From assembly GCF_018780105.1 (NCBI RefSeq), contig NZ_JADMKC010000005.1:204482-268481 (forward strand): a stretch of 64,000 nucleotides of DNA, in the 5' to 3' direction. How positions within the stretch are numbered: the stretch's first letter is position 1; each line of letters begins with the position of its first letter. The notes beneath the pieces were generated by a model. The model searched no databases and had not been told where the DNA came from. It saw only the letters and a program-made list of their open reading frames with translations. The stretch is from Thiobacillus sp. Its GTDB lineage: Bacteria > Pseudomonadota > Gammaproteobacteria > Burkholderiales > Thiobacillaceae. Both the position numbers and the translations under genes were made by a program. Shown here one piece after another: positions 1-64,000 of the stretch.

Positions 1-225
1 GATGATGCGCAGCGTGCCCGGCACCAGCTCGGCCGGCCGGCTGCGCTTCACGCCATGCGCCGCCATATAATCCATCTCGCCATGAAAACCCTGATCCAGC
101 CATGCCAGCAAACCGGTTTCGGCGACGCTCAAGTCGCAGTCGGCGATGCCCACCCCGGCAAAGCCGAGTTCGCGTCCCCACTGTTTGATCTGCTGCGCCA
201 GTTGCGCTAAAGCCGTCCCATGCAT
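1..225 (-). CDS. queG: Epoxyqueuosine reductase QueG, N-terminal part (runs off the left edge)
   Basis: Reading leftward from ATG at 225 gives 75 codons with no stop. They include the stretches WGRELGFAGVGIADCDL and GFHGEMDYMAAHG, which match the start of QueG, the cobalamin and Fe-S enzyme that reduces epoxyqueuosine to queuosine in tRNA anticodons. Only the N-terminal region is present; the Fe-S binding part lies outside the window. A second in-frame ATG at 237 is possible. Either start overlaps the start of tsaE on the other strand, so the two genes diverge with no spacer. Confidence 0.85.
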   Translation of the reverse strand, partial: MHGTALAQLAQQIKQWGRELGFAGVGIADCDLSVAETGLLAWLDQGFHGEMDYMAAHGVKRSRPAELVPGTLRII

Positions 226-696
226 AAAACCGATCATACCGTGCGCTGCCATCTGGCCGACGAGGCCGCCACGCTGGCTTTCGGCGCGCGGCTGGCGCGG
301 GAACTCAAACCGGGCATGACGTTCTACCTCGAGGGCGATCTGGGGGCGGGCAAGACGACGCTGGTGCGCGGTGTGCTGCGCGCGCTGGGGTACGCGGGCC
401 GGGTGAAAAGCCCGACCTATACCCTAGCCGAAACCTACAGCCTGCCCGCGTTTGAGCTGTATCATTTCGACCTGTACCGGTTGCACGATCCGCGTGAATG
501 GCTGGATGCCGGTTTCCGCGATGTCAGCGGCCAGGCAGTGAACCTGATCGAATGGCCGGACAAGGCCGCAGGCTGGTTGCCGTTGCCCGACGTGATCGTC
601 CGTCTGAGCATTACGGACGAAGCGCGCGAGATCGAATGCGAAGCCCAAACCCCGCGCGGCGCCGAATTTCTGGAGACATGTTGTACACCTTGTTGA
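220..696 (+). CDS. tsaE: tRNA threonylcarbamoyladenosine biosynthesis ATPase TsaE
   Basis: This 158-residue protein is the usual TsaE size. It carries a Walker A motif GDLGAGKTT at residues 39-47, the family stretch KSPTYTLAETY, HFDLYRL and LIEWPDKA. TsaE is the ATPase partner of TsaB and TsaD in making t6A37 on ANN-decoding tRNAs. The gene diverges from queG, and its 3' end overlaps the amidase gene by 19 nt, so translation is probably coupled. Two neighbours, queG and tsaE, are both tRNA-modification genes. Confidence 0.95.
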   Translation: MHKTDHTVRCHLADEAATLAFGARLARELKPGMTFYLEGDLGAGKTTLVRGVLRALGYAGRVKSPTYTLAETYSLPAFELYHFDLYRLHDPREWLDAGFRDVSGQAVNLIEWPDKAAGWLPLPDVIVRLSITDEAREIECEAQTPRGAEFLETCCTPC

Positions 697-1994
697 GAAC
701 GCTTCTGTTGTGCAGTGTTGTGCTGGCCTCGGGTTGGGCGCAGGCGCTGCAGCTGTCGGCCACCCGCCTGTGGCCGTCGCCCGATTACACGCGAATCACG
801 CTGGAAGCGACGCAGCCGGTGGCGCACAAATCGTTCAGCCTGGCCAATCCGAACCGTCTGGTGATCGATCTGGAAGGCGTCGAGCCCGGCCCGGCGGTGG
901 ATGCGCTGGGCAGCCTGCTGGCCGCTGACGACCCCTACATTGCCGCGATCCGCGCCGGGGTGAACCGGCCCGGCGTGATGCGCGTGGTGATCGATCTCAA
1001 AACGCCGGTGAAGCCGTCGATCTTCCTGCTGCAGCCGCTGGGCCAATATGGTCACCGGCTGGTGGTCGACCTCTATCCTGCCCAGCCCAACGCGGTTCAG
1101 CCCAACGCGGTTCAGCCGAGCCCGGCTCAAGCCAATCCCGCTCAGGCAGCACCAACGCAAACCAGCCCAGCCCAAACCAATGCGACGCAGGCAGTCGTCC
1201 CCCCGCTTGCCAACCCAGCGATCGCGGCGCAGCCCGAACCGTCCAAACCGCCCAAGGCTAGCGAGCCGCGCTATGCCCGCCTGATCACGGTGGCGATCGA
1301 TGCCGGCCACGGCGGCGAAGATCCCGGCGCGAGCGGCGCTGCCGGCTCGCGTGAAAAAGATATCACGCTGGCGCTGGCGAAGAAGCTCAAGCGCAAACTC
1401 GACGTCCAGGAGAACATGCGCGGCGTACTGATCCGCGACGGCGATTATTTCGTGCCGCTCGGCCAGCGCGTGGTCAAGGCGCGCGCGCTGAAGGCCGACC
1501 TGTTCATGTCGATCCATGCCGATGCCTTCATCAAGCCGCATGCGCGCGGCTCGTCGGTGTTTGCGCTGTCGGAAAACGGCGCCACCTCGGCGGCGGCCCG
1601 CTGGCTGGCCAAGAAGGAAAACGAGGCCGACCTCATCGGCGGCATGAATATCGACGTCAAGGATCCTTCGCTCAAGCGCACCCTGATCGACCTGACGCAG
1701 ACCACCACTATCAACGACAGCATGAAGCTCGGGCATGCCGTGCTGAAGGAAATCGGCGGCATCAACACGCTGCACAAGTCGCATGTCGAGCAGGCCGGAT
1801 TCGCGGTGCTGAAGGCACCGGACATCCCATCGATCCTGGTCGAAACCGCGTTCATTTCCAATCCGGAAGAAGAGCGCCGCCTCAACGATCCCGACTATCA
1901 GGACAAGCTGGTGGACGCCATCGTCGACGGCATCAAGACCTACTTCGCCACGCATCCGCTGGCCGCACCCTCGCGCCTGACGCGCAACCCCTGA
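678..1994 (+). CDS. amiC: N-acetylmuramoyl-L-alanine amidase (AmiC type)
   Basis: The reading frame is open further upstream, but ATG at 678 follows CTGGAG and begins a clear signal peptide (residues 1-23, cut near AQA/LQ). The mature protein has an AMIN domain (about 25-125), a low-complexity linker, and a zinc amidase_3 domain (about 200-430) with AIDAGHGGEDPGA and VETAFISNPEEE. It would cleave the peptide stem from peptidoglycan in the periplasm during septum splitting, targeted by AMIN. The linker has glutamine at exactly every fifth residue from 136 to 171 (15-nt repeats, 1083-1190). Length 438 aa is normal. The pairing with tsaE, as here, is common in proteobacteria. Confidence 0.93.
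   Translation: MLYTLLRTLLLCSVVLASGWAQALQLSATRLWPSPDYTRITLEATQPVAHKSFSLANPNRLVIDLEGVEPGPAVDALGSLLAADDPYIAAIRAGVNRPGVMRVVIDLKTPVKPSIFLLQPLGQYGHRLVVDLYPAQPNAVQPNAVQPSPAQANPAQAAPTQTSPAQTNATQAVVPPLANPAIAAQPEPSKPPKASEPRYARLITVAIDAGHGGEDPGASGAAGSREKDITLALAKKLKRKLDVQENMRGVLIRDGDYFVPLGQRVVKARALKADLFMSIHADAFIKPHARGSSVFALSENGATSAAARWLAKKENEADLIGGMNIDVKDPSLKRTLIDLTQTTTINDSMKLGHAVLKEIGGINTLHKSHVEQAGFAVLKAPDIPSILVETAFISNPEEERRLNDPDYQDKLVDAIVDGIKTYFATHPLAAPSRLTRNP
1083..1190 (+). repeat. 15-nt tandem repeats coding a Q-every-5 linker in AmiC
   Basis: Glutamine codons fall at residues 136, 141, 146, 151, 156, 161, 166 and 171, a strict 15-nt period. The first two units are identical (cagcccaacgcggtt); later ones have diverged. 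The repeats sit between the AMIN and amidase domains, where length change is tolerable. Confidence 0.85.
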
Positions 1995-2007
1995 TGGCGG
2001 GGCACGC

Positions 2008-2547
2008 ATGACCGCCAGCCTGCTCGGCGCTGCCGCGCCCGGCTTCGACCGCCCGCTGGACGTGCTGGAAGCTTGCCACGCCCGCATCGCCAAACAGTGC
2101 GACACCCTCGAGAAGCTGCTGGCGCATCTGCCCGCGCACGGGGCCGACGCCCAGGCGCAGCAGGCCGCGCGCGCCGTGCTGAATTATTTCGATACCGCGG
2201 CCGTGCATCACCATGACGACGAAGAGCGCAACCTGTTTCCTTTGCTGGAACAGGCGAACGCTCCCGGCGCCTGCGACCTGGTCGAAACCCTGACCCTGGA
2301 GCACGACGAACAGGCCATGCTGTGGCGGCGCTTGCGGGCGCAGTTTCTGCCGATCGAAGCCGGCACCGCCGCTGAGCTGGATGGCGCGCTGGCGGCGCGC
2401 TTCATCGCCATGAACCGCGCCCATCTCGAATTCGAAAACACCCATGTGCTGCCGCTGGCGCGCCAGGTGCTGGACGCCGCCGCCCTCGAACGTCTGGGCC
2501 GCGCCATGGCGGCGCGGCGCGGTGTGTCATTCGATTCTGCATCGTGA
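2008..2547 (+). CDS. Hemerythrin HHE-domain protein
   Basis: A 179-residue protein with the helical-bundle metal motif pattern of the HHE family: VHHHDDEERNLFP near residue 71, LTLEHDEQ near 98 and NRAHLEFENTHVLP near 136. These His and Glu residues would bind a di-iron centre. Members bind O2 or respond to oxidative and nitrosative stress; the exact role here is unknown. It is cytoplasmic (no signal peptide). It starts 13 nt after amiC, and its stop overlaps the GTG start of mutL (GTGA), so it belongs to the same operon. Confidence 0.88.
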   Translation: MTASLLGAAAPGFDRPLDVLEACHARIAKQCDTLEKLLAHLPAHGADAQAQQAARAVLNYFDTAAVHHHDDEERNLFPLLEQANAPGACDLVETLTLEHDEQAMLWRRLRAQFLPIEAGTAAELDGALAARFIAMNRAHLEFENTHVLPLARQVLDAAALERLGRAMAARRGVSFDSAS

Positions 2548-4355
2548 GCATCCGCGTTCTGCCCGATGTGCTGATTTCGCAGATCGCCGCCGGCGAGGTG
2601 GTCGAGCGCCCGGCGGCTGCGCTGAAGGAAATCCTGGAAAACAGCCTCGATGCCGGCGCGACCGAAATCCAGATCGAGCTGGAGCAGGGCGGCGTCAAAC
2701 GGATCCGGGTCAGCGACAACGGCTGCGGCATTCCGCGCGACGAACTCGCGCTTGCGCTGACCCGCCACGCCACCAGCAAGATCGCCAGCCTGGCCGATCT
2801 GGAACAGGTCGCCAGCCTGGGCTTTCGCGGCGAAGCGCTGGCCTCGATTGCGGCGATCGCGCGGGTGCAGCTCACCAGCCGCTTTGATCACAACGGCGCT
2901 GATTCCACCAGCGCCGGGCATGCGTGGGCGCTGCAGGTCGACGGCGGCCAGCTGGGCGAGCCGGCGCCGGCCGCGCGCGGCGCCGGCACCACGCTCGATA
3001 TCCAGGACCTGTTTTTCAACACCCCGGCGCGGCGCAAATTTCTCAAGACCGAAGCCACCGAATACGCGCACTGCGCCGAAGCGGTGCGGCGACAGGCGCT
3101 GTCGCACCCCGACACCACCTTTATCCTCAGCCACAACGGCCGGGTGCAGCTGCGTTTTCCGGCCGCCACCGCCGCCGCGCGGGTGCGGCAGGTGCTGGGC
3201 GAGGCGTTCGAATCCAACACGGTGGCGGTCGACGCCGCGGCGGGCGGCTTGCACGTGTCCGGCTGGGTGATCCGTCCGGGCGCGGCGACGGCCAGCCGCG
3301 ACAGCCAGCACGTGTTCGTCAACGGCCGCTACGTGCGCGACAAGCTGATCGTCCACGCGCTGCGTGAAGCCTACCGCGACGTGCTGCATCACCAGCTGAA
3401 CCCGGCGTATTGCCTGTTCATCAGCCTGCCGCCGGACGGCGTGGACGTGAACGTGCATCCGGCCAAAACCGAAATCCGCTTTCGCGACAGCCGCGGCGTG
3501 CACCAGTTCCTGTTCCATGCGGTCGAGCGGCTGCTAGCCGCGCCGGCGGCGGCAGGCGAGACGGAACCGGCTTCCCCGCAGACCGGCACCCAGGCGGCTG
3601 CGTCGCCGTTTGCTGTGCCGCAGCCCTGGCAGACCGCGATGCCGCTGCAGGTGAACGAGGCGATGGCTTTCTATGCACCGCTGGGTCAGGGGTCAGGGGT
3701 CGGGGGCCAGGATTCAGGGGGGGCTGTCGCGCCTGCGGAGCAGTCTTTCCCGGCAAGCGGGCAGGGCGACGCCCCACCGCTCGGCTACGCCATCGCGCAA
3801 CTGCACGGCGTCTACGTGCTGGCGCAAAACACCCAGGGACTGGTGCTGGTCGACATGCACGCCGCCCACGAGCGGGTCGTTTACGAAAAGCTCAAGGCCG
3901 CGCTCGACGCCCGCGCCGTGCCTGCGCAAACCCTGCTGATCCCCGTCGCACTGACGGTGGACGCGCGCGACGTGGCGGAAATCAGCCCGCATCTGGAGGG
4001 CCTGCGCGGCATCGGGTTTGAAGTGTCGATCACGTCGCCTACCTCGGTGGCGGTGCGCTCGGTGCCCTGGCTATTGAAGAATGCCGACCCGGTCGAACTC
4101 ACCCGCGCCGTGCTGCACGAAGTCGCCGAATTCGGCGTGGCGCGCCTGCTCGCCGACCGCCGCAACGAACTGCTCGCCACCCTGGCGTGCCATGGCGCGG
4201 TGCGCGCCAACCGCCACCTGACGCTGCCCGAAATGAACGCCCTGCTGCGCGAAATGGAAGCCACCGAGCGCGCCGGGCAGTGCAATCACGGCCGTCCCAC
4301 CTGGTTTCAGATCAGCCTCAGGGAGCTGGATGCGATGTTCATGCGCGGGCGCTGA
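2544..4355 (+). CDS. mutL: DNA mismatch repair protein MutL
   Basis: A 603-residue MutL with an N-terminal GHKL ATPase: ENSLDAGAT, DNGCGI and GFRGEALASI. The C-terminal half has DMHAAHERVVYE near residue 437, which fits the metal-endonuclease pattern DQHA(X)2E(X)4E with Q changed to M, followed by ACHGAVRAN and CNHGRPTWF. This suggests a nicking MutL, as expected in lineages without MutH. The start is GTG, overlapping the upstream stop. A G-rich repeat at 3683-3723 encodes a Gly/Ser/Gln stretch in the interdomain linker and resembles an intergenic repeat near 34355. Confidence 0.96.
   Translation: MSIRVLPDVLISQIAAGEVVERPAAALKEILENSLDAGATEIQIELEQGGVKRIRVSDNGCGIPRDELALALTRHATSKIASLADLEQVASLGFRGEALASIAAIARVQLTSRFDHNGADSTSAGHAWALQVDGGQLGEPAPAARGAGTTLDIQDLFFNTPARRKFLKTEATEYAHCAEAVRRQALSHPDTTFILSHNGRVQLRFPAATAAARVRQVLGEAFESNTVAVDAAAGGLHVSGWVIRPGAATASRDSQHVFVNGRYVRDKLIVHALREAYRDVLHHQLNPAYCLFISLPPDGVDVNVHPAKTEIRFRDSRGVHQFLFHAVERLLAAPAAAGETEPASPQTGTQAAASPFAVPQPWQTAMPLQVNEAMAFYAPLGQGSGVGGQDSGGAVAPAEQSFPASGQGDAPPLGYAIAQLHGVYVLAQNTQGLVLVDMHAAHERVVYEKLKAALDARAVPAQTLLIPVALTVDARDVAEISPHLEGLRGIGFEVSITSPTSVAVRSVPWLLKNADPVELTRAVLHEVAEFGVARLLADRRNELLATLACHGAVRANRHLTLPEMNALLREMEATERAGQCNHGRPTWFQISLRELDAMFMRGR
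3683..3723 (+). repeat. CAGGGGTCAGG-type repeat inside the mutL linker
   Basis: The run contains two overlapping GGGTCAGG units, then GGGGGCCAGGATTCAGGGG. The same words (AGGGGTCAGGATTCAG, GGGGCCAGG) form the arms of the inverted repeat at 34355-34465. In mutL it is in frame and encodes a Gly/Gln/Ser-rich stretch. Confidence 0.7.
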
Positions 4356-4412
4356 ACGCAAGCTTTAACACTTGCCCCCTATATCACCTGTCATTCCACC
4401 TGGTCACTCCAC

Positions 4413-5738
4413 TTGAAAGCAACTGAACTCCGCCGTCCCGAGCTGCTGGCCCCCGCCGGCTCGCAATCCATGCTGGAAACCGCGCTCGCCTTCGGCGCCG
4501 ACGCGGTGTATGCCGGCCAGCCGCGCTACAGCCTGCGCGTCCGCAACAACAGCTTTCGCGACGAAGTGGCGCTGGGCGTCGGCATCGACTACGCGCACAG
4601 CCGCGGCAAGCTGTTCTATGTCGTCAGCAACATCTTTCCGCACAACAGCAAGCTCAAAACCTACCTCGCCGACATGGCGCCGGTGGTCGCCCTCAAGCCC
4701 GACGCGCTGATCATGGCCGACCCTGGCCTGATCGACATGGTGCGTGAAACCTGGCCCGACATGCCCGTGCATCTTTCGGTGCAGGCCAACACCATCAACT
4801 ACGCGGCAGTGCGCTTCTGGAAAAAACTCGGCATCAGCCGCGTCATCCTGTCGCGCGAACTCTCGCTCGACCAGGTCGCCGAGATCCGCCAGGAATGCCC
4901 GGACATGGAACTGGAAGTCTTCGTCCATGGCGCGCTGTGCATCGCCTATTCCGGCCGCTGTCTGCTTTCCGGCTACTTCAACCACCGCGATCCCAACCAG
5001 GGCGCCTGCACCAACTCGTGCCGCTGGGAATACGACACCAAACCCGCCACCGTCGCGCCGGACGGCGACGTGTATTTGCTGGAAGAGAAAGAGCGCCCCG
5101 GCAGCTACCTGCCCGTCGAAGAAGACGAACACGGCACCTACATCCTCAACTCGAAAGACCTGCGCGCCATCGAACACGTGCAGCGGCTGACCGAAATCGG
5201 CGTCGACTCGCTCAAGATCGAAGGCCGCACCAAATCACCCTACTACGTGGCGCGCACCTGCCAGAGCTACCGTCAGGCCATCGACGACGCCATCGCCGGC
5301 CGCCCGCTCGACCCCGCCCTGCTGCGCGAACTCGACGGCCTGGCCAACCGCGGCTACACCGGCGGCTTCTACGAACGCCACCCGGACCGCGAATACCAGA
5401 ATTACCTCAAAAGCCACTCCGAATCCGACCGCAGCCTGTATGTCGGTGACGTGCTGGCGTACAACGCAGCCGGACAGGCCGAAATCGAAGTGAAAAACCG
5501 TTTCTCGGTCGGCGACCGCATCGAACTCATCCATCCGCGCGGCAATCTGGAGCTGACGATTGCCAGCATGCAAGGCCGGGACAACACCCCGGTCAGCGTC
5601 GCGCCGGGCAGCGGTCACCGCGTGAGCATCCCCCTGCCGGCGGGGTACGAGGGCGCGTTTGTTGCGCGGTTTGTGGCAGAGGGCGGGGGAAGTGACTCAA
5701 CTCGACCCCAAACCGCTCTGCGGGCTGCAGGTTATTGA
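4413..5738 (+). CDS. trhP: tRNA 5-hydroxyuridine synthesis protein TrhP (YegQ), U32 peptidase family
   Basis: The 441-residue product has the YegQ/TrhP signature: RPELLAPAGS at the N-terminus, FVHGALCIAYSGRC, and the four cysteines C176, C183, C199 and C203 that likely bind an Fe-S cluster. This family makes 5-hydroxyuridine at the tRNA wobble position using prephenate; it is annotated in many genomes as a U32 peptidase. The only usable start is TTG at 4413, with a weak ribosome site. About the last 25 residues (EGGGSDST onward) look like an added tail beyond the family core. Confidence 0.9.
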   Translation: MKATELRRPELLAPAGSQSMLETALAFGADAVYAGQPRYSLRVRNNSFRDEVALGVGIDYAHSRGKLFYVVSNIFPHNSKLKTYLADMAPVVALKPDALIMADPGLIDMVRETWPDMPVHLSVQANTINYAAVRFWKKLGISRVILSRELSLDQVAEIRQECPDMELEVFVHGALCIAYSGRCLLSGYFNHRDPNQGACTNSCRWEYDTKPATVAPDGDVYLLEEKERPGSYLPVEEDEHGTYILNSKDLRAIEHVQRLTEIGVDSLKIEGRTKSPYYVARTCQSYRQAIDDAIAGRPLDPALLRELDGLANRGYTGGFYERHPDREYQNYLKSHSESDRSLYVGDVLAYNAAGQAEIEVKNRFSVGDRIELIHPRGNLELTIASMQGRDNTPVSVAPGSGHRVSIPLPAGYEGAFVARFVAEGGGSDSTRPQTALRAAGY

Positions 5739-6314
5739 TTCGGCCTGATGAAGTTTGAAACGGCACGGAAGCCCAGCTTGTCAGGGCACTGCGAGACCAC
5801 GCGGGAGGCCGAAACAATAAACATTAAAAACAGCGTGTTATTGAGACGGTTCAACGTACCGGCCGACTCAGGACGACGTGAAAAAGACTTTACTGTTTCA
5901 AACATTGCCTGGCCGTCTCAAGAATCACCGACGACTATCGGGGCTGCGCAGCCACGGCCGCTGTGACCCCGAAGGCCCGGCTTCGGCCAATACCGCCATT
6001 CGCGTTTACTATCGAGGCAATCAGCACATTGGGGCCCATGCTCTGGTTTCAGAAAACCAGCGGGGCACCCGGCCTGAAACAGGCTGTTTCGTCATGTGCT
6101 CAGAACGTCCGCCTCAAAACCATTCCGTTGACAAACGCCTGCGGGGCTGCAATCGCAACAGCCGTTTGAAAACCCGATTCCCCAAAATCACCTACATTGA
6201 ACGCTATCCAATAGCGGACAGTTGGACGTTCCCAAAAGCCTGACTTGAAGCGCATTCAATGCGGACAATCAAAGTTCGGGCAAGGAGAGTGACATAGTCA
6301 TCAAAGAGTTCGGA
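5739..6314. other. Gene-free gap of 576 bp upstream of the glucan synthase gene
   Basis: Base composition is lower in GC than the neighbours. The reading frames that cross it (for instance 5878-6243 on the plus strand) show no recognisable domain or ribosome site. A TTGACA hexamer stands at 6128-6133 but has no good -10 partner at 17 nt. A small hairpin (CCGAAG/CTTCGG) lies near 5970. It may hold the promoter of the next gene or decayed sequence. Confidence 0.5.
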
Positions 6315-9300
6315 TTGTCGTCACGCATGCGGAATGCGTCGCATAACGACCGGGACACCGAGTTGTTGCGTTCCGAACTGTTTAGCATCGAGCAGCTGAA
6401 GCGTCACGCGGTCATGCTGGCGGACCAGCATCGAATCGATCCACGGCCGGGGCCGGACCGCTTGCTGCCACGTCTGGCAGACAATGCGCGGGTTCTGCTG
6501 GCGGCCTACGACGTCGTGACTGCCGCCGCGACGCCGGGACAACGGATCGTACCGGCCGAGGCCTGGCTGCTCGACAACTTTTACCTGATCGAGCAGCAGA
6601 TCACGCTGGCGCGTCGCCACCTGCCGCGTGGATACAGCCGGCAGCTGCCGCGACTGGCTGAGGGCCTGTCGGCTGGTTTCCCTCGCATATACGATCTGGC
6701 GCTGGAGCTGATCTCCCACATGGACGGCCGCGTCGACAGCGACAACGCCACCCAGTTCATCGCCGCTTACCAGACCGTCGAACCCTTGAAGCTGGGCGAG
6801 TTGTGGGCTTTCCCGATCATGCTGCAGCTGGCCTTGCTGGAAAACCTGCGCCGCGTTGGCCTGCGTATCGCACGCCGGCGCGAGGAGCGCGATGCGGCCA
6901 TCACCTGGGCCGACCGCATGCTGGTGACGGCCGAACAGGAACCGAAACAGCTGATCCAGCTGCTGGCCGAGTTTGCCAATGCCGATGTGCCGCTGACCGC
7001 GCCGTTCGTGGAAGAGTTCTACGCCAGGCTTCAGGCGCAGGGTCCCGCCATGGCCTTCGTCCAGACCTGGGTCGAGCACAAACTGTTCGAACAAGGCGTG
7101 ACCGCAACCGCTTTGTCGGAGGCGGCCGGACGCACCGCCGCAACCAACCAGATTTCCATCGCCAACAGCATAGGCAGCTTGCGCTTCATCGGCACCATGG
7201 ACTGGCGGGAATACGTCGAGTCACTCAGTGTGGTCGAGCAATGCTTGCGCGAAGACCCGGTGGGCATGCACGCCAGCCAGGACTTCGCCACGCGCGACCG
7301 TTACCGTCACGTCATTGAAGACGTGGCGCGCGGCGGTTCGTGCAGCGAGCAGAAGGTGGCACGCGCAGCCATCGAGCTGGCACAGGCGGCTGCGGCGCAA
7401 TGGGGAACCGAGAATCGTCGCGCGCATGTCGGCTACTACCTGATCGATCAGGGACGGCAGAGCCTGGAGCGTGCCGTGGGTTGTCGTTTGTCATGGAGAA
7501 CGCGGGTCAGCCGGGCGAGCCGGCATGTCCGCCTGCCCCTGTATCTCGGCCCCATCTTTTTGATTACCGCGCTGGTGACCGCGGGCATCCTGTCTGTTGT
7601 CGGTGGATTCGGGGAGGGTGGCTGGCGGGACGGCTTGCTGCTGCTTGCTCTCGTCATCGGCGCCTCGGCGCTGGCGGTTTCGCTGGTGAACCTGCTGGTC
7701 ACGCTGATCCTGTCGCCGCGCGCCTTGCCCCGCATGGATTTCTCCAAGGGGATTCCCGACTGCCATCGCACCATGGTGATCGTCCCCACCCTGCTGGGCA
7801 GTCCGCAGGAGATCGATCATCTGCTCGAGGCGCTGGAGATCCGCTATCTCGGCAATCGCGACCCCAATCTGTACTTTGCGCTGCTGACGGATTTTCGCGA
7901 CGCGCCCGAACAAACGCTGCCGGACGACGCGGCCTTGCTCGCTTACGCACGCACGGCGGTCGAGACGCTCAACGCGACGTATCGTGACGACCGTCCGGGC
8001 ATCTTCTATCTATTCCACCGGCCGCGGGTGTGGAATCCGGTCGAGCGGGTGTGGATGGGCTACGAGCGCAAGCGCGGCAAGCTGGAGCAGTTCAATGCCC
8101 GGCTCCGGGGCGGGGCGAACACTGCTTTCTCCGACATCGTCGGCGATCAGTCCATCCTGGGGTCGATCCAGTACGTCATCACCCTGGATACCGATACGCA
8201 GCTGCCGCGCGACGCGGCGCGCACCCTGATCGGCAACCTGGCGCATCCGCTCAACCGGCCGGTCTACGACGCCGGCAAGGAACGCGTCGTCGAAGGCTAT
8301 GCGATCCTGCAGCCGCGCGCCTCGATCAGTCTGACCAGTGCAGGCCAGTCGCGCTTCACCAAACTGTTCGCCGGCGACTCGGGGCTGGATCCCTATACGC
8401 GCGAGGTGTCGGATGTCTATCAGGACGTGTTCGGCGAAGGCTCGTTCATCGGCAAGGGCATCTACGATGTGGACGCGTTTCGCCAGGCCGTCGACGGACG
8501 TTTTCCGGAGCATCTCATCCTCAGTCACGACCTGCTGGAAAGCGGCTATGCGCGATCGGCGCTGGTGACCGATGTCGACCTCATCGAAGAGCATCCGGCC
8601 AGTTATGCCATCGAGGCGAGCCGGCGCCACCGCTGGATACGCGGCGACTGGCAACTGGCTGGCTGGCTGCTGCCGCGTGTGCCAGGCCCCACCGGCCCGA
8701 ATGGCGCGAAAACGAAGCGGCAGGCGAACCCGCTCTCGGCGCTGTCGCGGTGGAAACTGTTCGACAACCTGCGGCGCAGTCTGGTCGCGCCGTCACTGCT
8801 TGCCCTGCTGGCAGGGGGGTGGCTGCTGGACGTGGGGCCGGTGTGGCTGTGGACTCTGCTGGTCGTGGCGGTGCTGGGCTTGCCCTCCGTACTCTCCATT
8901 GCGGTCCAGCTCATCCGCAAGCCGGAAGAGCGCGATTGGCTGGTGCACCTGAAACTGACCGGCCACTCCGCGGGGCACCCGATGCTGCTCGCCTTGCTGG
9001 CCTTGGTCCTGCTGCCTTACGACGCACTGATTTGTCTGGATGCAATTTTGCGCTCGGGGGTGCGGATGCTGTTCACCCGCCGTGGTTTGTTGCTGTGGCA
9101 ACTGCGCGCTTATGCAATCCGCAACACGCGCCGCACGCTGGCCGATTTTGTCGTGGAGATGTGGATCGGACCTGTCCTGGCGGTGGCGCTGGGCATGCTG
9201 CTGGCCACGACCCGTCCGCCAATGGAATGGATTTTCTCTGCGCCCATTCTGTTGCTGTGGCTGGTGTCGCCGATTGTCGGTTGGTGGATCAGCCGGCCGC

Positions 9301-12300
9301 TGGCCTCGCCTGCACCGGATTTGAGCGTCGAGCAGCGGGCGTTTCTGCGGACGTCGGCCCGACGAACCTGGCGCTACTTCGCCGACTTTGTCGGCCCGCA
9401 GGACAACTGGCTGCCGCCCGACAACTTCCAGGAATATCCGGCGCCGGCCATCGCCTCGCGCACCTCGCCCACCAATATGGGCATGTCGCTGCTGGCAGAC
9501 CTGGCTGCGTACGATTTCGGTTATCTCACGGCCGGAGAATCCCTGCAGCGTATCGGCAACACGCTGGCTTCAATGGAACAGCTGGAACGCTACCGCGGCC
9601 ACTTCTACAACTGGTACGACACCCGCACACTGCAGCCGCTGCACCCGCAATACGTTTCGTCGGTGGACAGCGGCAACCTGGCCGGCTGTTTGCTCACCCT
9701 GCAGGCGGGGCTGACCGAACTGAAAAATCAGCCGGTGCTGTCGACCAACGCATTCCAGGGGCTGCAGGACACCTTGCAGGTTCTGGCCGGGCACATACCC
9801 GCGTCGCCCACGCCGGAACTGGCGCAGAAGATCGGATTTCTGCAGGACACATTGCGTGCGTTCACACAGGACGGACAGCCCCGGACACTGGTTGCCGCCG
9901 AAAGCGTGCTGGATGAGATCCACCGTATGGGCGGGGGGCTGGTGGCATGGTTGCCCACCGATATCGATATCGATGGCGAACTGTATTACTGGGCGCAGGC
10001 ATTCGACCAGCAATCCCGTGCCCTGCGCGATGAACTGGGATACCTGGTGCCCGAGCCGCAGCCTTACAGCACCATCCCGACCTTGGTGGAATTAAGTGAA
10101 GCGGGCGCAGCAGGCAAGCGCGCAGGGGAGCGGCTCGCCCTCATCGATGGCCTGATGGGCCGTTGCCGCGCACTGGCAGCGATGGATTTCGAGTTTCTCT
10201 ACGACAGCGCATGCGGCTTGCTGACCATCGGCTACGACGTCGGCGAACGGCGCCGCGATCCGTCCTGTTACGACCTGTTGGCATCGGAAGCGCGTCTGGC
10301 CAGTTTCCTGCTGATCGCGCAGGGGCAGGTGCCGCAGAAGCACTGGTTCGCTCTCGGCCGGCTGCTGACCAGTCACGGCGGCGAAGTCAGCCTGATCTCG
10401 TGGAGCGGCTCGATGTTCGAGTACCTGATGCCGCAACTGATCATGCCGAGCTACCCGAACACCCTGTTGGAGCAGACCTGCAAGGCCGCGGTGTCGCGGC
10501 AGATCGAATATGGCCGGCAACGTGCGGTGCCGTGGGGGATTTCCGAGTCCTGTTACAACGCCACCGACATGCATCAGGTCTACCAATACCGGGCGTTCGG
10601 CGTGCCGGGCCTCGGCTTCAAGCGCGGCCTGGGCGACGATCTGGTCATCGCGCCTTACGCCAGCGCACTGGCGCTGACGGTGATGCCTAGCGAAGCCAGC
10701 CGCAACCTGCGCACGCTGGCCGACCAGGGCTTTCTCGGTGCCTATGGGTTCTACGAGGCGGTCGACTACACGCCCTCGCGGGTGCCGCGTGGCAAGCCGC
10801 ATGCCATCGTGCGCGCGTTCATGGCGCATCACCAGGGCATGAGTCTGCTGGCCTTTGCGCATGTCCTGCTTGATCAGCCGATGCAGCGCCGCTTCATGTC
10901 CGACCCCCTCGCGCGGGCGACGGAATTGTTGCTGCAGGAGCGGGTGCCGAAGCAGGGTGCGACCCTGCATCCGCATGCGGCCGAAGTCAGCGCAGCCGCG
11001 CGCCCACCCGCCGCGGAAGCCGGCGCGATCATGCGCGTGTTTACCGACCCGAACACGCCGCTCCCCGAAGTGCACCTGCTGTCAAACGGCCGTTATCACG
11101 TCATGGCAACGCATGCCGGCGGCAGCACCAGCCGCTGGCGCGACCTGGCCATCACCCGCTGGCGCGAAGATGCCACCTCCGATGGCTGGGGCACCTTCAT
11201 CTATCTGCGCGACCGCGACAGCGGACGCTACTGGTCGACCGCGCATCAGCCGACGCTGCGTCGTGCCGATCACTACGAAGCCATCTTCGTGCAGGCGCGT
11301 GCCGAATACCGGCGGCGCGACCAGGCGATCGAAACGCACACCGAGATTACCGTTTCACCTGAAGACGACGTCGAGATCCGTCGCGTCACGCTCACCAACC
11401 AGTCGTCCCGCATCCGCCGCATCGAGGTGACGAGTTACGCTGAAGTGGTGCTGGCGCCGCTGAATGCCGACCTGGCGCATCGCAGCTTCAGCAACCTGTT
11501 CGTGCAGACCGAAATCCTGCCCGAGCGGCAGGCGATTCTTTGCACGCGGCGCCCGCGTACCCCGGGGGAGCAGGTGCCGTGGATGTTTCACCTGTTGGCC
11601 GCACCGGGCGCAGTCGCCGACGATCCGTCCTACGAAACCGACCGCGCCCGTTTCATCGGGCGCGGCCGCACTACGGCCAACCCGGTGGTGCTGGAATACG
11701 GCGACAGCGCGCCCGCCCTGTCCAACACGGCGGGTTCGGTGCTCGATCCCATCGTGGCGATCCGCCGCACCGTTACCTTGTCCCCGGACGAATCGGCGAG
11801 CGTGCAGATCATTTCCGGGATTGCGGACACGCGCGAGGCCGCATTGGCCCTGCTGGAGAAATATTGCGACCGCCACTTCGTCGAGCGCGCATTCGAAATG
11901 GCGTGGTTCCAGAGCCAGGAAGTACTGCGCCACCTCAACGCCAGCGAAGCCGATGCGCAGATTTTTGGTCGCCTGGCCAGTTCCGTCATTTACTGCAATG
12001 CCCTGCGCCGCGCTTCGCCCGGCATCATTGCCCGCAACCAGCTGGGTCAGTCCGGGCTGTGGCGCTTCGGCATCTCGGGCGATCTGCCGATCGTGCTGCT
12101 GCACATCGGCGACCTCAACCGCATCGATCTGGTCAAGCAGGTGCTGCAGGCGCATGCCTATTGGCGCATGAAGGGGCTGACCGCTGATCTGGTGATCGTG
12201 AACGAGGATTTCTCGGGCTACCGGGCGGTGCTGCAGGATCTGATCATGGGGCTGATCAACGCGGGGCCCGAAGCGCAGGTGATCGATAAACCGGGCGGCA

Positions 12301-14975
12301 TCTTTGTGCGCCGTGCCGAAGAGCTGTCCGAGGACGAACGGGTGCTGCTGCGGACAGTCGCCCGCATCGTCTTCAACGATACCGCCGAGACGCTGATCGA
12401 ACAGGTGGAACGCCGTGTCTCGGCAGAGCGTACCTCGGACCGCCTGGAGCCCTTGCAGCAAGCGAGCATCGAGCCGGTTTACCCGCTGGCGGCGCGCGAG
12501 CGCATTTTCAGCAACGGCTTGGGCGGCTTCACGCCCGACGGCAATGAATACGTCATCACCCTCGAACCGGGCCAGAACACGCCGGCGCCGTGGGTCAACG
12601 TAATCGCCAGCCCGCACATTGGAACGGTCGTCAGCGAGCGCGGCAGCGCCTATACCTGGGCGGAAAACGCGCACGAGTTCCGCCTGACCACGTGGCACAA
12701 CGATCCACTCTCCGACAGCAGCGGCGAGGCGTTCTATATCCGCGACGAAGACACCGGGGCGTTCTGGTCGCCGACCCCGCAGCCCGCCTGCGGCCGCTCC
12801 GGCTATGTCTGTCGCCATGGTTTCGGTTACAGCGTGTTCGAGCATTACGAAGCCGGGATTGCCTCGGAGCTTTCCACCTACGTCGCGATGGACGCGCCGG
12901 TGAAGTTCGTGGTGATCAAGCTGCGCAACTCCTCGACGCAGACACGCAACCTGTCGTTGACCGGATATTGGGAACTGGTGCTCGGCGAGTGGCGGCATGC
13001 CAATCTGATGCACATCGTCACCGAAACCGATTCGCACACTGGGGCGCTGTTTGCCCACAATGCCTACAACCGCGAATGCGCCAATCGGGTGGTTTTTGCC
13101 CAGGTCAGCGAGCGCGAGCGGTCGATGAGCGGCAGCCGTAGCGAGTTCATCGGCCGCAACGGTTCGCTCGCCAATCCGGCAGCGATGCGTCGCAAACGTC
13201 TGTCGGGCCGAACCGGTGCGGCGCTCGATCCGTGCGCCGCGATCCAGAGCCGGATTGAATTGGCCGCCGGGCAAACGCGCGAGGTCGTGTTTGTTTTCGG
13301 CGCCGCGCGCGACGCTGGCGAGGCGCGCCATTTCATCCAGCGCTTTGGTGGACGGGCCGGCGCGCGGCAGGCACTGGAAACCGTGTGGGAATACTGGAAA
13401 CACACCCTGGGCGCGCTGCATGTGGAAACGCCCGACCCCGCGCTGGACGTGCTGGCCAACGGCTGGCTGGTCTATCAGACCCTGTCCTGCAGGCTGTGGG
13501 GGCGCAGTGGTTATTACCAGTCCGGCGGGGCCTACGGATTCCGCGATCAATTGCAGGACACCATGGCGTTGATCCATGCGACACCGTGGCTGGCCCGCGA
13601 GCAGTTGATCCGCTGCGCCGAACGCCAGTTTAGCCAGGGCGACGTGCAACACTGGTGGCATCCGCCCAACGGACAGGGCGTACGCACCCATTTCTCCGAC
13701 GACTATCTGTGGCTGCCGTATGCCGCTTGTCGCTATGTGCGGGCGACCGGCGATACAGGCGTACTCGACGAGCCGGTTCATTTTCTGGAGGGCCGCGCGT
13801 TGAATCCGGAAGAGGAGGCTTACTACGATCAACCCCAGCGCTCGCCGGAAGTCGCCAGCCTGTATGAGCATTGTGTGCGCGCCATCAAGCATGGCTTGCG
13901 TTTTGGCGCGCATCAATTGCCGCTGATGGGCTGCGGCGACTGGAACGACGGCATGAATCTGGTCGGCAAGGATGGTAAGGGCGAGAGCGTGTGGCTGGCG
14001 TGGTTCCTGTACGAAAACCTCGAGCTGTTTGCAGGTCTGGCGAGTGACCGCAACGACCAGGACTTTGCCGGCGTATGCAGGGAGCAAGCGGTCCTGTTGC
14101 GCAGCAATATCGAGGCGCATGCCTGGGACGGCGCCTGGTATCGGCGCGCCTGGTTCGACGATGGCACCCCGCTGGGTTCCTCCGCCAACGACGAATGCCA
14201 GATCGATTCGATCAGTCAGAGCTGGGCGGTCATATCGGGCGGCGGCGATCCGGTACGCGCCCGCCAGGCAATGACGGCAGTCGACCAGCGCCTGGTGCGA
14301 CGCGACAAGCAGATCATCCAGTTGCTCGACCCGCCCTTCGACAAATCAGCGCTGGAGCCCGGCTACATCAAGGGCTACATCCCCGGCGTGCGCGAGAACG
14401 GCGGCCAATACACCCATGCCGCGATCTGGACCACGATGGCGTTTGCCATGATGGGCGATACCGAACGCGCGTGGGAATTCTTCGCCATGCTCAATCCCGT
14501 CCATCACGGCAGCACGCCCGAAGCCATCGCACGCTACAAGGTTGAGCCCTACGTCATGTGCGCGGACATCTATGGCGTGTCGCCGCATACCGGTCGGGGC
14601 GGCTGGACCTGGTACACCGGGGCGGCGGGCTGGATGTACCGGCTGACCGTGGAAACCCTGCTGGGACTGCAACTGGGAGTCGACCATCTGCGCATTGCGC
14701 CGTGCATCCCGGCCCATTGGGCGTCCTACAAAATCCATTACCGCTATCGCGAGACCGTCTACCACATCACCATCAAGCGGGTCGGTGAGCAAACGGGTCG
14801 GGTGATCCGTGTAACGGTGGATGGCACCGGGATAACCGGAAACGGGATAAACGGAGCTGTGGCAAATGGAGTTGACGCAGGCGGGCCGGCAGGATATGCA
14901 TCAGCGCGGCCGCATGGCCTGATCCCCCTGGTGGACGACCGCCAGGAGCACTATGTCGAGGTGGAATTGAGCTGA
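6315..14975 (+). CDS. ndvB: Cyclic beta-1,2-glucan synthase (NdvB/ChvB/Cgs type)
   Basis: A 2886-residue protein, close to Brucella Cgs and Agrobacterium ChvB in length. Order of parts: an N-terminal region, a membrane block (about 405-465), a GT84 glycosyltransferase with DTDT near residue 625 and [11 protein letters not shown] near 770, more membrane segments (about 835-1000), a glucoamylase-like middle, two sugar-binding sandwich regions, and a C-terminal GH94 phosphorylase with [10 protein letters not shown] near 2540. In known enzymes it makes, sizes and closes periplasmic cyclic glucans from UDP-glucose at the inner membrane. The start is uncertain: TTG 6315 follows AAAGAG, while the stronger AAGGAG lies at 6282. 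The gene stands alone. A Gly/Asn-rich stretch near the C-terminus is low complexity. Confidence 0.93.
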
Positions 14976-15100
14976 CGATTTTTGAAACGCTTATATCTGC
15001 ACCGGACACCGAGCCGTCCATCGTTCATTCGATCCCTGATTTTCTGTAACAGGCTTGCAGGTATCATCGGCGGCAGGCTTGGCTTTCTCCCGGAAAACGC

Positions 15101-15787
15101 ATGTACCGAAGCACCGACCATCTGATCATCTTCGACGCCGATGGCACGCTGGTCGACGCGTTTGCTGCCATCGATATCGCGTTTGCGCATCACGGCATGG
15201 ACATTGGCGATCTGGAGCGCTTTCAGAAGCGGCGCAATCTGTTCAAGTACATCGGCGGCATCAAGGAATTTCCGCGCAATCTGGCGCGGCACATGGGCAA
15301 GCGTGTTCGCAAGGAACTGCTGGATACGCTGACCGAGGTTTATCAAACCGAGGCGCTGCTGTACCTGGGCATGGCGGAGTTGATCCGCGACCTGATCGAT
15401 ACGCCCGGCGTGCGGGTCGGCATGGTGACGCGCAATGTTTGCCACGAACCGAAGACCACGCTGAGCCGCCTGTTCGCGCGCCACGATATCGATATCGGGC
15501 AGCTGGATTTCATGCATTACCTGCCGCTGCACGAGGAGAAGCTGCATTATTTCAAGGCGGTGCGCGAGCAGCTGGACGTCAACCCGGCGCGCGCCTTCGC
15601 CTGCGGCGACGAGCACCGGGACTACGCGGCCGCCCTGGCTGCCGGCATTCATCCTTTCATCGTGTCGTATGGCTTCGAGAGCCACGCGCGCCTCACCCAC
15701 AAGTTCGGGATTCCCGAAGAGGTCATCTCGCCGGATCCCGGCACATTCAGCAAGCGTGTGCGGCATGCGCTGGCCATGCCGCTCTAA
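15101..15787 (+). CDS. HAD-superfamily hydrolase (phosphoglycolate phosphatase-like)
   Basis: 228 residues with HAD motif I FDADGTLVD (nucleophile D12, acid D14), VGMVTRN as motif II, and ACGDEHRDYAAALAAG as motif IV. Cap residues lie between motifs I and II. It should be a cytoplasmic phosphatase of small phosphorylated metabolites; the substrate cannot be read from the sequence. It starts at ATG 15101 after GGAAAA. The next gene follows after 36 nt, so the two may be co-transcribed. Confidence 0.85.
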   Translation: MYRSTDHLIIFDADGTLVDAFAAIDIAFAHHGMDIGDLERFQKRRNLFKYIGGIKEFPRNLARHMGKRVRKELLDTLTEVYQTEALLYLGMAELIRDLIDTPGVRVGMVTRNVCHEPKTTLSRLFARHDIDIGQLDFMHYLPLHEEKLHYFKAVREQLDVNPARAFACGDEHRDYAAALAAGIHPFIVSYGFESHARLTHKFGIPEEVISPDPGTFSKRVRHALAMPL

Positions 15788-15823
15788 GCAACCTCATTTA
15801 ATACCCTGAAAAGGAAGCCCGAG

Positions 15824-16570
15824 ATGAGTCCCGAATATCCCTACGGAAAACTCGATCTGGACGACGCGCACCGCATTGCCGGGGGGGCGAATTCCCTGCT
15901 GATGGCTTTGCAGGAATATGCCGAAGCCGGCATGGAGGCCGATCCGGCGCGCGCCAAACTGGTGAAGAAGGGCGTCGAAATGGGCGACGCGCTGCTCGAC
16001 ATGGCGCGCATGCTGGTTTCGCGCGGCGTGTTTTCGCAGGAGCGGCACCTGAGCGAAATCCTGATTTACAGCGCGGCCATCGTCGACGGCTGCGAGGTGT
16101 GCGCGTTGACCCACATCGAAGGCGCCATCCGCGCCAAGGCGCCGGAAGCGGTCATCAGCACGGTGCAGGCGATTGCGCTGTACGTGCGCGCGCAGGCCGA
16201 CGACGACACCTATCTGCTGTTCGACGCCTACACCTCGCACTGGAAGCGCTTTGCCGACTGGCCGCATCTACCCAACGCGAAGGTGACGAACCTGAAGTTC
16301 TACAACCTGATCGCGCTGCTGATGAGCCTGGTGGTGCGCAAGCGGCGGCTGGTGCGCCTGCACGCTTATGAATTGCTGACGCGCAGCGATGTCACGCCGG
16401 AAGAAATGCTGGAAGTGATCGGCATCGCCCAGGTGATGGGCGGTTTTCCGGCGCGCTGGGAAGCGGTGCACATCCACAACGTGGCGCGTGAACTGCGCGA
16501 GCAGGGCCAGCTGCCGGAGGCTTTCGTGGCGGTGCTGGAGCGGATTCCCGCTGCGCCGCCTGCGCGCTAG
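15824..16570 (+). CDS. AhpD-like / carboxymuconolactone-decarboxylase-fold protein
   Basis: 248 residues with the pair C90-x2-C93 and H97 (VDGCEVCALTH) typical of AhpD-like redox proteins of the carboxymuconolactone decarboxylase superfamily. The protein is longer than a plain AhpD domain, with a helical C-terminal part (about 150-248) that I do not recognise. A thiol-based peroxide or redox role is likely by family. AAGGA precedes ATG 15824. Its stop codon TAG is part of the CTAG at the edge of the inverted-repeat element that follows. Confidence 0.7.
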   Translation: MSPEYPYGKLDLDDAHRIAGGANSLLMALQEYAEAGMEADPARAKLVKKGVEMGDALLDMARMLVSRGVFSQERHLSEILIYSAAIVDGCEVCALTHIEGAIRAKAPEAVISTVQAIALYVRAQADDDTYLLFDAYTSHWKRFADWPHLPNAKVTNLKFYNLIALLMSLVVRKRRLVRLHAYELLTRSDVTPEEMLEVIGIAQVMGGFPARWEAVHIHNVARELREQGQLPEAFVAVLERIPAAPPAR

Positions 16571-16734
16571 CAGCCTGTCGGGCTTGAAGAATCGAAGCGA
16601 AAATCCGGCTGGTCGAGGACAGATTTTGACGATTTCGCAGGGCAATAGTCGTTCTATTGCTCAAGAAAGCGGTGAAATATGGACCGGCCAGGCGGATTTG
16701 CAGCCGATTATCTTCAAGCCCGACAGGCTGCTAG
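16567..16734. mobile_element. 168-bp palindromic (MITE-like) element flanked by CTAG
   Basis: Positions 16567-16589 and 16712-16734 are perfect inverted 23-mers, including CTAG at both outer ends; without CTAG the arms are 19 bp. Inside, GCAATAG/CTATTGC forms a central hairpin with loop TCGTT, and AAATCCGGCTGGTC pairs imperfectly with GACCGGCCAGGCGGATTT. The whole would fold into one long hairpin. It has no coding capacity. It separates two convergent genes and could also serve as a bidirectional terminator. CTAG at both ends is consistent with the target duplication left by IS5-type elements (inference). Confidence 0.75.
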
Positions 16735-16742
16735 GCGGGGGG

Positions 16743-19421
16743 TTACAGGCTGCGCGAAACCCTGCGCACGCCGTCGTCTTCGGGGTGGGGTTCGATATGG
16801 AACCCCAGGCTTTCCACCAGATGCAGCATGCTGTGGTTGATCGTCAGCACTTCGCCTTCCATCGTTTTGATGCCCTTGCCGCGCGCCACGTCCATCAGCA
16901 CGTCCATCAGCTTGTGGCCGATGCCCTGCTTGTGCCAGTGGTCGCTGACCACCAGGGCAAATTCGCAGGATTCGCCATCCAGATTGATGGCATAGCGCGC
17001 CACCCCCAGTTCCACTTCCTTGCCGTCGATTTCGGTCAGCGCCAGCAAGGCCATTTCGCGCGTGTAGTCGATCTGCGTCAGCCGCGCCAGCGTGCTGGGC
17101 GACAGTTCGCGCACTGCATCCATGAAGCGGAAATACTTGGTTTCCTCGGACAGGCTGCGCACGAAATCCTGCGTCAGCTCGGCATCTTCGGGTCGGATCG
17201 GGCGGATCAGCACATCGTTGCCGCCGGGCAGTTGCCAGTGCGTGACCAGATGGGCCGGGTAGGGATGGATCGCCATGTGGCCGTAGCGGTCGGCGGAGGG
17301 GACGCGCGGCGCGATGATGACGCGCGCGTCGAGCGCCAGGGCGCCGTGTTCGTCGACCAGCAGCGGGTTGATGTCCAGCTCGGACAACCAGGGCAGCTCG
17401 CAGACCATTTCCGACAGCCGCAGCAGCACGTTCTCGAGCGCGGCCATGTCGGCCGGCGGGCGGTTGCGGAACGGCCCCAGCAAGGTGGCGACGCGGGTGC
17501 GCTTGATGAGGTCGCGGGCCAGGTAGTGATTGAGCGGCGGCAGGGTGACCGCGCGGTCCTTGAAAGCCTCGACGTCGACGCCGCCCGCGCCGAACACGAT
17601 GACCGGCCCCAGCACCGGGTCCGAGGTCATGCCGAGCAGCACTTCGCGCGCATGCGGGCGCACCGACATGGGTTCGATCACCATGCCGTCGAGCGCGGCG
17701 TCGGGCCGCAGCCGCGCGATGTCGGCCAGCATCTCGGTAAACGCGGCGCGCACGGCCTGGCCGCTGGACAGGCCGAGGCGCACGCCGTTGACGTCCGATT
17801 TGTGGGTGATGTCGGGCGAGTTGATTTTCATCACCACCGGAAAGCCCATCTGCTGCGCCATCAGCATCGCTTCCATCGGGGTGCGGGCAATCAAAGTCTG
17901 TGCAATCGGGATATGGAAGGCCGACAGCAGCGCCTTCGATTCCACTTCGTTCAGCAGGTGGCGACCTTGCGCCAGTGCGTTCTCGATGATGAGGCGTGCG
18001 CCTTCGACGTCGGGCGCGGCGGCCTGCGACAGCGGCCCGGGGGTTTGCATCAGCTGGCGCTGGTTTTCGTAAAACGCCGACAGGTAGGAGAACACCTCGA
18101 CCGCCGGTTCCGGCGTGGTGAAGTAGGGAATGCCGGCTTGCTTGAACAGGCGGCGTCCGTCTGCCACCTGCGCTTCGCCCATCCAGCAGGTGAGCACCGG
18201 TTTGCTTGAGGTCTGCGCCACTTCCACCACGGCCTGCGCCGCTTCGGTGGGTTTGGTCATGGCCTGCGGGGTCAGCATCACCAGCACGCCGTCGACGTTT
18301 TCGTCCGCCAGGCAGGCCTGCATCGCCGCGCGGTAACGCTCGGCGCCGGCGTCGCCGATGATGTCGAGTGGGTTGCCGTGCGACCAGTTGGCCGGCAGCG
18401 CAGCGTTGAGCGTGTCGATGCTGGCCGGCGCCAGTTCGGCCAGGCGCACGCCCAGGTCCACTGCGCAGTCGGTTGCCATGACGCCGGGACCACCGCCGTT
18501 GGTGACGATGGCGAGCCGGTTGCCGGTGGGCTGGATATGGCTGGACAGCGCGCGCGCCGAGGCGAACAGCTGCAGGATGGTGTTCACCCGCACCACGCCG
18601 GCGCGCCGCACCAGCGCGTCGAACACGGCGTCGGAGCCGACCAGCGAGCCGGTGTGCGACAGCACCGCTTTCGACCCCGCCGCATGGCGCCCGACCTTGA
18701 CCATGACCACCGGCTTGAAGCGGGCGGTTGCACGCAGCGCGCTCATGAAGCGGCGCGCATCGCGGATGCCTTCGATGTACAGCAGGATGCCGCGGGTCTG
18801 GCTGTCGCAGGCCAGGTAGTCGAGGATTTCACCGAAATCCAGATCGGCCGAGGCGCCGGTGGAGATCACGCTGGAAAAGCCGATGCCGTTGGTTTCCGCC
18901 CAGTCGAGCATGGCGGTGCAGAGGGCGCCCGATTGCGATACCAGCGCGAGGTCGCCGACCAGGGTGGCGCCCTGGCTGAAGGTGGCGTTGAGCCCGATGG
19001 CGGGGCGCTGGATGCCGAGGCAGTTGGGCCCGATGAAGCGGATGCCGTGTTTTTTGGCCACGGCCACCAGGGCTTCTTCCATGGCCAGGCCGGCGGCGCC
19101 AACCTCGCGGAAACCCGCCGACAACACGATGGCGTGGCGGATGCCGCGTTGACCGCATTCCTCCATGATCTGCACCACGCTCGCCGCCGGGGTGGCGATC
19201 AGCGCGAGTTCCGGCGTTTCCGGCAGTTGGCTGGCGTCGGCATAGCAGCGCGTGCCGTACACCGTGTCGTGCTTGGGGTTGACCGCATAAACCTGCCCGC
19301 TGTAGCCGGCTGTGCGCAGGTTGTTGAACAGGATGCTGGCGACCGAACCTTCGCGCTCGCTGGCGCCAAACACCGCGACCGAACGGGCATTGAACAGGGG
19401 GTGCAGATAATGTTGGGGCAT
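16743..19421 (-). CDS. pat: Protein lysine acetyltransferase Pat: NDP-forming acyl-CoA synthetase-like domains fused to GNAT
   Basis: 892 residues. The N-terminal two thirds match the ADP-forming acyl-CoA synthetase fold: a CoA-binding start (SVAVFGASEREGS), LSHTGSLVGSD near residue 256 with the usual phospho-His, and an ATP-grasp part near 480-700. From about 735 a GNAT acetyltransferase follows (LIRPIRPEDAELT, VSDHWHKQGIGHKL). This is the architecture of E. coli PatZ and Salmonella Pat, which acetylate acetyl-CoA synthetase and other proteins. The start ATG 19421 is 127 bp from, and divergent to, a deacetylase-family gene. Confidence 0.9.
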   Translation of the reverse strand: MPQHYLHPLFNARSVAVFGASEREGSVASILFNNLRTAGYSGQVYAVNPKHDTVYGTRCYADASQLPETPELALIATPAASVVQIMEECGQRGIRHAIVLSAGFREVGAAGLAMEEALVAVAKKHGIRFIGPNCLGIQRPAIGLNATFSQGATLVGDLALVSQSGALCTAMLDWAETNGIGFSSVISTGASADLDFGEILDYLACDSQTRGILLYIEGIRDARRFMSALRATARFKPVVMVKVGRHAAGSKAVLSHTGSLVGSDAVFDALVRRAGVVRVNTILQLFASARALSSHIQPTGNRLAIVTNGGGPGVMATDCAVDLGVRLAELAPASIDTLNAALPANWSHGNPLDIIGDAGAERYRAAMQACLADENVDGVLVMLTPQAMTKPTEAAQAVVEVAQTSSKPVLTCWMGEAQVADGRRLFKQAGIPYFTTPEPAVEVFSYLSAFYENQRQLMQTPGPLSQAAAPDVEGARLIIENALAQGRHLLNEVESKALLSAFHIPIAQTLIARTPMEAMLMAQQMGFPVVMKINSPDITHKSDVNGVRLGLSSGQAVRAAFTEMLADIARLRPDAALDGMVIEPMSVRPHAREVLLGMTSDPVLGPVIVFGAGGVDVEAFKDRAVTLPPLNHYLARDLIKRTRVATLLGPFRNRPPADMAALENVLLRLSEMVCELPWLSELDINPLLVDEHGALALDARVIIAPRVPSADRYGHMAIHPYPAHLVTHWQLPGGNDVLIRPIRPEDAELTQDFVRSLSEETKYFRFMDAVRELSPSTLARLTQIDYTREMALLALTEIDGKEVELGVARYAINLDGESCEFALVVSDHWHKQGIGHKLMDVLMDVARGKGIKTMEGEVLTINHSMLHLVESLGFHIEPHPEDDGVRRVSRSL

Positions 19422-19489
19422 GGTTTTATGGGGACAGGTGAGTGCAATCAGGGGGCCGTGCGGCGACAGCCCATGCTAGGCCATCCCGT

Positions 19490-19519
19490 ATGACGACGCC
19501 ATCCCGCCGGGCGTATAGT
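19490..19519 (+). promoter_or_regulatory. Candidate sigma-70 promoter of the deacetylase gene
   Basis: ATGACG at 19490-19495 and TATAGT at 19514-19519 are 18 nt apart. The predicted start of transcription is about 23 nt before the GTG codon at 19549. No Shine-Dalgarno sequence is seen in that short leader. Confidence 0.4.
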
Positions 19520-19548
19520 TAAGCCGCTTACCTTATTTATTTTGCGCC

Positions 19549-20472
19549 GTGCCGACTGCCTACATCACCCATCCCAGCTGCGCCAGGCATCAAATGGGCA
19601 GCTGGCATCCGGAAAGCCCCGCGCGCCTGAGCGCGATCGACGACCAGTTGCATACCGCCCGGCTGTTCGATTTTCTGTCGCATCACGATGCGCCCGCGGT
19701 TGAACGCAGCCAGCTGCTGCGGGTGCACGACGCCGCCTATATCGACGCTGTCGAGGCGGCGTCGCCGCGCGAGGGATTCCACGCGCTGGATCCCGACACC
19801 AGCATGAACCCGTTCAGCCTGGACGCGGCGCGCCACGCCGCCGGCGGCGCGGTGCGGGCGGTGGATCTGGTCATGCGCGGCGAAGTCCGCAACGCCTTCG
19901 TCGCCTGCCGTCCGCCCGGCCATCACGCCACCCGCAATCAGGCCATGGGCTTCTGCATTTTCAACAACGTCGCCGTGGCGGCGGCGCATGCGCTGGCGGC
20001 GCACGGGCTGGAACGGGTCGCCATCGTTGATTTCGACGTTCATCACGGCAACGGCACCGAAGACATTTTCAGCGAGGAGCCGCGCGTGATGTTGTGCTCC
20101 ACTTTCCAGCATCCGTTTTATCCCCACAGCGGTGCCGACACGGTCAACCCGCATATCGTCAATGTGCCGCTGCCGGCGGGCACCAGCGGCGAGCCCTACC
20201 GCGAAGCCTTCAGCGCGCGCATCCTGCCGCGGCTGGAGGCGTTCGCTCCGCAGATGCTGTTTTTTTCCGCCGGCTTCGACGGCCATCGCGAGGACGACAT
20301 GGCGCAGTTCGGCCTGGTCGAGGCGGACTACATCTGGATTACCGAACGCGTGATGGACGTTGCCGCCCGCCATGCCGGGAGGCGCATCGTCTCGGTGCTG
20401 GAAGGCGGCTATGCGCTCAGCGCACTGGGGCGCAGCGTGGCCGCGCATATCAGGACGCTGGCGGACTTGTAG
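19549..20472 (+). CDS. Histone deacetylase family protein
   Basis: 307 residues starting at GTG 19549. Conserved metal and catalytic stretches of the class II-type HDAC fold are all present: HPSCARHQMGSWHPESP at the N-terminus, RPPGHHAT near residue 121, GFCIFNNVAVAA near 130, DFDVHHGNGT near 163, FFSAGFDGHRED near 240 and EGGYALSALG near 285. It is a zinc deacetylase of acetyl-lysine or acetylated polyamines or small amides. The divergent neighbour is a Pat acetyltransferase, which favours a protein deacetylation role (inference). It ends 3 bp before the stop of the convergent PhoX-like gene. Confidence 0.92.
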   Translation: MPTAYITHPSCARHQMGSWHPESPARLSAIDDQLHTARLFDFLSHHDAPAVERSQLLRVHDAAYIDAVEAASPREGFHALDPDTSMNPFSLDAARHAAGGAVRAVDLVMRGEVRNAFVACRPPGHHATRNQAMGFCIFNNVAVAAAHALAAHGLERVAIVDFDVHHGNGTEDIFSEEPRVMLCSTFQHPFYPHSGADTVNPHIVNVPLPAGTSGEPYREAFSARILPRLEAFAPQMLFFSAGFDGHREDDMAQFGLVEADYIWITERVMDVAARHAGRRIVSVLEGGYALSALGRSVAAHIRTLADL

Positions 20473-20475
20473 CCA

Positions 20476-22380
20476 CTAGCCCGGCCGAACGCGGCGGCTC
20501 AGGGTGAGGTAGCCGACCGCGGCGCTGAATTTGCCGCGGTACCGGGCCGCCACGATCGGGTCCAGCGTGGCGTGCACCTGGGCATGCAGCCGGGTGGATT
20601 TTTCCTTCAGCACCCAGTCGCCCGGGTGCTGGAAGTTGCTCATGATGTAGCTGAAACCATTGAGGTCGCCGACCGCCTGCAGGCCGGTCGATTCGGCGCC
20701 GGACGGGCAGGACAGGAGGCGCGACAGGCGGCCGTCGTCGACGTTGTAGGCCCACAGGAAATTGTTGACGTGGCGGTCACTGTCCTCGCCGATGAAGAGG
20801 GTGCGCATCGCTTCGCTGAATTTCAGGTTGTCCGGGTTGGCGATCTTGTCCGGATGGGCGAGGTTGCCCAGCGCGTCGGGCGTGGTGAGGTCTTCGCCGA
20901 GCAGCAGCGGGGCGCCGCTGACCGGGACCCACGCGCTGGCGATCGGGGCGCCGCTGTCGTCGGCCTGGCCGCCGTCGAGCTTCCAGGCGTAGACCATGCC
21001 GGCCAGCGGCCCCTCGATGGCGATGCCGCCGGAGCCGTCGGTCATGGCTGTCTGCACGGAGCTGATCGCGGAATAGGCGATCTTGTCGCGGGCGTTGAGC
21101 GTGGTGCCTTCCATTTTTGTGAAGCCGAGGCTGCCGCCTTTGAAGGCGGCGTAGCGGTGCGTTTCGAGAAAGGCCGCGGCCAGTTCCTGACCGGGCACGA
21201 AGCGAACCCACTGGGTTTTGCCGCTGAACGGAATCGGGGTGTAGGCGGGATCGGACGGGTCGGCGGTCTTGACGTCGACGATGTCGGCGGCGCGGCAGCG
21301 GTTGGCCAGCGCTTCGATCTGTTCGCTGCTGGCGTGGCCGAGGCGAATCCATTTGAGGTCGGCCGCACCGCCTTTTTCGGCAGACTTCTGCAGCCACTTC
21401 GCCACGTACAGCGTGCCGGCCGACAGGTCGCGTGCACGGTCGGCGATGAACATGAAGAAGCCGCCGTGGGTCGCGTCGTCGCCCATCAGCACCGTGCGCG
21501 CGTCCGGCATCACTTCCACCAGTTCGTGCGAAATGCGCCCCATGCAGTAGTGCTTGCGGATGCTGCCGCTGCCGTCCGGGTGCACGGTGACTTCGGGAAG
21601 ATGACCGTAGTGATAGGGGTTGGCCTTGTCCGGATCGCCGTACAGATTCTGGCTGAAGGTTTTGAAACGGGCGTTGCTGGCGAGGGTGGTGGCGTCGGGT
21701 TCGTATTCCTCGCTCGACAGGTGGGTGTTCCAGGGCGAACGGCTGGCACCGCAGGTGATCCACAGGCCGTTCACGCTGCGGGTGTCGACCGGGGCGTAGC
21801 TCACCAGGCTGAGCGTGCCGCTCTGCCTGTGCTGGTCGAGCGTCAGCACGGCGATGGGCGAGGGCAGCAGGCGCAACATCGATTCGCCGGCGGCGTTTTT
21901 GCTGGCGTATTCGAACTGCACCACGGCGAACAGGCGGTTGTGGCCGCGGCGCGGCGAGCGCGCGCCCGGCACCTGCAGCAGGCTCATGCCATCGGGACAG
22001 TCGGAGAACAGCTGGCGCTTGTCCGGCGCGGAGGCGTCGGGAATGGGCGCGTTGTGGATGTCGAAATAGCCGCCCGCAACAACGCGGCCGCCGCCGGTGC
22101 GCGGCACGCTGTCGCCGGTCAGGAAAAAGGTTTCGTAGCCCAGCGCGTAGGTCGGTGCGTCGGCGACGCTGCCGCGCGTCAGCGTCGAAGCGACGAATAC
22201 TTCGGCCATCTGCGCCGGCTGGGCCAGCGTCGGTGCCGCCATTCCGCCGAACCGGTAGCGCAGCGGCTGGCCCTCCAGCGTGGCAACGGCGTGGCGAGGC
22301 AGGCCCGCCAGCGGCAACAGCGGCATGCCGGTCAGCAGTTGCAGGGCGCGGCGGCGCGAGCGGGAAACGGGTTCGGTCAT
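20476..22380 (-). CDS. PhoX-like (DUF839) Tat-exported protein, putative alkaline phosphatase
   Basis: 634 residues with a twin-arginine signal (SRSRRRALQLLTG, residues 6-18, then a hydrophobic run). The body has PhoX-family features: GLWITCGASRSPWNTHLSSEE, MGRISHELVEVMPD, LMGDDATHGGFFMFIADR and EGPLAGMVYAW. PhoX enzymes are calcium/iron phosphatases that fold in the cytoplasm and release phosphate from organic esters in the periplasm. Catalytic assignment by family only. No pho-box was identified upstream. Confidence 0.8.
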   Translation of the reverse strand: MTEPVSRSRRRALQLLTGMPLLPLAGLPRHAVATLEGQPLRYRFGGMAAPTLAQPAQMAEVFVASTLTRGSVADAPTYALGYETFFLTGDSVPRTGGGRVVAGGYFDIHNAPIPDASAPDKRQLFSDCPDGMSLLQVPGARSPRRGHNRLFAVVQFEYASKNAAGESMLRLLPSPIAVLTLDQHRQSGTLSLVSYAPVDTRSVNGLWITCGASRSPWNTHLSSEEYEPDATTLASNARFKTFSQNLYGDPDKANPYHYGHLPEVTVHPDGSGSIRKHYCMGRISHELVEVMPDARTVLMGDDATHGGFFMFIADRARDLSAGTLYVAKWLQKSAEKGGAADLKWIRLGHASSEQIEALANRCRAADIVDVKTADPSDPAYTPIPFSGKTQWVRFVPGQELAAAFLETHRYAAFKGGSLGFTKMEGTTLNARDKIAYSAISSVQTAMTDGSGGIAIEGPLAGMVYAWKLDGGQADDSGAPIASAWVPVSGAPLLLGEDLTTPDALGNLAHPDKIANPDNLKFSEAMRTLFIGEDSDRHVNNFLWAYNVDDGRLSRLLSCPSGAESTGLQAVGDLNGFSYIMSNFQHPGDWVLKEKSTRLHAQVHATLDPIVAARYRGKFSAAVGYLTLSRRVRPG

Positions 22381-22560
22381 GGGGATAAACAGACGGGGTT
22401 GGCGGGAACAGGATACTGCGCAAGCCGGGAATGAGGCAGGCTCAAACTAGCAAGTGGGCGTGACAAGGCCATGACATCCGCATGCTTGCAGAAATCCAGC
22501 CAATATCCTTGAATGCATTGCGGTTTTCTGCACCTGCCTGCATTTTGCGCAGGCGCGTTT

Positions 22561-22569
22561 TGTATATAA
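22561..22569 (+). promoter_or_regulatory. Candidate extended -10 promoter of the S24-like gene
   Basis: TGTATATAA reads as TG-N-ATATAA, 31 nt before ATG 22600. Just upstream lies an inverted repeat GCCTGC-(attttgc)-GCAGGC, 22535-22553, where a repressor could bind. No clear -35 is seen. Confidence 0.35.
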
Positions 22570-22599
22570 GCTTGGGCTGATTAAACCAGCGAGATTGCC

Positions 22600-22962
22600 A
22601 TGAACGCACGCACCGAACGTAAAACCATCCCGATTCAGGATATCAACGAAGCCAGCAACTGTTCCAGCGCCGAACCCTATGCGCTGATGGTGCTGGGCGA
22701 TTCCATGCTGCCCGAGTTTGCCGAAGGCGAAATCATCGTGGTCGAGCCGTCCGGGCTGGTGAAGGACGGATCCTACGTGGTGGCGTTTGTGAACGATGAG
22801 TACATTTTCCGCCAGATCGTGAAGCACGATGACGGCTGGATGCTGAAGCCGCTGAACCCGGTCTACGAGAACATTCCGGTGGCGGACATCGACGTGGCCA
22901 AGGGCGTGGTCATCATGAAAAAGAACCCCGGCAAGCGCAGCGAACAGAAGCGTTATATCTGA
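22600..22962 (+). CDS. Small stand-alone LexA/UmuD-like (S24 fold) protein with Lys-to-Arg change
   Basis: 120 residues with no DNA-binding domain. LGDSMLPEFAEGEIIVVEP (Ser35) matches the catalytic serine segment of S24 proteases and the beta strands of the LexA C-terminal domain. Where LexA and UmuD have the general-base lysine, this protein reads DEYIFRQIV, so the position is Arg71. It may therefore be a non-cleaving or modified member. Function is not known. It stands alone, with its own putative promoter. Confidence 0.75.
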   Translation: MNARTERKTIPIQDINEASNCSSAEPYALMVLGDSMLPEFAEGEIIVVEPSGLVKDGSYVVAFVNDEYIFRQIVKHDDGWMLKPLNPVYENIPVADIDVAKGVVIMKKNPGKRSEQKRYI

Positions 22963-23016
22963 TCGTCCGCGGCGTCGGGCCGCAAACAGGCTGGGCGTCG
23001 GCTATTTATCAGTTCT

Positions 23017-23034
23017 ATTGATGTACGCATCAAT
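23017..23034. promoter_or_regulatory. Inverted repeat upstream of the 151-aa unknown gene
   Basis: ATTGATG-(TACG)-CATCAAT is a perfect 7-bp inverted repeat in an AT-rich stretch about 90 bp before ATG 23121. It fits a regulator binding site. Confidence 0.4.
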
Positions 23035-23071
23035 TATTTGAATAAATTAGTTGACTAAATCACTCGGGTAT

Positions 23072-23095
23072 ATGAAACTGAATGCGTAGTTTCAT
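23072..23095. promoter_or_regulatory. 8-bp inverted repeat in the leader of the 151-aa gene
   Basis: ATGAAACT and AGTTTCAT are perfect inverted copies separated by 8 nt. They lie between the AT-rich region and the AAGGAG ribosome site, so they could be an operator or a leader hairpin. Confidence 0.4.
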
Positions 23096-23120
23096 CTCAA
23101 CCCAACCCAAGGAGTGAACC

Positions 23121-23576
23121 ATGAGTGGACTGATTGCGAATTTCCCGAGCGATGGCGTCGTCACAGTGAACCGGGTGATCCTGAAACCCGAATTCTCCGT
23201 GGACGACCTGCAGGAGCGGGTCGCTTTCCTGTGTGAAAACGTCAAGACCTATCATTCGGATACCGGTTTTGTGGGCGGTTTTGTTGCGCTGAATTCCGGC
23301 AACGTTTCCAACGAAGGCTCGACCATCGGGCAGGCGGTGGAAAGCAAGATGAAAGGCAAGGAAGCGCTGATCGTGACGTTCTGGACGACGTTCGAGAACC
23401 ACGAAAAATCGCACCGTTCCGCCACCTTCCAGCCGCTGTTCCAGAAAGTGCTGGACCTGTGCGAAAACGGCAACGAGGAAATCGCCTACGAAATGCTGTG
23501 GTCCGGCAAGGCCTACGGCCCTGAAGAAATCGCGGCGGCCCGCAAGGCCAAGGAGCAGTACGCCAACGCGGACTGA
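23121..23576 (+). CDS. Conserved-looking soluble protein of unknown function (151 aa)
   Basis: An excellent AAGGAG ribosome site stands before ATG 23121, codon use matches the neighbours, and a strong terminator follows, so this is a real monocistronic gene. The product is soluble, acidic and has no signal peptide or membrane segment. Stretches such as VKTYHSDTGFVGGFVALNSG and ALIVTFWTTFENHEKSH suggest an alpha/beta fold. The second resembles the strand-rich ligand-facing part of small monooxygenase-like (ferredoxin-fold) proteins, but I cannot assign a family. The two inverted repeats upstream suggest specific regulation. Confidence 0.8.
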   Translation: MSGLIANFPSDGVVTVNRVILKPEFSVDDLQERVAFLCENVKTYHSDTGFVGGFVALNSGNVSNEGSTIGQAVESKMKGKEALIVTFWTTFENHEKSHRSATFQPLFQKVLDLCENGNEEIAYEMLWSGKAYGPEEIAAARKAKEQYANAD

Positions 23577-23593
23577 TCCGGTTCGTGACAGTG

Positions 23594-23624
23594 AAAACGG
23601 CGGAGTTCATCCCGCCGTTTTTTT
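23594..23624 (+). terminator. Intrinsic terminator
   Basis: AACGGCGG-(agttcatc)-CCGCCGTT followed by a run of seven T, 18 nt after the stop of the 151-aa gene. Confidence 0.92.
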
Positions 23625-23645
23625 ATGGATGTCTTTCGCGTTCTT

Positions 23646-24665
23646 TTAGCCATGATCCATGGCGCGGTCATACTTTCCGTCGCGGGCCAGGCCGTTCAAC
23701 TCGCAGCGTCTGAGCAGCGCCTGCTGCGCGGTGGCGGCGTTGCTTTCCTGGCCTCGCCACGCGGCCAGCACCGGCGCCTGTAGCGCGCGGCCGTAGGAAA
23801 AGCTGACCTGCCACGGTTGCGTGCCCATCGCGTTCATGGCATTGAGGTGGTCGGTCGCGTCCTCCGCGCTTTGCCCGCCGGACAGGAACACGATCCCCGG
23901 CACCGCCGCTGGTACGTAGCGTCTGAGGCAGCGCAGCGTCGCTTCGGCCACCTCCTGCACGCCAGCCTGGCGCGCGCACTTCTTGCCGGCAATGACCATA
24001 TTCGGCTTCAGCAGCATGCCCTCGAACTGCACCCGGTGGGCGTCCAGTTCGGCAAACACCGCCTCAAGCACTTGGGCCGTCACTACCTCGCAGCGCTCGA
24101 TGCCGTGAGCGCCGTCCATCAGCACTTCCGGCTCCACGATCGGCACCAGCCCGGCCTCCTGGCACAGCGCGGCATAGCGCGCCAGCGCGTGGGCGTTGGC
24201 GCGAATACCGAATTGAGAGGGAATGTCGCGCTCGTCGATTTCGATCACCGCACGCCACTTGGCGAACTGCGCGCCCAGTTGCCTGAATTCGGCGAGCCGC
24301 TCGCGCAAGCCGTCGAGTCCCTCGGTCACTTTGTCGCCGGGGCAGAGCGCCAGCGCCTTGGCGCCTTGGTCGACCTTGATGCCGGGGATGATGCCGCGGC
24401 TCGACAGCAGCGTGGGAAAGGGGACGCCCTCGCGCGTGCTCTGACGCAGGGTTTCGTCAAACAGGATGACGCCGCCGACGTACTGCTCGATGCCGTCGGC
24501 GGTGAACAGGATTTCGCGGTAGCGCCGGCGATTCTCCTCGGTGGATTCCACCTGGATTGAATCGAAACGCTTCTTGATCGTGGGGTTGCTTTCGTCAGCC
24601 GCCAGCACGCCCTTTTGCTTCGCCACGATGGCGTTTGCCACGGACTTGAGTTCGACAATATTCAT
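23646..24665 (-). CDS. Fructose-bisphosphate aldolase, class I
   Basis: 339 residues of the eukaryote-like class I aldolase family: KGVLAADESNPTIKKRF at the N-terminus, FDETLRQSTREGVPF, VPIVEPEVLMDG, and GMLLKPNMV with the Schiff-base lysine near residue 220; FLSGGQSAEDATDHLN follows. It interconverts fructose-1,6-bisphosphate with DHAP and glyceraldehyde-3-phosphate, in glycolysis, gluconeogenesis or the Calvin cycle, without metal. GAGGGT precedes ATG 24665. It is divergent from miaA. Confidence 0.95.
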   Translation of the reverse strand: MNIVELKSVANAIVAKQKGVLAADESNPTIKKRFDSIQVESTEENRRRYREILFTADGIEQYVGGVILFDETLRQSTREGVPFPTLLSSRGIIPGIKVDQGAKALALCPGDKVTEGLDGLRERLAEFRQLGAQFAKWRAVIEIDERDIPSQFGIRANAHALARYAALCQEAGLVPIVEPEVLMDGAHGIERCEVVTAQVLEAVFAELDAHRVQFEGMLLKPNMVIAGKKCARQAGVQEVAEATLRCLRRYVPAAVPGIVFLSGGQSAEDATDHLNAMNAMGTQPWQVSFSYGRALQAPVLAAWRGQESNAATAQQALLRRCELNGLARDGKYDRAMDHG

Positions 24666-24822
24666 GGGGTGACCCTCGGATAAGGATGAATGCGCTTAGG
24701 GAATCTGTTGACGCCCTTGCTTAGCACTGTAGACCCTGATGAATGCATTTCGCAGGTCGAGACGCGCCGAACCGCTTGCTGTCATCGGCAGCGGCCGTCA
24801 GGCTGGGGGATAATCGCGCCCC

Positions 24823-25785
24823 ATGTCTGCACCCAGCCTTCCCCCCGCCATTTTCCTGATGGGTCCCACTGCCTCCGGCAAGACTGCGCTGGCGGTCAGT
24901 CTGGTCGAACGTTTTCCGCTCGAAATCATCAGCGTCGATTCAGCGCTGGTGTATCGCGGCATGGATATCGGCACGGCCAAACCCGACGCCGCCACGCTGG
25001 CGCGCGCGCCGCATCATCTGCTCGACATTCGCGATCCCACCGAGGCGTATTCGGCGGCCGCGTTTTGCGACGATGCGTTGAGCCTGATGCGCGACATCGT
25101 GGCGCGCGGCAAAGTGCCACTGCTGGTGGGCGGCACCATGCTGTATTTCCGCGCGCTGTTGAGTGGACTCGACGACCTGCCGCGTGCCGATGCGCAGTTG
25201 CGGCAGCAACTGGAAGCCGAGGCGGCCAGGCGTGGCTGGCCGGCGCTGCATGCCGATCTGGCGCGGCTTGATCCGCCAACTGCGGCCCGGCTGGCGCCGA
25301 ACGACGCGCAACGCATCGGCCGTGCGCTGGAAATCATTCAGCTGACCGGCCAGCCGATGTCGGCGCTGCTCGATCGGGTGCAAACAGCGCTGCCTTACCG
25401 GGTGTTGCAGCTTGCCCTGATCCCATCCGACCGTGCGGTTTTGCACCAGCGCATTGCTGCGCGCTTCGATGCGATGCTCGGCGAAGGCTTGATCGAGGAA
25501 GTGAAAGCCCTGCGCCAGTTGCCCGGGCTGACGGCCGATTTGCCGGCCATGCGGGCGGTGGGCTATCGGCAGGCGTGGACGTATCTCAACGGAGAGATCG
25601 ATCTGAACACAATGCGCGAACAGGGGCTGGCCGCGACGCGCCAGCTCGCCAAGCGCCAGCTGACCTGGCTGCGCTCATGGCCGGATGCAGTGGCACTGGA
25701 TTGTCTGGCGGATGATCTTGAAACGCAGGCGTTCGCCCGCGTCGCGCTTCATTTGCGATCCGGTTCGGGCGGCGAATCGGTCTGA
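24823..25785 (+). CDS. miaA: tRNA dimethylallyltransferase MiaA
   Basis: 320 residues with the P-loop GPTASGKT (14-21), [29 protein letters not shown] and the late [12 protein letters not shown] region. It transfers the dimethylallyl group to A37 of UNN-decoding tRNAs. In many proteobacteria miaA sits next to mutL; here mutL lies 20 kb away. A GATAAT at 24809-24814 is too close to ATG 24823 for an ordinary leader; if it is a -10, the mRNA would be nearly leaderless. The 3' end overlaps xseA on the opposite strand by 37 bp. Confidence 0.96.
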
Positions 25786-27221
25786 ACGGGGTTTGCTTGA
25801 ACTGAATCTGCCTGAACAGAATCCGCCTGCACAGAATTCACTGTGGCCGTGGCTTGTCCGCGGTGCAGGCGGATGTGCAGGCTGTCGCCTGCGTGCAGGC
25901 TGGCCGCATCGTGCACCACGCGCCCATTCGCCTGCTGGACGATGCTGTAGCCGCGCGCCAGCACGCCTTCCGGGTTGAGATGCGCAAGACTGCTGCCCAG
26001 CCACGCCAGATTCGAGCGGCGTTGTAGCGCCAGGGTGTGCGTCGCGCGCTGGACGCGGGTCTGCAGCGCATTCAATTGGACTTGTTCGAGTTGAATGCGA
26101 CGACGTGGCGTGACCAGCCGCTGCCTGAGCTGGCTTGTGCGCAGCTGTTCATGGGCGAGCTGGTTGCGCATGCTGTGGCCGAGCCGCTGGCTGAGACGCG
26201 CGAGGCCAAGCTGCTGCTGGCGCAGGTGTTCGGCAGGGTGAACCAGGCGGCGTGCCAGAAAATCCAGCCGCTGCATGGCGTGCTGGTGTTTGCGGCTGAG
26301 GTGGTGCTGGAGTTGCCGCGCCAGTTGCGTGAGCTGCGACAGCAGTTCCAGGCGCAGCGGGCTGGCCAGTTCGGCCGCTGCGGTCGGCGTGGGCGCGCGC
26401 AGATCGGCGGCGAAATCCGCCAGGGTGAAATCGGTTTCATGGCCGACTCCGGAGATCACCGGCATCGGGCTGGCGGCAATCGCGCGCACCACGGCTTCGT
26501 CGTTGAACGCCCACAGATCTTCCAGCGAGCCGCCGCCGCGGCAGACCAATAGCACGTCGCATTCGGCGCGCTGCCCGGCGCTGCGGATGGCTGCGGCAAT
26601 CTGCGCACCGGCGCCCGCGCCCTGTACCGGCGTGGGGTAGAGGATCACCGGCAAACCCGGCATGCGGCGGGCCAGCGCGGTCAGGACATCGTGCAGGGCG
26701 GCGGCCTGCGGCGAGGTGACGATGCCGATGCAGCGCGGAAAACGCGGCAGGCTGCGCTTGTTCTCCGGGTTGAACAGGCCTTCCGCTTCGAGTTTGGCCT
26801 TGAGTTTGAGGAAGGCTTCGTACAAGCGCCCGGCGCCGGCGCGGCGGATTGCTTCGCCGGCCAGCTGGAATTCGCCGCGCGCCTCGTACAGCGTGGGCAG
26901 GGCGCGCAATTCGACGTGGTCGCCGTTGGCCGGGGTAAAGCCGGCAAACTGGTTGCGGCCGCGAAACATCACGCAGCGCACCTGGGCGCCCGCATCCTTG
27001 AGCGAAAAATACCAGTGGCCGGATGCCGCGCGGATGAAGTTGGAGACTTCGCCTTCCACCCACAGCAGCGGCAGCTGCGACTCCAGGACGCGGCGCGCCA
27101 TGCGGTTGAGTTCGCTGACGGTGAGGACGGGCAGGGCAGGGGCGCTGTCGAATAGGTCGTCGATCAAATCCATGGCGCGCAGGATAGCGGGTTCGGCTTC
27201 GGCGGGTTCATTCACAGTCAT
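25749..27221 (-). CDS. xseA: Exodeoxyribonuclease VII large subunit XseA
   Basis: 490 residues from ATG 27221; an upstream TTG at 27248 is open but less likely. [15 protein letters not shown] and the OB-fold segment ([22 protein letters not shown]) are followed by the catalytic-domain motifs [29 protein letters not shown] and [17 protein letters not shown], then a coiled-coil region. It degrades single-stranded DNA together with XseB. The C-terminus carries a five-residue repeat with Q at 465, 470, 475 and 480. The tail overlaps the 3' end of miaA, so the overlapping DNA codes on both strands. Confidence 0.95.
25782..25829 (-). repeat. 15-nt tandem repeats coding the xVQx tail of XseA
   Basis: Read on the minus strand, four units of 15 nt encode the repeated pattern (N/D)-(S/P)-V-Q-(A/T). 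The period and the Q register are the same as in the AmiC linker at 1083-1190. The last units reach into the overlap with miaA. Confidence 0.8.
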
Positions 27222-27384
27222 CAATCTTTCATGAAAATAATGTGTCAAACCCTATTGACGTTGAATGAATAATCGTAAACCGTTGATATTTAACAGCTAA
27301 GCCCATTGGTTATTTTTTGGGCCGAAGCACTTTTTCCTTTGTGGGCGGGCGTTTAGCGTACCCGTCTGGCGGTTCCTCACAGAC

Positions 27385-27407
27385 TTATCCACATCAATTG
27401 TGGAGAA
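27385..27407. promoter_or_regulatory. DnaA-box-like inverted pair upstream of exbB
   Basis: TTATCCACA (27385-27393) equals the DnaA-box consensus. Five nt later TGTGGAGAA (27399-27407) is its inverse with one mismatch. The pair lies in the 288-bp gap between xseA and exbB, which otherwise shows no gene. It could be a DnaA regulatory site or chance. Confidence 0.45.
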
Positions 27408-27509
27408 CTCGACTGGTTCGACAGCGCATCGGCTTCGACAATTGGTGCTTGCCGAAACAGGTACGCGGGCGCTACATTTCGTCTGTTGTTTTATTGGGAG
27501 TGGTATTCA

Positions 27510-28115
27510 GTGTTTGCCATCATTGAGGCGGCCGGTTGGCCGATCTTTCCGCTGATTCTGGCGTCTGTCATCGCGGTGGCCATCATCATCGAGCGCGCCT
27601 ACAGCCTGCGCACCCAGGAAGTCGTGCCCGCCACACTGCTGCAGGAAACGATCAAGGTCTATCAGGAACGCGGCGTACCCGCCGAGCTGCTCAAGCAGTT
27701 GACCGAGAGCTCGCCGCTCGGCCGCATTTTTGCGACGGCGCTCAAGAACTCCAACAATTCGCGCGAGGTGATGAAGGAGTCGATCGAGGAATCCGGTCGC
27801 GCCGTGACTCACGAGCTCGACCGTTTCCTGACCTCGCTCGGCACCATCGCCAGCATGGCGCCCTTGCTGGGCTTGCTGGGCACGGTGATCGGCATGATCG
27901 AGATTTTCGGTGCGCAGACGGGCGGCGGCACCAACCCCGGCCAGTTGGCGCATGGCATTTCCATCGCCCTGTACAACACCGCGTTCGGTCTGATCGTCGC
28001 CATCCCGGCCATGATTGCCTACCGTTTTTTCCGCAGCAAGGTGGAATCGCTGGTGGTCGACATGGAGCAGCAGGCGATCAAGCTGGTGGAAATCGTTCAC
28101 GGCGACCGGAAATGA
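27510..28115 (+). CDS. exbB: MotA/TolQ/ExbB proton channel family protein
   Basis: 201 residues from GTG 27510, nine nt after GGGAG; an in-frame TTG at 27486 is less likely. Three membrane helices: about 8-28, 110-132 and 155-178. The family stretch GTIASMAPLLGLLGTVIGMIE lies in the second. Together with the ExbD-like protein downstream it would form a proton-driven motor in the inner membrane powering TonB- or Tol-like transport. No tonB is nearby. A 266-bp palindromic element separates it from its partner gene. Confidence 0.9.
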   Translation: MFAIIEAAGWPIFPLILASVIAVAIIIERAYSLRTQEVVPATLLQETIKVYQERGVPAELLKQLTESSPLGRIFATALKNSNNSREVMKESIEESGRAVTHELDRFLTSLGTIASMAPLLGLLGTVIGMIEIFGAQTGGGTNPGQLAHGISIALYNTAFGLIVAIPAMIAYRFFRSKVESLVVDMEQQAIKLVEIVHGDRK

Positions 28116-28381
28116 GAGCCTGGTTCAGCAGGAATCATGCCCCGCGTTGAGACCAGGATCGGATGGATGCAAGGCGCGGCGCGCTGGCAATGGTCATCCA
28201 TTGCCAAGCGTCGCAACGCCGCAGACGCCGATCCTGGTCTCAACCCAAAGGGCCGGTTGCCTGCGGGCGCATTGCCGCGTTGCGGGTCACTCATTTGGAA
28301 CAACCAAACTTCGCTCCCCGTGCCTTGCACTGCATCCCGCAGGCAACCGGCGCGGGGCATGATTCCTACTGAAACAGGCTC
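28116..28381. mobile_element. 266-bp MITE-like palindromic element between exbB and exbD
   Basis: The ends 28116-28146 and 28351-28381 are inverted 31-mers matching at 29 positions. Two further stems lie inside. The first is TTGAGACCAGGATCGG (28147-28162) with CCGATCCTGGTCTCAA (28228-28243), enclosing the hairpin TGGCAATGG-TCAT-CCATTGCCA (28185-28206). The second is CCGGTTGCCTGCGGG (28253-28267) with its exact inverse at 28336-28350. The fold is thus a cloverleaf: one outer stem and two arms. It begins directly after the exbB stop and ends 6 nt before the exbD start. It has no credible coding frame and no clear target duplication. Confidence 0.85.
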
Positions 28382-28387
28382 TATCCC

Positions 28388-28804
28388 ATGAACTTTCGTC
28401 GCGGCCGTCGGGAAGACTATCCGGAAATCAATCTGATTCCTTTCATCGACATTCTGCTGGTGATCGTGATTTTTCTGGCGGTGACCACCACCTACGCGCG
28501 CTTCGCCGAACTCAAGATCAATTTGCCCAGCAGCAGCGCTGCGCCGACGCCCAACCCGCCCAAGCAGATCGAAGTGGCGGTGGCTGAAAATGGCCGTTAC
28601 CAGATCGACGCCAATGCAATTGGCGATGCCTCGGTCGACGCCCTGGCCGTGGCCTTGAAGCAGGCCGCCGGCAGCCAGAACGATCCGGTGATCGTGATCA
28701 ACGCCGATGCGCGCGCGACGCATCAGTCCGTGGTCAATGTGATGGAGGCGGCGCGCCAGGCGGGCCTCGTCCGCATTACGTTCGCCACCCAAACCGCTCC
28801 CTAA
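28388..28804 (+). CDS. exbD: ExbD/TolR family biopolymer transport protein
   Basis: 138 residues with the ExbD start RREDYPEINLIPFIDILLV. The Asp in FIDILLV (the proton-coupling residue of the family) sits in the single N-terminal membrane helix (about 18-38), followed by a periplasmic domain. It pairs with ExbB. The ATG at 28388 follows the palindromic element by only 6 nt, so its ribosome site must lie within the element's right arm (weak, around AACAGGC). lpxK follows after 11 nt. Confidence 0.93.
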   Translation: MNFRRGRREDYPEINLIPFIDILLVIVIFLAVTTTYARFAELKINLPSSSAAPTPNPPKQIEVAVAENGRYQIDANAIGDASVDALAVALKQAAGSQNDPVIVINADARATHQSVVNVMEAARQAGLVRITFATQTAP

Positions 28805-28815
28805 AGCGTTCCCCC

Positions 28816-29850
28816 GTGTTTCCCTTACAGCATCTCTGGGCGCGCACGGGCGTGTTCACGGTGCTGCTCTCTCCGTTGTCCCTGCTCTTTGCCGTCGTGT
28901 CCGGGCTGCGCCGGCTGGCTTACCGGCGCGGCTGGCTGGCCTCCCGTGCCGCAGGCGTGCCGGTGATTGTCGTCGGCAACATCACGGCGGGCGGCAGCGG
29001 CAAAACCCCGCTGACCATCTGGCTGGTGAACTGGCTGCGCAGCCAGGGCTATTATCCCGGCGTGATCAGTCGTGGCTATGGCGGGACAGCGCGCGGCTGC
29101 GTCGAAGTGGAAGTCGATAGCCCGGCAGCCGAAGTGGGTGACGAGCCGTTGCTTATCCGTTTCAAAACAGCTGTCCCGGTAGTGGTAGGACGTGATCGGG
29201 TGGCCGCGGCACGCATGCTGCTGGAACGGCATCCGGAGATCGATGTGCTGGTGTCCGACGATGGCCTGCAGCACTACCGCCTGCAGCGCACCATCGAGCT
29301 GGCGGTGGTGGATGCGGCGAGCGGACTCGGTAACGGCTGGCCGCTGCCGGCCGGGCCGCTGCGCGAACCGCGCCGCCGTCTCGAGCAGGTCGATGCGGTG
29401 GTTCAGGTGGTGCGTGGGGCTACCCTGCTGCGAACGGATCTGCCGGTGGCGAGCTGGCGCGTCGATTTCAGCGCCGGCTCGGCATACCGGCTGGGCGACC
29501 CCAGGGAAACCCGCCCGCTGCACGCGCTGCCGCAGCAAGACTGGCTCGCCGCGACCGGCATTGGCCGTCCGCAAGGCTTCTTCGACATGCTGCAGGCAGC
29601 GGGCATACGCTTTACGCCACGCGCATTTCCCGACCACCACGCGTTTCGGCCACAGGATCTGCCGGCCGATGGCGCGGTGGTGATGACCGAAAAAGACGCG
29701 GTAAAATGCCTGTCGTTTGCGGGACACCAATGGTGGGCGTTGCAGCTGGATGTCGCCCCTGAACCCCGATTCATCGATTGGCTAAGTGCACGCATCGAAC
29801 AAGAACTGCCCTCACGCGTGCGCAGGGAGATGCAAGATGAACAATTCTGA
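28816..29850 (+). CDS. lpxK: Tetraacyldisaccharide 4'-kinase LpxK
   Basis: 344 residues from GTG 28816. It has an N-terminal membrane-associated helix, then VGNITAGGSGKTPLT (P-loop near residue 60), GVISRGYGG, VSDDGLQHYRLQR and MTEKDAVKC. It phosphorylates the 4' position of the lipid A disaccharide at the inner-membrane face. The 3' end overlaps the diguanylate cyclase gene by 14 nt. Confidence 0.96.
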   Translation: MFPLQHLWARTGVFTVLLSPLSLLFAVVSGLRRLAYRRGWLASRAAGVPVIVVGNITAGGSGKTPLTIWLVNWLRSQGYYPGVISRGYGGTARGCVEVEVDSPAAEVGDEPLLIRFKTAVPVVVGRDRVAAARMLLERHPEIDVLVSDDGLQHYRLQRTIELAVVDAASGLGNGWPLPAGPLREPRRRLEQVDAVVQVVRGATLLRTDLPVASWRVDFSAGSAYRLGDPRETRPLHALPQQDWLAATGIGRPQGFFDMLQAAGIRFTPRAFPDHHAFRPQDLPADGAVVMTEKDAVKCLSFAGHQWWALQLDVAPEPRFIDWLSARIEQELPSRVRREMQDEQF

Positions 29851-30946
29851 CTGGAGCGATCGCCGCCATCCCTGCCGCTGGGAGTCGGAGGCCGGCGACG
29901 CCGGCTTCTGGATGCCCGACCGTACGGAAATTGTCACCCAGTTCTTTACGCGCTACCTGTTCTTTGCGCTGGCGGTCATTTATTTCTCGACGCTGGAAAG
30001 CGTGCCACCGGTGCTGTTCAGCATCGAGCAGCTGCTGATCGCGCTGGGGGTTTATTTCGCAGTCAACACCTGGTTCTTTCGCCAGGCCCTGAAAGGCGTC
30101 ACGCTGCAGAATATCCGCGGCGCGATGGCCGCCGATCTCCTGATCGTGACCCTGTGCGTGATTCATGATCCCAATCCCATCCCGCCGTCGGCGCTGGCCT
30201 TCCTGATGGTGTTGCTGGGCAATGGCATGCGCTACGGCATGCGCCTGTTCGCCGAAGTGCTCGGTGGCGCTTTTCTGGGGATGGCGGTTTCGTTTGCTTT
30301 CCGCTATCGCATGGGCGGTTTCGAGATCAGCGCCGGCGATGTGTTTTTTGGCGTGTTCTGGATTTCGCTGGCGCTTTACGCCTACATCCTGATGGGGCGG
30401 ATCGAAGGTCAGCGCCAACAACTCGACTACCGCAGCCGCTTTGACGCCCTGACCGGCTTGCTCAATCGCCACGGTTTGCTGGCAGCGGCAGACAGCCTTT
30501 TCGACAAAGCCAACGTAGGCAACCCGGCCACGGTGCTGTTTGCCGACCTCAACCAGTTCAAGATGGTCAACGACCGTTATGGCCACGGCGTCGGGGACCG
30601 CGTGCTGGCCGAGTTTGCCCAGATATTCAACGAATCGGTCGAGATGGGGGTGTGTGGCCGCTGGGGCGGCGACGAATTTGTCGCCATTTTGCCCGTGCGC
30701 AGCGACGCCGCGATGCAGCAGATATTTGAACGCATAGACGCGCGGATCCAGGCATGGAGCCAGAGCAATGGCCTGCCAATGGGTGTGAGCCTGGGGGTGG
30801 CTCACGCGCCGCAGGATGGCCACGACCTGATGACCCTGCTGTCGGTTGCAGATATCAACCTTTATCAGAAAAAGTCGCAACAGCCCACCGAGGCGAAGGC
30901 GCAGCCGTTTTACAGGAACCTTGCAGATGAACCCGAAACTTCTTGA
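29837..30946 (+). CDS. Membrane-bound diguanylate cyclase (GGDEF)
   Basis: The frame is open from 29786, but ATG 29837 has a good AGGGAG site, giving 369 residues. About residues 35-170 hold six hydrophobic segments forming an integral membrane sensor. A GGDEF domain follows ([31 protein letters not shown], active site GGDEF near 277-281, intact). It should make cyclic di-GMP. No EAL domain and no obvious RxxD inhibitory site were seen. It overlaps lpxK (14 nt) and the Trm112-like gene (20 nt), so it is embedded in the LPS operon. Confidence 0.92.
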
Positions 30947-31115
30947 TCTTCTCGTGTGCCCGGTCTGCAAAGGCCCGTTGAACTGGAAAAAGTCCGACCA
31001 TGAACTGGTGTGCCCGGCGTGCCGTATCGCCTATCCGATCCGTGACGACATCCCGGTGATGTTGCCGGAAGAGGCGCGCCCGCTCGAAGCGGACGAAATC
31101 CACGGACAGGTCTGA
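30927..31115 (+). CDS. Trm112-family / UPF0434 zinc-ribbon protein (YcaR-like)
   Basis: 62 residues: [18 protein letters not shown], then [20 protein letters not shown]. The two CPxC pairs form a small zinc ribbon. The family is almost always found between lpxK and kdsB and is related to the methyltransferase activator Trm112; its bacterial role is unsettled. The start ATG 30927 lies inside the end of the preceding gene, and kdsB begins 2 nt after its stop. Confidence 0.92.
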
Positions 31116-31117
31116 GC

Positions 31118-31876
31118 ATGCATTTCCGGGTGGTGATTCCCGCGCGCTACGCGTCGAGCCGTTTGCCCGGCAAGCCGCTGGCGGATATTGGCGGGCGCCC
31201 CATGGTGTTGCATGTGGTGGAGCGCGCCCTGCAGGCCGGCGCCGAGTCGGTTGTGGTGGCGACCGACGACAGCCGCGTGCAACAGGCGGTGGCGGCAGCG
31301 GGCTATCCGGTCCTGATGACTTCGCCCGACCATCAGTCGGGAACCGAACGTCTGGTCGAGGTTGCCGAAACTCTGGGCTGGGATGATGACACCCTGGTGG
31401 TCAACGTGCAGGGCGACGAGCCGCTGATCGATCCGGCGCTGATCCGCGAAGCGGCGCGACAGCTGGTGCTGCACCAGGATGCCGTGATGGCGACTCTGGC
31501 TCACCCGCTCCATGACCATGCGGATTTTATCAATCCCAACGTCGTCAAGGTCGTGGCCGACGAGGCCGGTTACGCGCTGTACTTCAGCCGCGCGCCGATT
31601 CCGTGGCCACGCGATGCCTTCGCTTCGCAGCAGACAATGCCGCATGACCTGGGCGCCCTGCGACATATCGGCCTCTATGCGTATCGCGCCGGCTTTCTGC
31701 GCACGTATGCCAGCCTCGCCGTCTCGCCGCTGGAACGCCACGAAATGCTGGAGCAGTTGCGGGTGTTGTGGCATGGCTACCGCATCAGCCTCGGAGTCAC
31801 CCCCAGCGCGCCCGCCCCGGGCGTCGATACGCCCGAAGACCTGACGCGGGTTCGTGCGCTGTTTGACGCTGCATAG
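31118..31876 (+). CDS. kdsB: 3-deoxy-manno-octulosonate cytidylyltransferase KdsB
   Basis: 252 residues with the nucleotidyltransferase start [36 protein letters not shown] and [11 protein letters not shown]. It activates Kdo with CTP (CMP-Kdo) for the LPS inner core in the cytoplasm. It starts 2 nt after the Trm112-like stop, and ends 103 bp before adk. Confidence 0.97.
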
Positions 31877-31910
31877 CAGCCTCTTGAATCCCGCAATAAG
31901 TAATTTTTAG

Positions 31911-32633
<723 letters not shown>

Positions 32634-32643
32634 CCGGGGTCAC

Positions 32644-33009
32644 ATGCCGCAGCAGATTGCGCCGATGACCGACACCGAGCGCTGGATCGTCTCCAGCGCG
32701 GTGAAGGAGCGCTACGGCCATGACGTCGAAATTCAGGACGTCGAAACTGAAATCCGCCTTTACATCGATGACCGCGAACTGACGCTATGTCCAGGTTTTT
32801 ACTGGCTCGAACGCGGCTGTCACTTTGTGTTGTCGAAGACCGGCGATTCGCGCTACCGCAGCATGTTTTTCTACCGCATCCGCGATCGCTTTTCCACCGG
32901 GCGCGAGGAATATGACGACATCGGCGACTGCGTCACCACCTTGCTGAAAATGCAGGCCGACGAAGAAGCCAAGCGGCTCGCCGAGGACGAGGTGTCCGGC
33001 AACGGTTGA
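32644..33009 (+). CDS. Conserved hypothetical protein (121 aa)
   Basis: Starts 10 nt after adk, so probably in its operon. The product is soluble and acidic: TEIRLYIDDRELTLCPGFYW and CHFVLSKTGDSRYRSMFFYR suggest a small beta-rich domain, ending in a charged helix (about 95-121). I do not recognise the family. An alternative start is ATG 32665 (MTDTERW). A strong terminator follows 6 nt after its stop. Confidence 0.75.
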   Translation: MPQQIAPMTDTERWIVSSAVKERYGHDVEIQDVETEIRLYIDDRELTLCPGFYWLERGCHFVLSKTGDSRYRSMFFYRIRDRFSTGREEYDDIGDCVTTLLKMQADEEAKRLAEDEVSGNG

Positions 33010-33015
33010 TCGATC

Positions 33016-33047
33016 AAGCCAGCCCGCAGCAAGAGGCTGGCTTTTTT
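33016..33047 (+). terminator. Intrinsic terminator between the 121-aa gene and pfp
   Basis: AGCCAGCC-(10 nt)-GGCTGGCT with a T6 run. It ends only 37 nt before the pfp start, so a separate pfp promoter would have to overlap it or lie in that short space. Confidence 0.9.
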
Positions 33048-33083
33048 ACGCATTCTTTTTCAAAAAAATAGAGGAGACTCACC

Positions 33084-34340
33084 ATGGCGAAAAAAATGAA
33101 CGCCTTCTACGCACAGTCCGGCGGCGTGACCGCCGTCATCAATGCCTCGGCCTGCGGCGTGATCGAAACCGCGCGCAAGCACAAGGACAAGATCGGCAAG
33201 GTCTATGCCGGCCGCAATGGCATCATCGGCGCGCTGACCGAAGATCTGATCGACACCACCAAGGAAACCGATGCCGCAATCGCCGCGCTGCGTTCCACGC
33301 CGTCGGGTGCTTTTGGCTCGTGTCGCTTCAAGCTCAAATCGCTGGAAGCCAACAAGCGTGAATATGCGCGCCTGATCGAAGTGTTCAAGGCGCACAACAT
33401 CGGTTACTTCTTCTACAACGGTGGCGGCGATTCGGCCGATACCTGCTTCAAGGTCAGCCAGCTGTCCGAAGCGATGGGCTATCCGATCCAGGCGATCCAC
33501 GTGCCGAAGACGGTCGACAACGATCTGCCGATCACCGACTGCTGTCCCGGCTTCGGCTCGGTCGCCAAATACATTGCGGTGTCCACGCTGGAAGCCAGCT
33601 TCGACGTGAAGTCGATGGCCAAGACCTCAACCAAGATTTTCGTGCTGGAAGTGATGGGTCGCCACGCCGGCTGGATCGCCGCTGCCGGCGGGCTGGTGGA
33701 AGACCATGGCATTCCTGTCGTCGTCCTGTTTCCCGAGATCGAATTCGACCAGAAGAAATTCCTCGCCCGCGTCGACAAGCTGGTCAAGGAACACGGCTTC
33801 TGCACTGTGGTGGTTTCCGAAGGCTGCCACTATCCCGATGGCACCTTCCTCGCCGAGCAGGGTACACGCGATGCCTTCGGCCATGCCCAGTTGGGCGGCG
33901 CCGCCCCGGTGGTTGCCAACATGATCAAGGACGCGCTCGGTCACAAGTTCCACTGGGCCGTTGCCGACTACCTGCAGCGCGCCGCGCGTCACATCGCGTC
34001 GAAGACCGACGTCAAGCAGGCCTACGAACTCGGCAAGAAAGCCGTCGAACTGGCGATCAAGGGCCATAACTCGGTGATGCCGACGGTCGACCGTATTTCG
34101 GATTCGCCGTACAAATACAAGATCGGTGTGGCGGACCTGAAGGATGTCGCCAACGTCGAGAAATTCATGCCGCGCGACTTCATCACCAAGGACGGTTTCG
34201 GCATCACGCCCAAGTGCAAGCGTTACCTGACGCCGCTGATCCAGGGCGAGGACTATCCGAAGTACGCGGATGGCCTGCCGGTGTATGTCACGCTGAAGAA
34301 CGTCGCCGTGGCAAAGAAACTGGCGGCATTCAAACTTTAA
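33084..34340 (+). CDS. pfp: Pyrophosphate-dependent 6-phosphofructokinase
   Basis: 418 residues. Phosphofructokinase motifs: NGGGDSADT near residue 113, PKTVDNDLPI near 142, and EVMGRHAGWIAAA near 190. Lysine in PKTVDND and Asp in the GGGDS loop are marks of PPi-using enzymes (ATP enzymes have glycine at both). It reversibly phosphorylates fructose-6-phosphate with pyrophosphate; family members often also act on sedoheptulose-7-phosphate or ribulose-5-phosphate. GAGGAG precedes the ATG. hppA, another PPi enzyme, lies 400 bp downstream. Confidence 0.92.
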   Translation: MAKKMNAFYAQSGGVTAVINASACGVIETARKHKDKIGKVYAGRNGIIGALTEDLIDTTKETDAAIAALRSTPSGAFGSCRFKLKSLEANKREYARLIEVFKAHNIGYFFYNGGGDSADTCFKVSQLSEAMGYPIQAIHVPKTVDNDLPITDCCPGFGSVAKYIAVSTLEASFDVKSMAKTSTKIFVLEVMGRHAGWIAAAGGLVEDHGIPVVVLFPEIEFDQKKFLARVDKLVKEHGFCTVVVSEGCHYPDGTFLAEQGTRDAFGHAQLGGAAPVVANMIKDALGHKFHWAVADYLQRAARHIASKTDVKQAYELGKKAVELAIKGHNSVMPTVDRISDSPYKYKIGVADLKDVANVEKFMPRDFITKDGFGITPKCKRYLTPLIQGEDYPKYADGLPVYVTLKNVAVAKKLAAFKL

Positions 34341-34354
34341 GAGGGAGGGGGATC

Positions 34355-34465
34355 AGGGGTCAGGATTCAGAGATCAGGGGTGGTGCGGGCATGGCCCGCG
34401 CCCTTAAATTAAATCGCGGCGCAGCCGCACATTCCCTGACCCCTGGCCCCTGAATCCTGACCCCT
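34355..34465. repeat. Inverted-repeat (REP-like) element between pfp and a small gene
   Basis: AGGGGTCAGGATTCAG (34355-34370) is exactly inverted at 34450-34465. Between them are two perfect hairpins, GCGGGC-ATG-GCCCGC (34385-34399) and GCGGC-GCA-GCCGC (34416-34428), around an AT centre TTAAATTAA. Further CAGGGG/CCCCTG copies extend the arms. The right end is 5 nt before ATG 34471, taking the place of a ribosome site. The same repeat words occur in the mutL linker. Confidence 0.8.
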
Positions 34466-34470
34466 AAACA

Positions 34471-34683
34471 ATGACACTCGACCGCGCCAAACAACTGCTC
34501 AAAGTACAGGCCGACTTCGGCGGCTTCTACAACGGCAATTCGGCCAAGCTGATCCTGTCCGAAGTGCAGCGTGAGCATGGACAGGCGGCGGTGGATGAAT
34601 GTATCCGTGAGCTGCATCTCGACCAGATATTCGGGTTTTCGCCGGGTACGCGGTTTGAAGGCGGCCTGGCAATGGGGAAATAG
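34471..34683 (+). CDS. Small conserved hypothetical protein (70 aa)
   Basis: A short soluble protein with an alpha-helical middle (LILSEVQREHGQAAVDECIR) and a final FGFSPGTRFEGG. It is not recognised. Codon use fits the genome and a terminator follows, so I take it as real. The start ATG 34471 directly abuts the repeat element and lacks a Shine-Dalgarno sequence, so it may be poorly translated. Confidence 0.7.
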   Translation: MTLDRAKQLLKVQADFGGFYNGNSAKLILSEVQREHGQAAVDECIRELHLDQIFGFSPGTRFEGGLAMGK

Positions 34684-34695
34684 TAGGGATGGGTG

Positions 34696-34721
34696 ACGGC
34701 GGCGCAAGCTGCCGTTTTTTT
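34696..34721 (+). terminator. Intrinsic terminator
   Basis: ACGGCGGC-(gcaa)-GCTGCCGT (one G-T pair) followed by T7, just upstream of hppA. Confidence 0.88.
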
Positions 34722-34744
34722 ATGGACGTTTGGAGGAGACAAGA

Positions 34745-36805
34745 ATGATGAATGAAGGTTTGCTGTTCGCCCTGGTCGCGGCAGTGCTTGCACTGCTGTA
34801 CGGGGTTGTATCGATCAAATGGATACTCGGTTTGCCGACCGGCAACGACCGCATGCGCGAAATCGCAGCTGCGGTGCAGGAAGGCGCATCGGCGTATCTG
34901 AACCGGCAATACACGACCATCGGGATCGTTGGCGTGATCCTGCTGATCGCCATCTTCGTTACGTTGGGCTGGCAAACCGCGGTCGGTTTCGCCCTCGGCG
35001 CTGTCCTCTCCGGCCTCACCGGCTATATCGGCATGAACGTCTCGGTGCGCGCCAACGTGCGCACCGCGCAGGCCGCTTCGCAAGGCCTCAACGCCGCGCT
35101 CAACGTCGCCTTCAAGGGCGGCGCCATCACCGGCATGCTGGTGGTGGGCCTTGGCCTGCTCGGCGTCGCCGGCTACTACGCCGTGCTGACCCTGGTGCTG
35201 GGAGAAACCACCGAAGCCGCGACCCACGCGCTGGTCGGCCTGGCTTTCGGCGGCTCGCTGATCTCCATCTTCGCCCGACTCGGCGGCGGCATCTTCACCA
35301 AGGGTGCCGACGTCGGCGCCGACCTGGTGGGCAAGGTCGAAGCCGGCATCCCCGAGGACGACCCGCGCAACCCCGCGGTGATCGCCGATAACGTGGGCGA
35401 CAACGTTGGCGACTGCGCCGGCATGGCCGCCGACCTGTTTGAAACCTACGCTGTGACCATCATCGCCACCATGTTGCTGGGTGGCCTGCTGATCACCGGT
35501 TCGCCCGAAGCGGTGATCTATCCGCTGGTGCTGGGCGGTTTCTCCATCATCGCCTCCATCGTCGGCACCTACTTCGTCAAGGCACGCGAAGGCGGCAAGA
35601 TCATGAACGCGCTGTATCGCGGCCTGATCGTGTCGGGCGTGCTGGCCGCGGTCGCGTTCTATCCCATCACCAACTGGATGCTGGGCGAGGGCGTGATGAT
35701 CGGCGGCGAGCTGGTGACCTCGCTGAACCTGTACTTCGCCACCCTGATCGGCCTGGCGCTGACCGCCGCCATGGTGGTCATCACGGAGTACTACACCGCC
35801 ACGGAATACGGCCCGGTGCGTCATATCGCGCAGGCTTCCACCACCGGTCACGGCACCAACGTGATTGCGGGTATCGGCGTGTCGATGCGATCCACCGCAC
35901 TGCCGGTGCTGGCGGTTTGTACTGCCATCTGGGGCGCCTACGCGCTGGCTGGCCTGTACGGCATTGCCATCGCCGCCACCTCGATGTTGTCGATGGCCGG
36001 CATCATCGTCGCGCTCGACGCCTACGGCCCGATCACCGACAACGCCGGCGGCATCGCCGAAATGGCCGGTCTGCCGGACAACATCCGCAACATCACCGAT
36101 CCGCTCGACGCCGTCGGCAACACCACCAAGGCCGTCACCAAGGGCTATGCCATCGGTTCAGCCGGCCTCGCCGCGCTGGTGCTGTTCGCTGACTACACGC
36201 ACGCGATCAATGCCAAGGCGCTGCTGGCCGACCCGCTTGCCCAGGCCATGACCTTCGACCTGTCCAACCACATGGTCATCATCGGCCTGTTCATCGGCGG
36301 CATGGTGCCCTACCTGTTCGCCGCGATGGGCATGGAAGCGGTCGGCCGCGCCGCCGGTTCTGTGGTGGTGGAGGTGCGCCGCCAGTTCAAGAGCATCCCC
36401 GGCATCATGGAAGGCACGGCCAAGCCCGAATACGGCACCTGCGTCGACATGCTGACCAAGGCCGCGATCAAGGAAATGATCGTACCCTCGCTGCTGCCGG
36501 TCGCGGTGCCGGTCATCGTCGGCCTCACCCTCGGCGCGCAGGCGCTCGGCGGCGTGCTGGTCGGCACCATCATCACCGGCATCTTCGTGGCGATTTCGAT
36601 GACCACCGGCGGTGGCGCGTGGGACAACGCCAAGAAGTACATCGAGGAAGGCAACTTCGGCGGTAAGGGTAGCGAGGCGCACAAGGCCGCCGTCACCGGC
36701 GACACCGTGGGTGATCCCTACAAGGACACCGCCGGCCCGGCTGTCAACCCGCTGATCAAGATCATCAACATTGTGGCGCTGCTGATCGTGCCGCTGATCA
36801 TGTAA
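34745..36805 (+). CDS. hppA: K+-independent membrane-bound H+-translocating pyrophosphatase
   Basis: 686 residues, about 15-16 membrane helices. The PPi-binding loop [20 protein letters not shown] and [12 protein letters not shown], and the C-terminal [16 protein letters not shown], are all intact. GNTTKA has lysine at about residue 462, which marks the K+-independent, proton-pumping subtype (K+-dependent forms have alanine there). It couples PPi hydrolysis to H+ export, or makes PPi from the gradient. Start ATG 34745 follows GGAGGAG; a second ATG is adjacent. It lies close to pfp, so both could share a PPi pool. Confidence 0.97.
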
Positions 36806-36909
36806 AACCGATGCGGATTGAAATACGTTAAGCTTCGTCTTGTTTTGCTGGCGCTGCATCTGGCCGGCAACTCGGGACGACTATCAAATAACATAGGAGG
36901 AAGCAGAAG

Positions 36910-37104
36910 ATGGCAAAAAATGTAGGCGGTATCGACCGTATCGTTCGTGCTGTAGTGGGCATTGGCCTGATTTACTGGGCCATGACACCGACCGGTCCGA
37001 TGATGGTTGCCGGCCCGATTGGTTTCATTGTGTTGCTCACCGCGATCTTCGGCTGGTGTCCGGCATACCTGCCGTTCGGCATTAAAACCTGCAAAGTGAA
37101 ATAA
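36910..37104 (+). CDS. DUF2892 inner-membrane protein (YgaP C-terminal-like)
   Basis: 64 residues: [19 protein letters not shown], a second hydrophobic segment, then [18 protein letters not shown]. Two membrane helices with the CPAYxPxGIxTC motif define DUF2892. Function unknown; in YgaP a similar region anchors a rhodanese domain. AGGAGG precedes the ATG. It is closely followed by a terminator. Confidence 0.88.
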
Positions 37105-37130
37105 ACTTTCAGCCTTCTGCAGGGTCATGC

Positions 37131-37159
37131 AAAGTGCGCCCGTCGGGCGCACTTTTTTT
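37131..37159 (+). terminator. Strong intrinsic terminator
   Basis: AAAGTGCGCCC-(gtc)-GGGCGCACTTT, an 11-bp perfect stem, with a T7 run. It isolates hppA/DUF2892 from lolA. Confidence 0.95.
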
Positions 37160-37169
37160 GGGACATTCC

Positions 37170-37778
37170 ATGCGATTCATTTCAGTAGCCTTTGCGCTGG
37201 CCCTCAGCGGCGCCGCCCACGCCGGTGGAGTCGATCGCCTCAAAGCCTTTGTCATCGGTGCGAAAACGGCCGAAGCCGATTTCACCCAGACCGTCTCGGA
37301 CAAGTCCGGCCGGATCACCCAGCAAGCCAGCGGGAAAATGATGTTTGCCCGCCCCGGCAAGTTCCGCTGGGATTATGTTGCACCTTATGAGCAGGTCATC
37401 GTCAGCGACGGCGTCAAGCTGTGGCTTTATGACGCGGATCTGGATCAGGTTTCCGTCAAGGCGCTGGGCGACGTCGTGGCCGGTACGCCGGCGGCCTTGC
37501 TGGCCGGCGATAACGCCATCGAAAAATATTTCAGCCTGAAAAATGCGGGAGAGAGCGGAGGGCTGGAATGGCTGGACGCCACCCCGAAGAATCGCGACAC
37601 GACTTTCGAGCGCATCCGCATGGGCTTCAGGGGCGATGTGCTGGTGCAAATGGAAATGTATGATTATTTTGGCCAGCGCACCACGCTTAAACTGAGCCGG
37701 TTTTCGCGCAATCCGCTGATTCCACCGTCCCGTTTCAAGTTCACTCCGCCCCAGGGGGCCGACATCATTGGTGACTGA
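37170..37778 (+). CDS. lolA: Outer-membrane lipoprotein carrier LolA
   Basis: 202 residues. A signal peptide (1-18, cut after AHA) leads to the LolA fold: [52 protein letters not shown]. It shuttles lipoproteins from LolCDE to LolB through the periplasm. The frame is open upstream, but that part lies in the terminator stem, so ATG 37170 is the start. Its stop overlaps the start of rarA. Confidence 0.94.
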
Positions 37779-39093
37779 CGACCTGTTCCAATCCCACGCC
37801 GCGCCCGCGCACTCGATGGATGTGCCGCTGGCCGAGCGCCTGCGTCCGCGCACCCTGGGCGAAGTCGTCGGGCAACGCCATCTTTTGGGACCGGGCAAGC
37901 CGCTCAAGCTCGCTTTCGATGCAGGCAAGCTGCATTCGATGATTTTGTGGGGGCCGCCGGGGGTGGGGAAAACCACGCTGGCGCGGCTCACCGCACAAGC
38001 TTTCGGCGCGGACTTCATCGCCATTTCCGCTGTGCTTTCCGGCGTCAAGGACATCCGCGAAGCGGTCGAACGCGCCCGCATGAACCAGTCCATGGGGCGC
38101 GCCACCATCGTATTCGTCGACGAGGTACACCGTTTCAACAAGGCGCAGCAGGATGCGTTCTTGCCGCACGTCGAAGGTGGGTTGTTCACCTTCATTGGCG
38201 CCACCACGGAAAACCCCTCGTTCGAAGTTGTCGGCGCCTTGCTTTCGCGCGCCCAGGTCTACGTCCTGAAATCGCTGTCGCCCGAGGAACTGGGCGAATT
38301 GCTGCAGCACGCGTTGCGTGAATTACCCGAACTGAAGCTGGCCGACGGCGTCGATCAGCTGCTGGCGGCTTACGCCGACGGCGACGCACGCAAGCTGCTG
38401 AATCTGCTGGAACAGCTCGACAGCGCCGCGCGCACGGCGCAGGTGAGCCAGATCGATACGGTATTTGTCGAGAATGCGCTGGCGCAATCCCTGCGTCGCT
38501 TCGACAAGGGCGGCGAGGCGTTTTACGACCAGATTTCCGCACTGCACAAAAGCGTGCGCGGTTCCGCGCCCGACGCCGCGCTGTACTGGCTGGTGCGGAT
38601 GCTCGATGGCGGTGCCGACCCGCGCTATCTGGGGCGGCGGCTGATCCGGATGGCATCCGAGGACACCGGTCTGGCCGACCCGCGCGCACTGGGCATCACG
38701 CTTGATGCGGTTGAAGCCTACGAGCGCCTCGGCAGTCCGGAAGGCGAGCTGGCGCTGGCCGAAGCCTGTCTTTATCTCGCCTGTGCGCCCAAAAGCAATG
38801 CGGCCTACATGGCCTACAACGCGGCACGCGCTTTCGTGGCGGCCAACCCTTCGAATGAGGTTCCGCTGCATCTGCGCAATGCGCCCACCAAACTCATGAA
38901 GGAGCTCGGCTACGGCCGTACCTATCGCTATGCGCACGATGAGCCGGAGGCCTACGCTGCGGGCGAATGCTATTTTCCGGACGACGTGCCGGAGCAACAC
39001 TGGTATCAGCCGACGCCACGCGGCCTGGAAGGCAAAATTGCCGACAAGCTGGCGCATTTGCGCGCCCTGGACGCAGCAAAAAAAGGGCGATGA
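37771..39093 (+). CDS. rarA: Replication-associated recombination protein RarA (MgsA), AAA+ ATPase
   Basis: 440 residues from GTG 37771 (TTG 37768 also possible), overlapping the lolA stop. It has the start [20 protein letters not shown], Walker [10 protein letters not shown] near residue 61, [16 protein letters not shown] as Walker [11 protein letters not shown] as sensor 1, and the C-terminal tetramerisation region. RarA acts at stalled forks and with SSB. The lolA-rarA order is common in proteobacteria. Confidence 0.95.
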
Positions 39094-39118
39094 AAGGGGG
39101 CCGAAGCCCCCTTTTCAT
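39091..39118. terminator. Bidirectional terminator between rarA and the porin-like gene
   Basis: AAAGGGGGC-(cgaa)-GCCCCCTTT with A/T runs on both sides, located between two convergent genes; it begins at the rarA stop. Confidence 0.88.
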
Positions 39119-39144
39119 TGCCCGGAATGACTGGGTCAATCCGC

Positions 39145-39738
39145 TTAGAACTTGTAGACCACGCCAGCTGACAGCAGATCGATATCCGCTTCGCCGGTGC
39201 CGCCATTGCTGATCGAGCTGCCGACTTCAAAGAAACGTTCCCAATCCAGGCGCAGTCCGACTGCCGGGGTGAGGTTGTATTGCGCGCCGAGGCCGAACGA
39301 CCAGGCGAGGTCGGTATCACCTGTATTATTGGTAGGAGTGTTGGCAATCGTTCCGTTGACTTCGGCATTGAGGAAATTCATGCCGCCGCGGGCCGACAGG
39401 ACGAAGCTGGGATTGATGGCATAGGTGCCAACCAGATCCATGATCATGCCGTTGACTTCGCGCGTACCGCTTTGCGTGCCGCTGTAGGTGACTTCGCCCA
39501 GGTCGATGTAGCCCACTTCCATCGAAATGTATTCGTTGACTTCCAGTCCACCGAAGATTTTCCAGCCGGTGTCGGAGTCGTCGCAGCTCACGCCGGTCGG
39601 GCAGCTGATGTCCGAGGTGGCCTTGCCTGCGCCGGCACCGATGTAGGGCGACAGGGTGAGATCGAAAAAGCCGGCGGATACGGGGGTGGACAGGGCGAGT
39701 GCTGCGGCCATTGCGGCGGCCAGATGCATCGTGCGCAT
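39145..39738 (-). CDS. Outer-membrane beta-barrel protein (OmpA-like barrel / OMP_b-brl)
   Basis: 197 residues from ATG 39738, after GGAGGAG. Signal peptide about 1-22 (cut after VSA). The mature part alternates strands typical of eight-stranded barrels (LTLSPYIGAGAGKA, YISMEVGYIDLGEV, GLGAQYNLTPAVGLRLDW) and ends in the outer-membrane signature SAGVVYKF with a terminal Phe. A loop contains two Cys (CPTGVSC) that may form a disulfide. No ligand can be assigned. Confidence 0.88.
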   Translation of the reverse strand: MRTMHLAAAMAAALALSTPVSAGFFDLTLSPYIGAGAGKATSDISCPTGVSCDDSDTGWKIFGGLEVNEYISMEVGYIDLGEVTYSGTQSGTREVNGMIMDLVGTYAINPSFVLSARGGMNFLNAEVNGTIANTPTNNTGDTDLAWSFGLGAQYNLTPAVGLRLDWERFFEVGSSISNGGTGEADIDLLSAGVVYKF

Positions 39739-39929
39739 ATAAAACTCCTCCAAGATTTGTGTTGTGATGGGTCGCTGCTCAAGTACTGGCGCTGACCAGA
39801 TTGAAGCGCAAGCAGATTAATCGATTTTATTGCATTTAGATAGCCGCCTGAGGTGTGGTTGATGAGTCGTTGCCGTCAGGAGACAGCCCGGATTCCGGCG
39901 CGCGCTCCGGATGCTGGGCTGCGGCATCG

Positions 39930-39938
39930 TGCTAGACT
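39930..39938 (+). promoter_or_regulatory. Extended -10 promoter candidate for the flhB operon
   Basis: TGCTAGACT (TG-N-TAGACT) ends 21 nt before ATG 39960. No good -35 is present, as is usual with extended -10 promoters. Confidence 0.4.
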
Positions 39939-39959
39939 GCCCAAAAGTTTGAGACGAGC

Positions 39960-40760
39960 ATGGCTGAGGAGTCTGATCTTTCCCGTACCGAACCGGCAAG
40001 TTCGCAGCGTCTGCAGCAGGCGCGGCAGGCGGGCGATGTTCCGCGCTCGGCCGAACTGGCGGCGTGGGTGGTGTTGCTGGCCGCGCTGGGTTTGCTGGGT
40101 TGGCTGGCCCCCCGTTTGCTGCTTGCCTTGCAGTTCATGATCGAGACAGCACTTATCACTGCCGCACAGCCTTCTTCCCCCGCCTTGTTTGCCGCCGTCC
40201 AGTCCGCACTGTGGGCGCTATTGCCGCTGCTGGGTTTGGTTCTGGCAGTCGCCGTGGCCGCGCCGCTACTGCTTTCGGGCTGGGTATTCGCACCCCGGCG
40301 CATGCAGTTCGATCTGCTGCGTGCCAATCCGCTTCAAGCCTTTTCCCGTTTGTTTTCTGCCGATGCCTGGTTCGATGGATCGCTGGCGCTGCTGAAGCTT
40401 GCGCTGGCTGCTGCGGCTGTCGCCTGGATGCTGGCGAGCGGGGCGGGGCTGGCTGATTTGACCGGGACTTCGTCTGGTCTGGCGCAAGCGGCCGCCTGGC
40501 TGGAGCGTGGCTTGCTTGCCTTGGCTGCGGCGCTGGCGCTGGCTGCGGCTTTGGATGCCGCCTGGCGTTGGTGGCGTTATCTGCGTCGCCACGCGATGAC
40601 CTGGCAGGAGGTGTTGGCCGAGGCGCGCGAGGCCGAGGTCAATCCGGAAATCCGTGCCCAGATGCGGGGGCGCCAGCAACAGGCCGGGCAGGGCGAACTG
40701 GCCAGCGGGGCGGAAGCCAAACCTGTTTTGTCCGGTTCGATCAATGAGGTGATCGGGTGA
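39960..40760 (+). CDS. flhB: Flagellar export protein FlhB, lacking the autocleavage domain
   Basis: 266 residues against about 380 normally. The start MAEESDLSRTEPASSQRL, the four-helix membrane part (about 35-215) and RHAMTWQEVLAEAREAEVNP, which enters the cytoplasmic linker, are clearly FlhB. The protein then ends in a short Gln/Gly-rich tail; the whole C-terminal domain with the self-cleaving NPTH site is missing. The stop is fused with the start of flhA (GTGA), and no other frame nearby holds the missing part. FlhB is part of the flagellar type III export gate; the lost domain normally controls the rod/hook-to-filament switch. Confidence 0.88.
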   Translation: MAEESDLSRTEPASSQRLQQARQAGDVPRSAELAAWVVLLAALGLLGWLAPRLLLALQFMIETALITAAQPSSPALFAAVQSALWALLPLLGLVLAVAVAAPLLLSGWVFAPRRMQFDLLRANPLQAFSRLFSADAWFDGSLALLKLALAAAAVAWMLASGAGLADLTGTSSGLAQAAAWLERGLLALAAALALAAALDAAWRWWRYLRRHAMTWQEVLAEAREAEVNPEIRAQMRGRQQQAGQGELASGAEAKPVLSGSINEVIG

Positions 40761-42832
40761 GCGCGCAGGGTGTCATGGTGATGGGCATGCCGGTGAACCG
40801 TTTGGCGGTGCCACTGCTGGTGCTGCTGATCCTGGCCATGATGGTGCTGCCGCTGCCCACCCTGATGCTCGATGTGCTGCTGACGCTCAACATCGCGCTG
40901 GCCATGATCGTGTTGCTGGTCAGCCTGAATGCGCGGCGCCCGCTCGATTTTTCGGTATTTCCGACGGTATTGCTGCTGACCACTTTGTTGCGCCTGTCGC
41001 TCAATGTGGCCTCCACCCGCATCATCCTGATGCAGGGCCAAACCGGGCCGGACGCGGCAGGCAAAGTGATCGAGTCCTTCGGCAGCTTTCTGGTCGGCGG
41101 CAACATTGCGGTCGGCTTCGTGGTGTTCCTGATTCTGGTGATCATCAATTTCGTCGTCATCACCAAAGGGGCCGGCCGCATCGCCGAGGTGGCGGCGCGC
41201 TTCACCCTCGATTCGATGCCCGGCAAACAATTGGCGGTCGACGCCGATCTGAACGCCGGCTTCATCAATGAAGTCGAGGCGCGCACGCGGCGTCACGACA
41301 TCGGCCGAGAAGCCGATTTTTACGGCGCCATGGACGGCGCATCCAAGTTCGTTCGCGGCGACGCCGTTGCCGGCATGATCATCCTGGTGGTGAACCTGAT
41401 CGGCGGCATTGCCATCGGCCTGCTGCAGCACAATCTCGGCATCGGCGAAGCGGTGGGCCGCTATGCCTTGCTGACGGTGGGCGACGGGCTGGTGACGCAG
41501 ATCCCTGCGCTGATCATCTCGACCGCCGCGGGTATCGTGGTCAGTCGGGCATCGAGCGAACAGGATTTGTCGCGCGAGTTTTCCACCCAGGTTTTCGGCC
41601 AGCCGCACATCCTGTATGTGGCGGCAGCGGTGCTGGCCATTCTGGGCGCCATCCCTGGCACGCCGCATCTGGCTTTCCTGACCATCGCGGCAGTGTTGAG
41701 TGCGCTGGGACTGTGGCTGGCGCGGCGCCAGCGCGAACAACCCGAAGCCGAACTGCCGGGCTTGATCGAGGACTCGGCCGCCCCGGTCGATGTCACCTGG
41801 GACGATATCCCACCGGTGGATGTGCTGGCGCTCGAGGTCGGCTACCGGCTGATTTCGCTGGTAGACCGCAATCAAGGCGGCGAGGCGCTGACCCGGATCA
41901 CCGATGCGCGGCGTCGATTTGCAACGGACATGGGGCTGGTCGTGCCGCTCATCCGGGTGCGCGACAACCTCGATCTCAAGCAGAACGCCTACCGCATTAC
42001 CCTCAAGGGTGTGGATGTGGCGCACGGTGAGATGCCCAGCGGCCAGGTGCTGGCGGTCGACATGGGCGACGTGCTGGGACGTATCGAGGGCGCGCCGGGC
42101 GTCGATCCGCTGAGCGGCCTGGGCGGCGTCTGGATCGAGGCAGGGCGCGAAGAGGAAGCCACCTTGCGCGGATTCGTGGTGTTCACTGCAGCCGAGTTGA
42201 TCGCCCGCCAGGTCGAGCAGGTGTTCCGCCAGCACGCGCCCGAACTGCTGGGGCGCGTCGAGGTGCAGCAGCTTCTCAATACCCTGATGCGCAGCCATCC
42301 GGGGCTGGTCGAGGATGTCACCCCACGCCATTTGCCGCTCACCAGCGTGCAGGTCGTGCTGCAGCAGCTGATCGCGGAAAACGTCTCGATCCGTGATAGC
42401 CGGACCCTGTTTGAAACCCTGGCGGCGCGTGCGCCGAACAGCCAGTCGATCGAGGATCTGGTGGAAACCGTGCGTGCTGCGCTGGGGCGCAGCATCGTCG
42501 ATCGTCTGTTCGAAGGCAGCAACGAACTGCATGTGATCGGGCTGGCTGCCGCCACCGAGACGCGTTTGCTGAATGAAATGGGCGACGAGGGCGAGGCGCT
42601 GCTGTCGCCGACCACGCTGGATGCGCTGAACGAGGCGGCGGAGCGCGCCGTGGCGGAACAGGAGCATGCGGGTTACCCGCCGGTGCTGCTGACTTCGCCC
42701 AGTCTGCGCGCCATCCTGTCGCGGTTGTTGCGGCGCAACTATCCGCAGCTGGCCGTGGTGGCGTATGCCGAAGTGCCCGCCGATAAAACGGTGCAGGTGA
42801 ATAGCGAACTTGCCATTGGAGGACACGCATGA
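40757..42832 (+). CDS. flhA: Flagellar export gate protein FlhA
   Basis: 691 residues from GTG 40757. N-terminal membrane region with about eight helices, including LPLPTLMLDVLLTLNIALA, FPTVLLLTTLLRLSLNVAST and the FHIPEP-region stretch DADLNAGFINEVEA; then a cytoplasmic domain from about 330. All landmarks are intact. It forms the nonameric ring that binds export chaperones. It overlaps flhB upstream and flhF downstream by 4 nt. Confidence 0.97.
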   Translation: MSAQGVMVMGMPVNRLAVPLLVLLILAMMVLPLPTLMLDVLLTLNIALAMIVLLVSLNARRPLDFSVFPTVLLLTTLLRLSLNVASTRIILMQGQTGPDAAGKVIESFGSFLVGGNIAVGFVVFLILVIINFVVITKGAGRIAEVAARFTLDSMPGKQLAVDADLNAGFINEVEARTRRHDIGREADFYGAMDGASKFVRGDAVAGMIILVVNLIGGIAIGLLQHNLGIGEAVGRYALLTVGDGLVTQIPALIISTAAGIVVSRASSEQDLSREFSTQVFGQPHILYVAAAVLAILGAIPGTPHLAFLTIAAVLSALGLWLARRQREQPEAELPGLIEDSAAPVDVTWDDIPPVDVLALEVGYRLISLVDRNQGGEALTRITDARRRFATDMGLVVPLIRVRDNLDLKQNAYRITLKGVDVAHGEMPSGQVLAVDMGDVLGRIEGAPGVDPLSGLGGVWIEAGREEEATLRGFVVFTAAELIARQVEQVFRQHAPELLGRVEVQQLLNTLMRSHPGLVEDVTPRHLPLTSVQVVLQQLIAENVSIRDSRTLFETLAARAPNSQSIEDLVETVRAALGRSIVDRLFEGSNELHVIGLAAATETRLLNEMGDEGEALLSPTTLDALNEAAERAVAEQEHAGYPPVLLTSPSLRAILSRLLRRNYPQLAVVAYAEVPADKTVQVNSELAIGGHA

Positions 42833-43959
42833 GTGCGCAGGTTTTTATCGCGGCAAGCGCGCGTGAGGCGCTGGAAAAAGTTCGGCGCGAACTGGGCGAC
42901 GATGCCGTGGTGCTGTCGACGCGGCCACATCCGCAGGGCGTCGAACTGCTGGCCAGCGGCTATGGAAAATTGGCGGCCACGGCAGCCGCAGAAGCAGGCG
43001 ATGCGCCGGACAGCGCCAGCGGCTCGCGCATCCTGAGCGAACTGGCGCGGCTGCGCGGCATGCTGCAAAACCAGCTGGCGGGTTTCGCCTGGGGGGCCGA
43101 ACGGCGGCGCGATCCGCAGCGGGTCGCGTTGATGCAGACCCTGTTCGCGGCCGGATTCGGCAGTGCGCTGGCACGCACCCTGGCTGCACGCTTGCCGCGC
43201 GGACTCGATACGCCGGCAGCGCAACGCTGGCTGCGGCAGGTGCTGATCCGCAACCTGCCGCTGCTGCCGGGCGCGGCCGGCTGGCTGGCCCAAGGCGGCC
43301 GCTATGCGCTGGCGGGCTCGACCGGTTCGGGCAAGACCACGACCCTGGCCAAACTCGCCGCGCGCGGGGTGGATGCGCATGGCGCAGAGCAGGTGGCCCT
43401 GGTGGCGGCAGATGCTTTCCGCGTCGGCGCAGCGGCGCAACTCACGGTGTATGCCGATCTGCTTGGTGTGTCGCTGTACGTGGCCGAGCATCCCGCCCAT
43501 CTGGTGCAATTGCTGCCGCAGCTTGCGGGCAAAAAACTGGTGCTGATCGACACCGCGGGCTTTGCCCCGTCGGATCCGCGTACCCGCGATGCGCACGCGC
43601 TCGACGCTTTGGGCGTGCGTCGTCTCGCGGTGATCTCCGCCAGCCAGCAGGGTGCGGCGATCGAACAGGCGATGGCCCGATTCGGACAAGGCGCGGCGGC
43701 CTGCATCCTGACCAAGCTCGACGAAGCGCCGCAGCCGGGCGCCGCGCTCGACAGCCTGATCCGCCATCGCCTGCCGCTGGCTTACCTCAGCGGCGGCCAG
43801 CGCGTGCCGGAAGACCTGCATCTTGCCAATGCGCCCTATCTGATCGACCGTGCGCTGAAAGGTGGCCAGCTGGCCACGCCGTTTGCGCTGGAGGCCGAAG
43901 ACTGGCCGCTGTTCGCGGGCGTCGAGGCCGAGCGTGCCGAACGTCATGCAGCGGGTTAA
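42829..43959 (+). CDS. flhF: Flagellar placement GTPase FlhF
   Basis: 376 residues. The SRP-type GTPase domain has GSTGSGKTTTLAKLA (163-177), AADAFRVGAAAQL, IDTAGFAPSDPR and ILTKLDEAPQPG. The N-terminal B domain is short (about 1-100). FlhF sets the site and number of polar flagella together with FlhG, whose ATPase normally stimulates nothing by itself but recruits FlhF activity. Here the following gene is FlhG-like but lacks a P-loop. Confidence 0.94.
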   Translation: MSAQVFIAASAREALEKVRRELGDDAVVLSTRPHPQGVELLASGYGKLAATAAAEAGDAPDSASGSRILSELARLRGMLQNQLAGFAWGAERRRDPQRVALMQTLFAAGFGSALARTLAARLPRGLDTPAAQRWLRQVLIRNLPLLPGAAGWLAQGGRYALAGSTGSGKTTTLAKLAARGVDAHGAEQVALVAADAFRVGAAAQLTVYADLLGVSLYVAEHPAHLVQLLPQLAGKKLVLIDTAGFAPSDPRTRDAHALDALGVRRLAVISASQQGAAIEQAMARFGQGAAACILTKLDEAPQPGAALDSLIRHRLPLAYLSGGQRVPEDLHLANAPYLIDRALKGGQLATPFALEAEDWPLFAGVEAERAERHAAG

Positions 43960-44644
43960 CCCGTCCGATCAGGCAGCCGGTCTGCGGCGACGCAGCGCTC
44001 GCCTGCCGCCAGCCTGTACGTACTGTTTTTTTGACAGCGCCGAATGGCTCGCCAAACTGGCGAATACGCTGCAGCAGGGCGGCCAAAGCGCGCTGCTGAT
44101 CGACCGCCGGGGACGCTTGTTTGCCGGCGCGCCCACGCGCAGCCTGTTCGACTGGGAGCAGCAGCTTGCGCGGGGTGAACTGCACACGCAGCCGTTGAGC
44201 GCCGGAGAGGGCTGGTATGCGCCCGGGCTGCGGGCGGACGTGCCCGCCTTGCGCGAAGTGGCGCGGGCTTACGATCATCTGCTGTTCGACGAGGAATCGA
44301 GCGGTGCGGAACTGATACTGATGCCTGGAGCGACACAGCGTTTCCTGATCGAGGTCCAGGATGCGCAGCCTTCTCTGCTGCGTGCCTACACCTTGCTCAA
44401 AACCCTGTCCCATGCAGTCAGCGGAGGGCAGGTGGGCTTGCTGGGCGACCCGGCTGCCTGTGCGCAACTGCATGCGGCCGCGCGCCACTTTCTTCCGCAG
44501 CCATTTGCCCGGACAATCCACTGCGCGGCTGACGGCGATACTGCTTTTTCAGCGCTTGCCGTTAGAATGCTTGGCGAGGAGACGCGTCACCTGACACGTT
44601 TTGAAATAGAAAATCACGAAAGCATGGCCTTGAAAAATGGCTGA
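43946..44644 (+). CDS. FlhG/MinD-fold-like protein without a P-loop (degenerate FlhG)
   Basis: 232 residues from ATG 43946, overlapping flhF by 14 nt and fliA by 8 nt, exactly where flhG (fleN) stands in related operons. The Walker A is absent: where KGGVGKT would be, the text is CFFDSAEWLAKLANTLQQ. The rest keeps the order of a MinD-type fold: QGGQSALLIDRRG, a FlhG-like LFDWEQQLARGELH, AYDHLLFDE (for YDxVLID), ELILMPGATQRFLIEVQDA, LLRAYTLLKTLSHA and QVGLLGDP. I infer an FlhG descendant that no longer binds ATP. It could instead be an unrelated protein in this slot. Confidence 0.6.
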   Translation: MQRVNPSDQAAGLRRRSARLPPACTYCFFDSAEWLAKLANTLQQGGQSALLIDRRGRLFAGAPTRSLFDWEQQLARGELHTQPLSAGEGWYAPGLRADVPALREVARAYDHLLFDEESSGAELILMPGATQRFLIEVQDAQPSLLRAYTLLKTLSHAVSGGQVGLLGDPAACAQLHAAARHFLPQPFARTIHCAADGDTAFSALAVRMLGEETRHLTRFEIENHESMALKNG

Positions 44645-45347
44645 CAAACCCCTGTCGCAAGACGAACAAATCGCCAAATACGCCCCGCTGGTCAAGCGGA
44701 TCGCCTATCACATGATGGCGCGCCTGCCGGCCAGCGTGGAAGTCGACGACCTGATCCAGGTCGGCCTGATCGGCCTGATGGATGCCGTCGGGCGTTTCGA
44801 CGGCACCCAGGGCGCGCAATTCGAATCCTATGCAACCCAGCGCATTCGCGGCTCCATGCTCGACGAGCTGCGCGAAGCCGACTGGCTGCCGCGTCATGTG
44901 CGGCAGAAATCGCGGCAGATCGAAGCCACGATCAGCAAGCTTGAACAGCGCAACGGCAAACCGCCCACCGAGCACGAAATTTCTGCCGAGATGGGGATGG
45001 AGATCGACCAGTATCAAGCCATGCTGGGCGATGTGAAATGTTCGCAGCTGTTGTATTACGAAGACTTCGCCGATGACGACAGCGCCAGTTTCCTGGAACG
45101 CTATCTGGTCGATGGCAGCAACGACCCGCTCGCCGTGCTGGAAGACGAGGGCTTTCGCGGCAGCCTGGTTGCCGCGATTCACCATCTGCCCGAGCGGGAA
45201 CGCAGCATGATGGGCATGTACTACGAGCAGGATATGAACCTGAAGGAAATCGGCGTGGTGCTTGGCGTGTCCGAATCGCGCGTGTGCCAGTTGCATTCGC
45301 AGGCAGTGGCACGGCTGCGCGCCCAGCTCAAGATCTGGAAAAGCTGA
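44637..45347 (+). CDS. fliA: RNA polymerase sigma factor FliA (sigma-28)
   Basis: 236 residues: region 2 (YAPLVKRIAYHMMARLPASV, VGLIGLMDAVGRFD, FESYATQRIRGSMLDELRE), region 3, and region 4 (LPERERSMMGMYY, LKEIGVVLGVSESRVCQLHSQ). It directs transcription of late flagellar and chemotaxis genes. It is the last gene of the flhB operon. A FliA-type promoter is seen in this window upstream of 55337. Confidence 0.97.
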   Translation: MADKPLSQDEQIAKYAPLVKRIAYHMMARLPASVEVDDLIQVGLIGLMDAVGRFDGTQGAQFESYATQRIRGSMLDELREADWLPRHVRQKSRQIEATISKLEQRNGKPPTEHEISAEMGMEIDQYQAMLGDVKCSQLLYYEDFADDDSASFLERYLVDGSNDPLAVLEDEGFRGSLVAAIHHLPERERSMMGMYYEQDMNLKEIGVVLGVSESRVCQLHSQAVARLRAQLKIWKS

Positions 45348-45381
45348 CAGCACCCTGAAACACGGGCGAGGCAGGGCGAAA

Positions 45382-45397
45382 CGCGGATAAATCCGCG
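45382..45397. promoter_or_regulatory. Inverted repeat by a GATAAT hexamer upstream of the malic enzyme
   Basis: CGCGGAT-(AA)-ATCCGCG, with GATAAT at 45397-45402 adjoining, 33 nt before ATG 45435. This could be an operator overlapping the promoter. No convincing -35 is seen. Confidence 0.35.
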
Positions 45398-45434
45398 ATA
45401 ATGGCGGCTTGTTTATACGCCTGCCCCTGCCGCC

Positions 45435-46652
45435 ATGACCCCCGCCGAACTCAAGAAAAAAGCCCTCGATTACCACCGCCTGCCCAAGCCGGGCAAACTC
45501 TCGGTGGAATCCTCCAAACCCTGTTCGACCCAGGAAGACCTGTCGCTCGCGTACACCCCGGGCGTGGCGCAGCCGGTGCTGGAAATTGCCAAAAATCCCA
45601 AGGCCGCCTACGATTACACCAACAAGGGCAATCTGATTGCCGTAATCACCGACGGTACTGCGATCCTGGGGCTGGGAAATCGTGGCCCGCTCGCAGCCAA
45701 GCCGGTCATGGAAGGCAAGGCCGTGCTGTTCAAGCAGTTCGCCGGCATTGATGTGTTCGACATCGAAGTCAACGCCAAGACGCCGCAGGACTTCATCAAA
45801 GTGGTCGAAGCGATTGCCCCAACCTTCGGTGGCATCAACCTCGAGGACATCGCCGCGCCGCATTGCTTCGAAATCGAGGCGGCGCTGAAGAAGAAACTCG
45901 ACATTCCGGTATTCCACGACGACCAGCACGGCACCGCCGTCATCATTTGCGCCGGCCTCATCAACGCGCTGCACGTTCAGGGCAAGAACCTCGATACGGC
46001 AAAGATTGTCTGCCTGGGCGCCGGGGCCGCAGGTATTGCATCGATGAAACTGCTGGTGGCGATGGGCGCGAAGAAGGCCAATATCACCTTGGTCGATTCC
46101 AAAGGCGTGGTGCACAAGGAACGCACCGATCTCAACGGCTTCAAGAAAGGCTTTGCGCGCAAGACAAAATTGCGCACGCTCACTGAAGCGATGCAGGGTG
46201 CCGACGTATTCGTCGGCGTGTCGGGCGCCAACCTGGTCAGCCCGGCGATGGTGAAGAGCATGGCCGACAAGCCTGTGGTCTTTGCGCTGGCCAACCCCAA
46301 TCCCGAAATCCTGCCGCAAAAAGCCATGGCCGCGCGCAGCGACCTCGTGATGGCGACGGGACGCTCGGACTTTCCGAATCAGGTCAACAACGTGCTGGGT
46401 TTCCCGTTCATTTTCCGCGGTGCCCTCGACGCACGAGCCAAGGAGATCACCGAGGCCATGCTGATCGCTGCCGTCCATGCGCTGGCCGAACTGGCCCGCG
46501 AGCCGGTTCCGGCATCGGTACTGAAAGCCTACAAGCTGAAGAAGCTGGTGTTCGGCCCGGATTACATTCTGCCGAAGCCGTTCGATCCGCGTCTGGCCGA
46601 GCGGGTGCCGCAGGCGGTGGCGAAGGCTGCGAAATCGGGCAACCGGCGCTGA
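45435..46652 (+). CDS. maeB: NAD(P)-dependent malic enzyme, short form
   Basis: 405 residues with [58 protein letters not shown] and the Rossmann motif [12 protein letters not shown]. It decarboxylates malate to pyruvate. Large proteobacterial MaeB proteins carry an extra phosphotransacetylase-like domain of about 330 residues; this one ends cleanly without it, so it is the short form, not a truncation. It precedes the sdh genes by 31 nt and may start their operon. Confidence 0.94.
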
Positions 46653-46683
46653 GTCAGTTTCAAATCGCAATTCGAGCCGTGCC

Positions 46684-47064
46684 GTGAAACCGATCGCGCG
46701 CCCCGTGTACCTCAACCTGTACCGCATCCATTTGCCGCTTGCCGGCTGGGTGTCGATCCTGCATCGGGCATCGGGTGTGCTGCTTTTCCTTGCCTTGCCC
46801 TTGGGGGTGTGGGCTTTGTCGGCATCCTTGACCGGGGAAGTCGGTTTCCGGCGTGTGGCGGGCTGGCTAACGCTGCCACCGGGCAAGCTGCTGGTGCTGC
46901 TGTTGATCGCGGCGTTTGCCCATCATCTGTTTGCCGGCCTGCGCCACCTGGCGCTGGATGCGCACTGGGGCGTGGGCCTGCGGCGCGCACGGCAGACCAG
47001 CCTCGCGGTCCTGGCGGCAACGCTGGGCGTGACGCTACTGGCGGCCTGGAGACTCTTCGCATGA
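46684..47064 (+). CDS. sdhC: Succinate dehydrogenase cytochrome b subunit SdhC
   Basis: 126 residues from GTG 46684: [23 protein letters not shown] is the classic SdhC start, with three membrane helices. [13 protein letters not shown] (H80, H81, H88) contains the haem ligand. It anchors complex II and helps form the quinone site. It overlaps sdhD by 4 nt. Confidence 0.93.
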
Positions 47065-47402
47065 ACGCATCCGGCGCCCATACCGGAACCGGAAGCTGGC
47101 TGATACAGCGGGCGACGGCCGGCGTGCTGGCGCTCGTGTTGCCGGGCTTGCTGGTTTATTTCCTGATCGCCCTGCCGGTCGATTTTGCCGGCTGGCGGGT
47201 TCTGTTTGCCCCGCTGTGGCTGCGCGTATCGATGCTGCTGGCGGGTTTGGCGCTGGCCTTGCATGCCTGGATCGGGATGCGCGACATTTTCATGGACTAT
47301 GTCCGCCCGGTGGGTCTGCGGCTGGCGCTTTATCTGGCTGTGATCGGCACGCTGGCGGCCACGCTGGTCTGGCTGGCGGCGGTGTTGTGGGGCGTGGCAT
47401 GA
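47061..47402 (+). CDS. sdhD: Succinate dehydrogenase membrane anchor SdhD
   Basis: 113 residues from ATG 47061 (the frame is open upstream but overlaps sdhC). Three hydrophobic helices; [16 protein letters not shown] and [18 protein letters not shown] are typical SdhD sites. It overlaps sdhA (ATGA). Confidence 0.92.
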
Positions 47403-49153
47403 ACCGGCGCCGTTTCGATGCCCTCATCATTGGCGGCGGCGGGGCGGGCCTGCGTGCGGCGCTGCAGCTCGCGCGTTCGGATTTCACCGTTGCCGTTGTC
47501 TCGAAAGTTTTCCCGACGCGTTCGCATACGGTGTCGGCGCAGGGAGGCATCACGGCGGCGCTCGCCAACGTCGACGACGACCGCTGGGAATGGCACATGT
47601 ACGACACGATCAAGGGCGGCGACTGGCTGGGCGACCAGGACGCGATCGAGTTCATGTGTCGCGAGGCCGCTTCAGCAGTTTACGAACTGGAGCACATGGG
47701 CCTGCCGTTTTCGCGGCTCGACAACGGCAAGATCTACCAGCGGCCGTTTGGCGGTCAATCCAAGAACTTTGGCGGCGAGCAGGCCACGCGCACCTGCGCC
47801 GCCGCCGACCGCACCGGGCACGCGCTGCTGCATACGCTGTATCAGCAGAACATTAAGAACCGCACCCAGTTTTTCGACGAATACTTCGCGCTCGACCTGC
47901 TGCGCGACGCCGAGGGCTATTGCCTCGGCGTGACGGCCATGAGCATCGAAACCGGCGAGCCCATCGTGATCGAAGCGCGCACCACGCTGCTCGCCACCGG
48001 CGGGGCAGGGCGCGTGTTCTGGAACAGCAGCAACGCCATGATCAACACCGGCGATGGCCTCGGCATGGTGTTGCGCGCCGGGCTGCCGCTGCAGGACATG
48101 GAGTTCTGGCAGTTTCATCCGACCGGTATCGCCGGCGTCGGCTGTCTGATCACCGAGGGCGTGCGCGGTGAAGGCGGCTATCTGCTCAACAAGCACGGCG
48201 AGCGTTTCATGGAACGCTACGCGCCGCACGCCAGGGATCTGGCCGGGCGCGACGTGGTGGCGCGCGCCATCGCCATCGAGATTGCCGATGGGCGCGGCTG
48301 TGGACCGCGGGGCGATTTTGTCGAGCTCAAGCTGGACCATCTGGGCGAGGCGCTGATCGCCGACAAGCTGCCCGGCATCCGCGAGCTGTCGATCCGTTTT
48401 GCCGGCGTCGATCCGGTTCGCGCCCCGATTCCGGTCGCGCCGACCGCGCATTACATGATGGGCGGCATTCCGACCAATCTGCACGGACAGGTTGTCATTC
48501 CGGCGCGCTTCGGTCCCGAAGAGCCGGTTCCGGGCCTGTATGCCGTGGGTGAATGCGCCTGCGTGTCGGTGCATGGCGCGAACCGGCTGGGCGGCAATTC
48601 GCTGCTCGATCTGATCGTGTTCGGCCGCGCAGCCGGCCTGCACATGCAGGAATATCTGCGCGACAACCCTTACCCGCGCCCGCTGCCGGAATCGGCTGCC
48701 GAGCCTGGCCTGGCGCGGTTGGCGCGCTGGGAGATACCCGGCAGCGAGCGCGTGGCGGCGATCAGCGATGATCTGCGGCGCATGATGCAGGCGCACGCGG
48801 GGGTATTCCGCACCGACGCGGTGCTGCGCGAAGGTCTGGCCCAGCTCGACCAACTCGAACAACGCCTGCAGCACGCCGGCTTGCAGGACCGCAGCCGCGT
48901 ATTCAATACGGCGCGCATCGAAGCGTTGGAACTGGAAAACCTGCTCGACGTGGCACGCGCCACCCTGGTCTCGGCGATCAACCGCACCGAGAGCCGCGGC
49001 GCGCACACGCGCGACGATTTCCCGCAGCGCGACGACGCGCACTGGCTGAAGCACACGCTGTACTCGCGGGCAGCGGATCAGGTGGATACCAAGCCGGTAC
49101 GCTTGAAGCCGCTGACCGTTGAGTCGATCAAACCCAAAGAGCGGGTGTATTGA
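47399..49153 (+). CDS. sdhA: Succinate dehydrogenase flavoprotein subunit SdhA
   Basis: 584 residues. Dinucleotide fold [32 protein letters not shown] with H43 as the covalent FAD site; [31 protein letters not shown] and [18 protein letters not shown] for substrate binding and catalysis. It oxidises succinate to fumarate. The start ATG 47399 overlaps the sdhD stop. Confidence 0.97.
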
Positions 49154-49154
49154 G

Positions 49155-49850
49155 ATGAAATTCCGCCTCTATCGCTTCCATCCCGAGTCCGGTGAAAAGC
49201 CCTTCATGCAGGATATCGAGCTCGACATCGAGCCTGCCGGCAAGATGCTGCTCGACGCCTTGCTGGCGATCAAGGCGCAGGACGAAACCCTGTCGCTGCG
49301 GCGTTCCTGCCGCGAAGGCGTGTGTGGTTCGGATGCGGTGAACGTCAACGGCAAGAACCGGCTGGCGTGCATTACGCCGCTGTCCGAACTGAAGCAGCCG
49401 ATCGAGGTGCGGCCGTTGCCGGGCCTGCCGGTGATCCGCGATCTGATCGTCGACATGGAGCCGTTCTACAAGCAATACCGTTCGATCAAGCCTTACCTGA
49501 TCAATGACGCGCCCGAGCCGGAAGTCGAGCGCCTGCAAAGTCCGGCCGACCGCGCGCTGCTTGATGGCGCCTACGAATGCATTTTGTGCGGCTGCTGCAC
49601 CACTGCGTGCCCGTCGTTCTGGTGGAATCCGGATACCTTTGTGGGTCCAGCCGGCTTGCTGCAGGCCTATCGCTTCATCGCCGATTCACGCGACGAGGCG
49701 ACGGCCGAACGGCTCGATAACCTGGAAGATCCGTACCGGCTGTATCGTTGTCGCGGCATCATGAATTGCGTTGATGCCTGTCCCAAAGGCCTCAATCCGA
49801 CCGAGGCCATCGGCCGCATCAAGTCGCTGCTGGTGAAGCGGCGTGTCTGA
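49155..49850 (+). CDS. sdhB: Succinate dehydrogenase iron-sulfur subunit SdhB
   Basis: 231 residues from ATG 49155, 1 nt after sdhA. The [2Fe-2S] site is SCREGVCGSD (C52, C57) with the later NRLAC; the [4Fe-4S] and [3Fe-4S] sites are in CILCGCCTTACPSFWW and CRGIMNCVDACPKGLNP. All cluster cysteines are present. Confidence 0.96.
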   Translation: MKFRLYRFHPESGEKPFMQDIELDIEPAGKMLLDALLAIKAQDETLSLRRSCREGVCGSDAVNVNGKNRLACITPLSELKQPIEVRPLPGLPVIRDLIVDMEPFYKQYRSIKPYLINDAPEPEVERLQSPADRALLDGAYECILCGCCTTACPSFWWNPDTFVGPAGLLQAYRFIADSRDEATAERLDNLEDPYRLYRCRGIMNCVDACPKGLNPTEAIGRIKSLLVKRRV

Positions 49851-50097
49851 TTCATCTGTCAGCGACCGCATTGCCTGGCACTGCCGCCGCGGATTGCTCG
49901 AGCTCGATCTCTGGCTGGGTGGCTTTTGGGATGCGCACCGCGCTACACTTCAACCTAATGAGACAGCCGCGCTCGAGCGGCTGCTGACGCTGTCGGACAT
50001 GGAGATTGCAGACCGGCTGCAAGGCAGGGCGCCCGTGGGCGATGCCGAACTTGCGGCGATTGTTCAATGCCTGCAACACTTTCGGGCTGCAAAATAA
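49843..50097 (+). CDS. sdhE: SDH assembly flavinylation factor SdhE
   Basis: 84 residues from GTG 49843, overlapping sdhB by 8 nt. [17 protein letters not shown] holds the conserved RGxxE motif required for covalent FAD attachment to SdhA. Its place next to sdhAB supports this. Confidence 0.93.
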
Positions 50098-50108
50098 ATG
50101 GAATTGCA

Positions 50109-51404
<1,296 letters not shown>

Positions 51405-51422
51405 GCCGCACGCTGCTCGCCG

Positions 51423-54113
51423 ATGAGTTCATCCGACTGGTCACCAAGTTCTCCACTGTATGCCGGCAATGCGGCGTATCTCGAACAGTTCGGCGATGAC
51501 GCCCTGGCCCCCTGGCTGGCGCAGGCCTTGCCGGGCCAGGAAACCTCGGATGCGGCGCAGGTTGCGGTGCTCCGGCTCATCAATGCCTATCGTTACCTGG
51601 GCGTGCGGCAGGCCGATCTCGACCCCTTGCGGCGGTTCGAGCCGCCCCCCACACCCGAACTCGATCCTGCTCATTACGATCTGATCGATGCGGACCTGGG
51701 ACGCGATTTCGAGACCGGTTCGTTGTTCGGGGTGGGGCGCACCACGCTGGCCGACATCCTGCAGCGGCTGAACAACGCGTATTGCGGCCATGTCGGCATC
51801 GAGTACATGCACATCACCGATGTGGCGCGCAAACGCTGGCTGCAGGAGCGTTTCGAGTCGGCACAGGGCAACTACGGCGCGTCGATCCCGCTGAAAAAGC
51901 AGCTGCTGCAGCGTCTGACCGATGCCGAGACGCTGGAGAAGTTTTTGCATACGCGCTACGTCGGGCAGAAGCGCTTTTCGCTGGAGGGCGGCGAAAGCCT
52001 GATCCCGCTGCTCGATCTGGTGATTTCGCGCTGCGCCCGCCATGGCGCGAAGGAAGTCGTGATGGGCATGGCGCATCGCGGCCGCATCAACGTGCTGGCC
52101 AACATCATGGGGCGGTCGCTGGAAAGTCTCTACTCCGAGCCGCAGCCGGGCGATGGCGCGCCGCTGTCCGGCGACGTCAAATACCACCAGGGTTTTTCCA
52201 CCGATGTGAGCATGCCCAACGGGCCGGTGCATCTGGCGCTGGCATTCAATCCGTCGCACCTGGAAATCGTGCATCCGGTGGTGCGTGGCTCGGTCCGCGC
52301 GCGGCAGGACCGGCGCGGCGACGTGCTCGGCTACGAGGTGGTGCCGGTGATCATGCACGGCGATGCCGCGCTGTCGGGGCAGGGCGTGGTGATGGAAAGC
52401 CTCAACATGTCGCAGACGCGGGGATTTCGCAATCATGGCGCGATCCACATCGTCATCAACAACCAGATCGGTTTCACCACCTCCGACCCGCGCGACGTGC
52501 GTTCGACCCTGTACTGCACCGATGTCGCCAAGATGGTCGAGGCGCCGGTGCTGCACGTCAACGCGGACGATCCCGAGGCCGTGGCGTTCGCGGTGCGCAC
52601 TGCGGTCGACTTCCGCTACACCTTCCACAAGAACGTCTTCATCGACCTGGTCTGCTATCGCCGCCATGGCCACAACGAGCAGGACGAGCCGCTGGCCACC
52701 CAGCCCCTGATGTACCGCCGCATCCAGTCGCACCCCAGCACCCGCACCCTGTATGCGCAGCGGCTGGTGGACGAGGGCGTACTGACGCAGCAGGGCGCCG
52801 ACGACATGGTCGACCGCTGCCGTGAACGGCTGGAACAGGGCGGCTCGCTGAATCCGCCGGCGGAATCCGACTTCAACCACATCTATGGCATCGACTGGGC
52901 GCGCTTCAGTGGCCAGCCGGAGAGCGAAGTGCCAACCGCCATTGCGTCGGAACGGCTGGACTTTCTTGGCGAGCGCATCACCACCCTGCAACACGAAATC
53001 GAATTGCATTCACGGGTGCAAAAGGTGCTCGATGACCGCCGCAAAATGCGCGCAGGCGAATTGCCGGTCGATTGGGGCTACGCTGAAAACCTCGCCTATG
53101 CCAGCCTGCTCGATACGGGCTACAACGTGCGCGTGTCAGGTCAGGATTCGGCGCGCGGCACCTTCTTTCATCGGCATGCGGTGTGGCACGACCAGAAGCG
53201 CGAACGCCGCCAGAGTGGCGTGTATATCCCGCTCGAACACCTGCACCCGCGGCAGGGCAATTTCACCATCATCGACTCGCTGCTGTCCGAAGAGGCGGTG
53301 CTGGCCTTCGAGTATGGCTACGCGACCGCCGACCCCGACACCCTGGTGGTGTGGGAAGCGCAGTTCGGCGACTTTGCCAATGGTGCGCAGGTGGTGATCG
53401 ATCAGTTCATCACCAGCGGCGAAGCCAAGTGGGGGCGGCTGTGCGGCCTCACCTTGATGCTGCCGCACGGACTGGAGGGGCAGGGTCCGGAGCACTCCTC
53501 CGCCCGTCTCGAGCGCTTCCTGCAGCTGTGCGCGCAGGACAACATCCAGGTGTGCGTGCCCACGCTGCCCGCGCAGATGTTCCATCTGTTGCGGCGGCAG
53601 CTGGTGCGGCCTGCGCGCAAGCCCCTGGTGATCCTGACGCCCAAGGGACTGCTGCGCTATCCGGACTCCACGTCATCGCTAGCCGATCTGAGCGAAGGCG
53701 CATTTCGGCCTGTCATCGACGACCCACGCGTGCCGCTTCAGGCCAAACGCGTGGTGGTGTGCAGCGGGCGGGTGTGGTTCGATCTCGAGGCGGCGCGCGC
53801 GGCGCGGGGACTGGACGATGTCGCACTGATCCGGGTGGAACAGCTGTATCCCTTCCCTGAAATTGCATTCCGCGCGACGCTGAAGACCTATCCGCAGGCC
53901 GCAACTTTTGTCTGGGCGCAGGAAGAGCCGATGAACCAGGGGGCGTGGTACCAGACCCTGCACCATCTGAATCATTGCACGCCGAACCGGCAGAGCTTTC
54001 ACTACACGGGCCGCCCGCCTGCGGCCGCACCGGCGTCGGGCCATCTTTCGCGCCATCGCGCAGAACTGGACGCGCTATTGAACGACGCGCTGGAGACACC
54101 GTATGAAAGTTGA
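51423..54113 (+). CDS. sucA: 2-oxoglutarate dehydrogenase E1 component
   Basis: 896 residues. Thiamine enzyme landmarks: [87 protein letters not shown] and [11 protein letters not shown]. It decarboxylates 2-oxoglutarate and passes the succinyl group to E2. Its presence indicates a potentially complete oxidative TCA cycle. It overlaps sucB by 11 nt. Confidence 0.96.
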
Positions 54114-55200
54114 AGTCCGCGTACCGATGTTGTCCGACTCGGTGGCGAGCGGCACCTTGCTGCCGTGGCGCAAGCAGGTCGGTGAAAGCGTCGCGCGTGA
54201 CGAAGCGCTGGTCGATCTGGAAACCGACAAGGTGATCCTCGAAATCCCTGCGCCGGCCTCGGGCACGCTGGTCGAATTGCGCCAGCCCGAAGGCGCCGTG
54301 GTCAAGGCGGACGAGGTGGTGGCGGTGATCGAAACCCGTGAGGACCTGGCCGAGCCGGTCGTTCCGGTGCAGGCGGTCGCTGCGCCCGGTCCTGCGCCCG
54401 TCGCCCCGGCTGTTTCTGCCATCAAGGTGGAACCGCCGCCCGCCAGCGCGTCGCCTGTTACGAACATCCCGTTGCCGGTTGCTGAGCCTGTCATATCGAG
54501 CGGCGCGTTCCGCCGCGAACCGATGTCGCGCTTGCGTAGCCGCGTGGCCGAGCGTCTGCTTGCCGCGCAGCACAGCGCCGCCATGCTCACCACCTTCAAC
54601 GAGGTGAACATGCAAGCGGTGAATGAACTGCGCCAGCGCCACAAGGCTGAGTTCGAGGTCAGGCACGGGGTCAAGCTCGGCTATATGTCGTTTTTCGTGC
54701 GCGCGGTGTGCCAGGCTCTGGCCCAGTTCCCCGTCGTCAACGCATCCATCGACGGCAACGACATCGTGTGGCACGGCGCTGCGGACATCGGCATCGCCAT
54801 TTCCAGCCCGCGCGGATTGGTGGTGCCGATTCTGCACGGGGCGCAAGCCTTGTCGTCGGACGCGATCGAGCGCGCCATTGCCGATTTCGGGCAACGTGCA
54901 CGCGAGAGCAAACTCACGCTGGACGACCTTTCCGGCGGCACGTTTTCCATCACCAATGGCGGCGTGTTCGGCTCGCTGCTGTCTACCCCCATCCTCAATC
55001 CCCCGCAATCGGCCATTCTGGGCATGCATGCCATCCAGGAACGCCCGATCGCTGAAAATGGCCAGGTGGTGATCCGTCCGATGATGTATCTGGCCCTGAC
55101 CTACGATCACCGACTGATCGACGGCCGCGACGCAGTGCAGTTTCTGGTGGCGGTAAAGGCGGCGCTGGAGGCGCCCGATGCGCTGCTGACCCACGAATGA
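54103..55200 (+). CDS. sucB: Dihydrolipoamide succinyltransferase (2-OGDH E2), without a subunit-binding domain
   Basis: 365 residues (about 400 is usual). Lipoyl domain 1-77 with the lipoyl-lysine in LETDKV (K43); an Ala/Pro-rich linker (about 78-140); then the catalytic domain from [17 protein letters not shown], with [11 protein letters not shown] and the active site [13 protein letters not shown]. The peripheral-subunit-binding domain expected in the linker is not there: no run like PAVRKL or GTGxxGRI appears. No E3 (lpd) gene follows, unlike in many relatives. Confidence 0.9.
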
Positions 55201-55237
55201 GTTGACGCTGCCAGCTGGCTGGCACGCCCATGTTCGG

Positions 55238-55264
55238 TTCAGTTTGTCTGGAAATTGCCGATAT
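55238..55264 (+). promoter_or_regulatory. FliA (sigma-28) promoter
   Basis: TTCAGTTT - 11 nt - GCCGATAT against the enterobacterial consensus TAAAGTTT - 11 nt - GCCGATAA: 6 of 8 and 7 of 8 matches with exact spacing, about 72 nt before ATG 55337. It would place the response regulator and kinase genes in the flagellar regulon. Confidence 0.7.
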
Positions 55265-55336
55265 TCATGGCGATATCGTGAAATTGGGTGATTACGCTGT
55301 GAGTCGGGGTCAATTCATCGACAGGGGACAACAGGC

Positions 55337-57019
55337 ATGAGCCTACCCTCTGCATTCATCAAGAACGTACCCGCATCGGCGTCGGCCAATGAGTCCTTCA
55401 TTGACTACGCGTCCTTGCGTGCGCTGGTAGTGGATGACTATCCCGGCATGCGCAATGCCCTGCGGCTGACCTTGTCCAATTTTGGCGTGGTCAAGGTTCA
55501 GCTGGCCGCCAATGCGGCCGAGGCCTTGTTTCATGTCAAGAATAAGGATTTCGACTTCATCCTGTGCGACTTCAACCTGGGCGACGGCCGCGATGGCCAG
55601 CAGCTGCTGGAGGAGTTGCGCCACGGCAACCTGATTTCGCTGGAAACTGTTTTCATGATGGTGACGGCCGAGTCGTACTACGAGAAGGTTGTGGCGACCG
55701 CAGAGCTGGCACCGGATGACTACATGATCAAACCCTTCAGCGCGGAAATCCTGCGTAGCCGGCTCGACAACATTCTGTTGCGCAAGCGCGCTTTCCGCGA
55801 GGTGTATCGGCATTTCATGGCACAGGACCTGGAATCGGCGCTCGTGGCATGCGATGAAATGATGCAGAACCACCCTAAATACGTGGTCGATGCGCTGCGC
55901 TTCAAAGGCGAATTGCTGGTCACGCTGGGGCGTTTCGACGAAGCCGAGGCCTTGTACAAGCAGGTCATCGCGATGCGGGCCATTCCCTGGGCGCGCCTGG
56001 GGCTCGCACGGTCGCTGCATTTGCAGAAAAAGGAAGAGCCGGCGGAAGAAGAGCTGCGCGACGTGCTGGAACATGCACCCTCGATGGTTGCGGCCTACGA
56101 CTTGCTGGCCGACGTGTGCCTGGCCAAAAAGGACGGCGCAGCTGCGCAGGCTGCGCTGGAAAAAGGCGTGGCGATTTCCGGCAAGACGGTTCGTCGCCAG
56201 CAAAAGCTGGGCGAGGTGGCCTATGGCAATGGCGATCTGGATGTTGCGCGCACGGCCTATACCAACACGCTGGAAAAGGGCCGCCACTCGATTTTTGTCA
56301 CGCCTGCCGATCTGGGCAATCTGTGCCGGGTCCAGGTCGAGCAGGGCGATCTGAAAGCGGTTGCCGATACCCTGAAGAAGAATAAATCCAGCCTGCAGGG
56401 TAGTCCCGAAGGCAAGCTGGTCATGGCGGTGTCGCAAAGCATGATGCATAACCAGGCGGGCAATCTGCAGGAAGCGGTCAAGGCGCTGGACGAAGCCGCC
56501 GGCCTGCGTAGTGAGGGCACCCGCTGCGATCCGCAGATGATGCTCGATCTGGCTGGCGTGTGCATGGCCAATGGGCGCGAGGGCGAGGCTGACGGCATCG
56601 TTTCCGAAGTGGCCCGCAATGCGCATGACAGTGAATCCCTGTTGGCCAAGGCCCGCAAAATCTACGACGATGCCGGGCGCAGCGATGCCGGTGCCGCGGT
56701 GCTGGCTTCGGCAACCGCCGACGTGCGCAAACTCAACAACGAAGGCGTCGTGCTGGCACAGAAGGGCGACTACAAAACCGCCGTCGAAAAGCTGCTTACC
56801 GCCTGCGGCGAGGCGCCTTACAACCCGCGCATCATCATGAACGCGGTATGGGTGATCCTCAAATACATCGACCAGGTGGGCATGGACGAGAACATGATCA
56901 ATATTGCCCGCAAGCATCTGGCCGAAGCCGAGCGCCAGGCCCCCGGGCATTCGCGTATTTCGGGGCTGCGCCTGCACTTGAAAGAAGTTGAAACGCGTTT
57001 TGGCATGAACCGGACATGA
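55337..57019 (+). CDS. Response regulator with C-terminal TPR repeats
   Basis: 560 residues. A receiver domain (about 28-150) has D33/D34, the phospho-acceptor D78 (FILCDFNLGDG), the Thr-type switch in VTAESYYEK and K in DDYMIKPF. The remainder is helical and repetitive (for example FKGELLVTLGRFDEAEALYK and LNNEGVVLAQKGDYKTAVEKL), typical of TPR protein-binding arrays. There is no DNA-binding domain, so output is probably by protein contact. AGGGGA precedes the ATG. A FliA-type promoter lies upstream and a small kinase gene downstream (16 nt). Confidence 0.9.
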   Translation: MSLPSAFIKNVPASASANESFIDYASLRALVVDDYPGMRNALRLTLSNFGVVKVQLAANAAEALFHVKNKDFDFILCDFNLGDGRDGQQLLEELRHGNLISLETVFMMVTAESYYEKVVATAELAPDDYMIKPFSAEILRSRLDNILLRKRAFREVYRHFMAQDLESALVACDEMMQNHPKYVVDALRFKGELLVTLGRFDEAEALYKQVIAMRAIPWARLGLARSLHLQKKEEPAEEELRDVLEHAPSMVAAYDLLADVCLAKKDGAAAQAALEKGVAISGKTVRRQQKLGEVAYGNGDLDVARTAYTNTLEKGRHSIFVTPADLGNLCRVQVEQGDLKAVADTLKKNKSSLQGSPEGKLVMAVSQSMMHNQAGNLQEAVKALDEAAGLRSEGTRCDPQMMLDLAGVCMANGREGEADGIVSEVARNAHDSESLLAKARKIYDDAGRSDAGAAVLASATADVRKLNNEGVVLAQKGDYKTAVEKLLTACGEAPYNPRIIMNAVWVILKYIDQVGMDENMINIARKHLAEAERQAPGHSRISGLRLHLKEVETRFGMNRT

Positions 57020-57035
57020 AATGGGGTGAACAGGG

Positions 57036-57689
57036 ATGAAATTTGACGGTACCGCCCTTTATGCAGCTCTGATCCATGAGCTGAAAAACAACCTCGGCCT
57101 GCTGTCGATGACCCTCGACAGCATTCCGATGCAAGTCGAGCCGCAACACGACGGTACCGTGAATGACGCGAGGCTCCTGTGCCAGAGCGTGATCGACCGG
57201 CTGCAGCAGGCCTTGCTGCTCTACAAGGCCAATAACCAGCAGCTGCAGCCGACCATCGATGCTTACTCGCCGCATGATCTGCTGCACGAACTCGTGGAAC
57301 GGGCTGGCGCCCTCTCCCGCGGGCGGCTGAACATAGACGCAGGGATGGCGGCGGATGTCCCCGCTGTCTGGTTTTTCGACCGCGAACTGATTGAGATGGC
57401 CCTGCTCAATGCGATCCAGAACTCGCTGGCCTATGCGCGTTCGATCATCCGCATCGAAGCCTCCATGGTCGACGGTTGCCTGTCGCTGTCGGTGCGCGAC
57501 GATTCGGACGGCTATCCGGAACATATCCTGACCAGCGTGGCCACCAACACACCATACCGTGCCACGGGTACGGGTCTGGGCCTGCAATTCGCCCGGATGA
57601 TTGTGCAAACCCATGAAAACCGGGGACGACTCGGCGAACTTCGGCTATACAACGAGTCGGGCGCGGTTTTCAGCCTGCTGCTGCCCTGA
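57036..57689 (+). CDS. Small soluble histidine kinase-like protein
   Basis: 217 residues without a sensor or membrane segment. ALIHELKNNLGLLSM has a possible phospho-His (H14) of the HxxKN type. The ATP-binding part carries ALLNAIQNSLAYA (N box) and GTGLGLQFARMIVQ (G2 box); the D box is SVRDDSDGYPEH. It likely phosphorylates the TPR response regulator encoded just upstream. With no input domain of its own, signals must come from partners. Confidence 0.85.
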   Translation: MKFDGTALYAALIHELKNNLGLLSMTLDSIPMQVEPQHDGTVNDARLLCQSVIDRLQQALLLYKANNQQLQPTIDAYSPHDLLHELVERAGALSRGRLNIDAGMAADVPAVWFFDRELIEMALLNAIQNSLAYARSIIRIEASMVDGCLSLSVRDDSDGYPEHILTSVATNTPYRATGTGLGLQFARMIVQTHENRGRLGELRLYNESGAVFSLLLP

Positions 57690-57792
57690 GCAGGCCAGCA
57701 CATCGGCTTTCGGCTAAGCCTTACAGGCAAGGGGCTTGAAAATTCCAAGTCTCACCGCAAAATAGACAGCCTTATTCAGGTGTATTCCCGCT

Positions 57793-58101
57793 ATGGCAAC
57801 CAAGAGAGAAAGCGCTACCCTGCTGGAACCGGTGAGCGCAAAGGTCAAACCACCGCCTTTGTACAAGGTTTTGCTGCTGAACGACGACTACACCCCGATG
57901 GAGTTCGTGGTGCATGTTCTCAAGAAGTTTTTTGCTATTGACGAAGAACGCGCGACACAAATCATGCTCAAAGTGCATACTGAAGGTGTAGGCGTGTGTG
58001 GTGTATTTCCCAAGGATATTGCGAGCACCAAGGTTGAGCAGGTTGTGGATTTCGCGCGGCAGCACCAGCATCCGCTGCAATGTACGATGGAGGAGAGTTA
58101 A
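57793..58101 (+). CDS. clpS: ATP-dependent Clp protease adaptor ClpS
   Basis: 102 residues: [20 protein letters not shown] is the ClpS core with the N-degron pocket residues, and [17 protein letters not shown] follows. ClpS hands N-end-rule substrates to ClpAP. clpA begins at the next base after the stop. Confidence 0.96.
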
Positions 58102-60357
58102 ATGATTGCCCAGGAACTTGAAGTCACGCTGCATATGGCATTCATGGATGCGCGGCAAAAGCGCCATGAATTCATATCAGTGGAGCATCTGTTGTTGGCG
58201 ATGCTGGACAATCCTTCCGCGATGGAAGTTTTGCGGGCGTGCGGCGCCAACATCGAGACCATGCGCGAGCAGCTTGATCATTTCATCACCGAGCACACGC
58301 CCAAGGTGGTCGCCGAGGGTGAGGTGGACACCCAGCCCACGCTCGGTTTCCAGCGCGTGATCCAGCGCGCCATCCTGCATGTCCAGTCGTCCGGCAAAAA
58401 GGAAGTGACCGGCGCCAATGTGCTGGTGGCGGTGTTCGGAGAAAAGGATTCCCACGCCGTTTATTTCCTCAGCCAGCAGGGCATCACGCGGCTGGACATC
58501 GTGAACTTCATTTCCCACGGCATCAGTAAAACGGCAAACAACGAGCAGCCTCCACGTGCGGACGAACCGGCCGAGACCAGTTCCGAGGCTGCGTCCGCTT
58601 CGCCGCTGGACAGCTTTGCGCTCAACCTGAACACCCAGGCGCTGGCAGGCAAGATCGATCCCCTGATCGGACGAGACCAGGAACTGGAGCGCGTCATCCA
58701 GACCCTGTGCCGCCGCCGTAAAAACAATCCCTTGCTGGTGGGCGAGGCGGGGGTGGGCAAAACCGCGATCGCCGAAGGACTGGCGCGTCGCATCATCGAA
58801 GGCTCGGTGCCGGAAATCCTGGCGCAAAGCACGGTGTATGCGCTGGACATGGGCGCTTTGCTTGCAGGCACCAAATACCGCGGCGATTTCGAGCAGCGCC
58901 TGAAAGGGGTGCTGAAGCAACTGGCGGATAACGACAAGGCCATTCTGTTCATCGACGAGATTCACACCCTGATCGGTGCGGGCGCGGCGTCGGGCGGCAC
59001 CCTGGATGCCTCCAATCTGCTCAAGCCCGCCCTGTCTTCGGGGCAGTTGCGCTGTATTGGTGCGACTACGTACGCCGAATATCGCGGCATTTTCGAGAAA
59101 GATCATGCCTTGTCGCGGCGTTTTCAGAAAGTCGATGTGCCCGAGCCTTCGGTCAATGAAACCGTGGCGATCCTGCGCGGGCTGAAGTCGCGGTTCGAGG
59201 ATCATCACGGCGTCAAATATACTGCCGCCGCGTTGACGACCGCTGCCCAGTTGTCGGCGCGGTATATCAACGACCGCCATCTGCCCGACAAGGCGATTGA
59301 CGTGATCGACGAAGCCGGCGCAGCGCAGCGCATTCTGCCGAAGTCGAAGCAGAAGAAGGTCATTACCCCGCGCGAGATCGAGGACATCATCGCCAAGATT
59401 GCGCGTATTCCGCCCAAAACGGTTTCCCTGAACGACAAGAACGCGCTCAAGACGCTGGATCGCGATCTCAAGGCCGTTGTGTACGGGCAGGACGCTGCGA
59501 TCGACATGCTGGCCGCGGCCATCAAGATGTCGCGCAGCGGCCTGGGCAATCCGCAAAAACCGATCGGCAATTTCCTGTTTTCCGGCCCCACCGGCGTCGG
59601 CAAGACCGAAGTCGCACGCCAGTTGGCCTATGTGCTGGGAGTTGAGCTCATTCGCTTCGACATGTCCGAATACATGGAGCGTCATGCCGTATCGCGCCTG
59701 ATCGGCGCGCCCCCTGGCTATGTCGGATTCGACCAGGGCGGATTGCTGACCGAGGCGGTTAACAAACAGCCCTATTCGGTTGTCTTGCTCGACGAGGTTG
59801 AGAAAGCCCATCCGGACATCTTCAACGTGTTGTTGCAGGTAATGGATCACGGCACCCTGACCGACACCAATGGGCGTAAGGCAGATTTTCGCAATGTTGT
59901 GCTCATCATGACCACCAACGCGGGTGCGGAAGTGCTCAACAAGGCGTCGATCGGTTTTTCCAACTCGCGCGAAAGCGGCGACGAGATGGGCGAAATCAAG
60001 CGCATGTTCACCCCTGAGTTCCGGAACCGTCTCGATGCGATCATCCCGTTCGCATCGCTGACCGAGCCGATCATCCTGCAGGTGGTCGACAAATTCCTGA
60101 TGCAGCTGGAAGAGCAGCTGCACGAGAAAAAAGTCGAAGCGGTATTCACCGACGCCCTCAAGGCCTATCTGGCCAAGAACGGTTTTGACCCCCTGATGGG
60201 CGCGCGCCCCATGGCGCGACTGATCCAGGACACCATCCGCAAGGCACTGGCCGATGAATTGCTGTTCGGCAAGCTGACGCAGGGCGGACGGGTGACGATT
60301 GATCTGGATGCCCACGAGAAGATCAGCCTCGAGTTTGAAGAGGCCGTTCCGGCCTGA
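58102..60357 (+). CDS. clpA: ATP-dependent Clp protease ATP-binding subunit ClpA
   Basis: 751 residues. N-domain (1-145) for ClpS docking; first AAA+ module with GEAGVGKT (about 214-221) and [11 protein letters not shown]; second with GPTGVGKT (about 495-502) and [32 protein letters not shown] is the usual start. It unfolds substrates for ClpP. No clpP is in the window. Confidence 0.97.
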
Positions 60358-60495
60358 AGCCGTCAAGTTTTGTGCATGCGCAGCCGTTAGCGGTTAATCG
60401 GCGGGCGCGTGCCGGCATGTTGTATTTTCAGCTTCGCTGAGCATACGGATTAGCCAAGCGCGCCTGCTAGACCCCCGTCTACAAAAGGAACGCGC

Positions 60496-61065
60496 ATGAA
60501 CTCCATTCAGGTGATACGACTCGCGGCTGCGACTCTGGCCATTTTGTTGCCGCTCACCGCTCACTCCGCTGATGCTACGACTGCTAATGCGGCCCCGGAA
60601 AGCGCCACACTGTCCTCAGACGATATTTCCGCGATCAGCGAACGTATTCGCCAGACCGGCGCCAAGATGCGCGCCGATCTCAAAGAGGCGAGGGCGCGCC
60701 TGGACGCCCAGAAGGCCGAAGAAGCCAAAAGGGAAGCGGCCGCCAAGGCCCAAGCGCAGCGAGAGGCGGCGCAGCAGGCGGAGCTGCATAAGCGTCAGGT
60801 CGCTCTTGAAAAGCAGCGCGCGCAGGAAGCCCAGAAAAAGGCCGAGACCGAGCGCTTGTCCGCTTTGGCTGCGCAGCGTGCTGAGGAAGACAAGCGGGCG
60901 AAAAAGGAAAAAGCCGCCCAAGCGCTTGAAGCGGCCCGCAAGTCAAAAGGCGTGAGCGCTTTTGCTGAGGAGGACAAGCGGGCGAAAAAGGAAAAAGCCG
61001 CGCAAGCGCTTGAAGCAGCCCGCAAGTCAAAAGGCGTGAGCGCTTTTGTCGAGGGCACGCCCTGA
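60496..61065 (+). CDS. Exported Ala/Lys/Glu-rich coiled-coil protein with a 28-residue tandem duplication
   Basis: 189 residues. A signal peptide (about 1-25, cut near AHSA/DA) is followed by a long charged helix rich in A, K, E and Q, forming a coiled coil from about 45 on. From residue 129, two 28-residue units run in tandem, each beginning AEEDKRAKKEKAAQ and ending KSKGVSAF. AAAGGA precedes ATG 60496. The role is unknown. A structural or envelope-linking periplasmic role is possible (inference). Confidence 0.8.
   Translation: MNSIQVIRLAAATLAILLPLTAHSADATTANAAPESATLSSDDISAISERIRQTGAKMRADLKEARARLDAQKAEEAKREAAAKAQAQREAAQQAELHKRQVALEKQRAQEAQKKAETERLSALAAQRAEEDKRAKKEKAAQALEAARKSKGVSAFAEEDKRAKKEKAAQALEAARKSKGVSAFVEGTP
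60880..61047 (+). repeat. 84-bp tandem duplication within the coiled-coil gene
   Basis: Units 60880-60963 and 60964-61047 differ at only three positions, all silent third-base changes. The copy is recent or under strong protein-level constraint. Confidence 0.9.
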
Positions 61066-61071
61066 TATTGC

Positions 61072-61112
61072 GGCCCATGCGTCATGGAATGGTTTTCCAT
61101 GACGCATGGGCC
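61072..61112. repeat. Long perfect hairpin after the coiled-coil gene
   Basis: 18-bp arms GGCCCATGCGTCATGGAA and its exact inverse, with the loop TGGTT; it starts 7 nt after the stop codon at 61063-61065. It may end or stabilise the upstream transcript. Confidence 0.8.
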
Positions 61113-61169
61113 GGCGCTGTACTCACTTGCGGGTGAATGGACTGGTGCGGGGAAATCATGAGTGGAAAA

Positions 61170-61195
61170 ACAAAAACGGCGCATAAAGCGCCGTT
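61170..61195 (-). terminator. Minus-strand intrinsic terminator
   Basis: AACGGCGC-(5 nt)-GCGCCGTT; read on the minus strand it is followed by TTTTTGTTTTT. No minus-strand gene that would need it was identified. Confidence 0.6.
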
Positions 61196-61516
61196 AAAAG
61201 CCCGGTGTGGCTGGAGGAGGAGCACCCGGGGTAAACCCCGTACCGGACACAATCTACAAGGGAAATCTACTAAGCGCCGTATCGTTCAACACAGCACCAA
61301 GCATTGAAATAAGTATCGGCGTTGTTCGCGCTTTCTTGAATGGTATTTTTGTTCAGGGCTTCACTTGCCGAGGCCTGGTTAATCCCGCACCATGTCGGCC
61401 ATTCGTCCATCCGGCGAAGCCGGGTGCATAGGGTATTCGAACGCTTGCAACAAGGCAGTAGTCTGGCGGTGGCAGACTTCTGATAATTGATTAATTTGAT
61501 GACGGACCTTCAATAT

Positions 61517-62938
61517 ATGACTCCCATCCATCCCGTGATCCTGTCCGGTGGCTCCGGTACCCGCCTGTGGCCCTTGTCGCGCGCGGCCTTGCCCAAGCAG
61601 TTGTTGCCGCTTGCAAGCGATTTCAGCCTGCTGCAGGACACCGTTACCCGCCTGGCCAACATGCCGGAGATGGCAGCGCCGCTGATGGTGTGCAATGTCG
61701 AACATCGCTTCATGATCGCCGAGCAGATGCGGCAAATAGGCTCGGCCCCGCGCGCGATCGTGCTGGAGCCGGTGGGGCGCAATACGGCGCCGGCCATTGC
61801 TGTCGCGGCCTTGATGCTGTCGCGCGACGACCCTGATACCTTGATGCTGGTGCTGCCTGCCGACCACCTGATCGGAGATGTCGGCGCTTTTCATGCGGCG
61901 ATCCGGGTCGCTGCGGCGGCAGCGCAGAAGGGGCATCTGGCTACATTCGGCATCGTTGCGGCCAAGCCCGAGACGGGTTATGGCTATATCCGCAAGGGCG
62001 CGCCACTGGCCGATGCTGCGGGTGCGCATCAGGTTGCCGCGTTTGTCGAGAAGCCCGATCTGGTCACCGCGCAAAAGTATGTGGATTCCGGCGAGTATTT
62101 CTGGAACAGCGGCATGTTCCTGTTCCGCGCGAGCGATTTCCTGAAGGAATTGCAGGACTTGCGTCCCGATATCCTCGATGCCAGCCGTGCTGCGCTGGAT
62201 GCAGCGACACTGGATCTCGATTTCGTGCGTCTTGATCCGGCGGCTTTCGAAGCCTGTCCCTCCGACTCGGTCGATTATGCCGTGATGGAACACACCCAGC
62301 GTGCTGCGGTCGTGCCTGCCGACATGGCCTGGAACGACATTGGTGCATGGACCGCCTTGTGGGATGTGGCGGACAAGGATGAGCAGGGCAATGCCTGCCG
62401 CGGCGACGTGATGCTGGAAAACGCTCATAACAATTTTGTTCGCGCCCAAACCCGTATGGTCGCCATGCTGGGGGTGTCGGATCTGGTCGTGGTGGAGACC
62501 GCCGACGTGGTGCTGGTCGCTCACAAGGACCAGGTGCAGGACGTGAAGAAGCTGGTCGATCGCCTGAAGGCAGAAAAGCGCTGCGAGCATCTGATCCACA
62601 AGCAGGTGTATCGCCCCTGGGGCTGGTACGAGGGGATCGACGAAGGCGAACGCTTCCAGGTCAAACGCATCATGGTCAAGCCGGGCGAGAAACTCAGCCT
62701 GCAGATGCATCATCACCGTGCCGAACACTGGATCGTCGTGTCGGGCACGGCGCGCGTGACCTGTGGCGAGAGCGTGGCGCTGCTTTCCGAGAACCAGTCC
62801 ACCTATATTCCACTGGGGACCTCGCACCGCCTGGAAAACCCCGGCAAGATCGACCTGCACATGATCGAGGTGCAGTCGGGCACTTATCTGGGAGAAGACG
62901 ACATCGTTCGCTTCGAGGATATTTACCAGCGAAGCTGA
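61517..62938 (+). CDS. manC: Mannose-1-phosphate guanylyltransferase / mannose-6-phosphate isomerase
   Basis: 473 residues from ATG 61517 (ATG 61499 also possible; both lack a good ribosome site). N-terminal nucleotidyltransferase: VILSGGSGTRLWPLSR, VLPADHLIGD, AAFVEKPDL, WNSGMFLFRASDF. C-terminal cupin-type isomerase from about 345: RPWGWYEGIDEGERFQVKRI, KLSLQMHHHRAEHWIVVSG, YIPLGTSHRLENPG. It makes GDP-mannose for exopolysaccharide or LPS. No glycosyltransferase cluster is next to it in the window. Confidence 0.93.
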   Translation: MTPIHPVILSGGSGTRLWPLSRAALPKQLLPLASDFSLLQDTVTRLANMPEMAAPLMVCNVEHRFMIAEQMRQIGSAPRAIVLEPVGRNTAPAIAVAALMLSRDDPDTLMLVLPADHLIGDVGAFHAAIRVAAAAAQKGHLATFGIVAAKPETGYGYIRKGAPLADAAGAHQVAAFVEKPDLVTAQKYVDSGEYFWNSGMFLFRASDFLKELQDLRPDILDASRAALDAATLDLDFVRLDPAAFEACPSDSVDYAVMEHTQRAAVVPADMAWNDIGAWTALWDVADKDEQGNACRGDVMLENAHNNFVRAQTRMVAMLGVSDLVVVETADVVLVAHKDQVQDVKKLVDRLKAEKRCEHLIHKQVYRPWGWYEGIDEGERFQVKRIMVKPGEKLSLQMHHHRAEHWIVVSGTARVTCGESVALLSENQSTYIPLGTSHRLENPGKIDLHMIEVQSGTYLGEDDIVRFEDIYQRS

Positions 62939-62959
62939 CCAGCCCGGCCTGAGCTACCC

Positions 62960-62990
62960 TGCCGCGGGTGCAATGCCCGCAGCCGTTTTT
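62960..62990 (+). terminator. Probable intrinsic terminator after manC
   Basis: GCGGG-(tgcaatg)-CCCGC, then a short gap and T5. The stem is short, so strength is moderate. Confidence 0.55.
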
Positions 62991-63142
62991 CTTCTGCAAT
63001 TCACCTTTTAATTCAAAGGTTTGTTCGCGCATATCCGATGCTGCCCACGGATTCGTGCGGGCAGCTTGCCGGATTACGTGTAAGACAAACACCAAGACAA
63101 CGTTGGGTTATTTTCTGTCAGTTTATTAGTTCTTTGTCTGTA

Positions 63143-63169
63143 TTATCTTTCAAGGGTGTCGACCGATAA
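63143..63169 (+). promoter_or_regulatory. Sigma-28-like promoter candidate upstream of flhDC
   Basis: TTATCTTT - 11 nt - ACCGATAA against TAAAGTTT - 11 nt - GCCGATAA: 5 of 8 and 7 of 8 matches with exact spacing, 64 nt before ATG 63234. A sigma-70-like TATTAT at 63141-63146 overlaps it. The surrounding 62991-63233 is AT-rich and has no gene. Confidence 0.4.
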
Positions 63170-63233
63170 CGATTTCACAACGCTGACTTAAGTGCGAATT
63201 CGAAAATAATTCTACGAAGCAAGGACAGACAAC

Positions 63234-63545
63234 ATGAAACTCGACGAAATGATGGACGAAATCCGTGATGTCAACCTCAACTACCTGATGCTGGCACAAC
63301 ACATGATTCAACACGACAAGGCGGCAGCCGTCTTTCGTTTGGGCATCAGCCAGGATGTGGCCGACCTGATCGAAACCTTGACTCCGGCCCAAGTGCTGAA
63401 GCTGGCCAGCTCGGGCATGCTGGTGTCGCGTTTCCGCTTCGATGACGGCCTGGTGCTCAACATGCTGACGTCTTACACCAAGGACCGGGCGCTGGCGCAG
63501 TCGCATGCAGCGATCCTGATGGCAGGGCAGGCGGCTTTTGTCTGA
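63234..63545 (+). CDS. flhD: Flagellar transcriptional activator FlhD
   Basis: 103 residues: the start MKLDEMMDEIRDVNLNYLML and SRFRFDDGLVLNMLTSY match FlhD. It forms the FlhD4C2 master activator of flagellar genes. AAGGAC precedes the ATG. flhC follows after 31 nt. Confidence 0.95.
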   Translation: MKLDEMMDEIRDVNLNYLMLAQHMIQHDKAAAVFRLGISQDVADLIETLTPAQVLKLASSGMLVSRFRFDDGLVLNMLTSYTKDRALAQSHAAILMAGQAAFV

Positions 63546-63576
63546 TTTCGGGTCGGGTGTTTCGAGGAGCGTTCAA

Positions 63577-64000
63577 ATGAGTAAAAAAAGTCTGTTGACC
63601 GAAATGCGCGACACCCAGCTGGCGATCGAAATGATCGAACTGGGCGCCCGTCCGCAGGTCTTGGAGTCGGAGACCTCGCTGTCGCGCGAACGCCTGCTCA
63701 AGCTCTACAAGGAAGTCAAAGGCGTGTCGCCACCCAAGGGCATGCTGCCGTTTTCGACCGACTGGTTTCTGACCTGGCTGCCCAATGTGCATTCCTCGCT
63801 GTTCATCAATATTCATCGTTACCTCGTTAAAAACAGCGAATGCAGCGGTATCGAAGCAATCCTCAAAAGTTATCGGCTGTACCAGGAATATCTGCACTCC
63901 AACCAGATCGAAGAAGTCTTGAGCTTTACCCGTGCCTGGACGCTGAACCGGTTCTTTGAAAGCCGCATGCTCGAAACCGCGGCCTGCAGCTGCTGCGGCG
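63577..64000 (+). CDS. flhC: Flagellar transcriptional activator FlhC, N-terminal part (runs off the right edge)
   Basis: 141 codons from ATG 63577 after GAGGAG. LTEMRDTQLAIEMIELGARP and ERLLKLYKEVKGVSPPKGMLP are the FlhC DNA-binding start; the window ends within the zinc-binding cysteines (ACSCCG). It pairs with FlhD. Confidence 0.95.
   Translation, partial: MSKKSLLTEMRDTQLAIEMIELGARPQVLESETSLSRERLLKLYKEVKGVSPPKGMLPFSTDWFLTWLPNVHSSLFINIHRYLVKNSECSGIEAILKSYRLYQEYLHSNQIEEVLSFTRAWTLNRFFESRMLETAACSCCG

Follow-up and report, generated by a model that had tools for sequence, protein, structure and literature searches.

The locus studied here raises the question of what a flagellar export apparatus can do with an FlhB protein that ends before its C-terminal (autocleavage/switch) domain, which changes export over from one class of components to another and whose role is known mainly from mutants. 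The gene lies in the window, by which we mean the whole 64,000-nucleotide stretch of DNA that was analysed, in a Thiobacillus genome of 3.3 Mb (62 contigs, 100% complete). Comparison with relatives suggests an answer: Thiobacillus-type bacteria carry a stripped-down flagellar export machine, beside or instead of a normal flagellum, that apparently has no rod or hook to build and is accompanied by a sigma and an anti-sigma factor of its own.

The short FlhB protein and its end

The gene flhB' (window positions 39960..40760, + strand) was recognised from its open reading frame, Pfam and alignments as an FlhB gene without the part for the C-terminal domain. Residues 8-247 of its 266-aa product matched positions 2-244 of the 335 positions of the PF01312 profile, with no match beyond position 244. 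The PF01312 score of 162.5 bits (cut-off 24.4) places the product, with its membrane domain and linker, in the FlhB/SctU superfamily; its score for the FlhB equivalog TIGR00328 was 130.1 bits, far under the cut-off of 349.25, which leaves it outside that narrower family. Neither an NPTH site nor a C-terminal domain was found in the 266-aa protein by sequence or Pfam, and the missing autocleavage domain noticed in the preliminary description was thereby borne out.

In an alignment with the solved 383-residue FlhB chain 36hu, residues 1-248 correspond to its residues 1-257 and are followed by a short variable tail; the protein ends after the cytoplasmic linker helix. The AlphaFold model was of low confidence (pLDDT 66.5, pTM 0.33), and a fold search with it returned no match at E up to 0.001. 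Its last predicted long helix spans residues 173-211, which would put the stop about 55 residues past this helix rather than about 20 residues into the cytoplasmic region, as originally estimated. The TGA stop codon (40758-40760) overlaps the GTG start codon of flhA (40757-40759). At the very end of the gene (40746..40760, + strand), the codons for a DEVIG-type tail overlap both this start and the Shine-Dalgarno-like GAGGTGAT at 40746-40753, which is likely to serve flhA. Tails of Thiobacillus FlhB' proteins end in DEVIG or close variants, probably because their last codons overlap GAGGTGAT.

Conservation and distribution of the short form

A profile of the short form retrieved 53 loci, of which 51 ended short at the same place, all with a stop in an NTGA overlap and none with NPTH. 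The two exceptions were a locus cut by a contig end (L109) and an ordinary FlhB of 379 aa with NPTH (L121). Another 20 aligned loci all ended at the same place as FlhB', but they were picked from short matches and overlap the 53, and both sets were found through the short form itself. Since all 51 complete short loci end alike with the NTGA overlap, a sequencing error or recent frameshift was rejected. The alignment of related genomes thus supports the earlier view that the stop within the GTGA overlap with flhA marks a fixed gene form.

By record label, 30 of the 53 loci belong to Thiobacillus and five to its family or order; the remaining labels are vague or differ (e.g. Rhizobium, Gemmobacter, Sulfuriferula) and are probably bin labels. 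Strains with the short form include T. thioparus DSM 505 (L077) and T. denitrificans RG (L073). Across 117 genomes of the family, short matches occurred in at least 47 of the 56 genomes of the own genus, at least eight of nine in genus g12 and at least one of three in genus g4. Frames shorter than 300 aa were found in this family only, among the matches listed for 399 genomes of the order, which leaves room for a weak-scoring short FlhB in another family.

Phylogenetically, the 23 short-form tips formed one clade with a support of 1.0, separate from all main-type and other-family tips. The 31 main-type tips of the Thiobacillaceae were grouped with a support of 0.61, and the 15 tips of other families formed no clade. 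This midpoint-rooted FastTree phylogeny of 70 tips was built from the N-terminal parts of FlhB and FlhA; a few genomes are present twice, and long-branch effects are possible.

Two systems in one genome

Matches to PF01312 occurred at three places in the own genome: a complete FlhB, the short FlhB' and a C-terminal-only protein of 97 aa. The genome also encodes two FlhA and two FliP proteins, but its six Flg_bb_rod proteins make up a single set, located entirely on contig C37. The complete flhB lies about 27 kb downstream of flhB', preceded by two motor-type genes and followed by flhA, flhF, flhG and fliA; FlhB and FlhA were named by family, and the other genes of this neighbourhood by eye from their sequences. 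Together with contig C37, this set belongs to the main flagellum. The FliE, SPOA (FliM/FliN) and rod/hook matches of the genome likewise form one set in the main cluster, including both SPOA matches, and the 97-aa FlhB-C-like protein, which has no NPTH, adjoins a fliK-like gene there.

Hence, contrary to what had first been supposed, the short protein is not the FlhB of the flagellum, since a complete FlhB with its own FlhA, FlhF, FlhG and FliA is encoded about 27 kb away. The preliminary description had also considered a complete second FlhB combined with a short copy that varies among relatives; the complete protein does exist, but the short copy is conserved.

Gene content of the second system

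Downstream of flhB', the window operon continues with four genes on the + strand. The first, flhA2 (40757..42832), encodes a full-length FlhA of flagellar rather than injectisome type, with 805.4 bits for TIGR01398 (cut-off 772.1) and 591.5 bits for TIGR01399 (SctV; cut-off 692.25). It is followed by flhF2 (42829..43959), encoding an SRP-type GTPase FlhF (TIGR03499, 207.1 bits, cut-off 174.15), by flhG2 (43946..44644) and by fliA2 (44637..45347), encoding a second sigma28 factor (NF005413, 299.1 bits, cut-off 201). Elsewhere in the window, a 2886-aa open frame whose coding score is strong spans positions 6315-14975.

Three positions of FlhA2 are equivalent to D456, F459 and T490, which we take to be the late-chaperone dimple, and the latter two are altered. 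The D456-equivalent was kept in 26 of the 27 sequences compared (some genomes present twice), the F459-equivalent was T, S or M in all 27, and the T490-equivalent was R in all 27. The main FlhA of the same genome has F and T at the latter two positions. With these dimple residues altered, docking of FlgN/FliS/FliT-type clients may fail.

FlhG2 has an FlhG/MinD-like fold as judged from sequence and a predicted model (pLDDT 83.3), whose best Foldseek matches were FlhG and FleN (E 2.5e-6). In the window and five relatives its N-terminal DQAAGLRR is kept and the P-loop is absent, and two g12 relatives have HQAQGL in place of DQAAGLRR; a further list of FlhG2 relatives had been prefiltered for absence of GKT, which makes it unsuitable for counting P-loop losses. 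Contrary to what was initially thought, an operon whose FlhG has no P-loop cannot be called wholly intact, and FlhF2 may have a non-ATPase partner.

The remaining export genes form a second operon, which shares its contig with the window operon at a distance of about 160 kb and has the order fliF-fliG-fliH-fliI-fliJ-X-fliO-fliP-fliQ-fliR (C29:77056-84988). FliF, FliG, FliH, FliI (the ATPase), FliJ and FliO were named by Pfam, FliP by family, and FliQ and FliR by aligning them with their main counterparts. All of FliF, G, H, I, J, O, P, Q and R on the part list of a flagellar type III secretion system (T3SS) are therefore present in the second system. Gene order was identical in all 20 loci of relatives, which had been fetched around type-2 FliP matches. 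Between fliJ2 and fliO2, X encodes a family of about 151-159 aa (own copy 156 aa, G000:C29:82131-82598, L046; also L123-L142); it was detected by tblastn in 12 of the 20 loci and as an ORF of 156-159 aa at the same position in the other eight. No relatives of X were detectable by Pfam, PDB-sequence or hhalign searches, and X as a FliM/FliN-like protein was not supported by any usable match in them.

Several of these proteins differ from their flagellar counterparts. In FliF, a region of extended beta structure makes a cylindrical collar on the S-ring, as described in excerpts of PMC8092281. The alignment of FliF2 with the solved 560-residue FliF (6scn) ran as far as residue 281 and resumed, weakly, at residue 370, with 14 residues where 6scn has about 90. 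This collar stretch of about 90 residues was missing in all nine FliF2 proteins shown and present in the main FliF of the same genome; with the exact boundaries of the beta-collar region as we assume them, FliF2 is, on its sequence, without a beta-collar. Compared with the main FliG, FliG2 is missing the GG stretch at the centre and a number of charged positions, presumably the hinge and torque residues. The main FliP has MTSF at the position of the motif that is changed by FliE binding according to excerpts of PMC12403130, and FliP2 has FTAF, LSAF, VSAF or FSAF there.

Some relatives showed peculiarities of their own. In two loci of genus g4 (L128, L129), fliF2 and fliG2 are apparently fused into a single gene, with frames of 723 and 721 aa. 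Three g12 genomes carry extra genes between fliQ2 and fliR2 (L123:3299-5707, L126:2300-4703, L127:3634-6002), which by eye encode a sulfide-dehydrogenase-like flavoprotein, a small cytochrome-like protein and a coiled-coil protein. In G110, a g12 genome without rod genes, fliP2 contains one in-frame TAG (G110:C116:4183-4929).

We calculated dN/dS ratios between pairs of relatives. Values were 0.08-0.28 for flhB' (five pairs), compared with 0.13-0.17 for the main flhB (three pairs), 0.02-0.13 for flhA2 (five pairs) and 0.04-0.13 for fliI2 (three pairs). Purifying selection was evident in flhB', flhA, flhF, fliA, fliF, fliG, fliI, X, fliP and fliR, the genes covered by this analysis. For the flhG2 ORF, taken with a wrong start (orf260), two of three values exceeded 1 and are unreliable.

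Persistence without rod genes

Ten of the 117 family genomes had the short form as their single PF01312 match (E up to 0.001) and no Flg_bb_rod match (G055, G074, G080, G090, G099, G108, G109, G110, G111 and G114), although for G108, G109, G110, G111 and G114 the absence of rod proteins was deduced by elimination among the matches listed. Six of the ten are at least 90% complete, and G114 has 8% contamination. Searches for FliE and for SPOA domains (FliM/FliN) covered twelve rodless genomes, namely these ten, G066 (a single PF01312 match, outside those displayed) and G089 (two short copies), and found neither in any of the twelve.

These ten relatives imply that the system is maintained where there is neither a flagellum nor a separate FlhB-C protein. 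It had been suggested that the organism might switch export in another way; where only the second system remains, there is no Flg_bb_rod, FliE or SPOA match, and the suggestion changes into one of having nothing to switch. In genera without the second system, most genomes had two PF01312 matches among those listed, which we read as a complete FlhB plus the small protein.

FlgM2 and sigma28-like promoters

A search of the 117 genomes with PF04316 (FlgM) found two proteins above the cut-off in the own genome and in most genomes with both systems, among the matches listed. Within the same limits, exactly one FlgM was present in 11 of the 12 rodless genomes and none in G108, which is 81% complete. 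The 49 genomes of g2, g3 and g5-g11, genera without type-2 FliP among the matches listed, had one FlgM in 41 cases, none in eight and two in no case, again among the matches listed.

We fetched flgM2 from 18 genomes, nine of them rodless, taking the copy outside the flagellar cluster where two were present. The gene is located far from the other genes of the second system. FlgM2 and its nearest small genes were present in all 18 stretches, and the FlgM2 proteins could be aligned over their length. By a strict pattern, 11 of the 18 regions have a sigma28-like box upstream of flgM2, at -70 to -87, against 0.0036 expected per region; the 18 loci are related sequences and not 18 independent events. 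With a graded score, whose weights were fitted after the flgM2 boxes had been seen, all 18 boxes reached at least 18.4, a score attained by 32 of 5400 windows drawn at random from these stretches.

The graded scan covered one contig from each of two genomes, and the flgM2 box was the top site on both. On the own 374-kb contig it scored 22.4, with the next site at 18.3 and the reversed control reaching 20.8; the corresponding values for the 239-kb contig of the rodless genome G055 were 23.8, 16.8 and 19.8. At cut-offs of 15 and 17, below the top, the reversed control outnumbered the real matches, with 142 versus 23 and 42 versus 6 on the own contig and 48 versus 5 and 13 versus 1 on the G055 contig; we therefore used only the top flgM2 sites and claim no further target. 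The graded scan placed no sigma28 box at the reporting cut-off before flhB' or fliF2. Over eight genomes (seven rodless genomes and our own), the strict pattern gave two matches, versus seven for a control pattern, and no match in six of the seven rodless genomes. In the rodless G114, a near-consensus box lies 136 bases before a gene resembling those of secreted PhnD-type binding proteins (L167, G114:C67:14548), a possible FliA2 target but a single case, with matches overall no more frequent than by chance.

A proposed function

We propose, with a probability of about 60%, that the second system is a natural, checkpoint-free, late-mode exporter coupled to its sigma28/FlgM pair. A close precedent comes from Salmonella. 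Excerpts of PMC13344023 report that a stop at flhB codon 258 or a deletion of residues 270-383 locks the flagellar T3SS in late mode. With FlhB truncated, an FlgM-Bla fusion reached the periplasm of a flk-null strain without rod-hook genes or FliK, and export of the early substrate FlgE-Bla was blocked (PMC13344023, excerpts).

By analogy, a gate with FlhB' would refuse early (rod/hook) substrates and stay in late mode. FlhA2 and FliHIJ would then feed late-type cargo through FliPQR directly into the periplasm. The best cargo candidate is FlgM2, since the FlgM of Salmonella is exported as a late substrate; export of FlgM2 would free FliA2 to transcribe the FliA2 genes, probably including flgM2. 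The C-terminal domain may have been lost in this lineage because there was no early-to-late transition left to control. Going further, one might tentatively picture an export machine reduced to a regulator, with a late-mode gate and an anti-sigma factor as the main cargo, in which opening or energising the gate, and not a finished structure, starts a non-flagellar sigma28 regulon; we consider this picture conceivable, with the odds against it.

Some observations speak against the late-mode exporter. The truncation in Salmonella needs a special background: it worked well only with Fluke lost and FlhDC activity raised, in a strain that retained fliE (PMC13344023, excerpts). Furthermore, the FlhA2 dimple is altered, strict sigma28 matches are few, the reversed control prevails at lower graded scores, and flgM2 lies apart from the operons of the system, with no box at the reporting cut-off before flhB' or fliF2. 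FlgM2 could also act in the cytoplasm only.

Alternative explanations

The altered dimple also leads to an alternative that we regard as unlikely: a late-locked type III exporter with other cargo, such as effectors or surface proteins, for which FlgM2 and FliA2 would regulate from inside the cell only. The FlhA2 cytoplasmic domain is full, FliH, FliI and FliJ are present, and the dimple shows a fixed remodelling, as though it served new clients; moreover, excerpts of PMC7277350 report that the flagellar T3SS of non-flagellated Lysobacter exports heterologous flagellin and that several of its genes are needed for twitching. However, no conserved candidate cargo gene lies beside the operons, among the minority of flanking genes identified, and it is FlgM2, from the sole late-substrate family searched, that tracks the second system. 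A role without export is a rather remote prospect. The MS-ring, gate and FlhF would then be a polar scaffold or another membrane structure related to the flagellar T3SS core (hat-like or nanotube-linked), and excerpts of PMC9380563 describe a hat-shaped inner-membrane structure that is linked to flagellar T3SS proteins and looked unchanged in Campylobacter without the FlhB C-terminal domain. That hat also persisted without FliF (PMC9380563, excerpts), whereas FliF, FliG, FliH, FliI and FliJ are all kept here, and the strong constraint on fliI (0.04-0.13 in three pairs) fits an ATPase-aided exporter.

Decay of a second flagellum, with the FlhB truncation as one step in the loss of function, would account for the many missing flagellar parts and for the in-frame TAG in fliP2 of G110. 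Purifying selection in the ten genes covered, the persistence of the operons in three genera and in genomes without rod genes, and the identical FlhB' end in all 51 complete short loci make it very improbable. We give practically no credence to the idea, raised in the preliminary description, that the missing domain is supplied in trans. Both possible donors, the 97-aa protein and the complete FlhB, exist in the own genome, but the former sits beside fliK in the main cluster without NPTH, genera without the second system mostly have two PF01312 matches among those listed as well, and in the ten rodless relatives the PF01312 search at E up to 0.001 finds nothing besides the short FlhB.

Comparison with known systems

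In this system the lineage has lost the FlhB C-terminal domain for good, and with it rod, FliE, FliM/FliN and MS-ring collar, but has kept the gate, the ATPase and sigma28/FlgM. If the late-mode exporter is the right reading, the second system would distinguish parts required for export from those that serve construction. It would also allow a recent claim to be tested in nature, namely that the FlhB C-terminal domain is an inhibitor that holds the gate in early mode. Finally, it would be a present-day intermediate of the kind assumed between flagellum and secretion system. We found no literature on this Thiobacillus system among the top-ranked open-access papers, and excerpts of papers on Lysobacter (PMC7277350, PMC9927559), Chlamydia (PMC2830194) and Myxococcales (PMC9380563) mention no fixed loss of the FlhB C-terminus.

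The Chlamydia proteins resemble the second system in that FliI, FlhA and FliF are kept; in contrast, excerpts of PMC2830194 describe no full export-gate set there and contacts with injectisome proteins. The secretin-less NF-T3SS of Myxococcales is similar in that its secretion is believed to cross just the inner membrane, but it belongs to a non-flagellar lineage (PMC9380563, excerpts), whereas the second system has a flagellar-scoring FlhA and FliG. Non-flagellated Lysobacter likewise carry flagellar export genes without flagella: according to excerpts of PMC7277350 and PMC9927559, the genes for FliM, FliE, FlgB and flagellin were lost and the retained flagellar T3SS genes are functional. Unlike here, these excerpts report that FliG was lost and FlgD is said to be exported, and mention no FlhB truncation; the Thiobacillus system retains FliG, its FlhB is truncated and its FliF has no collar, and many species have it side by side with a true flagellum. 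The Salmonella FlhB delta-CCD and stop-258 mutants share with it the same FlhB end (257-258), the absence of rod and hook, and the sigma28/FlgM pair, with FlgM as the cargo that was followed (PMC13344023, excerpts). By the same excerpts, however, those mutants were engineered or selected in a flagellated species, without Fluke and with fliE kept, whereas the Thiobacillus protein is a natural, fixed form that belongs to a separate system.
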